Assembly (NCBI RefSeq): GCF_013036045.1
Contig: NZ_WTPX01000015.1
Coordinates: 1 to 55,093 of the forward strand
Reading direction: 5' to 3'
Length of the DNA stretch: 55,093 bases
Source of the DNA: Alienimonas chondri
GTDB taxonomy: Bacteria > Planctomycetota > Planctomycetia > Planctomycetales > Planctomycetaceae
Shown here one piece after another: positions 1-55,093 of the stretch. Within the stretch, counting starts at the first letter, position 1. Each line of letters begins with the position of its first letter. The notes below the pieces were generated by a model. The model was given only the letters and a program-made list of their open reading frames with translations, had not been told where the DNA came from and did not search any database. A program made the position numbers and the translations under genes.

Positions 1-96
1 GGGGAGTCAGGTCCATGGGGGCGACGCGGCCGCCCCCACGCCCCTCGCTCGCACTCCTCTTTGACGTCCGCGTCGCCCCCATGGACCTGACTCCCC
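1..96. repeat. 29-bp perfect inverted repeat at the window edge
   Basis: Bases 1-29 are the exact reverse complement of bases 68-96, with a 38-nt loop. The right arm contains the probable start codon (ATG at 81) of the ABC permease; the left arm holds the mirror-image ATG at 15, because the arm contains the self-complementary core CCATGG. A stem this perfect at the very first base may be a fold-back artefact at a contig end, or a real hairpin over the start of the gene. The sequence alone cannot separate these. Confidence 0.85.
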
Positions 97-1832
97 GCGA
101 CTTCGAGCCGCTCTCCTCCGTCCTCACCTGGGTGACGGTGTTCGGGTCGTTGGCCCTGATCGTGCTGACGCTGGCGTTCATCGCCGCGGTGATCGCCCGG
201 GGGACGGTCGGAGCGAAAGCGTTCTTCGGCGGACTGGCCGCCGGCGCGAGAGACCTCGTGATGGTCTCCCCGAAGCACATCTGGGCGATCGCTCAGCTCA
301 CGTGGCGGGAAGCGCTGCGGCGTCGGGCTTTGTACGTGTTCGCGCTGTTCGCGGTGCTGTTTATGTTCGCGGGGTGGTTCCTCTCGAACTCCGGCGATCG
401 CCCCGCGGATCAGGTGAAGGTCTACGTCAGCTTCGTGCTGACGGTCATCGGCTGGCTCACCCTGCTGGTGATGCTGCTGCTCTCCTGCTGGGGCATTCCG
501 GAGGACATCCGCCGCCGCAGTCTGCACACCGTCGTCACCAAGCCGGCCCGCCGTAGCGAAGTCGTCCTGGGGCGCATGCTGGGGTACTCCGCGATCGGCA
601 CGGTGATCCTCAGCGTGATGGGGCTGGTCGGCTACGTCTGGATCGCCCGCCAGGCCAGCGGACAGGGGGTGGAGGAGGCGCTGGTCGCCCGTCGCCCCGT
701 GTTCGCGATGGACGACCGCTACGAGACCGAGTTCGTCGACCGCGAAGGGAACGAGCGCGTCCTCGACGAGCCCGTCCTGGTGCAGCGCGGCTTGCAGTTC
801 TACGACCGCGACGGCCAACCGACGGAGAAAGGCTTGAACGTCGGCAACATCTGGGAATACCGTGGCTACGTCGACGGCGCCTCCAAGATGTACGCCGCGT
901 ACACCTTCGAAGGCGTCGACGAAGACGTGCTCCGCGATGTCACGCTCAAGGACACCGTCACGGGCGAGGAGACCGAGGGCCGCGTCCTGCAGTTCGAAAG
1001 CGACTTCGAAGGCTTCCGCACGATCAAAGGCAACATGAACCGGGGCCTGTTGATCCAGTTCACCTACGTCAACGGCGAGCTGCGCGTCCCGGATCCCAGC
1101 CTGATCGAACTGCAGGAGTTCGACGGCAACGTCCACAACCTGCCGGTCGAGTTCGCCTCCCGCGATCCCGAGACCGGCGAACTGGCGAACTACAACCTGT
1201 TGGAAGATCTCGTCACGGACGAGGGCACGCTGACGGTCGAAGTGCGGTCTCTGGACCCGCAGCAGTTGCTCGGCATGGGCAAGGCCGACCTGTTCATTCG
1301 CCCGCCGGACGGGCCGTTCGAGCTGAGCTACCTCGGCAGCGTCGTCGCGCTGTGGTTGAAGATGCTGCTGCTGGTGGCGTTGGGCGTCACGGCGGGCACG
1401 TTCGTCAAAGGGCCGGTCGCCACGCTGCTGGTGTTCACGCTGCTGATCGTCGGCCAGCGGGCGCACGCCCTGATGGACAGCCTCGTCACCGGCGTGTTCG
1501 ATCCGACGAACCTCAACGGCAACGACCAGGGCGGGCCGATCGAGGCGGCGTATCGCATCCTCACGCACATGAACACCGTCAAACGCATGGAAGAGGGCCT
1601 CGCCACGGACGTCATCCAGACGCTCGATCAGGGCGTGCTGTTCGTGATGTGGGCCCTGTCCAACGTCATCCCGGACTTCAGCGCCTTCGACACCGCCGCC
1701 CGCACAGCGGAAGGCTTCGCCATCCCGACCAGCGATCTCGGCTGGGCGGCGCTGGTCACCCTGGGCTTCCTCGTCCCCTGCTACATCATCGGCACGCTCA
1801 GCCTGCGGTCGCGGGAGTTGGAAGCGAAATGA
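81..1832 (+). CDS. ABC-2 type transporter permease
   Basis: This is a 583-residue integral membrane protein of the ABC-2 permease type. One hydrophobic helix lies near residues 15-40, two helices follow at about 80-130 and one at about 170-190. A soluble extracytoplasmic region of about 220 residues comes next, then a C-terminal group of helices (from about residue 420 to the end). It would form the membrane part of an exporter; the ATPase partner would be expected upstream, outside the window. An ATG at 15 would add 22 residues, but that segment is the mirror arm of the inverted repeat at 1-96 and looks non-coding, so ATG 81 is preferred. The substrate is unknown. The next gene starts 120 nt downstream on the same strand. 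Confidence 0.75.
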   Translation: MDLTPRDFEPLSSVLTWVTVFGSLALIVLTLAFIAAVIARGTVGAKAFFGGLAAGARDLVMVSPKHIWAIAQLTWREALRRRALYVFALFAVLFMFAGWFLSNSGDRPADQVKVYVSFVLTVIGWLTLLVMLLLSCWGIPEDIRRRSLHTVVTKPARRSEVVLGRMLGYSAIGTVILSVMGLVGYVWIARQASGQGVEEALVARRPVFAMDDRYETEFVDREGNERVLDEPVLVQRGLQFYDRDGQPTEKGLNVGNIWEYRGYVDGASKMYAAYTFEGVDEDVLRDVTLKDTVTGEETEGRVLQFESDFEGFRTIKGNMNRGLLIQFTYVNGELRVPDPSLIELQEFDGNVHNLPVEFASRDPETGELANYNLLEDLVTDEGTLTVEVRSLDPQQLLGMGKADLFIRPPDGPFELSYLGSVVALWLKMLLLVALGVTAGTFVKGPVATLLVFTLLIVGQRAHALMDSLVTGVFDPTNLNGNDQGGPIEAAYRILTHMNTVKRMEEGLATDVIQTLDQGVLFVMWALSNVIPDFSAFDTAARTAEGFAIPTSDLGWAALVTLGFLVPCYIIGTLSLRSRELEAK

Positions 1833-1952
1833 TCGTCACTCGCCTGATCCGCCGCCCCACGCTTCGCCCCCGCCCAGCGTAAGACCGTTCGGCCCGTCGT
1901 TCTGTTCGCGGCCCCCTTCCGTTACTCCCCCGACGCCTCGCCCGTCGCTCCG

Positions 1953-3389
1953 ATGAACGAGTTCACCCCCCGGCAGCGCAAGATCACCTACGCGGTGGCC
2001 CTGCTGTTCCTGTCGATCCCGATCATCTACCTCGGTCGCCCCGCCTCCGTGGCGAGCGCCGACCGGGCCGAAGGCGACGACGCCGGCGGGAAGCTCTCGC
2101 AGAAGCGGGACGACTTCACGCTGGGCGAAGCGAGTCTGGGCAACGTCGACCCCTCCAGCAGCACGATGAACCTCGTGCTGTTCGGCCTGCGGGGCGTGGC
2201 GACCAACGTGCTCTGGCAGGACGCGATGGACGCCAAGGAGAAGAAGGACTGGGCCAGACTCCGCAGCGATGTGGACAGCATCACCCTGCTCCAGCCGCAC
2301 TACGAGAAGGTCTGGGACTTCCAGGGTTGGAATCTTGCCTACAACGTCGCCGCGGAGTGGGACGGCGTACCGGACCGCTGGTACTGGGTGAAGGAGGGCA
2401 CGAAGTTCGTCATGGACGGCGTCGACCGGAACAACCAAAGCCCCGACCTGCGATACAAGGTCGGCCAGATCCTCGGCCAGAAGATCGGCAACGCCGACGA
2501 GAAGAACTATTACCGCCGCTATTGGAACGAGGATCCCGACGTCGAGAGCTTCGGCGGCCAGACCGATCCGAAGTTCAATCGCGCCCCGAACTACGACGGC
2601 AGCTTCCGGCATCATTACCTCGCCAGCCGGGCGTGGTATCAGTACAGCGTCGAGGCGAACGACAACCCGAAGTTCCCCCGTCAAACCCAGATGATTCCGG
2701 AGCTGTTCGCCTCCAAACCCGCCGAGGCGCAGCGGCAATACGCGGAGGCCATCGAGGAAGCCGGCGAGTTCGCCGACGCCCCCGCCGCCTGGGCCGACGC
2801 CCGCCGCGACTGGGTCGAAGGTCTCGGCAAGAAGCGGTTGCCCTCCTACATCGGCGGCACGGTCTTCGTGGAAGCCGACGCCGACGACATCCAGCAGATG
2901 ACCGACGAGGTCAACGCCCGCCTCGAAGCGTACGGCATCGAACGCCGCATCGACCCGCGGGAGATCGTCGCGGAGATCAGTCGCAAGCGGGAGTCGCTGA
3001 ACTACGACTTCTGGAAAGCGAAAGCCGAGCTGGAAGGGCTGCAGGACACCGTCGACGCCCGTCGTCTGGTCTATGAGGGCAAGCAGGCGTTCGTCAGCGA
3101 CGAGCCCGGCGCCCAGAAGATCGCCGCCGACAAGCTGCGTCGCGGGCTCGAGCTGTGGGAGAAGGTGCTCAACGAGAGCCCCCTCGGCACGCAGGACACG
3201 CTGGGCCTCTCCGAGCGCATGGTGGACCTCGTCTACCTGCGAGAAGCACTGCGATTCACCACCGGCGCGACGGAGCTGCCCGAGGACGCCCCCCTCTACG
3301 AGTTGTGGAACGGCTCCGACCCCAGCGTCCGGGAGCAATCGATCGATGAATTCGAGTACGAACGCCGCAACAACATTATCCGCGGCTAA
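1953..3389 (+). CDS. conserved membrane-anchored protein of unknown function
   Basis: The 478-residue protein has one N-terminal membrane helix (about residues 11-28) and a long, charged, mostly helical extracytoplasmic part rich in Trp and Tyr, with TPR-like spacing in places (for example residues 95-140). I recognise it only as the kind of conserved hypothetical that planctomycete genomes carry next to ABC-2 permease genes. No catalytic motif is visible. It lies 120 nt after the ABC permease on the same strand, so a shared transcript and a role accessory to that exporter are possible, by context only. Confidence 0.6.
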   Translation: MNEFTPRQRKITYAVALLFLSIPIIYLGRPASVASADRAEGDDAGGKLSQKRDDFTLGEASLGNVDPSSSTMNLVLFGLRGVATNVLWQDAMDAKEKKDWARLRSDVDSITLLQPHYEKVWDFQGWNLAYNVAAEWDGVPDRWYWVKEGTKFVMDGVDRNNQSPDLRYKVGQILGQKIGNADEKNYYRRYWNEDPDVESFGGQTDPKFNRAPNYDGSFRHHYLASRAWYQYSVEANDNPKFPRQTQMIPELFASKPAEAQRQYAEAIEEAGEFADAPAAWADARRDWVEGLGKKRLPSYIGGTVFVEADADDIQQMTDEVNARLEAYGIERRIDPREIVAEISRKRESLNYDFWKAKAELEGLQDTVDARRLVYEGKQAFVSDEPGAQKIAADKLRRGLELWEKVLNESPLGTQDTLGLSERMVDLVYLREALRFTTGATELPEDAPLYELWNGSDPSVREQSIDEFEYERRNNIIRG

Positions 3390-3437
3390 TCGATTCGCGG
3401 TTGGGACGTTTGGATCGTCGGCGTTTTGATCGGCATA

Positions 3438-3457
3438 GCCCGTGCAAAAGCACGGGC
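3438..3457 (+). terminator. hairpin, possible terminator
   Basis: An 8-bp GC-rich stem (GCCCGTGC / GCACGGGC) with an AAAA loop lies 49 nt after the stop of the membrane-anchored gene. No U-tract follows, so it may be only a weak or Rho-assisted terminator. Confidence 0.35.
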
Positions 3458-3565
3458 GGGGCGAACGCGGAGGCGGCCGGGGGTGTCTCTGCCGGTGGCG
3501 GTCGGACGGGTCGGCGGTGATACTGGTTCGTCCGACGCTCGTCGTTCCCCCCGCACACCCTGCCG

Positions 3566-4111
3566 ATGCCGAGTACGCTCCCGCCGCCGCCCGCCCCGTC
3601 CTCGTCCGAGGCCGACTCGACCGAAGCGGACGAACGATCCGGCGAGCCGCAGCCGCGCGACCCCGCCCCGGACGCCGGGCCCCGCAGCGAACGCGGTCGC
3701 CCGACCGCCCTGAAGCTGGCGGAGTTGTGCGTGAAGTTCCGCGGTCGCGACACGAAGGTGCTGGACCTCACCAAGGTCACGCCGGTGTTCGACTACTTCG
3801 TCATCTCCACCGGCAGCAGCAAGCGCCAGATGGTGGCTCTGGCGGAGGAAACCGACCTGATGATGAAGAAGTCCGGCGCCCCGAAGCTCGGCGGCGAAGG
3901 CGACGAGGGCGGCCTGTGGATCCTGCGGGACTACGGCGACGTCGTCCTGCACGTCCTCACGGACGAATCCCGCGATCTGTATGACCTGGAAGGACTCTGG
4001 GGCGATGCGGAACAGGTCGATTGGCGGAGCGCCCTCGGCCTGCCGCCGGAAGCGGAGTCGCAGGACGAACCGGAGTCGTTCGCGGACGGCTCCGCCGGCG
4101 AAGAGGAGTAA
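3566..4111 (+). CDS. rsfS: ribosome silencing factor RsfS
   Basis: RsfS (RsfA/Iojap family) binds ribosomal protein L14 on the 50S subunit and blocks subunit joining when nutrients run low. The family domain spans about residues 47-155: the start resembles the usual 'A.K.AELCVKFRGRDTKVLDL' segment, followed by FDYFVISTG, a region ending in GLWILRDYGDVVLHV, and a conserved acidic end around YDLEGLWGDA. The protein has a Pro/Ser/Glu-rich N-terminal tail of about 45 residues and an acidic C-terminal tail not found in the short 105-120 residue homologues. ATG 3566 is the only good start before the domain. argS begins 56 nt downstream on the same strand. Confidence 0.88.
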   Translation: MPSTLPPPPAPSSSEADSTEADERSGEPQPRDPAPDAGPRSERGRPTALKLAELCVKFRGRDTKVLDLTKVTPVFDYFVISTGSSKRQMVALAEETDLMMKKSGAPKLGGEGDEGGLWILRDYGDVVLHVLTDESRDLYDLEGLWGDAEQVDWRSALGLPPEAESQDEPESFADGSAGEEE

Positions 4112-4167
4112 GCGACCGCGGAGGGCCGAGCAGGGGCGAATCGCGCGGCGTTTGATAGTCTGCCCGC

Positions 4168-6159
4168 ATGGATTTTCTCGACGCCGCCCGGTCCCGTTTC
4201 GCCCCCGCTCTCGCCCCGCATCTGCCGGAGGGCGAGAGCGTTGAGTCGTTTCTGGACCTGATCCGCCCGGCGAGGGACGCCCAGTTTGGGGACTTCCAGG
4301 CGAACTTCGCCATGCCGCTGGCCAAGCGGGCGAAGAAACCGCCCCGCGATCTCGCCGCGGAGATCGTCGCGGCCGCCGATCTGACGGACCTGTTCGACCA
4401 GCCCGAGGTCGCCGGGCCCGGGTTCATCAACCTACGGGTGAGGGACGACGTCCTCGCCGCGGAGACGGCGAAGCTCGCCGCGGATGAGCGGCTGGGCGTG
4501 CCGATCGTGGAGAACCCGCAGACGATCACCGTCGACTTCTCCAGCCCGAACGTCGCCAAGCCGATGCACGTCGGCCACCTGCGAACGACCGTGATTGGCG
4601 ACGCCGTCTGCCGCATCCTACGTCTGCGGGGCCACAACGTCATCGGCGACAATCACCTCGGCGACTGGGGCACCCAGTTCGGGATGATCCTGTACGGCTA
4701 TAAGAACTTCCGCGACGACGCGGCCTATCAAGCCGATCCCGTGACGGAGTTGGCGCGGCTCTATCGCACGGTGAACACGCTCAGCGACTATCACGCCGCG
4801 AAAAAGAAGCGGCCGAAGCTGACGGAGGTCGTCGAGGCCAAACGACAAGCCGTTGCGGACGCTCCGCCGCCCGCCGATAAGAAGGCGAAAAAGGCTCTGT
4901 CCAAGCTGAAGCAAGAGGCGGGTACGGCGGAGGAAGCCCTCGCCGCCGCGGACGCGAAGATCGCCGCCGTCGAGGCGGACACGGACCTCGCCGCCCTCGC
5001 CGCGGCGCATCCGACGCTCGCCGCCGAATCCCGTGCGGAGACCGCCAAGCTGCACGCCGGCGATGCGGAGAACCGCCGGCTGTGGGAGGAGTTCCTGCCG
5101 CCCTGTCTCGCCGCCCTGCAAACGATTTACGACCGTCTCGGCATCCAGCACGACGCCACCTACGGCGAGAGCTTCTACCAGCCGATGCTTGCCGGCGTGG
5201 TCGATGAGTTGCTGGAGAAGGGCATCGCCGAAGAGTCCGACGGCGCCGTCGTCGTCCGCGACAACGTCGACCCGGCCGGCAAGCCGGTCCCGGGGCCGTT
5301 CGTCGTTCGCAAGACCGACGGGGCGTTCCTCTACGGCACCACGGACCTCGCCACGGTCAAACATCACGTCGAGGAATTGAACGCCGACGCGATGCTGTAC
5401 GTCGTCGACAGCCGGCAGGGGGACCATTTCGCCAACGTCGCCGCGACGGCCCGGCGCTGGGGCTTCAACGATACCGACTTCCGCCACGTCTCCTTCGGCA
5501 CGGTGCTGGGCGAGGACGGCAAGCCGTTCAAAACCCGCAGCGGGGACACGATCGGACTGGAATCGCTGCTGGATGAAGCCGTCGAGCGGGCGCTGGCCAT
5601 CGTTTCCGAAAACGACGACTCCAAGCCGGATGGCCCCGAATTGGACGCGAATGAACGCGGGGACATTGCTGAAGCGGTCGGATTGGGCGGCATCAAATAC
5701 GCGGACCTCGCCCATAATCGGGAGAGCGATTACAAATTCAGTTGGGACAAGATGTTGTCCACGACCGGCAACACCGCAACCTATATGCAATACGCCCGCG
5801 CCCGGGTCTGCGGCATCTTTCGCATGGGCGGCGTGGACCGCGACGCGCTGCGGGACCGCTTCGTCGCCGACGGCGGCGAAGTGCTGCTGACCGACCCCGC
5901 GGAGCGGGCGATGGCGCTGCAGCTGAACCGCTTCGCCGAAGCGGTCCGCGAAGCCTCCCGCGATCACCGGCCGAACGTGCTGACGGACTATCTCTTCGAC
6001 ACGGCGAAGGCGTTCAGCGCGTTCTATGAAGCCTGTCCGTTGCTCAAGGCAGAGACCGAGGACCTCAAGTCAAGCCGTCTGATCCTCGCGGACACCACCG
6101 CCCGCGTGATGCACGCCGGGCTGGAATTGTTGGGCATCCGCGTGATCGATCGGATGTAG
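4168..6159 (+). CDS. argS: arginyl-tRNA synthetase
   Basis: This class I synthetase charges tRNA-Arg. The HIGH signature appears as HVGH (residues 134-137) in a typical NVAKPMHVGHLRTTVIGD context. The second signature is the KMSKS-equivalent KPFKTRSGDTIGL. The C-terminal anticodon-binding domain begins around TGNTATYMQYARARV and ends in the usual LELLGIRVIDRM. At 663 residues it is longer than many ArgS because of a Lys/Ala-rich, probably helical insertion of roughly 90 residues (about 208-300) inside the catalytic half. The gene follows rsfS by 56 nt and ends facing the convergent PIN/TRAM gene across a hairpin. Confidence 0.95.
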   Translation: MDFLDAARSRFAPALAPHLPEGESVESFLDLIRPARDAQFGDFQANFAMPLAKRAKKPPRDLAAEIVAAADLTDLFDQPEVAGPGFINLRVRDDVLAAETAKLAADERLGVPIVENPQTITVDFSSPNVAKPMHVGHLRTTVIGDAVCRILRLRGHNVIGDNHLGDWGTQFGMILYGYKNFRDDAAYQADPVTELARLYRTVNTLSDYHAAKKKRPKLTEVVEAKRQAVADAPPPADKKAKKALSKLKQEAGTAEEALAAADAKIAAVEADTDLAALAAAHPTLAAESRAETAKLHAGDAENRRLWEEFLPPCLAALQTIYDRLGIQHDATYGESFYQPMLAGVVDELLEKGIAEESDGAVVVRDNVDPAGKPVPGPFVVRKTDGAFLYGTTDLATVKHHVEELNADAMLYVVDSRQGDHFANVAATARRWGFNDTDFRHVSFGTVLGEDGKPFKTRSGDTIGLESLLDEAVERALAIVSENDDSKPDGPELDANERGDIAEAVGLGGIKYADLAHNRESDYKFSWDKMLSTTGNTATYMQYARARVCGIFRMGGVDRDALRDRFVADGGEVLLTDPAERAMALQLNRFAEAVREASRDHRPNVLTDYLFDTAKAFSAFYEACPLLKAETEDLKSSRLILADTTARVMHAGLELLGIRVIDRM

Positions 6160-6168
6160 GGCGGAAGC

Positions 6169-6253
6169 TCCAAGATCAAGAATTCAAGAACCAAGATGTG
6201 GGGCGTCGCGGGCTCCCTCGCCGTCTTTGGTTCTTGATTTCTTGTCTCTTGGA
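6169..6253. terminator. bidirectional terminator-like inverted repeat
   Basis: An imperfect inverted repeat lies between the convergent argS and PIN/TRAM genes. The left arm is about 6169-6196 and the right arm 6224-6253, each near 28 nt, with a 27-nt loop. The arms are AT-richer than the surroundings (CAAGAACCAAGA versus TCTTTGGTTCTTG). Placement and symmetry suit a terminator that works in both directions. Confidence 0.6.
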
Positions 6254-6272
6254 ATTTCGAGCGAAGCGAGTC

Positions 6273-7283
6273 CTACACCGCGAGCTTGCTGAAGATCATG
6301 CGGCCGCTGTTGTTCTGCAAAACGCTGGTGACCTCGACCAGCACTTCGTGGCCCTGCTTCGGGGCGGCCTCTTCGCAGACGACCATCGTGCCGTCGTCCA
6401 GATAGCCCACGCCCTGACCGGGCGCTTCGCCGCGCTTCTGAATCTTCAGGCTGAATTGATCGCCTGGTAGGTGGCGGGGCTTGAGCGCGTTGGCGACGAC
6501 GTTGAGGTTCACGCTGCCCACCCCGCGGGCGGAGGCGGCCCGGGCGAGATTCTGGTCGTTCGTGACCAGGCGCCCGCCGATTTCGTCGGCGATCGTCAGC
6601 AACCGATGCTCCGCGGCTTGGCCGGTCAGTTCCTCGCCGGTGGCCTCCACCCGCACGTGATTGCCGGGCAGATCGCGGAGTTTCTGCAGCATGTCCAACC
6701 CCCGGCGCCCGCGGGCTCGGCGGGTTTTTTCGGGGCTGTCGGCGACGGTTTGCACGGCGTTGATCACGAAGTCCGGCACGACCAGCATCGTGTCCGCGAG
6801 GCCCGCTTCGGCCAGTCCCGCGATGCGTCCGTCGATCAGGGCGCTGTCGTCGATCACCAGCGGACGACCGCCTTTCAATTCCCGACTAAACTCGACGTAG
6901 GGAATAATAAACCGATATTCGCCCTTCGTTTGCAGCAGGAACGAGACGCTGACATAGACCAGCGCCAGAGGCACGATAATTTCCACCAGCCCGCGCCACC
7001 CGAGGTCCACGACGAACGGGGAGAGCGCCTGGAGCAGCAGGTAACTCAACAGCGAACCGACCAACACGCCGAAGTAGACCGCGGAGATGTCCTCGATCCT
7101 CTTCCGGCGAATCACCAAGTCGATCAGCACCACCGACGCCATCAGCACCGTGACCACCAGCCAGGTCACGAACGGGTGCTGGTTCATCAGTCCCGGCTCC
7201 GAGACCGAGAGGGAATTGACGAACACCGCCGTTGCGCCGCTCGCGGCGAGGATGTACAGCAGCCGCAGCGCGGTGAGCAACAT
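6273..7283 (-). CDS. PIN/TRAM domain membrane protein (YacL-like)
   Basis: The 336-residue protein has four predicted N-terminal membrane helices (about 3-25, 38-57, 68-88, 98-118). A PIN-like nuclease domain (about 140-255) and a C-terminal TRAM domain (about 275-336) follow. Acidic PIN residues are visible at D145/D146, D151 and in the TNDQNLARAA stretch near D243. This architecture is that of YacL/PilT-N-type proteins, putative RNA-acting nucleases attached to the membrane. Substrate and physiological role are unknown. It is a single gene convergent with argS. Confidence 0.82.
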   Translation of the reverse strand: MLLTALRLLYILAASGATAVFVNSLSVSEPGLMNQHPFVTWLVVTVLMASVVLIDLVIRRKRIEDISAVYFGVLVGSLLSYLLLQALSPFVVDLGWRGLVEIIVPLALVYVSVSFLLQTKGEYRFIIPYVEFSRELKGGRPLVIDDSALIDGRIAGLAEAGLADTMLVVPDFVINAVQTVADSPEKTRRARGRRGLDMLQKLRDLPGNHVRVEATGEELTGQAAEHRLLTIADEIGGRLVTNDQNLARAASARGVGSVNLNVVANALKPRHLPGDQFSLKIQKRGEAPGQGVGYLDDGTMVVCEEAAPKQGHEVLVEVTSVLQNNSGRMIFSKLAV

Positions 7284-7537
7284 GGGGGAGGGTCGGCGGA
7301 ACGCCGTGGGCGGAAGAGACGAAAGGCGGGCTGCGACGATGAACGTCCTGCCCTCGCGGGGGAGAACTTCGATTCTAAGGGGGCATCATGCGCCGTAAAG
7401 CGGCAACGAAGGCTCGGGAGGGACGGATCATCGCTTTGTATCCGCTGCGCCTCATGCTCCGATCGAGCGATTCGATCGCACGATGCGACGGTTTGCTCAA
7501 TGCGGCTGGGAACACCGAGCCGGGGCGGCATGGCGGA

Positions 7538-8065
7538 TCAGGGATCCCCCAACCGGGGATGATCCCTCAACAGGTCGCGCAGCGTCCCGAGCGATTGCGG
7601 GATGACGCTGGCGTTCGCGGTGACCGTCATGAAGTTCCCGTCGCCAGGCCACCTCGGCACGAGGTGCCAGTGGAGATGGCCCGGCAGCCCGGCTCCGGCG
7701 ACCGCTCCGAGGTTCAAGCCGATGTTGAAGCCCTGCGCGTTCAACACCTCCCGCAGCACGGCGCACAGATCGGACAGCAACGACTGACAGGCGGCGGACT
7801 GCTCCGGCGAGAGGTCGGTGAGGTCGCCCCGATGTTCCCGCGGAGCGACCAGCAGGTGCCCGTTGTTGTAGGGGAACCGATTCAACACCGCGACGGCGGG
7901 GCCGCGGCGAGCGACGACCAATCGCTCCGCATCCTGCGCGGGATCCGCAGCGAGATCGCACAGGAAGCACCCCGTCCCCGTCTGCGGCGCCTTCGCCCGC
8001 TCCGGATCTTTGATGTAGTCCAGTCGCCAGGGCGCCCAGAGGCGGGTGCGGGTTTGCTCGTCCAT
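7538..8065 (-). CDS. HIT family hydrolase/nucleotidyltransferase
   Basis: The 175-residue protein has the histidine triad H130-L-H132-W-H134 (GHLHWHLVPRW), the nucleotide-binding and catalytic motif of the HIT superfamily, and the RFPYNNGHLLVAPREH segment typical of the Ap4A phosphorylase/HIT group. Cys33 and Cys36 (CFLC) are a probable zinc site with histidines further on. It likely acts on dinucleoside polyphosphates or adenylylated compounds; exact substrate unknown. It is divergent from purU across 92 nt. Confidence 0.88.
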   Translation of the reverse strand: MDEQTRTRLWAPWRLDYIKDPERAKAPQTGTGCFLCDLAADPAQDAERLVVARRGPAVAVLNRFPYNNGHLLVAPREHRGDLTDLSPEQSAACQSLLSDLCAVLREVLNAQGFNIGLNLGAVAGAGLPGHLHWHLVPRWPGDGNFMTVTANASVIPQSLGTLRDLLRDHPRLGDP

Positions 8066-8094
8066 GGTCGCGTTGTCCCGGCGCTCCCGCGAAA

Positions 8095-8122
8095 CCGCAA
8101 GCGGCGGCTGGTACGCTTGCGG
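8095..8122. promoter_or_regulatory. inverted repeat in divergent promoter region
   Basis: A 9-bp inverted repeat (CCGCAAGCG / CGCTTGCGG, 10-nt spacer) sits in the 92-nt region between the divergent HIT and purU genes. It could be an operator or an mRNA hairpin. No regulator is evident nearby. Confidence 0.3.
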
Positions 8123-8157
8123 CTTCGTTGGGGATTTGAGCGCCGAGAAAGAGCCAG

Positions 8158-9012
8158 ATGCACGCCGTCGTCACCGCTGTCGGACCGGATAACCGCGGAC
8201 TCGCCGACCCGATCATCCATCACCTGACGGACTCCGGGGCGAACCTGCACGAAATTCAGATGTATGACCGCGACGCGGAGCATCTGTTCGCGATGCTGGT
8301 GCGGGCGGAGTGGGACCGCGACGCCGATCCCGCGACGCTGCGGGCTGATCTGGAACGCATCGGCGCCGAGAAAGGGCTGAGCGTTCGCGTTTGGGTGCCG
8401 GGCGAGCACGATCCGCCGCGACTGGCGATCTGCACGACCTACCGGTCCGAACCGGCGACCGCCGTGATGGACGCCGTCGCCGACGGTCGATTGAACGCGC
8501 AGGTCACCTGCCTGATCGGCAATCGCCCCAGCTGTCGCCGCGTCGCGGAGGAGCACGGCGTGCCGTTCTTCGACATCGGCGACGACCGCGGCGCCCCGGA
8601 CAACGATCGGCTGATCCAGTTGCTCGACGAACATGCGGTCGACTACGTGCTGCTCGCCCGATATATGCGGGTGCTGCCCGCGGCGGTCTGCTGGAAGTAC
8701 GCCGGCGGACGCATCCTCAACCTGCACCACGGTCTGCTGCCGCCCTTTCCGGGCTTCCGGCCCTACGAGGACGCCCACGCCCGCCACATGCTGACCTACG
8801 GCGCCACGGTGCACTTCATCGTGCCGGAACTCGACGCCGGCGAGCAGATCGTTCATCAGGCCACCTTCACCGTCCCGCCCGGCACGCCGCTGGCTCAGAT
8901 CAAGGAGCAGGGCGAACGGCAACACGAACCCGCCGTGCTGACCGAAGGCGTCCGCCGCGTGCTGGACGGCGAAGTCGCGTTGCGATTCCACCGCGTCGTC
9001 CCGGTGAAGTGA
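8158..9012 (+). CDS. purU: formyltetrahydrofolate deformylase (PurU-like)
   Basis: PurU hydrolyses 10-formyl-THF to formate and THF, balancing one-carbon pools and feeding formate to purine synthesis. An N-terminal ACT domain (about residues 1-80, starting MHAVVTAVGPDNRGLAD) is followed by the formyltransferase-fold domain. Catalytic residues align as N188 and H190 (LNLHHGLLPPFPG) and D226 (VPELDAGEQI); LLARYMRVL is the usual PurU segment. The length of 284 residues is normal. It starts 92 nt from the divergent HIT gene, and a PQQ-propeller gene follows 19 nt later. Confidence 0.92.
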   Translation: MHAVVTAVGPDNRGLADPIIHHLTDSGANLHEIQMYDRDAEHLFAMLVRAEWDRDADPATLRADLERIGAEKGLSVRVWVPGEHDPPRLAICTTYRSEPATAVMDAVADGRLNAQVTCLIGNRPSCRRVAEEHGVPFFDIGDDRGAPDNDRLIQLLDEHAVDYVLLARYMRVLPAAVCWKYAGGRILNLHHGLLPPFPGFRPYEDAHARHMLTYGATVHFIVPELDAGEQIVHQATFTVPPGTPLAQIKEQGERQHEPAVLTEGVRRVLDGEVALRFHRVVPVK

Positions 9013-9031
9013 GAGGCGATACGATGGCGGG

Positions 9032-10330
9032 ATGAAAATCGCCCTCGCCCTGCTGCTCCTCGGCACCTCCACCGCCGTCGCGGGAGACTGGCCACAGATC
9101 CTCGGCCCGAACCGCAACGGCGTCGCCGTCGATGAGCAGCCGCTGACGGCGCTGCCCACGGATCTCTCCCCCAAATGGGAGAAGCCGGTCGGTGATGGGT
9201 TCGCCGGCCCGGCGGTCGCGGACGGCGCCGTCTACCTGTTCCACCGAGTCAGGGCCGACGACGGGCAGGAGGTCGAGCGGCTCGAAGCCCTCGACGCCGC
9301 GACCGGAGAAGCCCGCTGGGCGAGCGACTCGCCGGCGACCTACGGCGGCGGGTTCATTGCCGACGACGGCCCCCGCTGCGTGCCCGTCGTCACCCCGCTG
9401 TTGGGCGGCCGGATCGTCACGTTCGGCGCCGCGGGCGTGCTGCGTTGCGTGAGCGTGACGGACGGCAGCGAACTGTGGAAGCGTGATGCCGCGGCCGACT
9501 ACGGCGCCGACGCCGGCTACTTCGGCTTCGGCAGCACGCCGCTGGTCGTGCCGGTCGAATCGGCGGACGGCGAGGACGGTGGCATCGTGCTGTGCGTCGT
9601 CGGCGGCGACCGGGACGGGGCTGGCGTGGTCGGGTTCGATCTAAAGACCGGCGAGACTCGCTGGACCGCGACGGATGCGAAGGCGGCATACGCCTCTCCG
9701 GTGCTGTTGCCGCGTCGGACGGGGGCGGAGGCCGTCGTCCCTACTCGGCTCACCACCTACGGCATCGATGTCTACACCGGCCGGGTGAAGTGGGAAGCGC
9801 CGTTTGGGGCAAGAGGCCCGACGGCCGTGGGAGCGAATCCGGTCGTCATTGGGCGGGCGCCTGCTAGCTTGTTTCTCACGGCGAGCTACAACGTCGGGGC
9901 GACGCTGCTGGACGTGACGGACCAAGGCGCCGTCGGGGTTTATGCGGACTCCGAAGTGCTCGCTGCCCACTACGCGACGCCGGTGAAAGTTGGCGGAGCT
10001 TGTTATGGCATCGACGGGCGGCAAGACGTCGGACAGAGCGATCTGGTCTGCTTCAATCCCGCGGAAAATCGCCGCCTGTGGACCGAGCCGAACTTCGGCC
10101 ACGGCACGCTCATCGCCGTGCCGAGACCAGTGTCCGGCGGCTCAGTCCTGATCTTAAAGACTGACGGTGCACTCGTCCTCGTCTCCTCCGACCCGAAGCG
10201 GTACCGCGAACTCGGTCACGCATCGCTCTTCAATACGACGACCCGCGCCCTGCCCGCCTACAGCGATGGCGTGCTGTACGCCCGGGACGAGAACGTCCTC
10301 AGGTCGTTTGATCTCTCAGCGCAAAAGTAA
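9032..10330 (+). CDS. secreted PQQ-like beta-propeller repeat protein
   Basis: The 432-residue protein has a signal peptide (about 1-18, cut after AVAG) and the DWPQILGPNRNG opening typical of planctomycete outer-layer propellers. Repeats of the form 'ALDAATGEARW' (PQQ-binding-like/WD-type blades) recur through the chain, for example near residues 87-97, 207-217 and 245-255. It is probably periplasmic, either a structural propeller or a binding protein; no PQQ-dehydrogenase catalytic residues are recognisable. Its TAA stop lies inside the palindrome at 10328-10359. Confidence 0.78.
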   Translation: MKIALALLLLGTSTAVAGDWPQILGPNRNGVAVDEQPLTALPTDLSPKWEKPVGDGFAGPAVADGAVYLFHRVRADDGQEVERLEALDAATGEARWASDSPATYGGGFIADDGPRCVPVVTPLLGGRIVTFGAAGVLRCVSVTDGSELWKRDAAADYGADAGYFGFGSTPLVVPVESADGEDGGIVLCVVGGDRDGAGVVGFDLKTGETRWTATDAKAAYASPVLLPRRTGAEAVVPTRLTTYGIDVYTGRVKWEAPFGARGPTAVGANPVVIGRAPASLFLTASYNVGATLLDVTDQGAVGVYADSEVLAAHYATPVKVGGACYGIDGRQDVGQSDLVCFNPAENRRLWTEPNFGHGTLIAVPRPVSGGSVLILKTDGALVLVSSDPKRYRELGHASLFNTTTRALPAYSDGVLYARDENVLRSFDLSAQK

Positions 10331-10359
10331 CGCCGAGGCCCCGCGGGGCCTCGGCGTTA
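10328..10359. terminator. 32-nt perfect palindrome, bidirectional terminator
   Basis: A perfect palindrome starts with the TAA stop of the propeller gene and ends 20 nt before the stop of the convergent aldehyde dehydrogenase. Its outer bases (TAACGC.GAGGC ... GCCTC.GCGTTA) match those of the hairpin at 20807-20838, so the two may belong to one repeat family. It is the probable terminator for both genes. Confidence 0.7.
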
Positions 10360-10379
10360 CGACGTCGAAACGATCTGAA

Positions 10380-11840
10380 TTAGCCCTGGTACTTGAGGTA
10401 GACGCTCTTGTACCGCAGGTAGTGCTCCAGGCCCTTCTTGCCGTCGTCGCCGCCGACGCCGCTCTGCTTCCAGCCGGTGTGGTAGCCGTGGATGCTTTCC
10501 ACGCAGCCGCGGTTGATATACAGCTCGCCCAGTTCCAGATCGCGGACGGCCCGCATGATCTTGTTCATATCGTTCGTGATGAGGTAGCCGGCGAGACCGA
10601 ACTTCGTGTCGTTCGCCAGGGCAATGCCCTCTTCAAAGTCGTCGAACGGCGCGACCGGCGAGACCGGGCCGAAGATTTCGTCCCGCATCAGCGGGCTGCT
10701 GTTGTCGACGCCGGTCACGACCGTCGGCTTGTACCAGTAGCCCTTCTCGTAGGCGCCTTCCCGCTCGAACAGCCCGCCGCCGGTCAGCGTCGTGGCGCCC
10801 GCGGCGACCGCGGCTTTGACCATCCGGTCGACCTTCTCCAGTTCGGTCTTGTTGACCTTCGGGCCGAGGTACATGTCCTCGTTCAGCGGATCGCCGACGG
10901 ACAACCCCTCCACCTTGGCGACGTATTTGTCGAGGAACTGCTCGTACACGCCCCGCTGAACGTAGGTGCGTTCGTTGGCGGTGCAGATTTGTCCGCAGTT
11001 CAGGAACCGGCTGAAGACGGCGATGTCGACCGCCTCATCGACGTCCGCATCGTTCAGCACTAGGAACGGCGCCTTCCCGCCGAGTTCCAACGAGGCGAAC
11101 GTGACGTTCTCCGCGGCGGCTTTGGCGATCGCCTTGCCGGTCGCGACGCTGCCGGTGAAGGAGATCACGTCCGCCAGCGGGCTGCTGGTGAGGGCGGCGC
11201 CGGCGGTGGCGCCGCGGCCGGTCACGATGCTGACGATGCCCGGCGGCACGCCGGCTTCCTCGGCCAGCTTGGCCAGTTCGAGGGCCGTCAGCGGGGTGTC
11301 TTCGTGCGGCTTCAACACGATCGCGCAACCGGCGATCAGCGCCGGGGCGATCTTCCGACAGGCGACGGCGTACGGGAAGTTCCAGGCGATCACGCCCACG
11401 GCGACGCCGGCCGGCTGCGGCACGAGCCACAGTTGTTCATTCGGCTGGTCGGCGGAGAGGATCTCGCCGTCGATGTGCCGATCGAAACCGGCGTAGTACC
11501 GCAGCCAGCTGTTGCCGAAGTCGATCTCGCCGCGAGCCTCGCGGATCGGCTTGCCGACCTCTTTCGCCAGCAGTTGGGCGAACTTCTCCTTGTTCGCATC
11601 GACCAGATCGGCCCATTTGCGGAGAGCGTTTCCGCGCTCGACGCCGGTCAGGCGGCCCCAGGCCTTCTGGGCGGTCTTGGCGAATTCCAACGCCTCGGTG
11701 CACTGTTCGGCAGTGGCGTCCGGGGTGGTGGCGAGGACCGATTCGTCCGAGGGATTGAGCACCTCGATCTTCGTATCGCCGTCCTGCCAACGGCCTGCGG
11801 CGTAAAACTGGTAGTCCTTGGAGCCGGAGAACAACGACAT
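10380..11840 (-). CDS. aldehyde dehydrogenase, AldA (lactaldehyde/glycolaldehyde) type
   Basis: This NAD(P)-dependent aldehyde dehydrogenase (486 residues) has the catalytic Cys in GQICTANERTYV, the general base Glu in LELGGKAPF, and the cofactor segments IAWNFPYAVACRK and SFTGSVATGKAIAK. The C-terminus (GELYINRG...GYHTGWKQSGVGG.DGKKGL) closely follows E. coli AldA, suggesting lactaldehyde or glycolaldehyde as substrate. In planctomycetes this would fit deoxysugar (fucose/rhamnose) breakdown, though no such genes are adjacent. An in-frame start 36 codons upstream exists, but the family alignment and the compact MSLFSGSKDY start favour ATG 11840. The gene is divergent from the DUF1080 lipoprotein gene. 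Confidence 0.88.
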   Translation of the reverse strand: MSLFSGSKDYQFYAAGRWQDGDTKIEVLNPSDESVLATTPDATAEQCTEALEFAKTAQKAWGRLTGVERGNALRKWADLVDANKEKFAQLLAKEVGKPIREARGEIDFGNSWLRYYAGFDRHIDGEILSADQPNEQLWLVPQPAGVAVGVIAWNFPYAVACRKIAPALIAGCAIVLKPHEDTPLTALELAKLAEEAGVPPGIVSIVTGRGATAGAALTSSPLADVISFTGSVATGKAIAKAAAENVTFASLELGGKAPFLVLNDADVDEAVDIAVFSRFLNCGQICTANERTYVQRGVYEQFLDKYVAKVEGLSVGDPLNEDMYLGPKVNKTELEKVDRMVKAAVAAGATTLTGGGLFEREGAYEKGYWYKPTVVTGVDNSSPLMRDEIFGPVSPVAPFDDFEEGIALANDTKFGLAGYLITNDMNKIMRAVRDLELGELYINRGCVESIHGYHTGWKQSGVGGDDGKKGLEHYLRYKSVYLKYQG

Positions 11841-11934
11841 GGAGTAGACCTTTCGGCGGGAAAACCGCGGTGCGGGGTGCGAGGCGAGCGGGTATCGTGG
11901 CGGCGTTCGCTCCGAGTCGCAATCACGTCCCCCG

Positions 11935-12765
11935 ATGTACGCGCCCAACGACCGTCACGATCCTCACGGAGACGCCGACGCCCCGCACGGTTTCCTCGAC
12001 GACCCGCTCGCGCACGTAGGCGACGACATCGCGGTCGATCGTCGGGGGCGGATCATCCGTCGGTTCGTCTACAGCGGGCTGGCCCTCGCCGCGGCGGGGC
12101 TGATCACCCTGCTGAACGGCTGCGACAAGGCGGAGGCGCCGGGGCCGCCGGAAGATGCGGAGATCATCAATGAAGTCGGCGGGACGTCGAACCTGCCGGA
12201 CGGCATGCCGTCGTTCAAACCGCTCCCCGAGGCGTTGGAGGACTTCGCCCTGTTCCCCGCCGACGGGCCGATCACCTTCAACCCAACCGACGAGGGCGTG
12301 GTGCTCGACGGTCGCGGCTACTTCGCCTCGACGGAGGAGTACGGCCTCGACTTCACCGTGACTTACGAGTACCGCTTCCCGAACGCCGCGGAGATGGACG
12401 AAGCCGACCGACCGAACTGCAACACCGGCTGCCTGCTGTTCATCGACGAAACCGACAAAGTCTGGCCGCGGTGCCTCGAAGTGCAGGGCAAATGGACCGA
12501 GACGGCGAACGTCAAATCGAACGCCCGCGACGTGACCGTGAATGCAACGACCGACGAAGCCGCCCGCGACGCCGCCCGCAAGCCGCCCGGCGAGTGGAAC
12601 CGCGTGGAGGTCGTCAGCTCCGGCGGCGCCTTGACGGTCATGCTCAACGGTACGGAGGTGACGACGAGCGAACCGACGGACCTCACCCGCGGCCGGATCG
12701 GCTTTCAGGCCGAAGGCTTCCCGGTCGAGTTCCGCGGCGTGACGATCGAGGAACTCGGTTCGTAG
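11935..12765 (+). CDS. DUF1080 (3-keto-disaccharide hydrolase-like) lipoprotein
   Basis: The 276-residue protein has a Gly/Asp/His-rich cytoplasmic lead of about 40 residues, a hydrophobic helix (about 45-60) and a lipobox-like LLNGC, suggesting a lipid-anchored envelope protein. The rest resembles the LamG-like jelly-roll fold of DUF1080: an early VVLDGRGYFAS, a central CLLFIDETDKVWPRCLEVQGK, then GEWNRVEVVSSGGALTVMLNG and a closing GRIGFQAEGFPVEFRGVTI. Family members act on or bind 3-keto glycosides. The N-terminus before the helix is unusually long. It is convergent with the GH13 gene across a repeat-rich gap. Confidence 0.75.
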   Translation: MYAPNDRHDPHGDADAPHGFLDDPLAHVGDDIAVDRRGRIIRRFVYSGLALAAAGLITLLNGCDKAEAPGPPEDAEIINEVGGTSNLPDGMPSFKPLPEALEDFALFPADGPITFNPTDEGVVLDGRGYFASTEEYGLDFTVTYEYRFPNAAEMDEADRPNCNTGCLLFIDETDKVWPRCLEVQGKWTETANVKSNARDVTVNATTDEAARDAARKPPGEWNRVEVVSSGGALTVMLNGTEVTTSEPTDLTRGRIGFQAEGFPVEFRGVTIEELGS

Positions 12766-12844
12766 CGGCATCCCTTCAGGGCGCCCCTTGCGGACGGCAA
12801 TACTCGACGCCGCACGAGGCAGGCTTCAGCCTGCCGCTACGAAC
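12758..12844. repeat. composite palindromic intergenic repeat
   Basis: An outer 13-bp inverted repeat (12758-12770 with 12832-12844, GTTCGTAGCGGCA) encloses a 7-bp hairpin with a TTCA loop at 12818-12835 (GGCAGGC/GCCTGCC). It lies between the convergent DUF1080 and GH13_18 genes and may serve as a terminator for both. The GGCAGGCTTCAGCCTGCC core resembles a sequence I recall as dispersed in planctomycete intergenic regions. Confidence 0.6.
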
Positions 12845-12850
12845 GAGCGC

Positions 12851-14575
12851 CTACGCCGTTTCTTTCGCCCACACGGTCTGCCACGGGCCGAGTTCGATCC
12901 GCTCGCCGCAGGCCCCGCCGGCGATCAAATCCTCGCCGCCACGCCAACCGGAGAGGGCCGACAGATCCGCGGTGACCGGGCCGCCGGTGAGGTTCGTCAG
13001 GCAGGCGATCCGTTCCTCCCCCTCGGGCGCCGTCCGGGCGAAAGCGACGAGGCTCGGGCCGAGATCCAAGACCGCCTGCGGCGCCTCCGGGTGGAAGGCG
13101 GTTTGCGCACGTCGTACGTCCAACAACGACTTGTATTGTTCGAAGACCGCGGCCGCGGCGGCTCCGGAGAGGTGTGCGTCCAGCTCCGCCCAGGTGAATT
13201 TGCGGCGATTGATCGTTCTCGCCCGGCCGGTCTCCTCGACGCCTTCAGACCAGTTCGGCGTGCCCACGAGGCTGTGGAAGTAGATGCCGGGGATGCCTTT
13301 CAACGCCAGCATCACCGCTTGCGAGGAAAGGAACCGGCGGACGTGGGCGTCGCGGGCCTCCGGCGTCTCCGAGGCGTTCGGATCGCCGAGCGCGCTGAAG
13401 TACGTGCAGTTGAGTTCGTAAGGAGTCTTGCTGCCGTCGGCGTTCGCCCGGCGGCTGACCTGTCCGCCCCGCGCTTCGACCGCGGCGACGAGTCCCTCCA
13501 ACCGCTCCGGCGGCGCCAATCCCTCCAGCGGCCGCACGCCGACGCCGTCATGGCTGGCGGTGAAATTAAAATACGTCATCCCCGTGCCCGGTTCCGACAG
13601 ATCGTGCAGCCAAGCGTTGAGATACTGCCCGTCGCCGGTCGTCAACGCGTCGAGCAGCAGCGGAGGCAGACTGAAGTTATAAACAAGGTGCGCCTCGTCC
13701 CCGCCGCCGAAATACGAGATGTTTTCCGCGTGCGGGACGTTGGTCTCGGAGAGGATCAGCGTTCCGGGAGCGACGGCGTCGAGCACGTCCCGCATCACCT
13801 TCAGCGCGGTATGCGTCTCCGGCAGGTGGATGCAGTTGGTCCCAAGCCGCTTCCATAAATAGGCGATCGCGTCCATCCGCAGGATCCGGGCGCCCCTCGC
13901 GGCGTAGCCGACCAGCACGTCGAGCATTTCGACCAGCAGCGCCGGCTCGGCGAAGTTCAGATCGATCTGGTCGGCGCTGAAGGTCGTCCAGACGTGCTTC
14001 GTGCCGTCTGCGGTCTTGAACGGAGTGAGCAGCGGGTGCGTGCGGGGCCGGGTGACGTCCTTAAGCCGCGGGTCGTCGGGGTCTTCGATGATGAACCAGT
14101 CGCGATACGGCTCTTCATTCCGAAGAAATGCCTGGAACCACTCGTTCTCCGCGGAGCAATGGTTCAATACATAGTCGAAGGCGAGGTCGAAGTGCTCGCC
14201 CATGGCCTCGACGTCCTCCCAGTCGCCGACGTCGGGATCGACGGCGCGATAATCGATCACGCTGAACCCGTCGTCGCTGCTGTACGGAAAGTGCGGCAGC
14301 AAATGCACGCCGCTGAGGGCGCCTTTCAACCCGTTGTCCAACAACCATTGGGTTTGAGCCGGCAGCGCGTGCCCCTCGCCGTCCCCCGGGCGAACCATAT
14401 CGCCGTAGGTGATGAGCACCGCATCGGTCTCGTCCCACAGGTCCTCCCCCTTCGCCGGCAGATCGTAGCGGTCCGCGATGGCTTCGATGCCGGTCAACGC
14501 TTCGTCGGCCCGATCGCCGTACAGCGTGGCGAGCTTCGCGGTGAGGGACTCGCGGACGGCGTCGGGGAGGGGCAT
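12851..14575 (-). CDS. GH13_18 sugar phosphorylase, probable glucosylglycerate phosphorylase
   Basis: A retaining glycoside phosphorylase of 574 residues in the sucrose-phosphorylase subfamily of GH13. Catalytic residues are visible: nucleophile D235 (ILRMDAIAYLWK), acid/base E277 (LILSETNVPHAENISYF) and stabilising D343 (TASHDGVG). The wording around them (GTNCIHLPETH, SKTPYELNCTYFSALGDPN) follows the glucosylglycerate phosphorylase/YcjM branch rather than plain sucrose phosphorylase. It would turn glucosylglycerate plus phosphate into glucose-1-phosphate and glycerate. It is the last gene of the minus-strand operon that begins with gpgS, which supports this substrate. Sucrose or another glucoside remains possible. 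Confidence 0.82.
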   Translation of the reverse strand: MPLPDAVRESLTAKLATLYGDRADEALTGIEAIADRYDLPAKGEDLWDETDAVLITYGDMVRPGDGEGHALPAQTQWLLDNGLKGALSGVHLLPHFPYSSDDGFSVIDYRAVDPDVGDWEDVEAMGEHFDLAFDYVLNHCSAENEWFQAFLRNEEPYRDWFIIEDPDDPRLKDVTRPRTHPLLTPFKTADGTKHVWTTFSADQIDLNFAEPALLVEMLDVLVGYAARGARILRMDAIAYLWKRLGTNCIHLPETHTALKVMRDVLDAVAPGTLILSETNVPHAENISYFGGGDEAHLVYNFSLPPLLLDALTTGDGQYLNAWLHDLSEPGTGMTYFNFTASHDGVGVRPLEGLAPPERLEGLVAAVEARGGQVSRRANADGSKTPYELNCTYFSALGDPNASETPEARDAHVRRFLSSQAVMLALKGIPGIYFHSLVGTPNWSEGVEETGRARTINRRKFTWAELDAHLSGAAAAAVFEQYKSLLDVRRAQTAFHPEAPQAVLDLGPSLVAFARTAPEGEERIACLTNLTGGPVTADLSALSGWRGGEDLIAGGACGERIELGPWQTVWAKETA

Positions 14576-14596
14576 GGGCAGCTTCCTGTCAGAGTG

Positions 14597-14657
14597 GTGA
14601 GCCCGAAGCGCAAGCGAGGGTCTCGGGGTCCGCTCCTCGCTTGCGCTTCGGGCTCAC
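14597..14657. repeat. 23-bp inverted repeat of planctomycete REP-like type
   Basis: Perfect 23-bp arms at 14597-14619 and 14635-14657 with a 15-nt loop, between the GT4 and GH13_18 genes. The arm contains GCCCGAAGCGCAAGCGAGG, which I recall as a highly repeated intergenic motif in Planctomycetes. Inside the operon it could stabilise or attenuate the transcript. Confidence 0.75.
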
Positions 14658-14674
14658 GAGGGGGCGCCGGATCG

Positions 14675-15943
14675 CTAGAGCTCGTCGTCGCCGGTGAGGT
14701 TCGCCACCAGGCTCCGCAGTTTCCGACGCAGCACCGTATACCCGAAGAACCGCAGAGCGAGGTGATAATTGTGCTCGACCATCGCATCCCGATACGGGAC
14801 GTCGTCGATCACCCGGCGGACGCCGTCCGTCACGTCTTTGGTGAGATAGCCGTCCATCGTCACGACCTCGAAACCCTTCGTTTCGATATCCTGCCGGAAG
14901 ATACTGTAACGATTCACCAGCACCGGCTTCTTAAAGTAGAACGCTTCCAGCAGCGCGTTGCCGAAGCCCTCGTACAGTGACGGATAGGTGATGAAATCCG
15001 CGTGCGGGTAAGTGTCCCAGAGGGAATAAATCTTGCGGCCCTCCGCGTCGCTGTGCCGCGTTTCGCCGACGCGGGCGGCGACGAACCGCAGGTCCACCCC
15101 TTGATGCTCCGCCATCTCGGCGAGGGCGTGTTGATACTCGTTACCTTCGTCGCCGCTCTCGTGAGTAATCACCAGCTTGCACCGGGGATCGCGGAGTTGA
15201 GCGACGAGATTGATGGCGTGCTCGATCCCCTTCCGCGGAACCACGCGCGTCGGTTGCAGGATTAAAATATCGTCCGGGGCGACGCCGATCTCGCTGCGAA
15301 AGTCAGAACTATACAGGTCGCAGGTTTCCGGCGGCTCCTCGAAGTTCAACACGTTCGGCACGAGGATCGAACTGCACCCGGTCCGCCAGGCCAGATCCTG
15401 CTGGCCGGCGGTATTGATCGTAACGTGCTGGATGCTCGGCAGGTTCGGGGGGAAGGCCTGCTCCAGATAGTCGCCGACCGCGTTCACCATGAAGCGATCC
15501 CGCTCCCAATAGAAATCGTGGTGGTGAGCGATCGTGGGGAAGTTCGTCTCCGCGATGTACTGCGTGAGGGCGACCCCCAACGGAATGTTCATCGGGATGC
15601 ACAGGCAGTTTTGAGCGACGAGCACGTCGATCTCAAAATGCCGGACGAACTCCGCGATCCCTCCTTTGAGGTGATCCGCCAACTCTTGAATGCGGCGGGT
15701 GATTTTCGGCGAGCGGGTGACGCAGCCGAAGACCTCCTCGTTGATCGCGGCGATCTCCGGGTGACCGAAATAGGCCTCCGGAATCACGCTGCTGATCGCG
15801 GGGTCGCGGTCGCTTTTCCCGCTGAACCAAAAGGATTCGTCCTTGTTGGTCCAGAAGATTTGCGCCCACTTGGCGGCTTCGAGGCTGACGCCGTCCGTAC
15901 CGTGGAAGCGGGTGGAGACGAAGCCGATCCGGCGGCCGGGCAT
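14675..15943 (-). CDS. GT4 glycosyltransferase, candidate mannosylglucosyl-3-phosphoglycerate synthase
   Basis: The 422-residue GT-B fold enzyme begins [19 protein letters not shown] (the N-terminal GG loop of retaining GT4 enzymes). It has [22 protein letters not shown] at the start of the C-terminal Rossmann domain and the nucleotide-sugar E-x7-E motif in [18 protein letters not shown]. In Rhodopirellula baltica a GT of this class (MggA) adds mannose to glucosyl-3-phosphoglycerate made by GpgS. The same operon here holds gpgS and a phosphatase, so this is the best MggA candidate; the barstar-fused GT is the alternative. No signal peptide, so cytoplasmic. Confidence 0.7.
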
Positions 15944-16028
15944 CTGGGACGTTCGCGGGTGGAGCGGGGACCGGCCGCCTGAGTGAGTGCGGGGAGCGGC
16001 GGCCGGTCGGCGGGCGGGGTGCTCGTTT

Positions 16029-16925
16029 CTACCCGTGATCGGCCGCGGTTTCCACGGCCGGCAGGCAGTCGAGCAGCTGGCGCAGATCCGTCACGGTGAC
16101 GGTCGGGCGGGTGTTCGCGACCCGTTCGTCCCCTTCCCGCAGCCGCAAACTCCGCTCGTCCCCGGCGAACAGGGCGGTGCGGAAACCCATCTGCTGGGCC
16201 GGCGTGCAATCGTTCAGCAGATCGTTGCCGACGTACAGAACCTCGTGCGGTTCGATGCCGTGCGATTTCAGCTTCGCCGCGGCGCATTCGTAGAGGTACG
16301 TCCCCGGTTTGGCCCGGCGGCACTCGTAACTCCAAACCATCACGTCCTCCGCAAACAGGGATCCACGGGCCATGTTCAACCCGAGGTGCGCCCGGACGAC
16401 CAACGGCGTGAACCACTGAGCGTTCGAGACGATGCCCAGCAGGAGGCCGCGGCCGGCGATCGCCTTCACCACCTCCGCAGCGTGCGGCATGGTCCAAGTA
16501 GGATTCACGCGACACTCGTACTCGATAGTGAGCCGCAGGAGGTCGTTCCGCTCCGGCGGCTCGACGCCAAGGACGCCGAGCGCGTTCCGCCAGATCTCGG
16601 TGATGTCGACCTCGGGATATTCGATGCGGAGATCGCGCTTCGCGGCATGATCGTCGCGGATCGCGGCGTTCAACGCCTCCACCCCGATCTCCCCGTCGAC
16701 GGTCGCCGGCAATCCGACGGCTTGGAGGGAGGAAACGAAGGCGTCGCCCCGTCCCGCGGCGGCGTTGACGCCCACGTCGCCGCTGCCGGAGATCACCAAC
16801 GTCCCGTACACGTCGAACAATACGGCCCGCACGCCCTCCAGCGCGGCGACGCGGGGCTCGGTTCCGGTCGGCAGAGCCTCCAGAGGGGCGGACCGCTCGC
16901 GGATCAGGGCGACGAAGTCAGTCAT
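16029..16925 (-). CDS. HAD superfamily phosphatase, candidate MggB-type
   Basis: The 298-residue HAD hydrolase has motif I as FDVYGTL (about residue 38), motif II Ser in GIVSNAQWF, motif III Lys in [10 protein letters not shown] and motif IV in [18 protein letters not shown], with a helical cap between motifs I and II. All four motifs are intact. In this operon the expected substrate is the phosphorylated precursor of (mannosyl)glucosylglycerate, so it may do the final dephosphorylation; that is inference from context. It starts 30 nt after the barstar-GT stop and is followed by the GT4 gene after 85 nt. Confidence 0.8.
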
Positions 16926-16955
16926 TGGTTCCTCATAGAATTTGCTTCGCAGTCC

Positions 16956-18803
16956 CTACCCACGAATCAGTCGGAAGGTCTTGAGATCCAGGAAGGCGTC
17001 CAGCGCCGCCCGCGGATGGGGCGGGCCGGTCACGGGGCCGACGGGCGAGGCGAGGACGGCGTCGTAGACCGCTCGCAGACGTTCGCCGCTGCCGGCGAGG
17101 CTGTAGCGGTCTCGCACCACCGCCGCGTTCGCCTGCACGATGCCGTCGGTCGGGCGACCGGGGTCGGTCTCGATGCTCCGCACTTCCCCGCGGGCGGCGG
17201 GGTCGTCGGCGATGCGGCGAATCACGGCGAATTGCAGTTCTTCATCGAGGTCCGCGAAGTCGATCCGCCCCCCGTCGGTCTTCGCCGCCAGCGCCTCGGC
17301 GAACGCCGACTCGTTCCAAGGTCGGCGGTAATCCTTAAGCAGTCGTTCGCAGCCGGCTCGGAACCGCTCTTCAAACCCGGTTCCGTCCTCCGCGATCGCC
17401 CAGTCGAGCGGGACCGTCAACGCTTCGTACAGTCCGGGAAGCTCCAGTCCTTCCGCTTTGAAATCGGCGGTGACGTGCGGCAGGTCGCGGCCCATCAACG
17501 GGCGACCGGCCAGCCACGCTTCGAGGAACACCATTCCGAAGCCCTCCGCGACGCTGGTCGTGAGGATCGCGTCCGCGGCGGCGAGGTTCTGGTGAAAGCT
17601 CAGCCCGTCCTCCTCCCCGACCCCGAACAGCACCGGCAGATCGAGTTCTTCCGCGAATGCCTTCCATCGGTCGTGATAGGCCAACTCCGCCGGGTTGCGG
17701 GGGATCAACGTCACGCCGGCCCGCTGATCGGGGTGCCCCATCGTCAGCAGGATCGTCTCGCCGAGGTTCTTCCGCCGGATGCCGCGGACGGGGTACACGA
17801 GGTAGCCCTCGTCGTCGCAGACTCCCAGCGTCGCCCGCAAGGCGGAGCGAGCCTCCTGCCGATCGGGCAGCGGGGGGAAGTCGCCCACGGGGTTCGGCAG
17901 GAAGTGCAGCCGCTCCTCCGGCACGCCCAGCGATCGCAGCACGCCCCGATCCCGGCCGTTTAAGACGGCGTAATGAATCTGCGACGCCTGCGGATAAAGC
18001 ACGGCGTCTTCGCCCAGCGCCCCGACGAGGTGCAGATAATTCGCCGGGCGGAACTCCTCCGCGAAGTCGTGCAGTTGCAGCAATAACTTCCAGCCGCGTT
18101 CGGCCAGCAGCGCCACGGCGCCCGGCAGCGAGACGTTCTTGCCGAGGGCGTGGTTGTGGATGTGCAGAACGGTCTCGTCCCGCGTCGCCTGATGGTCCGC
18201 GAGGGCGGTCTCGATGCGGTCGGCCAGACGGTCCGGCTCCGGGGAACCGTCGCCGGGGTTCAGATCGTCGTAGTCCAGCCCCGCCACGACCGGTCGGGGG
18301 GCGCGGACGCCTTCGTGTTCCAGCGTGTGTTCGTGTTCGTCCCACGCCTCGGCTCGACCGCCCGTGAGCAGCACGGCCCAGGGCGGATTGATCTGGTTCG
18401 CCCGGAGAGCCAACAGATGATTCGCCACCACCCGGGTCACCCCGCCGCGGTTCAGGTGGTAATGGGCGATCGCCGCCGCCGGCGGAGTTCGATCGGCCGG
18501 GGGGGGCGTCGCGTCGTCTGGAAATTCGATCTTTAATCGCCCATCAGATCGGTTCGCCACGTCGGAGAGAACGTCCACATAAACGCCCAGATCGCCTTCG
18601 GCCCGCAGCCGGGGCAATGCGTCGTGACGCAAGATCAGCGGCCGGTCCGCGTCCGCGACGAATGCGGAAAACGCGTCCGCGAACGCATCCCAATTCAAGG
18701 CGTGCAGCCCCGGCAGATCGATCGCCTCGGCGAACGACCGCAGAAAACCCGCCTTTGTCCCATCGCCGGGGGGCACGTTCACGATTCGGACCGACTCGCT
18801 CAC
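16956..18803 (-). CDS. barstar-like domain fused to GT4 glycosyltransferase
   Basis: The 615-residue protein has two parts. Residues about 4-95 match the barstar fold: a first strand (VRIVNVP), then DLPGLHALNWDAFADAFSAF, where N37, D39 and D43 align with barstar N33, D35 and D39. D39 of barstar is the main contact to the RNase active site; barstar Y29 and W38 are replaced. A proline-rich linker (about 97-108) leads to a GT-B enzyme with HYHLNRGGVTRVVANHLL and the E-x7-E motif in SVAEGFGMVFLEAW. The GTG start (18803) overlaps the TGA stop of the RNase gene by four bases (GTGA), implying translational coupling. The likely role is to bind the RNase before export; the sugar substrate of the GT is unknown. 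Confidence 0.78.
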   Translation of the reverse strand: MSESVRIVNVPPGDGTKAGFLRSFAEAIDLPGLHALNWDAFADAFSAFVADADRPLILRHDALPRLRAEGDLGVYVDVLSDVANRSDGRLKIEFPDDATPPPADRTPPAAAIAHYHLNRGGVTRVVANHLLALRANQINPPWAVLLTGGRAEAWDEHEHTLEHEGVRAPRPVVAGLDYDDLNPGDGSPEPDRLADRIETALADHQATRDETVLHIHNHALGKNVSLPGAVALLAERGWKLLLQLHDFAEEFRPANYLHLVGALGEDAVLYPQASQIHYAVLNGRDRGVLRSLGVPEERLHFLPNPVGDFPPLPDRQEARSALRATLGVCDDEGYLVYPVRGIRRKNLGETILLTMGHPDQRAGVTLIPRNPAELAYHDRWKAFAEELDLPVLFGVGEEDGLSFHQNLAAADAILTTSVAEGFGMVFLEAWLAGRPLMGRDLPHVTADFKAEGLELPGLYEALTVPLDWAIAEDGTGFEERFRAGCERLLKDYRRPWNESAFAEALAAKTDGGRIDFADLDEELQFAVIRRIADDPAARGEVRSIETDPGRPTDGIVQANAAVVRDRYSLAGSGERLRAVYDAVLASPVGPVTGPPHPRAALDAFLDLKTFRLIRG

Positions 18804-19732
18804 GGCTTCACCACGGCCCGGAAGCTGTCGTAGTGGTCCGGCGTGTACCAGATGTCGCCGCCCCGACCGATCACCAACCGCTGCGGGCCGGGACCGCTGA
18901 CGCCCTTCGTCGGGTGGACAAATTCCTTGTAGTACCCGTTCGGCTGCCGAGGGAGACGCCCCTCGCGATTGCCGAAGGTCGAACCGTCGTTGTGATGCGG
19001 AAACTTCTTGCCGAGCGCGATGCGTTCGAGCGTCGCGGAGAGGTCCAGCACGCCGTCCTCCGTGGCGGCGGGGACGGGCTGACCGAAGTCCTCGACGGTG
19101 ACGTTCTCGACGTAGGGATCGACCACGATCGGCGTACACCGCGGCGGACGGCGGACGTCCGCGACGCGCGTCGCTTCGGCCGTTTGAACCGTGGCGTCAT
19201 CGACGCAGTTCGTCTTCAGCGTCTCCCCGCCCCGCAACCGTTCCGCGAGCACGAGGCCGTTCCCGTCGACGCGGGTGAGCACGGCGTTGGGGTCCAGATC
19301 GACCGTCGCCTCGCCGGCGCGCGTGCGAAACGAAACGGTGACGACCGCATAGGTGCGACGCGGGGTCTCCGGCGTCGAGTCTGCGGCGGGAACGGTCGGC
19401 GCAGTCCTTTCTCGCGTCAAAGCCTGCGGATCGGGGCCGAAGTCGTCCGTCGCCGGCGGCATCGCCGGGTCGCTGCTCGGAAGAGAGGGAGTCCCCACGT
19501 CCTCACCGAACGTTTCGTCCGGGTCGAACCGCTCCTCCGGGCCGACGGACGACGCCACGATCGACGTATCCCCCGGTCCGGCCGGCGTGGGCGAATCGAG
19601 GAGATATCGATCGGCGAGATAGACCACCCCCAGCAGCAACGCGATCAACACCCACCCCCGCACGCCCAGGCGGGCGAGGTGACGGATCGCATCCAGCGTG
19701 GCCGGCGAGGCGGCAGATTTGTTCGGGCTCAT
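18800..19732 (-). CDS. membrane-anchored guanyl-specific ribonuclease (barnase/RNase Sa-like)
   Basis: The 310-residue protein has one membrane helix (about 24-45) preceded by Arg residues, so the C-terminus should face outside the cytoplasm. A Pro/Asp-rich linker runs to about 130, and a small beta-rich region of unknown type covers about 130-220. Residues about 228-310 match the RNase N1/T1 family: FPHHNDGSTFGNREGRLP holds the guanine-recognition N255-R256-E257. E270 (YYKEF) is the general base, R285 (QRLVIG) and H300 (PDHYDSF) complete the site, and the R285-H300 spacing equals that of barnase R87-H102. The downstream gene begins with a barstar-like inhibitor domain. All catalytic residues look intact, so an active RNase is likely. 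Confidence 0.86.
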   Translation of the reverse strand: MSPNKSAASPATLDAIRHLARLGVRGWVLIALLLGVVYLADRYLLDSPTPAGPGDTSIVASSVGPEERFDPDETFGEDVGTPSLPSSDPAMPPATDDFGPDPQALTRERTAPTVPAADSTPETPRRTYAVVTVSFRTRAGEATVDLDPNAVLTRVDGNGLVLAERLRGGETLKTNCVDDATVQTAEATRVADVRRPPRCTPIVVDPYVENVTVEDFGQPVPAATEDGVLDLSATLERIALGKKFPHHNDGSTFGNREGRLPRQPNGYYKEFVHPTKGVSGPGPQRLVIGRGGDIWYTPDHYDSFRAVVKP

Positions 19733-19813
19733 GCGGGGTCTCCGTGCGGCGTCGCGTCCATGTGCGGGCGAGCGTTCAGCTTGGCGCCCGGTCAGTTTAG
19801 CGATTCGCCGGCG

Positions 19814-20791
19814 TCACGCTCCGCCGCCGAATTTCTCGCGGTAGCTCTCCAACGTGGTGATCGGCGGCCGCTCGAATTCTTCGATCTCATAAATCACCTG
19901 CTCGAACCGGCCGTCCTCGACCCGGTGCTGCCGCATAATTTTCTCAAGCTCGCCCTTGAGATGAATGCGTTCGTGACTGCTCAAGCGATTAAAAAACGTC
20001 CGCAAGATGCCGAACGCCATCCGTCCCAACGCGATCGTCTCTTGATTGCGGTGGACGCGGGTGTCGAGATCGCACTGGGCGAAGGCGTCCATCCCCATGT
20101 CCTTATAGATATCCAGCAGCATCGCCGTCTCGACGCCGTAGCCGACGGGGAACGGGATCTTTTCGAGGATGCCGCGACGCCCGGCGTATTCGCCCGAGAG
20201 CGGCTGAATGATCGCCGCCAGCTCTGGATAGAATAGGCTGAACAGCGGCCGCACGAGAATCTCCGTGACCCGCCCGCCGCCAGTCGGGCGGATCCCCTGG
20301 CTGAACGCCAGCGGACGGTCGTAGAACGCTTTGACGTAGTGGATATCCGGGTTTTCGATCAGCGGGCCGAGCAACCCGTAGACGAACCGGGGGTGAATAT
20401 TGGCGATGTCGCTGTCGACGTAACAGATAATATCGCCCTCCAGCAGATAAAGGGCCTTCCACAGGTTCTCGCCCTTGCCGCGGCGGTCGCCGGCTTCGGT
20501 GAGATGCTCGCTGGCGAGGTAAACGTCCGCCCCAAAACTCGCGGCGATCTCGCGGGTGTCGTCGGTCGACCCGCTGTCGATGACGGCGATCTCGTCCAGC
20601 AGCGGATATTGGTCCATCAAAGCCGACTTCAACAGGACGACTTCCTTGCCGATCGTCGCGCCCTCGTTCAGCGTGGGCAGGCAGAGGCTGATCTTGAGGT
20701 TCTGCCGTTCCTTCTCCGCGACCATCTTTTTGAGGTCCCAGAAATCGGAGTGATGATAGGTCCGCTCCTTGAGCCACTGCTCGGCGTTCAT
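19814..20791 (-). CDS. gpgS: glucosyl-3-phosphoglycerate synthase
   Basis: GpgS (family GT81) transfers glucose from a nucleotide donor to 3-phosphoglycerate, the first step to glucosylglycerate and mannosylglucosylglycerate. The 325-residue sequence follows the family through most of its length: SLCLPTLNEGATIGKEV, DEIAVIDSGSTDDTREIA, GKGENLWKALYLLEGDI, metal-binding VDSD, LSGEYAGRRGILEKIPFPV and DLDTRVHRNQETIALGRMAF. It is the first gene of the minus-strand solute operon; a hairpin at 20807-20838 separates it from the upstream M20 gene. The RNase gene starts 81 nt downstream. Confidence 0.92.
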   Translation of the reverse strand: MNAEQWLKERTYHHSDFWDLKKMVAEKERQNLKISLCLPTLNEGATIGKEVVLLKSALMDQYPLLDEIAVIDSGSTDDTREIAASFGADVYLASEHLTEAGDRRGKGENLWKALYLLEGDIICYVDSDIANIHPRFVYGLLGPLIENPDIHYVKAFYDRPLAFSQGIRPTGGGRVTEILVRPLFSLFYPELAAIIQPLSGEYAGRRGILEKIPFPVGYGVETAMLLDIYKDMGMDAFAQCDLDTRVHRNQETIALGRMAFGILRTFFNRLSSHERIHLKGELEKIMRQHRVEDGRFEQVIYEIEEFERPPITTLESYREKFGGGA

Positions 20792-20806
20792 CGTGCGTCT
20801 TTCAGA

Positions 20807-20838
20807 TAACGCAGAGGCTTTTCAAAGCCTCTGCGTTA
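20807..20838. terminator. 15-bp hairpin terminator
   Basis: A perfect 15-bp stem (20807-20821 with 20824-20838) with a 2-nt gap lies between the M20-like gene and gpgS, both on the minus strand. It probably ends the M20 transcript and separates it from the gpgS operon. The outer bases match the palindrome at 10328-10359. Confidence 0.65.
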
Positions 20839-20854
20839 CTAACAGGGAATAGAA

Positions 20855-22105
20855 TCAGGAAGCGGCCGCGGAGTCGGCGTCGCCGCGATCGAGGGACAGC
20901 AATAAACCGACGAGTTGAGCGATGCCCCGCATCACGGGTTCGATCATCACGTAATCCATCTTGTCGTGATGCTTGGACCCCTCGCTGATGCCCAGCGTCA
21001 CCGCGGGGATGTCGCGGGCGATGAACTCGCTCAATTCGCTGGGGCTGTGGCCCTGATCCGGCTCGATGCCGAGTCCTTCCATCACCTGCACGCAGCTGCG
21101 GATGAGGGGGTGCGAGAACCGCAGCCCGCCCGCGGTTCGGCGGAAGAAGACGTCCAGATCGGCGTCGACGGCGTGCCGGGCGCTCATCTCGGAGACGATG
21201 TCCTCGATCTGCTCCAGCACGCGACCGATCATTTCGTCGCTGTGGCTGTTAATTTCAAAGCCCAGCGTCGCCTTGTCCGGGTCGACGTCGTAACTCTTCC
21301 CGGCCCGGACGCGGGCGATGCGAATCTTCGTGAACGGCCGCGTCGGCGTTTCGATCGCGAGGATACGGTTGATGATGTAATTGAGGACGACGATCGCGCT
21401 CTCGGAACCGTACGACCGGCTCTCGACCGGCCGCACCCGACAGGAGATATCCCCCCGGATCGTGCCGATGCTGAAATAATTCAATCGGCCCAGCGCGACG
21501 CCTTCGACGCAGACGCCGAAGTCGTAGGGACGAGTCGCGTGATCGAGAAAGAACTTCAAGCCGGCGTGGTCGCCGCGATCGAGGCTCTTCACGCTGCCGA
21601 GCAACTGCAGGTTGCAGTTTAATTCGATGCCCAGTTTCTGCAGCACCGTGGGCAGCATCGTCAGCGCCGCGGCGCCGAGGGAGTTGTCGGAGATGCCCGG
21701 TCCCTCGATGCGGTCGGCCAGCACCGTAGCGTTATGGTCGATGCTGGCGGGGACGATCGTGTCCAGATGGGCGACCAGCAACACGGTGCGATCGCCGACT
21801 TTGCCCGGGAGGAAGCCGACCGCGTTGCCGGCTTCGTCGGCGCCGGCGTCGGGCAGGCCGCTCTCGGCGAAGCGGTCCATGATGTACTGCACGCGACGCT
21901 CCTCGCCGCCGGTGGGAGCGGGCGTCTGGCCGATCATCACCAGATTCGCCAGCATCTCCTCCCGCATCGGAGCCAACTGGGCCGGCAGGTCCGCCAGCAG
22001 CCCGACGGGCGCCGACCCCGCCGGCGTCGCATGACTGCCGTTCGAGCCGTCCTCCACCGTGCCGGTGACGGGGTACACCCCCGGTTTGGCGCTCGCCGCT
22101 CTCAT
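20855..22105 (-). CDS. M20-family metallopeptidase-like protein lacking the catalytic Glu-Glu motif
   Basis: The 416-residue protein has the M20 fold. The first metal-binding motif is VAHLDTIVP (H113, D115), followed by GPGISDNSLGAAAL (D140) and a later VEG (E201), and the C-terminal EGSKHHDKMDY supplies the last His. The lid/dimerisation domain runs from about 208 to 320. Where peptidases carry the T-x-E-E general base and metal bridge, this protein reads SVKSLDRGDHAG, so ordinary dipeptidase chemistry may be lost or altered. A downstream ATG at residue 47 is a possible alternative start. It is separated from gpgS by a hairpin and preceded by a phosphoesterase gene. Confidence 0.75.
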   Translation of the reverse strand: MRAASAKPGVYPVTGTVEDGSNGSHATPAGSAPVGLLADLPAQLAPMREEMLANLVMIGQTPAPTGGEERRVQYIMDRFAESGLPDAGADEAGNAVGFLPGKVGDRTVLLVAHLDTIVPASIDHNATVLADRIEGPGISDNSLGAAALTMLPTVLQKLGIELNCNLQLLGSVKSLDRGDHAGLKFFLDHATRPYDFGVCVEGVALGRLNYFSIGTIRGDISCRVRPVESRSYGSESAIVVLNYIINRILAIETPTRPFTKIRIARVRAGKSYDVDPDKATLGFEINSHSDEMIGRVLEQIEDIVSEMSARHAVDADLDVFFRRTAGGLRFSHPLIRSCVQVMEGLGIEPDQGHSPSELSEFIARDIPAVTLGISEGSKHHDKMDYVMIEPVMRGIAQLVGLLLSLDRGDADSAAAS

Positions 22106-22226
22106 AGGTCGCTTCAGTCCGGGGACGTGTCGATGTGGGACTGATCGTACCCGCGAGGCGTGCGAGCGGCGACGCAGGCGCCCGACGCGAACTCGGGAGG
22201 CGCGGCTTCCATCGCGGCGAAGCGGG

Positions 22227-22772
22227 TTACACCGGCTCGATCACCACCGCCGGTCCCATCTGCGGCAGCGGGATGATCTTCGCTTCCAGCGAGACCGTTT
22301 CCACGACCGCGACGCTGGGGGTGCGGCTGACCCAGCCGCCGCACTCGCCGGGGTTCACCATCAACCGGCCCGCGGCGTCCTTCGCCACGGCGTGCCGATG
22401 CGTGTGGGCGTAGACGACGACCTGCGGCCCCCCCTCCTCCGGCGGCAGAGCCTCACGCAGGTGCTCGCGGACTTCGCTCAGTTGATGGCAGAGCAGAAAT
22501 CGGGTGCCGTCCGGCGCCGTCACGCAGAGCGGCGGCTCGCCGACGGGGCCGACGATTCGCATTCCACCCTCGATCCCGACGCGGTTGCCGTCGTTGTCCC
22601 CCCAGCAGGCGACCAGCGGGCAGTGCAGCTTGCGTAGAGGCGGCACCACCAGCGGACTGACCAGATCCCCCGCGAACAGCACCAGCCCCACGCCGGATTC
22701 ATTGAAGAAGCGCACGGCCCGACGAACGTTGTCCGCGTGATCGTGGGCGTCGGCGAAGACTCCGACCAGCAC
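22227..22772 (-). CDS. metallophosphoesterase, YfcE/MJ0936 type
   Basis: The 181-residue calcineurin-like phosphoesterase carries the metal ligands in order: FADAHDH (first motif), AGDLVSP, CWGDNDGN, CHQ and AHTHRH. The length and single-domain form match YfcE-type phosphodiesterases. The substrate is unknown. It is divergent from the polytopic membrane protein gene and 121 nt upstream of the M20-like gene on the same strand. Confidence 0.85.
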   Translation of the reverse strand: MLVGVFADAHDHADNVRRAVRFFNESGVGLVLFAGDLVSPLVVPPLRKLHCPLVACWGDNDGNRVGIEGGMRIVGPVGEPPLCVTAPDGTRFLLCHQLSEVREHLREALPPEEGGPQVVVYAHTHRHAVAKDAAGRLMVNPGECGGWVSRTPSVAVVETVSLEAKIIPLPQMGPAVVIEPV

Positions 22773-22858
22773 AGTTGAAAGGCGGAATGGGGGAGGCGGA
22801 GGGCGGAAGGACGCGCAGCCGGTTGCCGGCGGGGCGTCTGAGCCGGCACTGTAGCGGA

Positions 22859-24250
22859 ATGCGTGATCCTCGGCCGGTGCCCGACGCCGATTCCCCTTCC
22901 GCCGTCCCCCTTCCGCCTGCCGCCCTGCACGGCTGGCGGGCGGGGTCGCTGGTGCTCATCGCCCTGTCGCTGGGGCTGCACGTCGCGGCGTCGGTGCGGG
23001 CCGAACCGCTCCGCAGCGCCAACGATCGCAGCCGCTGGGCGACGGTGCGGGCGCTGACGGAACGCGGGGACTTCCGCATCGACCCCTACGAGTTCCAACC
23101 CCGTTGGAGCACCATCGATCAGGTGCAGGTCGACGGAAACCTGTATTCGACCAAGCCCGCCCTGCTGCCGATCACGGCGGCGGCGATCTCGCTGCCGGTC
23201 GAGGCGGTCACCGGTTGGAACCTCGCGAAGAACCCGGAGCCGCATACCCGCTGGACGCTGCTGATCCTGAATCTCCTGCCGTTCGCCGCGGCGTTGCTGG
23301 CGGTGCGGAACCTGCTGAGCGACGTGGCCCGCACGGACCTCGCCCGCTATCTGACGTTGGGAACGCTGGGTTTCGCGACGGCGATCAGCGCCTTCCTGCC
23401 GGTGTTTAACAACCACACGATCGCCGCCTGCTGCTGTGCGCTGGCGGCGGTCCCGCTGATTCGCATCCGCCGCGGCGCTCAAACCGGGGGAGACCGGAGC
23501 GAATGGCGCATCGCGGCAGCGGGGTTCTTCGCGGCCCTCACCGCCTGCAACGAATTGCCGGCCGGGCTGTTCGGGCTGGCGGCGCTGGCCGTTTGTCTGC
23601 GGGCCGATTGGAAACGCACGCTGATCTGGTTCGCCCCCGCCGCGGCGGTTCCCGTGCTGCTGTTCGCCGCGGCGACGCTGTGGCAGACGGGATCGCTGAA
23701 ACCGTTCTATATGAGCTACGGCTCGGAAACGTACGAGTTCATCCGCAACGGTCAGCCGAGCTATTGGATGCACCCCACCGGCCTCGACGCGGCCCGCGAC
23801 GGATTCTGGACGTATCTATTCCATTGCACGTTCGGACATCACGGGATTTTCTCGCTCACGCCGATCTGGCTGCTGGCCGGCTGGGCGTGGATGCATTCGC
23901 TTCGCCCCCTGTTCACCAAGTCGGCGGACAAACGGCATCCCCTCGCCGGGTTCGCGGTCGTGACGGGGCTGCTGAGCGTCGCGATTCTCGCGTTCTATCT
24001 GACCCGGACGGAAAACTATAATTACGGCGGTCGATCCGTGGCGCTGCGGTGGATGATCTGGCTGGCCCCACTGTGGGCGTTGTGTTTGGCGCCGCTGGCG
24101 GACGCGATGGAGCGGCGCCGGTGGTTCGCCCCGCTCGCGGCGACGTTGCTGGCCCTCTCCGCGACCAGCGCCTGGCTGGACGCCCCCGACCCGTGGCAGA
24201 ACCCCTGGCTGATGCGGGCGATGGAGGAGCGCGGCTGGATCGACTATTAA
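22859..24250 (+). CDS. polytopic membrane protein of unknown function
   Basis: The 463-residue protein has about ten hydrophobic helices, starting with SLVLIALSLGLHVAA, and a conserved-looking loop RSRWATVRALTERGDFRID...YSTKPALLP between the first two. This resembles planctomycete membrane proteins with the layout of GT39/GT87-like mannosyltransferases, but I see no clear acidic catalytic motif. The upstream ATG at 22775 would add a charged 28-residue lead unlike a membrane protein start, so ATG 22859 is preferred. It is divergent from the metallophosphoesterase. Confidence 0.6.
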   Translation: MRDPRPVPDADSPSAVPLPPAALHGWRAGSLVLIALSLGLHVAASVRAEPLRSANDRSRWATVRALTERGDFRIDPYEFQPRWSTIDQVQVDGNLYSTKPALLPITAAAISLPVEAVTGWNLAKNPEPHTRWTLLILNLLPFAAALLAVRNLLSDVARTDLARYLTLGTLGFATAISAFLPVFNNHTIAACCCALAAVPLIRIRRGAQTGGDRSEWRIAAAGFFAALTACNELPAGLFGLAALAVCLRADWKRTLIWFAPAAAVPVLLFAAATLWQTGSLKPFYMSYGSETYEFIRNGQPSYWMHPTGLDAARDGFWTYLFHCTFGHHGIFSLTPIWLLAGWAWMHSLRPLFTKSADKRHPLAGFAVVTGLLSVAILAFYLTRTENYNYGGRSVALRWMIWLAPLWALCLAPLADAMERRRWFAPLAATLLALSATSAWLDAPDPWQNPWLMRAMEERGWIDY

Positions 24251-24320
24251 CGCCGCGCCGCCCGTCCCGGCTGACGTGCGCTGCGTACCTCGCTCGATCC
24301 CCCGCGACTCGACTTATCCC

Positions 24321-24850
24321 GTGATCAAATTCGCGGCGTTCGCTCCGCTGTTCCGCCCGGAGACGCTCCGCGGCCCGTTGCGGACGTTCGTCCTTCCACC
24401 CCGCGTGGAACTCCTGCGGGACGAAGTGGCGAAGTAGGCGGATCTCGTCGGCTCCGGCCGGGCGACGCTCGCCGACCTCCGCGACGCCAACCCGGATCGC
24501 GACCCCGCGGCGCTGCTGGGGTTGGTGCAGAAACTGCTGGTTCGAGTGCTGTTGATCGCGTTCTGCGAAGACCGCGGACTGATCCGGGCGCACAGTCTCA
24601 AGCGGGCGTTCGAGCACACCGACGCCTCCTCCCCCGAAGACGCCTCCGCGAACGACGCCGCACCGACGCTGCTGGACGTGGCGATCCTCGGCCATCTGTT
24701 CGAGCAAAGCCTGGACGGACCGGAGGATCTCCGCCGCGACGCCGCGGAGAACCCGAACCAAATCGCCCCGCGGACCGGCAATAGAAAAACGAAGCGTCGC
24801 TCCACCGGAGCGTTCTACGCGCCAGGCGCCCTGCCTGATGCGGTGAATCC
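24321..24850 (+). pseudogene. remnant of a type IIG-like restriction-modification enzyme
   Basis: Reading one frame through an in-frame TAG at 24435 gives a stretch resembling the region just before the methyltransferase motifs of Eco57I/type IIG or PglX-like enzymes. It includes LLGLVQKLLVRVLLIAFCEDRGL, LLDVAILGHLFEQSL and KRRSTGAFYAPGALPD, where intact enzymes usually read 'GAFYTP'. Both ends are missing: no nuclease domain before and no SAM-binding or NPPY motif after. It is a decayed fragment, 170 nt before the tRNA-Lys gene. Confidence 0.6.
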
Positions 24851-25018
24851 GTCGTGCGTGGCGGGTCGGTTGGGGAGGGTTCTTCGTCTGGAGCGACGAA
24901 TCGTCGCCCCGCGGCGAACCCGTGGGCGTTGCCGAAGGTCCGGCAAGTCCCTACCGTGTCCCGCCGTCGCTCACTCGCTGCATCGACATCTGTCGTACAG
25001 CGAACCGCGTCGGCTCCC

Positions 25019-25091
<73 letters not shown>

Positions 25092-25845
25092 CTTGGCAAG
25101 CGGTTGTCGGAGGACGGTTTGCGGCGGACAAGTGTTCGATCGCAGCCGCGCTCCGCAGAGGGTTGTTAGCAGAATCGTCATCAACGTCCGCATCGGGCGG
25201 CAGCACCGTTCAATGTCTCATCTCCACGTCGTCGAGCCGCTCACCGCTGCGGCGACCGCGTCCGCGGTGAGGTCGGCTGCGGCTTCGGCGTAGTACTTCA
25301 ACGTGGGGTCGAGGCGGCGGCGGCACGCCGGCACGCGGAGGTGTTGCGGCAGGCCCCGCCGGGCTCAACGGAAGCTAAGCGACCGACGGAGGTCATGACG
25401 AAGGCGCCGCTCCGGGGGGGAAGACGGGCTGCAATCCGACCGATCGCGGCAAGCGGGACCTGCTGACCGGAGGGGGCGGCGTGCCGATCGGTCTGGCGGT
25501 CGCGGGAGCGAACCGGGACGAACTCAAGCTGTCGAATGAGACGCTCGAAAGCTGCCCGATCTCACAGCCCGAGCCGACCGACGAGCGACCGCCGAGGCCC
25601 TGCCTGGACAGGGGCTGCGACGAACGGGAAGTCCGCGAACCGTTGGCAGGATACCGGGACAAAGCGGCTCCGGCAGGGGTGAACTCCACCGCGACCGCCA
25701 CGGCCGCCCTGGGAGCCGCGGCGGCGGAGGCGACCAGCTGCAAAGAACGACGCTCGGAGTCAGGCCAAGCTCGTATCTCATCGAAACCACGCCGGCCTCG
25801 GAGAGCGCCGCTCGGGTCCACGGCGGCGATCAAATTCGTACTTAC
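25092..25845. other. gene-poor decayed stretch after tRNA-Lys
   Basis: No intact gene is visible in these 754 bases. The middle (about 25375-25650) holds a transposase remnant, listed separately. I recognise nothing in 25092-25374 or 25651-25845; the open frames there have no family-like features. Confidence 0.5.
25375..25650 (+). mobile_element. IS5-family transposase remnant
   Basis: Fragments of an IS5-type DDE transposase are readable in two frames. TKAPLRGG comes from ATG 25395, then a frameshift in a run of seven G (25414-25420) leads to KTGCNPTDRGKRDLLTGGG, VPIGLAVAGANRDELKL and ETLESCPISQPEPT...CLDRG. Intact relatives carry 'GPNPTDRGK..KRSLLT..GVPL...GANRHD'. The end of the catalytic domain and both terminal inverted repeats are absent, so it is an old, immobile remnant. 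Confidence 0.65.
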
Positions 25846-27249
25846 TTAGTCGTTCCGGTCCCCCCGACGCGGCCTCTTCCGATCGTTCTCCCCCTCAGAC
25901 TTCTCATAGTCTTGGGGCAGCTCGGCGACCCAGGCGCGAGTCTGCTTTGTCAGCTCCCTCGCGACGTCCGGGTGCGACTCGACGAGGTTGGCGCTCTCCG
26001 AGGGGTCGACCGAGAGGTCGTAGAGCTGGACCCCGCCGTCGCGTTTCCGGCCGAGGTGCAGTTTCCAACGGCCGTCGCGGACGGCCGGACCGCTGTTGGG
26101 CGAGCTGGTCTTCCAGTACAGCGGCTTGGTGCGGTCGCGGGTCTCGCCGAACCACGCGGCGGAGATGTCCTCCCCGTCCAGGCGCTCGGGCAGTTCGTCC
26201 ACCCCGGCGATCGCGGCCAAGGTGGGCATCCAGTCGATGAATGAGCCGACGTTGTCTTGATCCACCCTTCCGGCCGGTACGCGGCCGGGCCAGCGGACGA
26301 TGAACGGGACGCGGGTCCCGCCCTCGTACTGCGAGTGCTTGCCGCCGCGGAACGGGCCGGCGTAGCCGAGCATGTTCTTCGAGTACTCGCGGACCCCTTT
26401 GCCGCTGAGCGCCACCGGGGCGGGCCCGTGGTCGCTGGAGAACACGACGATCGTGTTCTCACTCAGGCCGAGTTCGTCGAGCGTATCGAGCACGCGGCCG
26501 ACGTTCCGGTCGATCTGGAGGACGTCGCCGAGGTACTGCCGCATCGACGCGTCGAGGTCCCCGTCGATCCGGGCGCTCTCGTCGAACTTGTGCTGCATCG
26601 CCTCCGAGAAGTCGTCGCGGTCGACCGTCACGTCTTCGAACTCGGCGACGAGCGGGTCGGGCGTGTTGACGGGGAAGTGGGTCGCGTGGCCCCAGACGTT
26701 GACGTAGAACGGGCCGTCCCGGTGGCTACGGATGAAGTCGATCGCCGCGGAGTAGAGGGCGTCGTCGCGGCCGTCGTCGTCGCGGGTCTTGCCGATCACC
26801 TCCACCGTGTCGAGCCCGTACGTCCCGTCGGCGTCGTCCGGCCCGATGTGCCACTTGCCGAAGTGGCCGGTCGCGTAGCCGCGATCCTTCAGCAGTTCCG
26901 TGATCGTGACGCGGTCGCCGAACCCGAAGTCGGCCGCGTACTTCGGGAACCGGGCGGGGAACAGCCCCGTCATCAGGCCCGTGCGGCTCGGGTTGCAGGT
27001 GACCCCGGTGACGTAAAACTGCTCGAACCGCGTCCCCTCGCTCGCCAGCCGGTCGATGGCGGGGGTCCGGGCGTATGGGTGCCCGTAGCAGGCGAGGTCG
27101 CCGTACCCGAGGTCGTCCGCGAACAGGAAGACGACGTTCGGCGGTCGGTCCGCGTCTGCGGCGGAGACGCCGCAGGGTGAGAGCAGCAGTCCGGCGAATA
27201 ACAGCGAAGTTCGCAGCGCCAGGCTCCGGACCGGGGGGAGGGGAATCAT
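25846..27249 (-). CDS. secreted sulfatase (FGly type)
   Basis: The 467-residue sulfatase has an N-terminal signal peptide (about 1-30). The metal-binding start is NVVFLFADDLGYGD, the formylglycine signature is C85-N-P-S-R, and the second conserved Gly-Lys-Trp-His motif is GHFGKWHIG. SSDHGP carries the later metal ligands. Cys85 would be converted to formylglycine by a maturation enzyme not encoded in this window. An upstream in-frame extension is rich in Arg/Pro and unlike protein, so ATG 27249 is chosen. The glycan substrate is unknown. Its 5' side is a block of pseudogenes. Confidence 0.9.
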   Translation of the reverse strand: MIPLPPVRSLALRTSLLFAGLLLSPCGVSAADADRPPNVVFLFADDLGYGDLACYGHPYARTPAIDRLASEGTRFEQFYVTGVTCNPSRTGLMTGLFPARFPKYAADFGFGDRVTITELLKDRGYATGHFGKWHIGPDDADGTYGLDTVEVIGKTRDDDGRDDALYSAAIDFIRSHRDGPFYVNVWGHATHFPVNTPDPLVAEFEDVTVDRDDFSEAMQHKFDESARIDGDLDASMRQYLGDVLQIDRNVGRVLDTLDELGLSENTIVVFSSDHGPAPVALSGKGVREYSKNMLGYAGPFRGGKHSQYEGGTRVPFIVRWPGRVPAGRVDQDNVGSFIDWMPTLAAIAGVDELPERLDGEDISAAWFGETRDRTKPLYWKTSSPNSGPAVRDGRWKLHLGRKRDGGVQLYDLSVDPSESANLVESHPDVARELTKQTRAWVAELPQDYEKSEGENDRKRPRRGDRND

Positions 27250-27353
27250 GGCGAGCGTTCTTCTGGAGTTTTGGGACGGGGGAAAGAGCGGCGCGACGGA
27301 GTTTTGGCCGCAGACCGCGGTCCGCGGGAATGTCGCCTCAAAGCGTTCGACAG

Positions 27354-27605
27354 GAACGTGTCCGCGGCGGCATCGCGGAAGCGGTCGGCGGGGGCGCTGG
27401 GGTCGTGCGTTTCCCCGATGAGGAAATGCAGCGACGGGTCGGTGGTGTCGAGGTGCGTCAGCGGGGAGGCGAGCCGGTAGGCCGCCGGCCTGTCCGCCTG
27501 CGTCCCGCCGAGGAACTGCCGCCAGATCGCCCGGCCGGGCAGCGCCGAAACCGCCGCCACGCGGTCGGACAACAGGTCGTTCCGGGCCCCCATTGGGGCG
27601 GCCGC
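27354..27605 (-). pseudogene. esterase remnant related to the esterase of the downstream sulfatase fusion
   Basis: About 84 codons read MGARNDLLSDRVAAVSALP, IWRQFLGGTQAD and a FLIGETHDPSAPADRFR tail. The stretch is clearly paralogous to the C-terminal esterase of the gene at 28235-30598 (MGAQTDLLSERVAAVSADE, IWRQFLGGSQAE, GERDDPSTRADRFR). The nucleophile region and both ends are missing. It is joined in frame to the glycoside hydrolase remnant, giving a chimeric open frame without a functional domain. Confidence 0.75.
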
Positions 27606-28105
27606 CTGCACGGCGAGGGCGTCGACCCACGGCAACATCTCCTGCACGACGACGTCCTCCAGCGTAATGAAGGCGAACCGGTCCCCGAAGACGAGGTGGT
27701 CGGGAGCGTACCGCCGGTTCGCTCCGCCGACGACGCGGAAGTACTCCCGGGCGATCCGCGGGAAAAACGCCCGGTCGCGAGCCGCGTCATCCCCGCCCTC
27801 CCACGTCTCCATGAACGTCTGATAGGCCCGGCGTCCGGGCGCGTCCGCGGCGGCCGTACCCGTAGGCGTTGAAGCTGAGGTCCTTGCAGGCCGCGGAGAG
27901 GGCGGCGTTGTCGAACGCCGCCCGTTTGGCGCCGACATGCGTGGCTCTGTGGGCGAAGAACGGCTCCCCGTCCCAGCCGATCAGCCAGTGGCGGCCGTCG
28001 ATTTTGGTGGGGGGCGACTTTCTGTCGCTCCCCCTCCCCGCCCGCCCCGGACGGGCCGGGCATGCACGGGGCGACGGCGACGACGGCAAGGAGGGCGAGC
28101 CGCAT
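27606..28105 (-). pseudogene. broken secreted glycoside hydrolase (agarase-like)
   Basis: Pieces of one gene lie in different frames. A signal-peptide-like start (MRLALLAVVAVAPCMPG) begins at 28105. After a shift come KIDGRHWLIGWDGEPFFAH (about 28020-27853), the usual 'D.RWWLV.PDG.PFF' opening of agarase-like enzymes. After another shift and a deletion come RIAREYFRVVGGANRRYAPDHLVFGDRF and EMLPWVDALAVQ (27827-27606), resembling their C-terminal barrel half. The catalytic middle is gone. It may once have supplied the glycanase of this sulfatase island. Confidence 0.6.
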
Positions 28106-28234
28106 GACGGTTCGAGCATGTGGGGCCAGAGATTCGGGGGCGCCCCGGACCGGGGCGGCCGAGCGGCCGCGAAGCGCCGGCTCGACGCATCGGCGGCGAT
28201 GGATCGGCGGTGGGCGATACCGTACCGTCGCCGC

Positions 28235-30598
28235 ATGACGCGCACGCTCTTCACGCACCCCGGGCAGGCCCTTCGGCTCGGGATCGTCATGGGGTTGGTT
28301 GCTGGCGGGTGGGCGCCGAACGCGTCGGACGCGGACGCGGCCGAGCAGCCGAACGTGGTGCTGATCCTCGTCGACGATCAGGGGTACTACGATCTGGGCT
28401 GCTACGGGGCGACGGAGGTTCGCACGCCGCGGATCGATGCCCTGGCCGGCCAGGGCCTGCGGCTGACCGATTACTACGCCGCGGCTCCGATCTGCAGCCC
28501 CTCGCGGGCGGGGCTGCTGACCGGGTGCTATCCACGCCGGGTCGGCAATGCGACTTGGGTGCACCGGCCCGACTCCCCCTCCGGCCTGCACCCCGACGAA
28601 CGAACGCTCGCCGAGTTGTTCCACGAGAACGGCTACGCGACCGCCTGCGTGGGCAAATGGCACCTCGGGTTCCACGAGCCGTTCCTGCCCCGCAACCAGG
28701 GCTTCGATCACTACTACGGCCTGCTGCACAACCTCGACCGCTATGAAGCGGTTCATTTCGAAGAGGCCGGCGGCGTGCCGCTGCTCCGCAACGGCGAGGT
28801 CGTCGCCCGTCCGGCCGACCCGGCGACGCTCACGCGACTCTACACCGACGAGGCGATCGACTGGATCGAACGTCGCACGGCGGAGCGAGACGGCCAACCG
28901 TTCTTCCTCTACCTGCCGCACACGATGCTGCACAACCCGCTGGGCGTGGGGGAGGCGTTCCGCGGCCGCTCCGGGTGGGGAGAGTACGGCGACGCGATCG
29001 AGGAGCTGGACCATCACACCGGTCGGTTGCTCGACGCGCTGGACCGGCTGGGGATCGCGGACGAGACGGTCGTCGTCTTCACGTCGGACAACGGCCGCGG
29101 ACCCGGCCGCACGCCGGAGCAGCCGATCCGCGGGCGGAAGCTGTCCACGCTCGAGGGCGGCATTCGCGTGCCGGCGATCGTCCGCGGGCCCGGCGTGCCG
29201 GCGGGGCGGACCTCCGACGCGGTGATTCATGCGATGGACTGGTACCCCACGCTGGCGACGCTCGCCGGCATCGAGGTTCCCGCAGACCGCGTCATCGACG
29301 GTCGGGACGTCAGCCCGCTGTTGCTCGGCGAGAGCGACGCCGTGCCCGCGGCGGCGGCCTCGGAAGCGCTCAACGGTCGCGTCCCCCTCCGCCGTCGATG
29401 GGAGCCGTCGGCTGAATGGGCCGCGGACGTGCCGCGGAACCAGTACCTCGACGCCTTCTTCTATCACGGCAGCCAGGGGGCGCTGGCGGCGGTCCGCTGG
29501 CGGGACTGGAAGCTGACGCTCCACCCGGCGCCGCAGTTGTTCAACCTGCGAACCGACCCGGGGGAGACGGAACCGGTCCGCGACGGCGAGGTTCTCCGCA
29601 AACTGCGGGGCATGGCCGTGCTCTTCCAAGAAGAGATGCGGCTGGACGCCCGCCCCGCCGGTCGCGTCGAAGTTCGCCCTGCCGACGCCGGCGCCCGTCT
29701 CCCGCGGTCGTTGACGGACGACCTGCACGTCGAACGCGACGTGACCTACGTCCGCCGCGGCGACCGCACGCTGGAGATGGACCTGTTCCGCCCGAAGGAC
29801 GCCTGGGGAGCCCGACCGGCGATCGTGTGCGTGCACGGCGGCGGCTGGGCGAACGGAAGCCGCGCGAACCACGCCCCGCTGGCCCAGGCCCTCGCGGCTC
29901 GCGGGTACGTGACCGCCACGATCTCCTACCGCCTCAGCGGCGAGGCGCCCTTCCCCGCGGCGATCCACGATTGCAAGGCCGCCGTCCGATTTCTGCGGGC
30001 CAACGCCGGCCGATACGGCATCGATCCGGACCGCATTGGGGCGATCGGCCTGTCGGCCGGCGGGCATCTGGCGGCCCTGCTGGCGACCTCCGGCGAGGAC
30101 GGCGAACTGGCCGGCGCCGACGGGCTCGCCGGTCACAGCGATGCGATCCAAGTCGCCGTGGCGATGGGCGCCCAGACGGACCTGCTGTCTGAGCGGGTCG
30201 CGGCGGTCTCCGCGGACGAGAAACGCGGGGGGATCTGGCGGCAGTTTCTGGGCGGCAGTCAGGCCGAAGCCCGGGGGCGATACCGACTCGCTTCTCCGCT
30301 GGAGCGGCTCGACGCGGACGACCCGCCGGTCCTGTTCATCACCGGCGAGCGCGACGACCCCAGCACGCGGGCCGACCGCTTCCGGGCCCGGGCCGCGGAA
30401 CTGGGCATCGAAACGGATCTCGTCGTGCTCGACGGGGCGCCGCACCCGTTCCTCGGTCGGCAGGGCTGGTTCGACGAGGCCGTCGACGCCGCCGATCAAT
30501 TCTTCCGCCGCGCCTTCGACGAACCCGACGGTCCGACCGAGGCGACCCGTCCCCGTTCCCCGCACTCTCCGTCTTCCAGCGCCGAGCTTCCCGAATGA
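28235..30598 (+). CDS. bifunctional sulfatase-carbohydrate esterase fusion
   Basis: The 787-residue secreted protein has two catalytic domains. Residues about 38-480 are a sulfatase with NVVLILVDDQGYYDLGCYG, formylglycine signature C87-S-P-S-R, CVGKWHLG and TSDNGRG. Residues about 494-760 are an alpha/beta hydrolase of the BD-FAE/acetylxylan esterase type: oxyanion segment VHGGGWANG, nucleophile S607 in GLSAGGHLA, and H737 in DGAPHPFLG. It could remove sulfate and acyl groups from the same glycan. The start has alternatives (ATG 28199); ATG 28235 gives a better signal peptide. The next sulfatase gene overlaps its stop by ATGA. A remnant of a second copy of the esterase lies at 27354-27605. 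Confidence 0.85.
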   Translation: MTRTLFTHPGQALRLGIVMGLVAGGWAPNASDADAAEQPNVVLILVDDQGYYDLGCYGATEVRTPRIDALAGQGLRLTDYYAAAPICSPSRAGLLTGCYPRRVGNATWVHRPDSPSGLHPDERTLAELFHENGYATACVGKWHLGFHEPFLPRNQGFDHYYGLLHNLDRYEAVHFEEAGGVPLLRNGEVVARPADPATLTRLYTDEAIDWIERRTAERDGQPFFLYLPHTMLHNPLGVGEAFRGRSGWGEYGDAIEELDHHTGRLLDALDRLGIADETVVVFTSDNGRGPGRTPEQPIRGRKLSTLEGGIRVPAIVRGPGVPAGRTSDAVIHAMDWYPTLATLAGIEVPADRVIDGRDVSPLLLGESDAVPAAAASEALNGRVPLRRRWEPSAEWAADVPRNQYLDAFFYHGSQGALAAVRWRDWKLTLHPAPQLFNLRTDPGETEPVRDGEVLRKLRGMAVLFQEEMRLDARPAGRVEVRPADAGARLPRSLTDDLHVERDVTYVRRGDRTLEMDLFRPKDAWGARPAIVCVHGGGWANGSRANHAPLAQALAARGYVTATISYRLSGEAPFPAAIHDCKAAVRFLRANAGRYGIDPDRIGAIGLSAGGHLAALLATSGEDGELAGADGLAGHSDAIQVAVAMGAQTDLLSERVAAVSADEKRGGIWRQFLGGSQAEARGRYRLASPLERLDADDPPVLFITGERDDPSTRADRFRARAAELGIETDLVVLDGAPHPFLGRQGWFDEAVDAADQFFRRAFDEPDGPTEATRPRSPHSPSSSAELPE

Positions 30599-32028
30599 AC
30601 GCCCTCGCCCCGCTGCTCCTGCTCGCGGCCTGCGGCCCGGCGTTCGCCGGGGATGCCGGCACAGCGGCCCGACCGAACGTCGTGCTGATCTACGTGGACG
30701 ACCTCGGGTACGGGGAACTCGGGTGCTACGGCTGCCCAGACATTCCCACGCCCCACGTCGACCGCCTGGCCGCCGAGGGCGTGCGGTTCACGGCCTCCTA
30801 CATCACCAACCCGCCCTGCTGCCCGAGCCGGTGCAGCCTGATGATCGGTCAGTACGCCCAGCGGTTCGGCAAGTACGGCATGTCCCGCGGGCTGCCGATC
30901 CCGAAGGACCAGCCGACGCTCGCCCGGCGCCTCGCCGACCACGGGTACGCGACCGGGCAGATCGGGAAATGGGATCTCGGGTCGAAACGGCAGAATTCGC
31001 TGGACGTCGGCTTCGCGGAGGTCGCCCGCACGCCGCCGAAGAAGCGGTATTCGGAGGCCGAGATCGCCGCGATGCCGGTCCCGTTGCGGCGGAAGATCGA
31101 GTCGCAGGGCGGCCGGTCCAAGTACTTCTGCCTCGACGCCGACGGCCGGGAGCGGTGGCTGACCGACTACGACGGCGACCTGATGGTCGAATTCGTGGAC
31201 CGGCACGCCGACGAGCCGTTCTTCCTGTACTGGTCCCCGGATGCGGTGCATTCCTTTACCGACGAGACGCCGGAGCGGTTGCGCGACCGCACGACCGCGA
31301 CCGGCAAGCGACGGGCCCTCGCCGGGTCGATCGTGTCGGTGGACGACCAGGTCGGCAAACTGCTCGCCGCCCTGGATCGCCGCGGGCTGCGGGAGAATAC
31401 GCTGGTGATCTTCTCCAGCGACAACGGGGCGAATCCAGCCGAGGGCGGCCGATCCGCCCCCTATGCGGGCGGTAAGGGCGCCGGCACGCAGAAGGAGGGC
31501 TGGGTGCGGGTGCCGACGGTCCTGTCCCTGCCCGGCGTGATCCCGGAGGGAGCCACGCATGACGGACTGATCGCCAACTTCGACCTTTATTCGACGGTCT
31601 CGCAGCTGACGACCGGCGAGATCCCGCCGCACTGCGACGGCGTGGACCTGATCGCTCAGGTCCGCGGCGAGCGGCCCGGCCCGGCCCACAAGCACCTGTT
31701 CTGGCGGAACGACCAGCCGGACGACGCCCCGCGGCGGCACCTGCTCGCGGTGCGGTGGGAGGACTGGAGGCTGTACCGTCAACGCGCCGCCGACCCCTGG
31801 CAGCTGTTCGATCTGTCCGCCGACCCGCGGGAGGAGACGGACCTCGCCGCCGAGCGGCCGGACCTCGTGACCCGCCTCGCCGAGCGACACGCCGCCTGGT
31901 CCGCGACGCTCGCCCCGCTGGCGACGGTTCCGAACCTCCCCGGCCCGTCGACGGCCGTCGGCCCCGGTCACGGCTGGGCGACCGCCGCCGACTCCGGACC
32001 TGCCGGCCGCCGCCCCGCCGGCCGCTGA
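30595..32028 (+). CDS. secreted sulfatase
   Basis: The 477-residue sulfatase has a signal peptide cut near residue 19 (AFAGD), metal motif [19 protein letters not shown] and formylglycine signature C75-C-P-S-R. A second-motif variant reads [11 protein letters not shown], with Asp where His is usual after KW, and FSSDNGANP holds the later metal site. The ATG overlaps the stop of the fusion gene (ATGA at 30595-30598), indicating translational coupling; the third sulfatase follows 49 nt later. Substrate unknown. The KWDLG variant may indicate a different substrate class. Confidence 0.9.
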
Positions 32029-32077
32029 ACACGTCGGCTTCCCCCGGTCCCTTGCAACTCGCCACCCCGCCGTCCCC

Positions 32078-33673
32078 ATGAAGAGCCCGATCGGCAGCCG
32101 CCGTCTTCTCGCGACCGTCCTGCTTGGCGTCGCCGCCCTCCCGGCCGCGGCGGCCGATCCCGACCCGGCCGACGACCGCCGGCCGAACGTGGTGTTCCTC
32201 GCGGTGGACGACATGAACGACTACGCCGGCTTCCTGGAGTCGGCCCCGCGGGCGGTCACGCCGAACCTCGACCGGCTGGCGGCCCGCGGGGTGAACTTCA
32301 CCAACGCCCACACCGCCGGGGTGTATTGCGCCCCCAGCCGGGCGGCGATCTTCTCCGGCCAGTTCGCCTCGACGACCGGCTGCTACACTTCGGCGGAGTA
32401 CTTCGTCCATCGGCCGGAGATCGAACCGCTGCAGGTCAGCTTCGACAAAGCCGGCTACCGGACGCTCGGGGCCGGCAAGCTGTTCCACCACCCGGCCGGG
32501 GCGATCGACATCCGCGGCTGGGACGAGTTCTTTCTGCGGACCGACCGCCAGCGGCAGTCCGGCTGGCCGCTGGACTCCTGGGCGGAGCCGTCGCCGCTGC
32601 CCGACCCGTTCCCGAACAGCGTCTACAACGCCGACCGCGAGATCACCGGCGGGCTGTTCCTCGAATGGGCCGCCCTTCCGAACGACCGCGAAGGGGAGAT
32701 GGCCGACACCCAGCGGGTCGACTGGGCCGTGGAGACGCTCCGCGACGGGCTGCCGGAGGACGCCGACGCGCCCTTCTTCCTGGGCGTCGGTCTCTACGCC
32801 CCGCACTACCCGAACTACTGCCCCCAAAAGTACTTCGACCTGTACGACCGCGACGCGATCGAGTTGCCGCCCGTCCTCCCCGGCGACCGCGACGACCTAC
32901 CGCCGAAGATCCAACGGGCGATGAGGAACCGGGTCCGCATCTCGCAGCGTGTGGACGAACTGGATGCGCTGCGGGACGCGCTCCACGGCTACCTGGCCTG
33001 CATCAGCTACGCCGACGCCCAACTCGGCCGCATCCTCGACGCCGTTGCCGCCCGCGGCGATGCGGAGAATACAGTCGTCGTGTTGTGGAGCGACCACGGC
33101 TACCACCACGGTCAGAAGGGCCAGTGGGGCAAGCACACGCTGTGGGAGCGGACCTCGAACGTGCCGTTCGTCTGGGCCGGACCGGGCGTCGCCGCCGGGA
33201 CGGAGGTCGACGCGACCGTCAGCCTGATCGACCTGTATCCCACGCTGGTCGATCTGTGCGGCCTGCCGGCCCCGCGGCAGACGTTGGAGGGGCAATCGTT
33301 GGCGTCGGTTCTGGCCGACCCCGCCGAGGCGGAGGACCGCCGGGTCTTCCTGCCGGACGTGACGCCCGGCGAATACGCCGTCATCACCCGGGACTGGCGT
33401 TACATCCGCCGCGACGACGGCGAGGAGCTTTACGACCTCTCCGCCGACCCGCACGAATGGCGAAACCTCGCCGGCGACCCGGCCCGCGAGTCCGTGAAGG
33501 AGCGCCTGCGGGCGCGGGCTCCCGAGACCTTCGCGGCGCCGAACCCAAAGCTCAACGCCCGCCGGGATCTTGTCGTCGAAGGCGACCGCTTCCGCTGGGA
33601 GAAGGGCGAGGGCAACGCCCCGCCGGCCCGCAAAGCCAACGATCGGTCAGTCGGCGACGCCCGCGGCCGGTGA
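32078..33673 (+). CDS. secreted sulfatase, iduronate-2-sulfatase-like
   Basis: The 531-residue protein has a signal peptide (about 1-26). [16 protein letters not shown] is the early metal motif of the iduronate-2-sulfatase/choline-sulfatase-like group, the signature is C84-A-P-S-R, and a GAGKLFHH segment takes the place of [22 protein letters not shown] and [22 protein letters not shown] are typical for this group. It is the last plus-strand gene of the sulfatase row; its 3' end overlaps the convergent DUF6807 gene by 27 nt. The C-terminal tail after about residue 490 is charged and of low complexity. Confidence 0.9.
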
Positions 33674-34663
33674 GCCGGCCGCGTCCGCCGGCCCGGCGTA
33701 GTCCCGCCAGAACTTCGTCGCCGTGTCGGCGTCGACCCGGTCGGAGGTCACGAGGTAGCGATAGCGGGACACGTACTCGCGGCCGGGTTCGATTCTGAAC
33801 TGACCGAGCGCCATCGGCGCGAAGCAAAAGTAGGGTTTGTCGGGGTGAAGCCGCACGGGCTGCGGGGCGCGGAAGTTGTCGGGGCTGCCGAACGCCGTGA
33901 ACGAGACGTCCTGACCGTCGAGCCGGCCGCTGAGGGAGACCCAGTCGGGCCGCGTATGGTTGCCGTCCCGCCGGTCCTTGCCGTCGCTGGTGAGAAACCG
34001 CAGCCCTCCCGATTCGCCGCCATCGCCGCCGCCGCCGTCCCCGAGCCATTCCGACTGACCGCGGAACGCCATGCCGCCGTAGCGGTATCGTTCGAGAATC
34101 AGCGGTTCGTCCGACGCGCACGTTTGCACACTTTGGATGTCGAACAGGAAGTGGTCGTCCGGCGTCCGGTGCACGGTGACCGTCCAGACCTCGTCGAGGG
34201 CGTCGACGCGGTCGTCTCCCTCTCCGACCGTGAACGCATGCTTGACGCTGAAGGAGACCTGCTTCTCGCCCCGGCGAATGTCCGCGACGCCCCGGAACTC
34301 GATCCCCGCCTGTCGCTTCGCCTGATTCCAGAAGTCGACCTCTTTCCCGTCGAACGTGCACTTCGTCCAGGCGAAGAAGAGGGCGTGCTGATGCGCGTGG
34401 TCCGGCGGGTAGTCCCCCGTGATCTCCTCGCCGGTCGGGCTGTAGATCGGATGGAGATACCCGCTGCGGCTGTAGTACGACTCAATCCCGTCCGGGACGG
34501 GTCTCGCGGTTTTGACGTAATTCAGCACCGGCTTGCCGCGCAGCGTGACGCGGAGGGCGTCGTCCGTCTCGATCAGTTTCAGTTCGCCGCCCCGCGCGGC
34601 GGTCGGTCCGACGCCGAAAGCACTGAGCAGCGCGAGCGAGACTGCGAATTGAGAGGCCATCAT
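33647..34663 (-). CDS. DUF6807 (PmoA-like) secreted protein
   Basis: The 338-residue protein has a signal peptide (about 1-22) and the DUF6807 pattern: [51 protein letters not shown] and FWNQ near the start, with [14 protein letters not shown] later. The family is widespread in planctomycete and Bacteroidota glycan loci but its function is not established. ATG 34663 (or 34660) is used because the 16 upstream codons do not fit a signal peptide. It is the last gene of the minus-strand glycan operon and overlaps the convergent sulfatase by 27 nt. Confidence 0.8.
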
Positions 34664-34760
34664 TCTGTTCCGGTCTACGGCGTTGATGTCTTTGACGCTT
34701 CGGTGAGGCACGGATCGCGGCGGCGTGTTCCGGGGCTCCGCGGTGGAAATCCGGCCTCGG

Positions 34761-36923
34761 TCACCTCCCCGGCCGCGTCCGCTTCGGCCGTCGCTCCTTC
34801 GCCCGCAGGTCGAGAACTTCGGGCATCGGGGTCGCGGCGACCGCGCGGGACGGCAGCTTCGACCGCATGTCTTCCACGACCGCGGCGAACGCCGGGTCGT
34901 CGATGCGGTTCGTCCACTCCCGCGGGTCGGAGGCCGTGTAGAACTCCTCCTCCCCGTCGCGGTAGCGGACGTAGCGGCCGCGTTCGTCGCGGAGCGTCAG
35001 GTAGGCGACGTACGGCTCGTCCGGTCCGCCCCTCTGCGTCAGCCCGGTGATCGCCGTGCTCTCCCACGCCGCGTCCGGGTCGTGCAACAAGGGCGTCAGC
35101 GACCGGCCGTCGACCGGCGTCGGCGGCGTCAGGTCGCACAACTCGGCCAGCGTCGGGTAGAGGTCCTGCAGCGAGACGAACCGTTCGCACACCGCCCCCT
35201 CCGGCGTGACGCCGGGGACGCGGATCGTCAGCAGCACGTGCGTGGCCTCTTCCCACAGCGTCGCCTTCTGCCAGTGGTGTTTCTCCCCGAGGTGGAACCC
35301 GTGATCCGTCAGAAAGACGACGATCGTGTCGTCCCGGTGGGGGCTCTCCTCCAAGGCGTCGAGCACCCGACCGAACTGAGCGTCGGCGAAGGTGGTCGTC
35401 GCCAGATAGGCTTGAACGGCCTCCCGGTGGAGGTCGGCTTCCAGCACCGCGTCCACGAACTTGCCTTTGCCCTCCGTCAACTGGAGAGCGGACGCCGGCA
35501 CGTCGTCCAGATCGTCCGGCGGCAACTCCGGTAGGACGATTTCGTCCAGCGGGTAGAGGTCGAAGTACTCCTGCGGAACGTACCAGGGCATGTGCGGGTT
35601 GAACGTTCCGTAGGCGATGAAGAACGGTTCGTCACGGTCCTCCCGTAGCGCGGCGATCGCCCGGTCGGCGTTGCCGGTGTCGTTCATCTCGGCCTCGGTC
35701 AGGTGGATCGGTCCCCAGTCCTGCTCGCCGCGGCCGACGGCGGTGAGCGGCGCCCCCGGCGGCGCCGGGTCCCGCTTGTGGCCGACCTTCACGTCCCAGC
35801 CCTCCTTCTGGTCCCAGCCGTGGGTGATCTTGCCGAACCCGGCGGTCGCGTAGCCCGCCTGCTTGAACAGCGAGGCAAGGGAGGTGGCGGCCCGCAGCGG
35901 CTCGCTCTCCCCGGCCCCGGGAAGGTTGTGGTAGTGCCCCGACCGCCACGGGGCGACGCCGGAGAAGAAGGCGCTCCGCGAGGGCGAACAGACCGGCGCC
36001 GCCGCGTAGGCCCGCTCAAAGTTCACCCCGCTCGCCGCCAGCTTTTTCAGGTTCGGGGCGACGACCTTGCCGGCGTAGCGGTCCGGGTCTTCGAGGATCC
36101 AGCTGTTCAGATCGTCGGCGACGAGGAACAGGACGTTCCTCCGTTTCTCTCTCGACGCCGCGGCCTCCTCCTCGGGAGCGGCGCTTTCGGCGGCGGCCGC
36201 GGGCGGCGACGGCCGTTCGGCGGAGAGGCGGCGGACGCGGAGGTTCCGGAACGAGACGTGCCGGACGCGCTCCGGCTCTTTGACGGCGTGCACCTGCAAC
36301 CCGATCACGCCGTTCGGGTAGGTCTTGTTTAGTTCGTCGTCGAACGTCACATCCGTGACAGGCTCGTCATTGATCCAGGTCCGGACCCGCTTGCCGTCGG
36401 CGAGGACCCGGACGCGGTTCCATTCCCCATTCTTCATGTGGCCGTGGCGGACGAGGTCCTCCGCCGGGGTGAACCAGCGGCCGTTCCCCTGCCCGAAGAT
36501 ATGGCCCGAGCGTCCCGGCGATCGGCCGAGGTCCACCTGCGGCCCGTGCACGCTCCGACGCGACGTGCCGTTCTCCCTCAGCCGCGTGAGTTGCGTGCGG
36601 AATTGCACGCCGGAGTTGAGGTCCGTGTCGTGCAGCTTCACGTCGAATTCCAGTTCGAAGTCGGCGTACTCCTCCTCCGTGAACAGGAAGTGCGTTTTCC
36701 CGGTGCTCGCGCCGACGATGGCGCCGTCCTCCACGGAGAACTTCGCGTCCTGGTCCGAGGCGTTCCAGCCGTTGAGGGTCTCGCCGTCGAACAGTTCCCG
36801 CCACTCCCCCCCGGACGCGGCGGGCGTTCCCCCCGCAAACAGGGCCGCGCACAGGAGGAACGCCGCGCCGGCGGACCAGGACGGGATCGCCGTGAGGCGG
36901 CGTGAGAAACGGGAATGCGTCAT
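34761..36923 (-). CDS. DUF1080-sulfatase fusion protein
   Basis: The 720-residue protein has a signal peptide (about 1-37). Residues about 38-232 form a DUF1080 domain ([57 protein letters not shown], closing [13 protein letters not shown]). An Ala/Glu-rich linker (about 236-260) leads to a sulfatase of the iduronate-2-sulfatase-like group (about 262-700) with [13 protein letters not shown], formylglycine signature C312-[12 protein letters not shown] and [17 protein letters not shown]1080 proteins cleave or bind 3-keto glycosides. With the adjacent exported Gfo/Idh enzyme, which could form 3-keto sugars, this suggests oxidative-eliminative breakdown of a sulfated glycan. Confidence 0.88.
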
Positions 36924-36972
36924 TGCAGGCAGTTCATCGCGGGATGAGCGGGGACCGTGTGCAGAAAGGGCA

Positions 36973-38247
36973 TCAAACTTCCGGGAGGGCGAAACCAGCC
37001 CGGCGGTCCTTCGCGAGCAGGGCGTTCGCCTCGTCGTCGCCGACGATCTGTTCGCGGGCCGCGTCCCATTCGATCGTGCGGCCGACGGTGCGGCAGAGAT
37101 TGATGAGGTGGGCGACGCTGACGGTCAGGTGCCCGATCTCGACCGGGGCGTTCGGCTCCTCCCGCGACTCGACGCAGTCGAGCCAGTTGGTCACGTGGTT
37201 CTCCGCGTCTTTCCCCTCGAAGGGGGGAATGAGATCCGGCGGGTTGCAGGCGAACCGGCCCCGATTGATCTCCACCTTGCCTCGGTCGCCGATAAAGATC
37301 CCGCCGAACGCCGGGCCGTCCTGGCTTTCGACCCGCACCGTCACGCCGCCCGGGTAATAGAGGCGGACGCCCCGCTCCCACGGGTGGTCGCCGCGGACCG
37401 TCGGCTCGACGCGCTGCGGGGCGGTGTTCTCCCAACCCATCGCGAGGTGCACCATATCGAGCGCGTGGGCGCCGCGGTCGCAGATCGTCCCGCCGGTGAA
37501 CGGATCCCAGCGCCGCCAGCTCCGGTGAAGGCTGGAGTTGTAGTCGAGCAATTCGGCCTGGTCGCAGAACCGGTTCCAGTTCATCCCCTCCGGGATCGGC
37601 TCCTTTTCTAGACCTGCAACCGGTCGAGAACCGGTCATATTTTTAACGAGAATCGTGTGCACCTCCCCGGCGGCCCCCTCGCGGACCTGCCGGCAGGCGT
37701 ATTGATTGATCCGCGTACTCCGCTGCTGCGTGCCGACTTGAAGCACGCGGTCGTGCTTGCGGACCGCCTCGACGAGAGCCCGCCCCTCCGGAATGCTGAA
37801 GCTCAGCGGTTTCTCCGCATAAACATCAAGACTGCGTTCGCAGGCCATAATCGCCGCCCGCACGCGGACATGGTCCGGGGTCGCGATCACGACGGCGTCC
37901 AATTCCTCCCGGTCGTAGAATTCCTCGTAGTTTTGATAGACGGCCCACTTCGGCTCCTGTCCGATCTGTTTTTGATACTCCTCGGCCAGCGCGGCGACCT
38001 GCGGGAGGTGACAATCACAGACGGCGACGAGCCGCGACCGGTCCCCGTCCCGCAATAACGCCCGGAGAAGCCACCGCGCCCGCCCGCCGGCGCCGATCAG
38101 GCCGACGCGGATCGGGTCGTCCGCGGTCCGCCGCGTCGCCGCCGGGGCCCCGGACGGAAAGGCCGCGGGGAGTGCCGCGGCGGACGCCGCCGCGGTCGAT
38201 ATTCTTAAGAAACCGCGGCGGGTCGCGGGGGCCGGCGGGCGAGACAT
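36973..38247 (-). CDS. Tat-exported Gfo/Idh/MocA-family oxidoreductase
   Basis: The 424-residue protein has a twin-arginine signal (R10-R11-G-F-L-R, then an Ala-rich stretch), so it is probably exported folded with bound NAD(P). The Rossmann domain begins [15 protein letters not shown]. The family EKP motif is at 145-147 (VYAEKPLSF), and [20 protein letters not shown] holds the usual catalytic Asp/His region. Family members oxidise or reduce sugars, some at C3. A longer in-frame extension upstream is Arg-rich noise; ATG 38247 is 2 nt after the stop of the preceding sulfatase. The DUF1080-sulfatase follows 49 nt downstream. Confidence 0.88.
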
Positions 38248-38249
38248 CT

Positions 38250-39641
38250 TTAATTCTCTTTGGACGATGGGGTGCGGGGGCGTTCTTCCGCATCGTCGGG
38301 AAGGACGCCGATCGGCCGCGAACGGGCGTTGAGTTCGTTCATGAACGAGGCCATCATGTCGCTCAGTTCCGCGACCTTGTCCGGCCGTTCGGCGGCGAGG
38401 TTCGTGGTCTCGCCGGGGTCGACGCGGAGGTCGAACAGCGATCCCGCCTCGGCCGTTCGGGCGTTGAGACCCTTCGCGGGTCCAGCCGTGCCGCCGGAGC
38501 CGCCCGGTTTCTGTCGCTTCGTCAGAAGCTTCCAGCGGCCGTGGCGGATCGCCGCGCCGGGGACGACGAACGTCTCGTGGATCGGTTGGTCGAGTTCTTC
38601 TCCGCGAAGATAGGGGAGCAGGCTGCGGCCGTCGATGACGCGGTCCTCGGGCACGCCGACCCCGGCGACCTCGCACAGCGTGGGCAGCAGGTCGATCGCG
38701 CCGGCGATCTCGTCCTTCACCGACCCGGCCGGCACGACCGCAGGCCAGCGCACGACGCAGGGGACGCGGACGCCGCCCTCGAAGTTCGTCCACTTGCCGC
38801 CCCGCAGCGGCCCGGCGCTGCCGTGCCCCGCGACGTTCAACTGCGGGCCGTTGTCCGACAGGAACACGACCAGCGTGTTCTCCCGAAGCCCCAGTTCGTC
38901 GAGCGTCTTCATCAACTCGCCGACCTGCCAGTCGATCTCCTGCACGACGTCGCCGTAGGTCCCCTGCTGCGACGTTCCCCGGAATCGCTCCATCGGCCGC
39001 CAGCGAACGTGCGGGAGCGGCGAGGCGTAGTACAGGAAGAAGGGCCGGTCTTTATTCTCCCGGATAAAATCGATCCCGGCGGCCAACAGTTTCGGGGAGT
39101 GTTCGCCGTCGGTCATGTGTTTGATCCGCTCGACGATCTGATCGTTCCGGTAAATCCCGACCGTTTTGTCGTCGTCGCAGTCCATAAATCCGTAGAACGA
39201 CTCGAACCCGTGGCGGGTCGGGTTGAACCGGTCCCACTCCCCCAGATGCCACTTGCCCACGATCCCGGTCGCGTAACCGGCCTCCTTCAGCAACTCCGCG
39301 ACGGTGATCTCGTCCGCGTGCAGCCCGGTCCGCTGGCGGCGGTAGACGACCGTATTTATTCCCAACCGCTGCGCGTGACAGCCGGTGAGGAGGGCCGCCC
39401 GGGTCGGCGAACAGCGGTTGTGGACGTAGAAGCTCGTAAATTTCATGCCCGCCGCGCACAGCGCGTCGACGTTCGGCGTGGCGATGTCCGGGGAGCCGTA
39501 GCAGCCGAGGTCCCCGTAGCCCTGGTCGTCCGTCAGAATCACCACGACGTTCGGGCGCTCCGCCGCCGGGGCGAGCGATGCGGCGATCAACAGGACGAGC
39601 GCCGACAGCGTGCGGGAAGCGGCAATTCCGTTCCTGAACAT
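38250..39641 (-). CDS. secreted sulfatase with CxPTR signature
   Basis: The 463-residue sulfatase has a signal peptide (about 1-27), [36 protein letters not shown] and late RHGRWKLL. The formylglycine signature is C77-S-P-T-R, with Thr instead of Ser at the fourth position, a known but less common variant. Its ATG shares one base with the TAA of the upstream sulfatase (TAATG at 39639-39643), so the two are translationally coupled. The N-terminal extension of the longer open frame is discarded because the family start and signal peptide begin at 39641. Confidence 0.9.
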
Positions 39642-41098
39642 TATTGCTCCGATCGCTCGTTCGAACGCCGCCCGCCCGTCCGCTTTCCGCGAGCCGAACC
39701 GGACCGCCCGGCAAACTCGTCGAGGTACGGCTCGTACTCCGGCATGTCTTTCCAGAAGGCGGTCCGAGGCGGTTGGAGCACGCGTCCCTCCGGGTAGTCG
39801 CGCCCGGCCTCGCTGGCCTCGACGCTGGTCAGCATCGCTTCCGCCTCCGCCCGCATCGCCGCCGCGCGATGCGGATCTTGTGCGGCGAGGTCCTCGGTCT
39901 CGCCCGGGTCGTTCTTGAGGTTGTAGAGGCGCCACCCGTCGGACTTTCGCGGGTTGTCGGTCAACAGTTTGTAGTCGCCGTCGATCAGGGCGGCGTCCCG
40001 TAGGAACTGGAATGGGATGCCGTGCGTCCGCTCCAGCGGGTTCCCGTCGAGCAGCGGGACGAGGCTCTCCCCGTCGACGGGGTGCGTCATCGACGCTGGG
40101 GGCAGGCTCAGGAGGTCCACGATCGTGGGGAAGATATCCATCGTGGAGGCCGGCGCGTCCGTCACCGCCGGCGCGACGCGGCCGGGCCACTCGATGATCC
40201 CCGGGACGCGGATCCCGCCTTCGAGCAGGTCGCCCTTATGTCCGCTGAGTCCGCCCATCGCGTCGGGGTCGGTCGTCAGCCCGCCGTTGTCGCTGCAGTA
40301 CCAGAGCAGCGTGTCCCGTTCGATGCCGAGGTCGCGGAGCCCCGCCCGCAACGCCCCGACGCTGCGGTCGATGCCGGCGAGTTCGCCGAGGTGCTCGGCC
40401 AGTTTCCCCTCCACGCCCTCCGGCCGGTCCCGCTCCGCGGCCCGTTGCGGGTTGTGGGGCGAGCCGTACCAGACGACGGCGAGGAACGGGGAGCCGTCGG
40501 CCGTCTGCCGCGTCATGAACTCCAGCGCCTCGCGGATCAGCACGTTCGACGAGTCGCCCTCGAAGGCTTCGAACGTCCCCTCGCGGCCGAGCAGCGGGTC
40601 GAGGTCGATATAATTCGTCGCCGACAGCCACTCGTCGAACCCGTACCGGCCCGGATGGTTGGGATCGTCCGCGAGCACCGGCACGCCGGCGCCGCGGACG
40701 CCGTTGAGGTGCCACTTGCCGAAGTGCGCGGTCGTATAGCCGGCGTCTTGAAGCGCCCGCGGGAGCGTCTTCTCCTGCAACACGAGGTTGCGGCCGTGCG
40801 TGGGGACGCCGGAACGATTCGGCGTCCGCCCGGTCAGGACGGAGGCGCGGGTCGGAGAACAGACCGGCCCCGCCGCGTAGAAGCGGTCGAACCGCAGGCC
40901 GGCGGCGGCCATCGCATCGAGGTGGGGCGTCTTCAGCCGCGGGTGCCCCCGGTAGCCGACCTGGCCCCACCCCTGATCGTCCGCCATCAGCAGCACGACG
41001 TTCGGCCGCGGCGGGGCGGCCCGCAGGTCGCCGGGCGTGACGCCGAGAATTAAGAGGACCGGTAGGACCGCGACGCGGATCGGTGTGATCGTCTTCAA
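39641..41098 (-). CDS. secreted sulfatase with CxPTR signature
   Basis: The 485-residue protein, counted from TTG 41098, has a GGAG ribosome-binding site 9 nt before that codon and a clean signal peptide right after it (MKTITPIRVAVLPVLLILG). A GTG at 41167 would add 23 residues and shows no such site. Motifs are NVVLLMADDQGWGQVGYRG, signature C80-S-P-T-R, HFGKWHLNG and YCSDNGG. Late features are DGDYKLL and LYNLKNDPGE.EDLA. It is the first gene of the minus-strand run sulfatase-sulfatase-oxidoreductase-DUF1080/sulfatase-DUF6807. Substrate unknown. Confidence 0.87.
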   Translation of the reverse strand: MKTITPIRVAVLPVLLILGVTPGDLRAAPPRPNVVLLMADDQGWGQVGYRGHPRLKTPHLDAMAAAGLRFDRFYAAGPVCSPTRASVLTGRTPNRSGVPTHGRNLVLQEKTLPRALQDAGYTTAHFGKWHLNGVRGAGVPVLADDPNHPGRYGFDEWLSATNYIDLDPLLGREGTFEAFEGDSSNVLIREALEFMTRQTADGSPFLAVVWYGSPHNPQRAAERDRPEGVEGKLAEHLGELAGIDRSVGALRAGLRDLGIERDTLLWYCSDNGGLTTDPDAMGGLSGHKGDLLEGGIRVPGIIEWPGRVAPAVTDAPASTMDIFPTIVDLLSLPPASMTHPVDGESLVPLLDGNPLERTHGIPFQFLRDAALIDGDYKLLTDNPRKSDGWRLYNLKNDPGETEDLAAQDPHRAAAMRAEAEAMLTSVEASEAGRDYPEGRVLQPPRTAFWKDMPEYEPYLDEFAGRSGSARGKRTGGRRSNERSEQ

Positions 41099-41953
41099 CG
41101 GTCGATGCTCCGGAAGCCCGTGCGAAGGGAGAGATCCAGCGACGCTAACGTGATCGGCCGGCGTCACGCCACCGTTTCAGCGGGGAACGCAGCCGTTTCG
41201 TCGCCGTACAGGCGAATGCCCGCCCGCTCTCGCCGCGGACTTTCTGGTACGGCGCATAAAAACAATGACCGCATACGGGAAGGTATAAGGGTTGGAAGGT
41301 TCGTCGTGTCGTTCGAGCCAATCGATCGCCTCGGCGGTGAACGCGTCCGGCGCTGCCGCAAAGCCGCTGGGTACGGGCGCGCCACGACGTTCGGCAGTGC
41401 GCCGCGTCGACGACGGCGGCGATCGCGGCGGCCTGAAAGAGGGGGAAGGACTCGGCGGCGTTCATTGCGGGAAGCTGAAGCAGAGGGCCGCGGCGGTGAC
41501 CGACGTGGCCGCCCCAGCGGGAGGAGGCGGTTTTCAGCGAGCAGGCGGAGGGCGCCGCCGTGATCGCTCCGCCTCGTTCTCACCCACACCCTCTCTGAAA
41601 AGCCGTCCGCTCGTCGAGACTTGGGGGACGCTCCGTCTCATCGGCGCCCTCGCTTTCACTTCGAATACTCTTGAGATGGAAATCGACCTCATCGGAACGC
41701 GGCATTCCGTGCCGATCGCCGCCGTCGCGGGGACTCGAACCGGTCGTGCTCCCGGCGGGACGGCGACGTTGAATCTCTCGAAGGGTTTCCCGGCGTCTCC
41801 CGGTCGAAACGGGGATGCGCCGAGAGGTCCGACATTCGCCGCGACCGTCGTCGGACGGCGGCTTGCGGGCCTGCAACTTCCGCGATTCGTCTTGTCCCAA
41901 GGCGATGCGTGGCCTAGTCTCAGGATCGTCGCCCCTCTCCGTCGCCGTGGCTG
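41099..41953. other. gene-poor stretch between sulfatase island and efflux operon
   Basis: No convincing intact gene is visible. Several open frames exist on both strands, but they are Arg-rich or lack family-like features. One minus-strand frame (about 41215-41395) reads protein-like (DAFTAEAIDWLERHDEPSN, PYTFPYAVIVFM) without recognisable start or family, and may be a gene remnant. The promoters of the divergent flanking operons should lie here, but no clear elements stand out. Confidence 0.4.
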
Positions 41954-42373
41954 ATGTTCCGATCGCTCGTCACCGCTGCCACGCTGCTGGCGCTGACGAT
42001 CTGCCCGTTTCGGTGCGCCGCGAGCGGGTGTTCGGTCTCCCGTGACGAGGCGAACGCGGAAGCCGTCCACTGCCGCTGCTGTCCCCAAGCGGACAGCGAC
42101 GACTCGACCCGCGACGCCCCGACAAAGGACGACGAGTCGCCGTCGCCGAGCCACGGCGGTTGTCAGTGTCAGGGTATTTGCAGCGGAGCCGTCCTGCCGG
42201 ACGCCGTCGAAGTCCCCACGACCCTGAGTTTGGCCGTGCTGTTGGACGCCCCGGCAGAACGACTGTCCTCCGCGACGACGATCGACCACGTGCCGGCGTT
42301 CGCCGGCGATGCGGGACCGCGCAGGTCCGGCGGTCTCCGTCTGTGCATCTTGCTGTCCACGCTGCTGACGTAG
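41954..42373 (+). CDS. small Cys-rich secreted protein
   Basis: The 139-residue protein has a signal-peptide-like start (MFRSLVTAATLLALTICPF) and many cysteines in the first 80 residues: CPFRCAASGC, HCRCC and GGCQCQGIC. His/Cys-rich short secreted proteins of this sort are found beside metal-handling genes, and the next gene encodes a heavy-metal-associated domain. Metal binding is an inference from composition and context. It is the first gene of the plus-strand efflux operon. Confidence 0.6.
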   Translation: MFRSLVTAATLLALTICPFRCAASGCSVSRDEANAEAVHCRCCPQADSDDSTRDAPTKDDESPSPSHGGCQCQGICSGAVLPDAVEVPTTLSLAVLLDAPAERLSSATTIDHVPAFAGDAGPRRSGGLRLCILLSTLLT

Positions 42374-42609
42374 CGTTTCCCGGGGTCGTGCGATCCGCCT
42401 GTCCAAAGGCGTGATCCCCCCGAGTTCTCCCTTCCGTCGCCCCTTCGGCGGATGGTTCGCCCCGGCCGTCCGTCCTCGGATCGACCGATCTCCCGGGCGG
42501 CCAGTCTCGTGCCTTCGGCCCCCGCTGCAGCTCCGTTCGAGCGAGATCCCTCCCCGGCGCCGCGTGATGCGGCCCGCCCCTGTTTCCCCCTCCTAAAAAG
42601 AGCTCCACG

Positions 42610-42981
42610 ATGCGTTTCGCCCGAATCATGACCCTCGGCGCCGCCCTCCGCGGCTTCGCCCTGTTGACCGCCGTCGCTTTGGTCGCCGGCCCGGCCGTCG
42701 GCGTGACGGAAGCGGCGGACAAGCCGGCGAGCGAGGCGACGACGATGCTCGTCGGCGAAATGTGCGGCGGCTGCGTGAAGCGGATCGAAGCGACGCTCAC
42801 GCCGATGGACGGCATCGCGAAGGTCTCCTGCGACATCCCAGGCAAGAGCGTGACGGTCTGGCCGAGATCCTCGACGAAGCTCTCCCCCAAGGCGCTGTGG
42901 GAGGCGATGGGTTCGATCGGCAAAACCCCGAAACGGCTGTCCGGCCCGAGCGGAACGTTCACGGAGAAGCCCAAGTCCTGA
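42610..42981 (+). CDS. exported heavy-metal-associated (HMA) domain protein
   Basis: The 123-residue protein has a signal peptide (about 1-36) and one HMA domain with the metal-binding M-x-C-x-x-C motif: GEMCGGCVKRIEATL (C52, C55). HMA domains bind Cu(I), Zn or Hg; an exported single-domain form would capture or relay metal outside the cytoplasm. It sits between the Cys-rich protein and the FtsX-like permease, pointing to a metal link for the operon. Confidence 0.82.
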   Translation: MRFARIMTLGAALRGFALLTAVALVAGPAVGVTEAADKPASEATTMLVGEMCGGCVKRIEATLTPMDGIAKVSCDIPGKSVTVWPRSSTKLSPKALWEAMGSIGKTPKRLSGPSGTFTEKPKS

Positions 42982-43076
42982 CGGCCTAGCAACCTGAAGC
43001 CGTTCGCCGCCGGAACGAGCCGCGACGGCTCCGCTCTGCGTCTCCCCCAGTTTCGCCCCGACTCACCCGACACGCC

Positions 43077-44237
43077 TTGAACCTCCGCCTGCTCCCGTGG
43101 GACTACGGCATCCGCAATCTGGCCCGACGGCCGATGCGGAGCCTGCTGACGCTGGTCGCTTTGGCGACGGTGGTGCTGCTGATGTTGGTGGTCGTCGGGT
43201 TCATCCGCGGCTTGGAAAACTCCCTCGCCGTCAGCGGCGATCCCGACGTCGTGCTCGTCTATTCGCTGGGGGCGGAGGAGAACATTGAGAACTCCGCGGT
43301 GCCGGCCCGCACCGCCGGCGTCGTCGAGGCGAGTCTCAGCGGCATCCGGCAGCGGTCCGGCGCCGCCTACGTCTCGCCGGAGCTCTATTTCGGCACGCGG
43401 GTCGGCGGGGCGGATACGGCGTCGCTGGGGCTGGTCCGCGGGGTGACGCCTGCCGCCTCGCTCGTGCGTCGGGCGGTGCGGATCACCTCCGGCCATTGGC
43501 CGGGGCCGGGCGAGGTGCTCGCCGGGCGATTGGCCCACGCCAAACTGGGCGTGCCCGCCGAGTCGTTGACGCCCGGATCGACGGTGACGTTCGAGAACCG
43601 CGACTGGACGGTCAGCGGCACGTTCGCGGCCGGCGGGGCGGCGTTCGAGTCGGAACTCTGGTGCCGGCTGCCGGACCTGCAATCCGCCCTCAAACGACAG
43701 GACATCGGGCTGGTCGCCCTCACCCTCTCCCCCGACGGGTCCGCCGCGGAACTCGATTTGTTCGCCAAGCAGCGGAAGGATCTGGAGATCACCGCCACGC
43801 CGGAGACCGCCTACTACGGAGCGATGCAGACGCACTACAAGCCGGTGCGGATTCTCGCTTGGGCCGTCGTGGCGCTGGTCGCCGGCGCCGGGGCCTTCGC
43901 CGGGCTGAACATGATGTACGGGGCGGTCGCCGGGCGGACGCGGGAGATCGCGGCGCTGCGGGCGATCGGCTTCCGCCGACGGGCGGTGCTGCTGAGTTTA
44001 ATTCAAGAGGGGCTGGTGCTGGCCGCCGCCGCGTCATTGCTGGCGGGGACGGCAGCGTTGCTGCTGGTCAACGGGCTGTCGGTCCGGTTCACGATGGGCG
44101 CGTTCGCCCTGCGGGTGGACGGGGCGACGCTGCTGATCGGCTGCGGCGTCGGCTTGCTGCTGGGCGCCGCCGGCGCCGTCCCGCCGGCTCTCAAAGCGCT
44201 GCGACGCCCGATTGCTGAGAGCCTCAAAGCGATTTAA
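43077..44237 (+). CDS. FtsX/MacB-like ABC permease
   Basis: The 386-residue permease has helix 1 at about 20-45 ([20 protein letters not shown]), a large periplasmic MacB-type domain (about 50-250), then three helices (about 258-282, 305-330, 345-370). The cytoplasmic loop after helix 2 reads [18 protein letters not shown], the typical coupling segment of FtsX-like permeases. TTG 43077 is the most likely start, immediately before the MacB-type N-terminus ([14 protein letters not shown]). It is paired with the second permease at 47387 and the ATPase at 46602. Confidence 0.88.
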
Positions 44238-44338
44238 CCCCCAAGCAATTTGAACCTTCCCGGATCGGCCCGGAGGCCGGTTCGTTTTCCCGCCGCAAAG
44301 AGCGGCGTCACTTCAAGACTCCTCCAGGAGAAGACCCC

Positions 44339-44902
44339 ATGTTGCTCAACACCCTGCGTTTCCCTCCCCTGCGTGCTGCAAAGACCGCCGCCGCAGCCCT
44401 CGCCGTCAGCGTGGCCGCGGTCGGCTGCGGCGCCCCGGACGGCGATTCCAGCGGCGATCTGACGACCTCCGTCGACGCTCCGACCGCCGTCAATGCGGCC
44501 TACCTCGCCCCGACCGAACCGGAGGGCGCACAGGGCGTCGGCGCCGTGAAGGAATCCGCCGCGGACGGCGACGAGGTGACGGTCGTGGGCTTGATCGGCG
44601 GGGACTCGGCTCCTTTCGTGGATGGGCTCGCCGCCTTCACCATCGTCGATCCGTCCGTGCCCTACTGCGCGGCGGACGAAGGCTGTCCGACGCCTTGGGA
44701 CTACTGCTGCCAGCAGGACAAAGTCCCGGCGAACTCCGCGACCATCAAGCTGGTCGACGGCGACGGAAAGCTCGTCGCGGAGGGCGCCCGCGGCCTATTG
44801 GGCGTCGAGGAACTGGCCGAGGTCGTCGTTCACGGGACGGCGGAACGGGACGACGCCGGCAACCTGACCGTGCTGGCCCAGAAAGTCTTCGTGCGGAACT
44901 GA
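44339..44902 (+). CDS. putative lipoprotein with conserved Cys cluster
   Basis: The 187-residue protein has a signal and lipobox-like AVGC (C30). A folded part follows (about 75-185) with GDEVTVVGLIGG and a Cys cluster C110, C116, C123, C124 (PYCAADEGCPTPWDYCC). The beta-rich pattern resembles an OB-type fold, but I cannot assign a family. An AGGAG site lies 8 nt before the ATG. In this operon it may bind metal or stabilise the transporter; that is inference. Confidence 0.65.
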   Translation: MLLNTLRFPPLRAAKTAAAALAVSVAAVGCGAPDGDSSGDLTTSVDAPTAVNAAYLAPTEPEGAQGVGAVKESAADGDEVTVVGLIGGDSAPFVDGLAAFTIVDPSVPYCAADEGCPTPWDYCCQQDKVPANSATIKLVDGDGKLVAEGARGLLGVEELAEVVVHGTAERDDAGNLTVLAQKVFVRN

Positions 44903-44969
44903 CTCCGAGGGCGTTCGCCCGGGCGGGGCGACTTCATTCCCCCGCCCTCCTTCTTCCAAAAGTCTCCTC

Positions 44970-46547
44970 ATGCCCGCCGACACCGCCGACCCGCCCGCAG
45001 AAACGCGGCTGGACCTCAGCCGTCTCGCCTTCGATCGCACCGCGACCGCTGCCGCGGCAAAGCCGAAGCGGCGGCAAAGCCGTGGTCGGCTGCTGGCTCG
45101 CGTGCTGGCGCCGGCGGTGATTCTCGGCGGATTCCTGGCGATGACCGGCTGGGCCGCCCGCGACCTGTGGCGCTCCGCCAAACCGGTGACGGTCGTTCCG
45201 GTGGTCGTGCGGCAGGCGGAGGTTCGCCGGGCCGGCACGCCGCTGTTTCAAGCGGCCGGCTGGGTCGAACCGCGGCCCACGCCCACCTACGTCTCCGCCC
45301 TGGCCAGCGGGGTCGTGAACGAACTGCTGGTCGTCGCTGGGCAGGAGGTGACGGCCGGCGAGGTCGTCGCCCGCCTGAACGACGTCGACGCCGCTCTGGC
45401 CCTGCGACGGGCCGAAGCGGACCTCCAACTGGCCGAGGCCGACGTGGCCGCGGCGGAAGCGGAACTGGCTGCGGCGACGCAGTTGTACGAGACCCCGCTC
45501 GCCCGCCGGGCGGCCTTGGCCGCCGCCGACGCCGCGTTGGCGAAGGTCGAAGCGGAAGGCGACGCCCTCCCCGCCCGCATCGCCGCCGCGGAGGCACGGT
45601 TGAAGTTCGCCCAGCAGAACCGCGAAGGACGCCGGGCCGCCCGCGGGGCGGTGTCCGATCGGTTGGTTCAACAGGCCGAAAGCGATGCCGACGGGGCCGC
45701 GGCGGAACTCGCGGAGCTGCACAGCCTGCGAGATTCCCTTCCCAAGCAGGCCGCCGCCCTCCGCCGTCAGCGGGATGCGGTCGCCGAACAGACGGAGCTG
45801 CGGATCGAGGAAGCGAACCGGGTCGCCGCCGCTTCCGCCCAGGTCCGGGCCGCCGAGGCCCGCCGCCGGCAGGCGGAGGTCGCGGTGGAAGGGGCCGAGC
45901 TGCGGCAAGACCGCATGACGCTGCGATCCCCGACCGACGGCCGCGTGCTCGCCCTGCTCGCTCCGCCGGGGGCGTTCGTCACCGGGCAGGAGACGCAGTC
46001 GAACCCGGAGGGATCCGCGGTCGTCAGCCTGTACGACCCGGCGATGCTCCAGGTGCGGGCCGACGTGCGGCTCGAAGACGTCCCCCGCGTGATGCGCGGG
46101 CAACCGGTTGTGATCGAAACGGCCGCCTCCGCCGAACCGATCTCCGGCACCGTACTGGACGCGACCGCCTCGGCGAGCGTGCAGAAAAACACGCTGGAAG
46201 TGAAGGTCGCCCTCGAATCCCCGCCAGCGGCGGTGCGGCCGGAGATGCTCGTCAAAGCCACCTTCCTCGCCCCGCCGACCGCCGACGAAGCAGCGGGCGA
46301 AGGGAAGCGGGAGCGGCTACTCGTCCCCCGGCGATTGGTCGAGCGGGAAGGCGAGAGCCGGTCGGTCTGGATCGCCGCGGCCGACGGCACCGCCCGCCGG
46401 CAGCCGGTGACCCTCGGCGACGCCGGGACCGAGGATCTGGTCGAGGTCGCCGACGGCCTGCAGCCGACCGACAAGCTGCTCTCCGGCGGTCGGGAGGGCT
46501 TGGGCGACGGCGACCGAATCGAGATCACCGGCGAGGACGCCGGCTGA
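44970..46547 (+). CDS. HlyD/MacA-like membrane fusion (periplasmic adaptor) protein
   Basis: The 525-residue adaptor has a cytoplasmic lead (about 1-45), one membrane helix (about 46-65) and a lipoyl-like beta part (SALASGVVNELLVVAGQEVTAGEVVARLN). A long Ala/Glu/Arg coiled coil (about 135-315) follows, then the second lipoyl half (TLRSPTDGRVLALL.PPGAFV) and barrel/MP domains. It would link the ABC permeases to an outer partner. No outer-membrane factor gene is present in the window. It is followed by the ATPase after 54 nt. Confidence 0.88.
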   Translation: MPADTADPPAETRLDLSRLAFDRTATAAAAKPKRRQSRGRLLARVLAPAVILGGFLAMTGWAARDLWRSAKPVTVVPVVVRQAEVRRAGTPLFQAAGWVEPRPTPTYVSALASGVVNELLVVAGQEVTAGEVVARLNDVDAALALRRAEADLQLAEADVAAAEAELAAATQLYETPLARRAALAAADAALAKVEAEGDALPARIAAAEARLKFAQQNREGRRAARGAVSDRLVQQAESDADGAAAELAELHSLRDSLPKQAAALRRQRDAVAEQTELRIEEANRVAAASAQVRAAEARRRQAEVAVEGAELRQDRMTLRSPTDGRVLALLAPPGAFVTGQETQSNPEGSAVVSLYDPAMLQVRADVRLEDVPRVMRGQPVVIETAASAEPISGTVLDATASASVQKNTLEVKVALESPPAAVRPEMLVKATFLAPPTADEAAGEGKRERLLVPRRLVEREGESRSVWIAAADGTARRQPVTLGDAGTEDLVEVADGLQPTDKLLSGGREGLGDGDRIEITGEDAG

Positions 46548-46601
46548 TCGCCGTGCTACTGCTCGTCTCTCAACTCTGATCCTTCAACTCTCCACGCTCC
46601 C

Positions 46602-47327
46602 ATGGCCCTCGTCGAAGTCCGCGGACTGAAAAAAGCCTTTAAGAAGGGCGGCGAGACCGTCACCCCGCTGGACGGGGTCGATCTCGATATTTATGAGGGC
46701 GATTCTGTGTCGATGATGGGACCGAGCGGCACCGGCAAAAGCACGCTGCTGAACGCCGTCGCCGGCATCGACCCGCCGGACGCCGGCACGATCACCGTGG
46801 CCGGCACGGAGATCACCTCCATGTCCCGCACGAAGCTCGCCGATTGGCGGGCGGAGCATCTCGGGTACATCTTCCAGACGCACAACCTCGTGCCGGTGCT
46901 GACCGCCTACGAGAACGTCGAACTGCCTACGCTGCTAGCGTCGCTTTCCCGCTCCGAGCGTCGGGAGCGGGTGGAACTGGCGTTGGAAGCCGTCGGCCTG
47001 ACCGACCGGGCGGATCACCTGCCGCGGCAGATGTCCGGCGGTCAGGAGCAGCGGGTCGGCATCGCCCGGGCCATCGTGATGAACCCCACGCTGGTCGTCG
47101 CCGACGAACCGACCGGCAGCCTCGACGCCGCCACCAGCGCCCAGATTCAAGACCTGCTCGTTCGTCTGAACGAGGAATTAGGAATGACGCTGCTGATGGT
47201 CACGCACGATTCCGAGGTCGCCCAACTCGCCGGCCGCCGGCTGCAACTGGACGGCGGACAGCTAATTGAATTGAACGAGCCGCACGCCGCGATGCCCTCG
47301 CCGACAAGCGGCGTACTGGCCGCGTGA
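46602..47327 (+). CDS. ABC transporter ATPase, LolD/MacB type
   Basis: The 241-residue ATPase has Walker [10 protein letters not shown] (40-48), Q-loop [20 protein letters not shown], signature [14 protein letters not shown] (Glu where most have Gln), Walker [12 protein letters not shown] and switch His in MVTHD. The family powers mechanotransmission by FtsX-like permeases. It lies between the adaptor gene and the second permease gene. Confidence 0.93.
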
Positions 47328-47386
47328 TCCGACGAGCGCGCCGCCGACCGGCGACGGCGAACCGAGTTCCTCTTAGAGAAGCCGCT

Positions 47387-48529
47387 ATGTTCAAATTCCT
47401 CCCCTACGTCTTCAAAGGCCTGTGGCGGCACGGGATGCGCACGTTCCTGACGGCCGGCGGGGCCGCGGTGGCGTTGTTCGTGTTCTGCTTCGTCGCCTCC
47501 GTGCAGGAGGGGTTGAACCGTCTGACCGACGGCGGGGACGCGGACCGCACGCTGATCGTCTTTCAGGAAAATCGATTCTGCCCCACCAGCAGCCGATTGC
47601 CGGAGGACTACGCCCGCACGATCCGCGAGGTCCCCGGCGTCCGCGACGTGATGCCCGTGCAGGTCTGGACGAATAATTGCCGGGCGAGCCTCGATATCGT
47701 CGTCTTTAACGGGGCGGATCCGCAGCAATTACGAGAGAACCGCGGGCTGACGCTGACCTCCGGCGACTGGTCCGCGTTCGAGAATCGCCGTGACGCCGCG
47801 GTCGTGGGAGCCAGCCTCGCCAGGCGGCGGGGACTGTCGGCGGGGGACACGTTTTCGATTGGGGACCTCAGCGTGCAGGTCGCCGGGGTCTTTACTTCGC
47901 CGGTCGCCGCGGAGGAGAACGTGGCGTTCACCAGCCTGGAATTCCTTCAATATACCCGCGGTCTCGACTCCGCCGGCTTGGTGACGATGCACGAGGCGTA
48001 TCTCACCCCCGAGGCCGACCCGGACACGGTGGCCCGCGGGATCGACGACGCATTGCGAGCCGGCCCCGTGGCGACGACCACCCGCCGCAAGGGCGCCTTT
48101 CAGGCCAGCACGCTGTCGGACTTGGTGGACCTGATCGGCTTCGCCCATTGGCTGGGGTTCGCCTGCGTGGGGTTGGTGCTAGCGCTGGTCGCGACCACCA
48201 CCGTGATGGCCGTGCAGGACCGGGTGAAGGAGCACGCCGTGCTGCAAACGCTCGGCGTGCGGCCGGGTCGAGTGTTCGGGCTGGTGGTCTGCGAGAGCCT
48301 GCTGATCTGCCTGATCGGCGGCGTGATCGGCACGGCAGCGGCGACGGCCGTGCTGGCGTTCGGCGGGTTGGCCGTCGGGGCGGAGGGCGTGACGATCGCG
48401 TTTCGACCGTCGCTCTCGCTGGCGGCGACGGCGGCGGGGGTCTCCGCGGGCGTCGGCCTGTTCGCCGGCGTGATCCCCGCCTGGCACGCCGCACGAACGA
48501 ACATCGTCGCAGCCTTGAACGCAGCTTGA
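47387..48529 (+). CDS. FtsX/MacB-like ABC permease (second)
   Basis: The 380-residue permease starts [20 protein letters not shown]. Helix 1 is at about 20-40, then a periplasmic domain to about 250, then three helices with the coupling segment [20 protein letters not shown] between helices 2 and 3. The upstream in-frame start at 47324 would overlap the ATPase stop and give a basic lead not seen in the family, so ATG 47387 is used. It is the last gene of the operon and ends 13 nt from the convergent sulfatase. Confidence 0.88.
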
Positions 48530-48542
48530 AGCCGCGGTCGCC

Positions 48543-50123
48543 TCAATCGGCCGTCGACTCCTCCGAGACCTCCACGCCGAGCGATTCCGTCGCGGCACGA
48601 TAGTCGCCCGGGGCAATCCAGGTCAGATCCTTCCAATAACCGGTGTCGTTCGGCTGAGGCGGGCCGGGGTTGGACCGTCCTTCCGTCACGATGCGAGTCA
48701 TGTCCCGAATCATCCGCTCGACGATCTCGGGCCGTTCGGAGGCGAGATTGCGCGTCTCCGTGGGGTCGGCCGCCACGTCGTAGAGTTCCGCGTCGCCGGG
48801 TTTGCGGGGCAAGATCAGTTTCCAGTCGCCGTCGATAATGCCGTATCGCCCGTCGTTGCCGTGAACGACCAGGGGAATGCGGTCGTGGTTCGCGTCCGCA
48901 TCACGCAGCACGGAGGCGAAACTGTGGCTGTCCTCGCCGGCCTCGGGCGGCAGCGAAGCGCCGATGAGGTCGGCGAGGGTCGCCAACAGATCGACCTGCC
49001 CCACCGGGCCGTCCCAACGCCGCCCCGGCTCCGTGATTCCGGCCGGCCAACGCACGAGAAACGGCACCCGATGCCCGCCTTCATACACCGACCGCTTCCC
49101 CTCGCGCAGTCCGCCGCGACTGTCGTGGTCGAACTGTTTGATGCGGCTCTTCCAAGAGTTCTCCGGGCCGTTATCGCTGGTAAAGACGATCAGGGTATTG
49201 TCGTCCAATCCGCGATCTTTCAGGAACGCCAACACGCGGCCAACGTGATGGTCGGTCTCGATCACGAACTCCCCGTAGGCGCCGGCATCGCCCCGGCCGT
49301 GGAACTCCGGCAACGGACAGACCGGGTAATGCGGGGAGGTATACGGGAGGTAGAGAAAGAACGGCGTTACGCCCTCCGGGCCGGACGCGTGCTCGTCGAT
49401 CCAGGCGATCGCCTTGTCGGTGAACCGCGTGAGGCATTGGTTGTCGATGAAGTCCGGAGCGACCTCTAAAACGCCTTTCCCGCGGCCTTCTTCCTTACGG
49501 GTCGCTGAATACGGCGGCTTGATCCGGTAGTCCATATGCCGAGCGTTCGGCTTCTTGCTCGTATAGAGCGTCGGCGGAACGGCGGCATGGCGGCCCTCGA
49601 ACCACGCGAGCACCCCGTAATTCAGCGAGGCCGGCACGCCGTAGTAGTAGTCGAACCCCTTATCGAGCGGCATATCGAGCGTCGGCTGCGACCAGTCACG
49701 GTCGTCCGGCGTGCCGGGGAAGTCCATCCCCAGATGCCACTTCCCGACCATCGCGGTGCGGTAGCCCTGCTCCTTGAGCAGCGAGGCGAACGTCATTCGA
49801 TCGTCAGCGATCAGCCCTTCCCCCTCCGCCCCCATCACATGCCGTTTGAGCGTCGTCCGCCACGCATACCGGCCCGTCAGCAGCCCGTAGCGAGAGGGCG
49901 TGCAAACGGAGTCGGCGCTATGGCCCCGCGTGAAGACGATGCCCTCGTTCGCCAACCGATCGAGATTCGGCGTCGAGAACTTCGCTTCGGGGTTCAACGC
50001 CGCCACGTCGCCGTAGCCTTGGTCGTCGGTGTAAATAACGATGACGTTTGGTTGCTCGCCGGCCGCTGCGACGCCGACGTGAGCGCACAGTAGAACGACC
50101 GCAAAGAGCTGGCGGGGATTCAT
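48543..50123 (-). CDS. secreted arylsulfatase-type sulfatase
   Basis: The 526-residue sulfatase has a signal peptide (about 1-21), metal motif [19 protein letters not shown], formylglycine signature C74-T-P-S-R, MVGKWHLGMDFPG and TSDNGPE. PFFLYLPYTSPHYP and DGDWKLIL are usual for arylsulfatase-A-like planctomycete enzymes. It stands apart from the main island, after the efflux operon, as a single convergent gene. Substrate unknown. Confidence 0.92.
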   Translation of the reverse strand: MNPRQLFAVVLLCAHVGVAAAGEQPNVIVIYTDDQGYGDVAALNPEAKFSTPNLDRLANEGIVFTRGHSADSVCTPSRYGLLTGRYAWRTTLKRHVMGAEGEGLIADDRMTFASLLKEQGYRTAMVGKWHLGMDFPGTPDDRDWSQPTLDMPLDKGFDYYYGVPASLNYGVLAWFEGRHAAVPPTLYTSKKPNARHMDYRIKPPYSATRKEEGRGKGVLEVAPDFIDNQCLTRFTDKAIAWIDEHASGPEGVTPFFLYLPYTSPHYPVCPLPEFHGRGDAGAYGEFVIETDHHVGRVLAFLKDRGLDDNTLIVFTSDNGPENSWKSRIKQFDHDSRGGLREGKRSVYEGGHRVPFLVRWPAGITEPGRRWDGPVGQVDLLATLADLIGASLPPEAGEDSHSFASVLRDADANHDRIPLVVHGNDGRYGIIDGDWKLILPRKPGDAELYDVAADPTETRNLASERPEIVERMIRDMTRIVTEGRSNPGPPQPNDTGYWKDLTWIAPGDYRAATESLGVEVSEESTAD

Positions 50124-50319
50124 CGATCGAGACCTTTCACGTTGTGGACTTGTCCAGCGCCTCGGTGCGTGACGCCGGGCGGCTGGGGCAGGGGCGAAGC
50201 GGATGCCCTTGGACCATCAGTGTTGAAGGACTCCCCTTCAGGCGCCACCGGTTCCGGGGCATCCGGTCAGTCGGCTGACGCCTCTTTCCCTTCTGCCCCC
50301 GCCACCCGCCCTGCCCCAA

Positions 50320-50706
50320 TCATTCACTACCTATACGCCGCCCGATCGCTCTCTCCGCGAGCGAAAGCAGTTCTGCAGCCGCTTCGCAAGAGGAATTGAA
50401 CGAGATCGATATTCGCTCCCCTCCGCGTTCCCCGAGGATATTGTTGCACTTCCAGCAAACGGTCGCTTCAAGGATTGCTTCGCCATTGGAGAAGAAGCGG
50501 AACGCCACCGGCGGGAGGTGACATCGCGCCTGCATCCCCAGTTCGAGACGGCGCCAAGCGGAGGCGATTTCCTGTCCGAGAGCCTGATCACAAGGCTCTT
50601 CAGAAGCCGCACGGACGGCCTCCAGAGTCGACCCGAGTTCCTGCAAGTCAACGACCGTGACTGCATCGACCGGGGGAAGCGACGACGGTTCAATCTTCAA
50701 CAGCAT
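50320..50706 (-). CDS. small hypothetical protein with CxxC motif
   Basis: The 128-residue protein has no signal peptide. Its centre resembles a widespread uncharacterised family with a short hydrophobic core followed by EATVCWKCNNI, and a C-terminal helix. The gene is visibly less GC-rich than its neighbours, which may indicate recent transfer. No function can be assigned. It stands alone between the sulfatase and rpoD. Confidence 0.55.
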   Translation of the reverse strand: MLLKIEPSSLPPVDAVTVVDLQELGSTLEAVRAASEEPCDQALGQEIASAWRRLELGMQARCHLPPVAFRFFSNGEAILEATVCWKCNNILGERGGERISISFNSSCEAAAELLSLAERAIGRRIGSE

Positions 50707-50743
50707 TCCCGATGCACTGGAACAACAGCGAAGGTGTAATTAA

Positions 50744-50785
50744 AACCGCGACCGTCAGGGAGCCGGCTCCCTGACGGTCGCGGTT
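50744..50785. terminator. 42-nt perfect palindrome, rpoD terminator
   Basis: A perfect palindrome (21-bp arms, no loop bases other than the centre) lies 16 nt after the rpoD stop, flanked on the far side by a short A/T-rich stretch (TTAATTACAC on the minus strand). It is a strong candidate terminator for the rpoD transcript. Confidence 0.7.
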
Positions 50786-50801
50786 CTGAATCAAACGGCC
50801 A

Positions 50802-52463
50802 TCACTCCGCGGCGGCGGTCGCGACGACGTCCATGAAGCCCTTGAGCTGCTTGCTTCGGATCGGGTGTTGCAGCTTGCGGACGGCTTTGGCTTCGATCTG
50901 GCGGACGCGTTCGCGGGTCACCTTGAAGATGCGGCCGACCTCTTCGAGGGTGTAGGTGTAGCCGTCGCCCAAGCCGTAGCGGAGCTTGATGATCTCCCGC
51001 TCGCGGTAGGTGAGGGTCTTCAAGACCACGTCGATCTTGTCCTTCAGCATCTCCGTCGTGGCCGCGTTGACGGGGCTGTCGGAGCTTTCGTCCTCGATAA
51101 AGTCGCCGAAGTAGCTGTCCTCGGACTCGCCGACCGGGCGGTCCAGGGAGATCGGGTGACGGGAGATCTTCATGACCCGCTTCGTCTCTTCCAGCGTGAT
51201 GCCGGCGGCTTCGGAGGTCTCCTCCATGGTCGGCTCGCGGCCGAATTCCTGCAGCAGCGCCTTCGCCACTTTGCGGAGCTTCGACATCGTTTCGATCATG
51301 TGCACCGGGATGCGGATCGTGCGGGCCTGGTCCGCGATCGCCCGGGTGATCGCCTGGCGAATCCACCAGGTGGCGTACGTGCTGAACTTATAACCGCGGC
51401 GATATTCGTACTTATCGACCGCCCGCATCAGGCCGGTGTTGCCCTCTTGAATGAGGTCGAGGAAGGACAGCCCGCGGTTGCGGTACTTCTTGGCGATCGA
51501 AACGACCAGGCGGAGGTTGCCGCCGGACAGTTCCCGCATCGCCTGCTCGTAGGCGCCGAAGCGATAGCGGATCAGGCGACACTTCTTCTTGATCCCCTCG
51601 GGGGTCTCGAGCGTCATGTTTTGCAGGTCTTCCAACTCCCGCTGGAGGTTCGCCCGTTCCTCGGCGGCGCTCTTGAGGTTCTTGAGCTTGCCCATCTGGC
51701 GAACGATCGCCTGCATCCGCTCGTCGATCTGCTCCAGCCGCTTCATGATCGGGATGATCTTCTGCGTGCGGAGGCTCAATTCCTCCACCAGCACCGTCAT
51801 CTTCCGCTTGCGGCAGTCCCAGGCGTGCTTCGCCTCCCGCTTCTTCTTCTCGGAGGACTTGGGGTCCATGATCGTCGCGAAGTCGGCGTCGTTGGCGCCT
51901 TCGAACGATTCCAGCGTCTTCAGGTTGTGCGGCATCCGGCCCTGAATCTGGGTTTTCTCCAGACCCTCGGTGACGGACACCTTAATCGTGCGGTCGAAGG
52001 GCAGGTTGCCCTCGTTGACTTTCGTCAACATGGCGATGCATTCCCGCATCGCGTATTCGCTGCTGACGAACTCCCGACGGAACCGCTTGCGGGTGATCTC
52101 GATCGTCTTGGCGAGGTAGATCTCCTCCTCGCGGGTCAGCAGGGGAATCTCGCCCATCTGGGTGAGATACATGCGGATCGGGTCGTCGATCTTCTTGCCG
52201 CTGTCGTCGCCGATCAATTCCTTCGGCTTGCGATGGGCTTTGCGGGCCCGCTCCGGCGTGGGGAGGCCGACCTCGAACTCGTGCTTAATGTCGATCCCGT
52301 GGGCGTCCAACGCCTCCAACAGGTGATCGAGCTTCTCCGGGTTCGGCGCTTCGTCCGGGAGATAGTCGTTCACTTGGCGATACAGCACCCACCCCTGCCC
52401 GCTGCCGCCCTGCTCCGCGGCAAGTTCCACAAGGGCGTTGATGTCTTCTTTGAGGCGATGCAT
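50802..52463 (-). CDS. rpoD: RNA polymerase primary sigma factor
   Basis: The 553-residue sigma-70 directs RNA polymerase to housekeeping promoters. Region 1.1 is present ([20 protein letters not shown]...), and region 1.2 reads [23 protein letters not shown] non-conserved insert with Lys/Arg/Glu-rich helices lies before region 2. Region 2 is [38 protein letters not shown] and [14 protein letters not shown]. Region 3 follows, and region 4.2 is [29 protein letters not shown]. It lies downstream of dnaG on the same strand, the usual macromolecular-synthesis arrangement. Confidence 0.96.
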
Positions 52464-52612
52464 GAGGATTCTCCGGGGTCGGGGTTCAATGGAACCCGCC
52501 GACGGGACGGCGGATTCGAGGCAGCGGGAGGCGGAAAGGACGAGGGGCGAAAACGGGAGCCGACACGGCGTCGGCGGTTCTGGTCGGGCGATGGTGTGAG
52601 CGAAAACGTCGT

Positions 52613-52672
52613 GGTTCGGGGGACGCTGGCTCGGGGGACGCTGGTTCGGGAAACGTTGGGTCGGGGGCGCTT
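52613..52672. repeat. four 15-bp tandem imperfect repeats upstream of rpoD
   Basis: Four direct copies of a 15-bp unit (minus-strand form near AGCGTCCCCCGAACC) fill 52613-52672. The last overlaps the dnaG stop codon at 52671. The first two differ at one base; the third and fourth are more degenerate. They lie between dnaG and rpoD, 150 nt before the rpoD start, so they may affect rpoD expression or be a simple minisatellite. Confidence 0.7.
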
Positions 52673-54764
52673 AACCGGGTCTGGCGTGGCGAGCGGCGTG
52701 CAGGTCTGCCTGACGGCGGAGCAGGGCGCGGGTGGCCTCGTCCAGGCCGCCGGGGGAGACCGGGGCGTGGGCGAGATCGGCGCGACTGCTGCGAGCCTGA
52801 TGCGAACGGCGACGCCGGGTGATGGCCGACAGCGCCAGAGAGAGCAGCGGCGGGACGCCGGCGCTCCGATGATCGGGGTTCCCCTCCTGGGAGCCGTTTC
52901 CATGACGAGTCTGCCCGGGGGCCGTCGTGGCCGCGCCCGCTGCAAGTCCGTCGGCAGAGAAAGCTGCACGTCGCGTACCGTTCTCCGCGAATCCGCCGGC
53001 GATCGAGCCGTCGAGCCGGCCGCCCAGTTCCTGAGAGTCGGCCTCGGCCATCAGCTTCACGGCGAAGCGTTTGAGCGGCGAATCACCCTGCGGAGCCGCG
53101 CCGTCCAGCACCGCGGGGAGAGTCACGGCGCCGTCCAGTTCCTCCGCATCCTCGCAGAGTTCGAACAACCGCCGCAGGCCCGCATGCCGCAGATCGGCCG
53201 AGCCGACGACCGCATGCGCCGCGGGGAACAGTTCCGGCCGGGTCAGCAGAATCTTCAACAATTCCGCCTCCGCCAACTCGTCGCCGGCGGGCTTGGGGAT
53301 CGGCGGTTCTTCTCGTCGGACAGGCCCCTCATCCGAGGAAAACTGGGCCGGCGGCTCGAATTGGCGGGGGGCCGGCCGATGGCCGTTCAGGTCGGCCCGC
53401 AGGCGACGTTCGGGGACGCCGAAGCGTTCGCTGGTCCGCATCAACACGAGATCGCCGCGGCGGGTTCCGACGAGGCCGGGATCGGTGCGGAGAAGGTCCA
53501 GCATCTCCTTCGTCGCGGCGTCGCCGGCCTGCAGCGCATCCCCGCCGTGGCGGGCGGTGAGGCGGGAGAGTTTGAAGTCGAGAGCCTCCGGCGCCGTCGC
53601 AACGAGTTCCCCGAACGCTTCCGGCTGCTCGGACACGAAATCCGCCGGATCGGTTCCCGGGGGGAGCGTCAGCACACGCAGATCGACGCTTTCGGCGAGC
53701 AATTTTTGCAACGCCTTCTCCGCCGCGTCCTGCCCGGCCCGGTCGCCGTCGAGGACCAGCACGATCCGATTGGTGAAGCGCCGCAGCACGCCGACGTGTT
53801 CCTTGGTAAGGGCGGTGCCCAAAGTGGCGACGACGTTCTGATAGCTGGCGTGATGCAGAGCGAGGGTATCCGTGTAACCCTCGACGACGAGCGCGGTGTC
53901 GCAGGTCGGCTTGCGAATCGCCTCACGGGCCACGTCGAGGCCGTAAAGCACCTTCGACTTGTGGAACAGGACACTCTCGCTGCTGTTGATGTATTTCGCC
54001 CCGAACCCCTTATCTTGGGAAAACCGGGGGGAATCGGAGGGCAATTGTCGCCCGCCGAAGGCGATCGTGCGGCCGCGTTCGTCGCGGATCGGGAAGATCA
54101 CGCGATCCGGGAAGAGGGCGTGGTCCCGCAGGCCGCTGCCGTCCTTCTTCACCCCGGCGACGCCGCTGGCGAGCAGTTCCTCCCGATCGAACAGCCCCTT
54201 CGCCCGGTTCACCAACCAGGACCAATCGTCCGGGTGGTAGCCGAGGCCGTACGTCTTCGCGAGGTCCGCGTGAATGCCGCGGGCGGCGAGGTACTCGCGG
54301 GCCGCCTTCGCTTCAGACGAGCGTGTGAGGAACGTGTGGCATTGCAGGTCGGCCCACTTCAACACCTCCAGCAGGCGTCCGCGGTCCGGACCGTCCTTGC
54401 TCGGGCGGGGTCCGGTCCGCTCCGGCATCTCCAACCCGGCCCGTTGGGCGAGGTGCTTGAGGGCGGAGAAGAAGTCCAGCCCGTCGTACTTCATCACGAA
54501 GGAGAAGACGTCGCCGCCGGTATCGCACGACCAGCAGCGGAACGTCTGCCGGTCCGGGTAGACCTTCAGCGACGGATTGCGGTCGTCGTGGAAGGGGCAC
54601 AGCCCCGCCAGTTCGGCGCCGCCGCGGAGCGCCTTGAGAGAGATCGACTCGCCGATGACCTGGGCGATGTCGCTGCGAACGCGCACCTGTTCCTTGAAGT
54701 CCTCGGCGCCGGCTTCGTACGCGCCTCCCCGCGACTGTCCGTGGTCGGAAAGACCGTTTGACAT
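52671..54764 (-). CDS. dnaG: DNA primase
   Basis: DnaG makes RNA primers at the replication fork. Of 697 residues, the N-terminal CHC2 zinc finger holds C56, H59, C77 and C80. The catalytic core has FPDRVIFPIRDERGRTIAFGGR, and the TOPRIM acidic motifs are LVVEGYTDTLALH and VLDGDRAGQDAAEKA. The C-terminal half beyond about residue 520 includes the helicase-binding-type region (AEAELLKILLTRPELF) and an Ala/Pro/Gly-rich tail. The start (ATG 54764) precedes a Gly-rich lead before the conserved DIAQVIGESISLK. Confidence 0.95.
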   Translation of the reverse strand: MSNGLSDHGQSRGGAYEAGAEDFKEQVRVRSDIAQVIGESISLKALRGGAELAGLCPFHDDRNPSLKVYPDRQTFRCWSCDTGGDVFSFVMKYDGLDFFSALKHLAQRAGLEMPERTGPRPSKDGPDRGRLLEVLKWADLQCHTFLTRSSEAKAAREYLAARGIHADLAKTYGLGYHPDDWSWLVNRAKGLFDREELLASGVAGVKKDGSGLRDHALFPDRVIFPIRDERGRTIAFGGRQLPSDSPRFSQDKGFGAKYINSSESVLFHKSKVLYGLDVAREAIRKPTCDTALVVEGYTDTLALHHASYQNVVATLGTALTKEHVGVLRRFTNRIVLVLDGDRAGQDAAEKALQKLLAESVDLRVLTLPPGTDPADFVSEQPEAFGELVATAPEALDFKLSRLTARHGGDALQAGDAATKEMLDLLRTDPGLVGTRRGDLVLMRTSERFGVPERRLRADLNGHRPAPRQFEPPAQFSSDEGPVRREEPPIPKPAGDELAEAELLKILLTRPELFPAAHAVVGSADLRHAGLRRLFELCEDAEELDGAVTLPAVLDGAAPQGDSPLKRFAVKLMAEADSQELGGRLDGSIAGGFAENGTRRAAFSADGLAAGAATTAPGQTRHGNGSQEGNPDHRSAGVPPLLSLALSAITRRRRSHQARSSRADLAHAPVSPGGLDEATRALLRRQADLHAARHARPG

Positions 54765-55093
54765 TCAGGCGGCGTGGGAGGGGAACAGGACGCGAGGAAA
54801 GGCGTCCGTCCCATTGTACGAACGTACGCTCGGCCGGGGTTCGTCAACCCCCCGCGAGCGGCCGGGGGGGTGACGGTTGCGGTCCGAAGCGTTCGCCCGC
54901 GGACAGTCCGCCGGTCCACAACCGTAAATCGTACAGCCCGCGGGTCAAGCGTCCCCGGTTCGAAGCGGGACGGGAATTGCCGTCCCAAGTGCTCCGCCGT
55001 CAACACCTTACGCCTCAACGCGGCTTCGCCGACCGGCGCCGGCAACGATGTTGACCCATTCCCCCACGCCCCGCGAATCGATCGCCCCGGATC
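54765..55093. other. upstream region of dnaG, no gene seen
   Basis: This 329-base stretch to the window edge has no coding frame with family features. It should hold the dnaG promoter. I see no rpsU, the usual first gene of the macromolecular-synthesis operon, in the visible part. Confidence 0.45.
54813..54818 (-). promoter_or_regulatory. possible -10 element upstream of dnaG
   Basis: The minus strand reads TACAAT about 50 nt before the dnaG start, overlapping one arm of a GTACG-TT-CGTAC inverted repeat. A TTGACG lies upstream but with 23-nt spacing, too long for a standard sigma-70 promoter, so this is tentative. Confidence 0.25.

Follow-up and report, generated by a model that had tools for sequence, protein, structure and literature searches.

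Bacteria of the planctomycete and verrucomicrobial phyla carry very many sulfatases, whose targets are obscure. In the available portion of a study of two Porphyra-associated planctomycetes, many of the sulfatase genes are reported to encode multi-domain proteins, including some with esterase/lipase domains (Kim et al. 2016, PMC4807772). Fusions of sulfatases with glycoside hydrolases are discussed in the portion available of PMC6388578, and the corresponding part of PMC9096561 describes one two-enzyme protein, 6hr5, as serving a single algal glycan, ulvan. The gene analysed here, P0001, encodes a sulfatase joined to an esterase and lies in a window of 55,093 nucleotides (the whole stretch of DNA analysed) on an Alienimonas chondri contig. 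Its parts, in window coordinates, are:

28235..30598, plus strand: sulfatase–esterase fusion gene P0001, 787 residues
28235..28342, plus strand: probable export signal, residues 1–36
28349..29272, plus strand: Sulfatase domain (PF00884), residues 39–346; the sulfatase part continues to about residues 476–480
28493..28507, plus strand: formylglycine motif C87-S-P-S-R91
29675..29710, plus strand: junction, residues 481–492
29711..30529, plus strand: esterase part, residues 493–765, with BD-FAE at 515–708
30053..30055, plus strand: S607, predicted nucleophile, within GLSAGG
30353..30355, plus strand: D707, predicted triad acid
30443..30445, plus strand: H737, predicted triad base

The open frame runs from an ATG at 28235 to a TGA at 30596–30598, and its 787 residues do hold, as a preliminary description had claimed, a complete sulfatase and a complete serine esterase (S607, H737). 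The Pfam Sulfatase profile matches residues 39–346 over its whole length (1–301 of 301, 1.1e-57) with 196.1 bits against a cut-off of 25, marking it as an S1-type sulfatase, and residues 87–91, CSPSR, fit the S1 motif C/S-x-P/A-x-R. The profile of the alpha/beta-hydrolase esterase BD-FAE (PF20434) matches residues 515–708 (1–201 of 215, 2.4e-45) with 155.1 bits against a cut-off of 26.8; we call the esterase complete because this profile match is accompanied by a fold match across residues 493–763. The same description had both hydrolases in a secreted protein, and P0001 is probably exported: its N-terminus, judged by eye, has a hydrophobic stretch and the sequence ADA-AEQ, and the predicted structure places a low-confidence helix (residues 9–24) within this probable signal. 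Third-position G+C stays at 0.80–0.93 per 60-codon block as far as residue 780, unbroken across the junction.

The fusion architecture is unusually well conserved. A scan of public genomes returned 185 relatives, of which the best 80 loci were kept; by record title nearly all are Planctomycetota, Verrucomicrobiota or subgroups of these, accompanied by one Lentisphaeraceae bin, a few unnamed bacteria and one Acidiferrobacteraceae bin with the sulfatase only. Classified at >40% identity, 61 of the 80 loci have both halves in one frame, some of them truncated inside the esterase where the contig ends; one (L062) has two separate frames, one (L083) has a contig that ends just past the sulfatase, and 17 have the sulfatase without a P0001-type esterase. 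By record title the fused loci span three phyla, represented by Planctomycetota, Verrucomicrobiota and the Lentisphaeraceae bin. The 37 other aligned fusions are 53–69% identical to P0001, the most distant being that of the Lentisphaeraceae bin (BLAST, 54% over 727 columns), and relatives of the fusion occur, by record title, in Rhodopirellula europaea 6C, Stieleria tagensis and Roseiconus nitratireducens. Within the class, the esterase is present in 34 of 397 genomes (E 1e-75 or better), the sulfatase in 36 (1e-130 or better) and the two joined in 26, places being matched by hand; in one further genome (G343) each part lies at the end of a separate contig. Neither half reaches these limits in the other genome of the genus Alienimonas.

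Such independent fusions refute one explanation of P0001, that a faulty assembly or a lost stop codon merged two genes. Errors and decay do occur in the family, as seen in L062, split in two frames, and in L126, which is missing most of its sulfatase half. However, the 61 one-frame loci include isolates, and single-contig genomes (G083, G118 and G360) are fused too, so that the P0001 frame is neither a product of chance nor an assembly error; we regard a merger of this kind as almost certainly wrong. Among 72,556 plasmid records, none had one place covering 80% of P0001. A joined match in two pieces was seen on the Halomontanus rarus plasmid NZ_CP119798.1 (47431–49602, minus strand; 34% identity, 75% of the query), spanning features annotated as sulfatase-like hydrolase/transferase and as alpha/beta hydrolase; it may be a parallel in which the two are unfused.

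Both halves seem to be maintained for their catalytic function, because their key residues are invariant, their dN/dS is low and the genome has FGE-family genes. P0001 was aligned with 37 rows, those left when 59 rows with a usable start and both ends were thinned at 82% identity. In all 38 fusions the sulfatase residues D47, D48, C87, R91, K141, H143, H229, D285, N286 and K302 are invariant, as are S607, D707, H737 and the oxyanion loop HGGG (534–537) of the esterase; motif position 89 is P in 34 fusions and A in 4. BD-FAE esterases have a Ser-Asp-His triad and an HGGG oxyanion loop, and both are found in P0001 (S607, D707, H737; H534–G537). We take the catalytic roles of the invariant residues to be those familiar from the two families. 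Across 63 close overlapping pairs, which share sequences and hence are non-independent and none of which includes P0001, dN/dS is 0.04–0.14 for the sulfatase half and 0.02–0.17 for the esterase half, indicating that both are under purifying selection in the family. The FGE-type genes of A. chondri comprise five PF03781-matching stretches on four contigs.

The reading that we favour, at about even chances, is that P0001 is an exported bifunctional enzyme that takes sulfate and a short acyl group off one extracellular glycan, together with a partner sulfatase. Cys87 would be oxidised to formylglycine, enabling the N-terminal half to remove sulfate; the C-terminal half would remove a short acyl group through the triad Ser607-Asp707-His737; and both would act on the same extracellular sulfated, O-acylated glycan, on which one decoration perhaps masks the other. 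The separate sulfatase at 32078–33673 would work alongside. What the sequences show is the anatomy of P0001, its conservation, the selection in the family and the partner association; the activity, acetyl as the acyl group, the shared substrate and the fixed geometry are inferred. That a glycan with sulfate and acyl groups is one substrate, as first proposed, is plausible, with indirect support from the conserved fusion and the recurring partner sulfatase; the available part of PMC12872454 reports a fucoidan bearing sulfate and showing acetyl signals that are unassigned.

The acyl group is most likely acetyl. Feruloyl, the other group named at the outset, drew its one support from the name of the Pfam family, in which we take 'FAE' to mean feruloyl/ferulic acid esterase, and among 60 listed PDB sequence matches of the esterase half none is a feruloyl esterase by name. 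In fold searches with the model, the esterase part aligns with carbohydrate esterase 6xyc (Z 34.3, 261 aligned, 1.9 Å), and its best folds are the gut carbohydrate esterase 6xyc/6tkx (Z 34) and the GH43–CE protein 6mly (Z 32). NCBIfam esterase models all score under their cut-offs against this half. The sulfatase part aligns with carrageenan sulfatase 6bia (Z 33.1, 372 aligned, 3.0 Å), in a tie at Z 31–33 among carrageenan sulfatases, arylsulfatase A, steryl-sulfatase, GALNS and others; several S1 subfamilies score alike, and two specific models fall far below threshold (choline-sulfatase TIGR03417, 108.4 against 433.45; arylsulfatase PRK13759, 131 against 481).

That the sulfatase half lies no nearer to glycan sulfatases than to steryl- and cerebroside-sulfatases weakens the favoured reading and raises the alternative that the target is not a polysaccharide but a small molecule, for instance a lipid with sulfate and acyl groups. 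The best PDB sequence matches of the sulfatase half include steryl-sulfatase, arylsulfatase A and GALNS, hormone-sensitive-lipase-type models match the esterase half below their cut-off, and glycoside hydrolases are absent from the 25 neighbour families listed of 65. Yet the carrageenan sulfatase fold scores about equally, and the best folds of the esterase half are carbohydrate esterases; we regard a lipid target as improbable, yet as a rival to be taken seriously.

The gene neighbourhood supplies the partner. Three further sulfatase genes, recognised by Pfam, flank the fusion:

25846..27249, minus strand: divergent (fourth) sulfatase, ATG at 27249
30595..32028, plus strand: second sulfatase, its ATG overlapping the TGA of the fusion (ATGA)
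32078..33673, plus strand: partner (third) sulfatase

Given the ATGA overlap, the second sulfatase is probably translated together with the fusion; its relatives adjoin the fusion in two other loci (L026 and L039, 48–49% identity), and a 75% relative of the divergent sulfatase is the second gene past the fusion in L036. It is the third that recurs, near fused and solo esterases alike. Counted at a limit of 45% over 250 residues, its relatives (60–68% identity) are present in 9 of 59 fused public loci, being unseen within the flank examined in the other 50, and are absent from all 17 sulfatase-only loci. Genomes G152 and G385 also have them in their fused loci, and they adjoin the solo esterases of G022 and G308 and the half-deleted fusion of G275.

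The partner is present in 30 of 394 genomes at 1e-140 or better, and 23 of these 30 have the esterase as well, compared with 34 of all 397 (Fisher p 5e-23, uncorrected for kinship and for sulfatase-rich genomes; the sets of 397 and 394 were drawn separately and may differ by a few). Esterase and partner are at most 10 kb apart in 10 of the 23 (G000, G022, G108, G152, G213, G266, G275, G302, G308 and G385). Solo esterases have the partner within 10 kb in four of six cases (G022, G266, G302 and G308; not G079 or G257), and the partner is present in three of the nine sulfatase-only genomes. This pattern suggests that the esterase and the recurring partner sulfatase form a small shared pathway. 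The best solved relative of the partner is 6hhm, described in the available part of PMC9096561 as an S1_7 endo-xylose-2-sulfatase of ulvan; because choline sulfatases and iduronate sulfatase match too, this likeness leaves the substrate of the partner unfixed.

Less can be read from the remaining neighbours. Flanking frames were clustered, and 76 near neighbours, hand-picked from 190 listed at 59 loci, were scanned against Pfam. The commonest families were Sulfatase (22, related models included) and DUF1501 (11), with planctomycete cytochrome proteins and some other hydrolases among the other products; no glycoside hydrolase or glycan-specific enzyme appeared among the 25 families listed of 65. 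We accordingly set aside the neighbourhood as a guide to the substrate, and with it the earlier idea that the fusion gives a clue to the substrate of the island. Upstream of the fusion, 27246–27938 (minus strand) is a decayed scrap in which about 92 residues, without the part holding the catalytic serine, are 57–62% identical to the esterase half of P0001 or of other species. A recent duplication of the esterase half of P0001 is an unlikely source, as the scrap shares 57–59% identity with P0001 and as much as 62% with other species. Ahead of it is a piece with a weak resemblance to beta-agarases (E 0.06), the sole hint of agar, which we rejected as the substrate; PF17992 has no match in the A. 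chondri genome and none in any control either, which makes that search uninformative. Elsewhere in the window, 34761–36923 (minus strand) encodes another fusion, of a 3-keto-disaccharide hydrolase domain with a sulfatase (720 residues), and 16956–19139 (minus strand) is a frame of 727 residues with a weak Barstar match at 128–197 (4.6e-06) and unusual codon composition.

The pairing of the two halves is not obligatory, because either occurs in genomes without the other: when one set of hits is subtracted from the other, 9 of the 397 genomes are left with only the sulfatase and 7 with only the esterase. Among the nine, a contig edge ends the sequence in three (G294, G381 and G396), another tail is present in two (G221 and G296) and the sulfatase is apparently solo in four (G062, G070, G288 and G375). 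Among the seven, a contig end cuts two (G327 and G366), four have an apparently solo esterase (G022, G079, G257 and G308), and in G275 (L126) the sulfatase half is mostly deleted. The clear cases thus number six sulfatase-only genomes, two of these six having another tail, and four esterase-only; G266 and G302 have a fusion and a solo esterase together. In the shrunken sulfatase half of L126 (1468–2682, minus strand) the motif arginine is lost, and the esterase half seems intact. The members with another tail are:

L100 5650–8142, plus strand (G221): related sulfatase with another tail
L164 4806–7109, plus strand (G296): related sulfatase with another tail

In both, a tail of about 255 residues replaces the esterase. 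The L100 tail itself gave no Pfam match and no credible PDB match; it is likely trypsin-like, because its stand-alone relatives (45% and 37% identity) match Trypsin_2 over the cut-off. In the sulfatase tree a starred branch sets the clade apart, with fused and solo members intermixed inside, and in the esterase tree some solo esterases fall among the fused ones and others outside them. Mapped on the trees, the fused state switches 10 times for the sulfatase (at least 2 of these by starred branches) and 9 times for the esterase (at least 6), the latter figure being inflated because rows L062, L120, L122 and L126, broken by contig ends or decay, are set apart from the fused ones and L154 was entered twice; both trees have long branches, above all in the outgroup of the sulfatase tree. 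The two trees neither show nor exclude a single origin of the fusion.

Separability of this kind, like the lack of a glycoside hydrolase among the 25 neighbour families listed of 65, weakens the favoured reading. It would suit a protein whose halves are both active on different substrates, or on parts of a mixed food, and are fused for joint expression and export only, with a C-terminal partner that the probable trypsin-like tails show to be exchangeable. We think this unlikely, if worth keeping in mind, since two observations speak against it. First, the stretch separating the positions of residues 480 and 493 keeps to 10–14 residues in 73 fused rows (identical cores were removed; partial copies of one gene may persist). 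Second, the esterase, fused or solo, is often near the same other sulfatase.

The junction usually reads RPAG, a few variable residues and then D(G)RTEIP or alike, the second motif being one from which P0001 deviates. The solo esterase of G022 (L012) has its own export-type signal and then DGRT, so that the fusion would join the end of one enzyme to the apparent mature start of the other. Junction length, taken by itself, suggests that the two domains are held in a fixed arrangement and are not freely tethered; in the AlphaFold model of P0001 (mean pLDDT 79.8, pTM 0.62) their relative placing is uncertain, given the pTM. A bolder version of the favoured reading, which we offer tentatively, makes the fusion an old, rigid tool that strips two decorations and is common to Planctomycetota, Verrucomicrobiota and Lentisphaerota, acting together with one specific second sulfatase on an acetylated sulfated marine glycan; deacylation would then expose the sulfate, or the reverse.

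For sulfatases with obscure targets, a sulfatase–esterase family with a recurring second sulfatase narrows the candidates to substrates possibly carrying both decorations. The fusion and its partner make a short list of enzymes for joint testing, and relatives in named strains make the work practicable.

Among known proteins, the C-terminal half of P0001 shares its fold and a detectable sequence similarity (26–27% identity) with 6xyc/6tkx and 6mly. The last is a comparable two-enzyme protein with such an esterase, but there the esterase is joined to a glycoside hydrolase and not to a sulfatase; no PDB chain listed combines, by name or by match, a sulfatase with such an esterase. The sulfatase half is alike in fold and motif to PfS1_19A (6bia/6b0j) and to human ARSA, STS and GALNS (labelled S1_1, S1_3 and S1_5, respectively, in the available parts of PMC5066984 and PMC9096561), at 31–38% identity and to several subfamilies equally. 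The rhamnosidase protein of Formosa agariphila (6hr5, P36_S1_25) also has a sulfatase module in a two-enzyme protein; it differs in its partner, a rhamnosidase, in its sulfatase subfamily, S1_25, and in being 27% identical to P0001. In the literature searched, mostly non-subscription papers, we found no description of the sulfatase–esterase fusion family. The proteins of Kim et al. 2016 (PMC4807772), as described in the portion available, are of the same kind as P0001, an esterase/lipase domain in a planctomycete sulfatase, a likeness drawn from description. Planctomycete sulfatases bearing esterase/lipase domains were thus already known, and what is new is the conserved fusion family and its partner gene.
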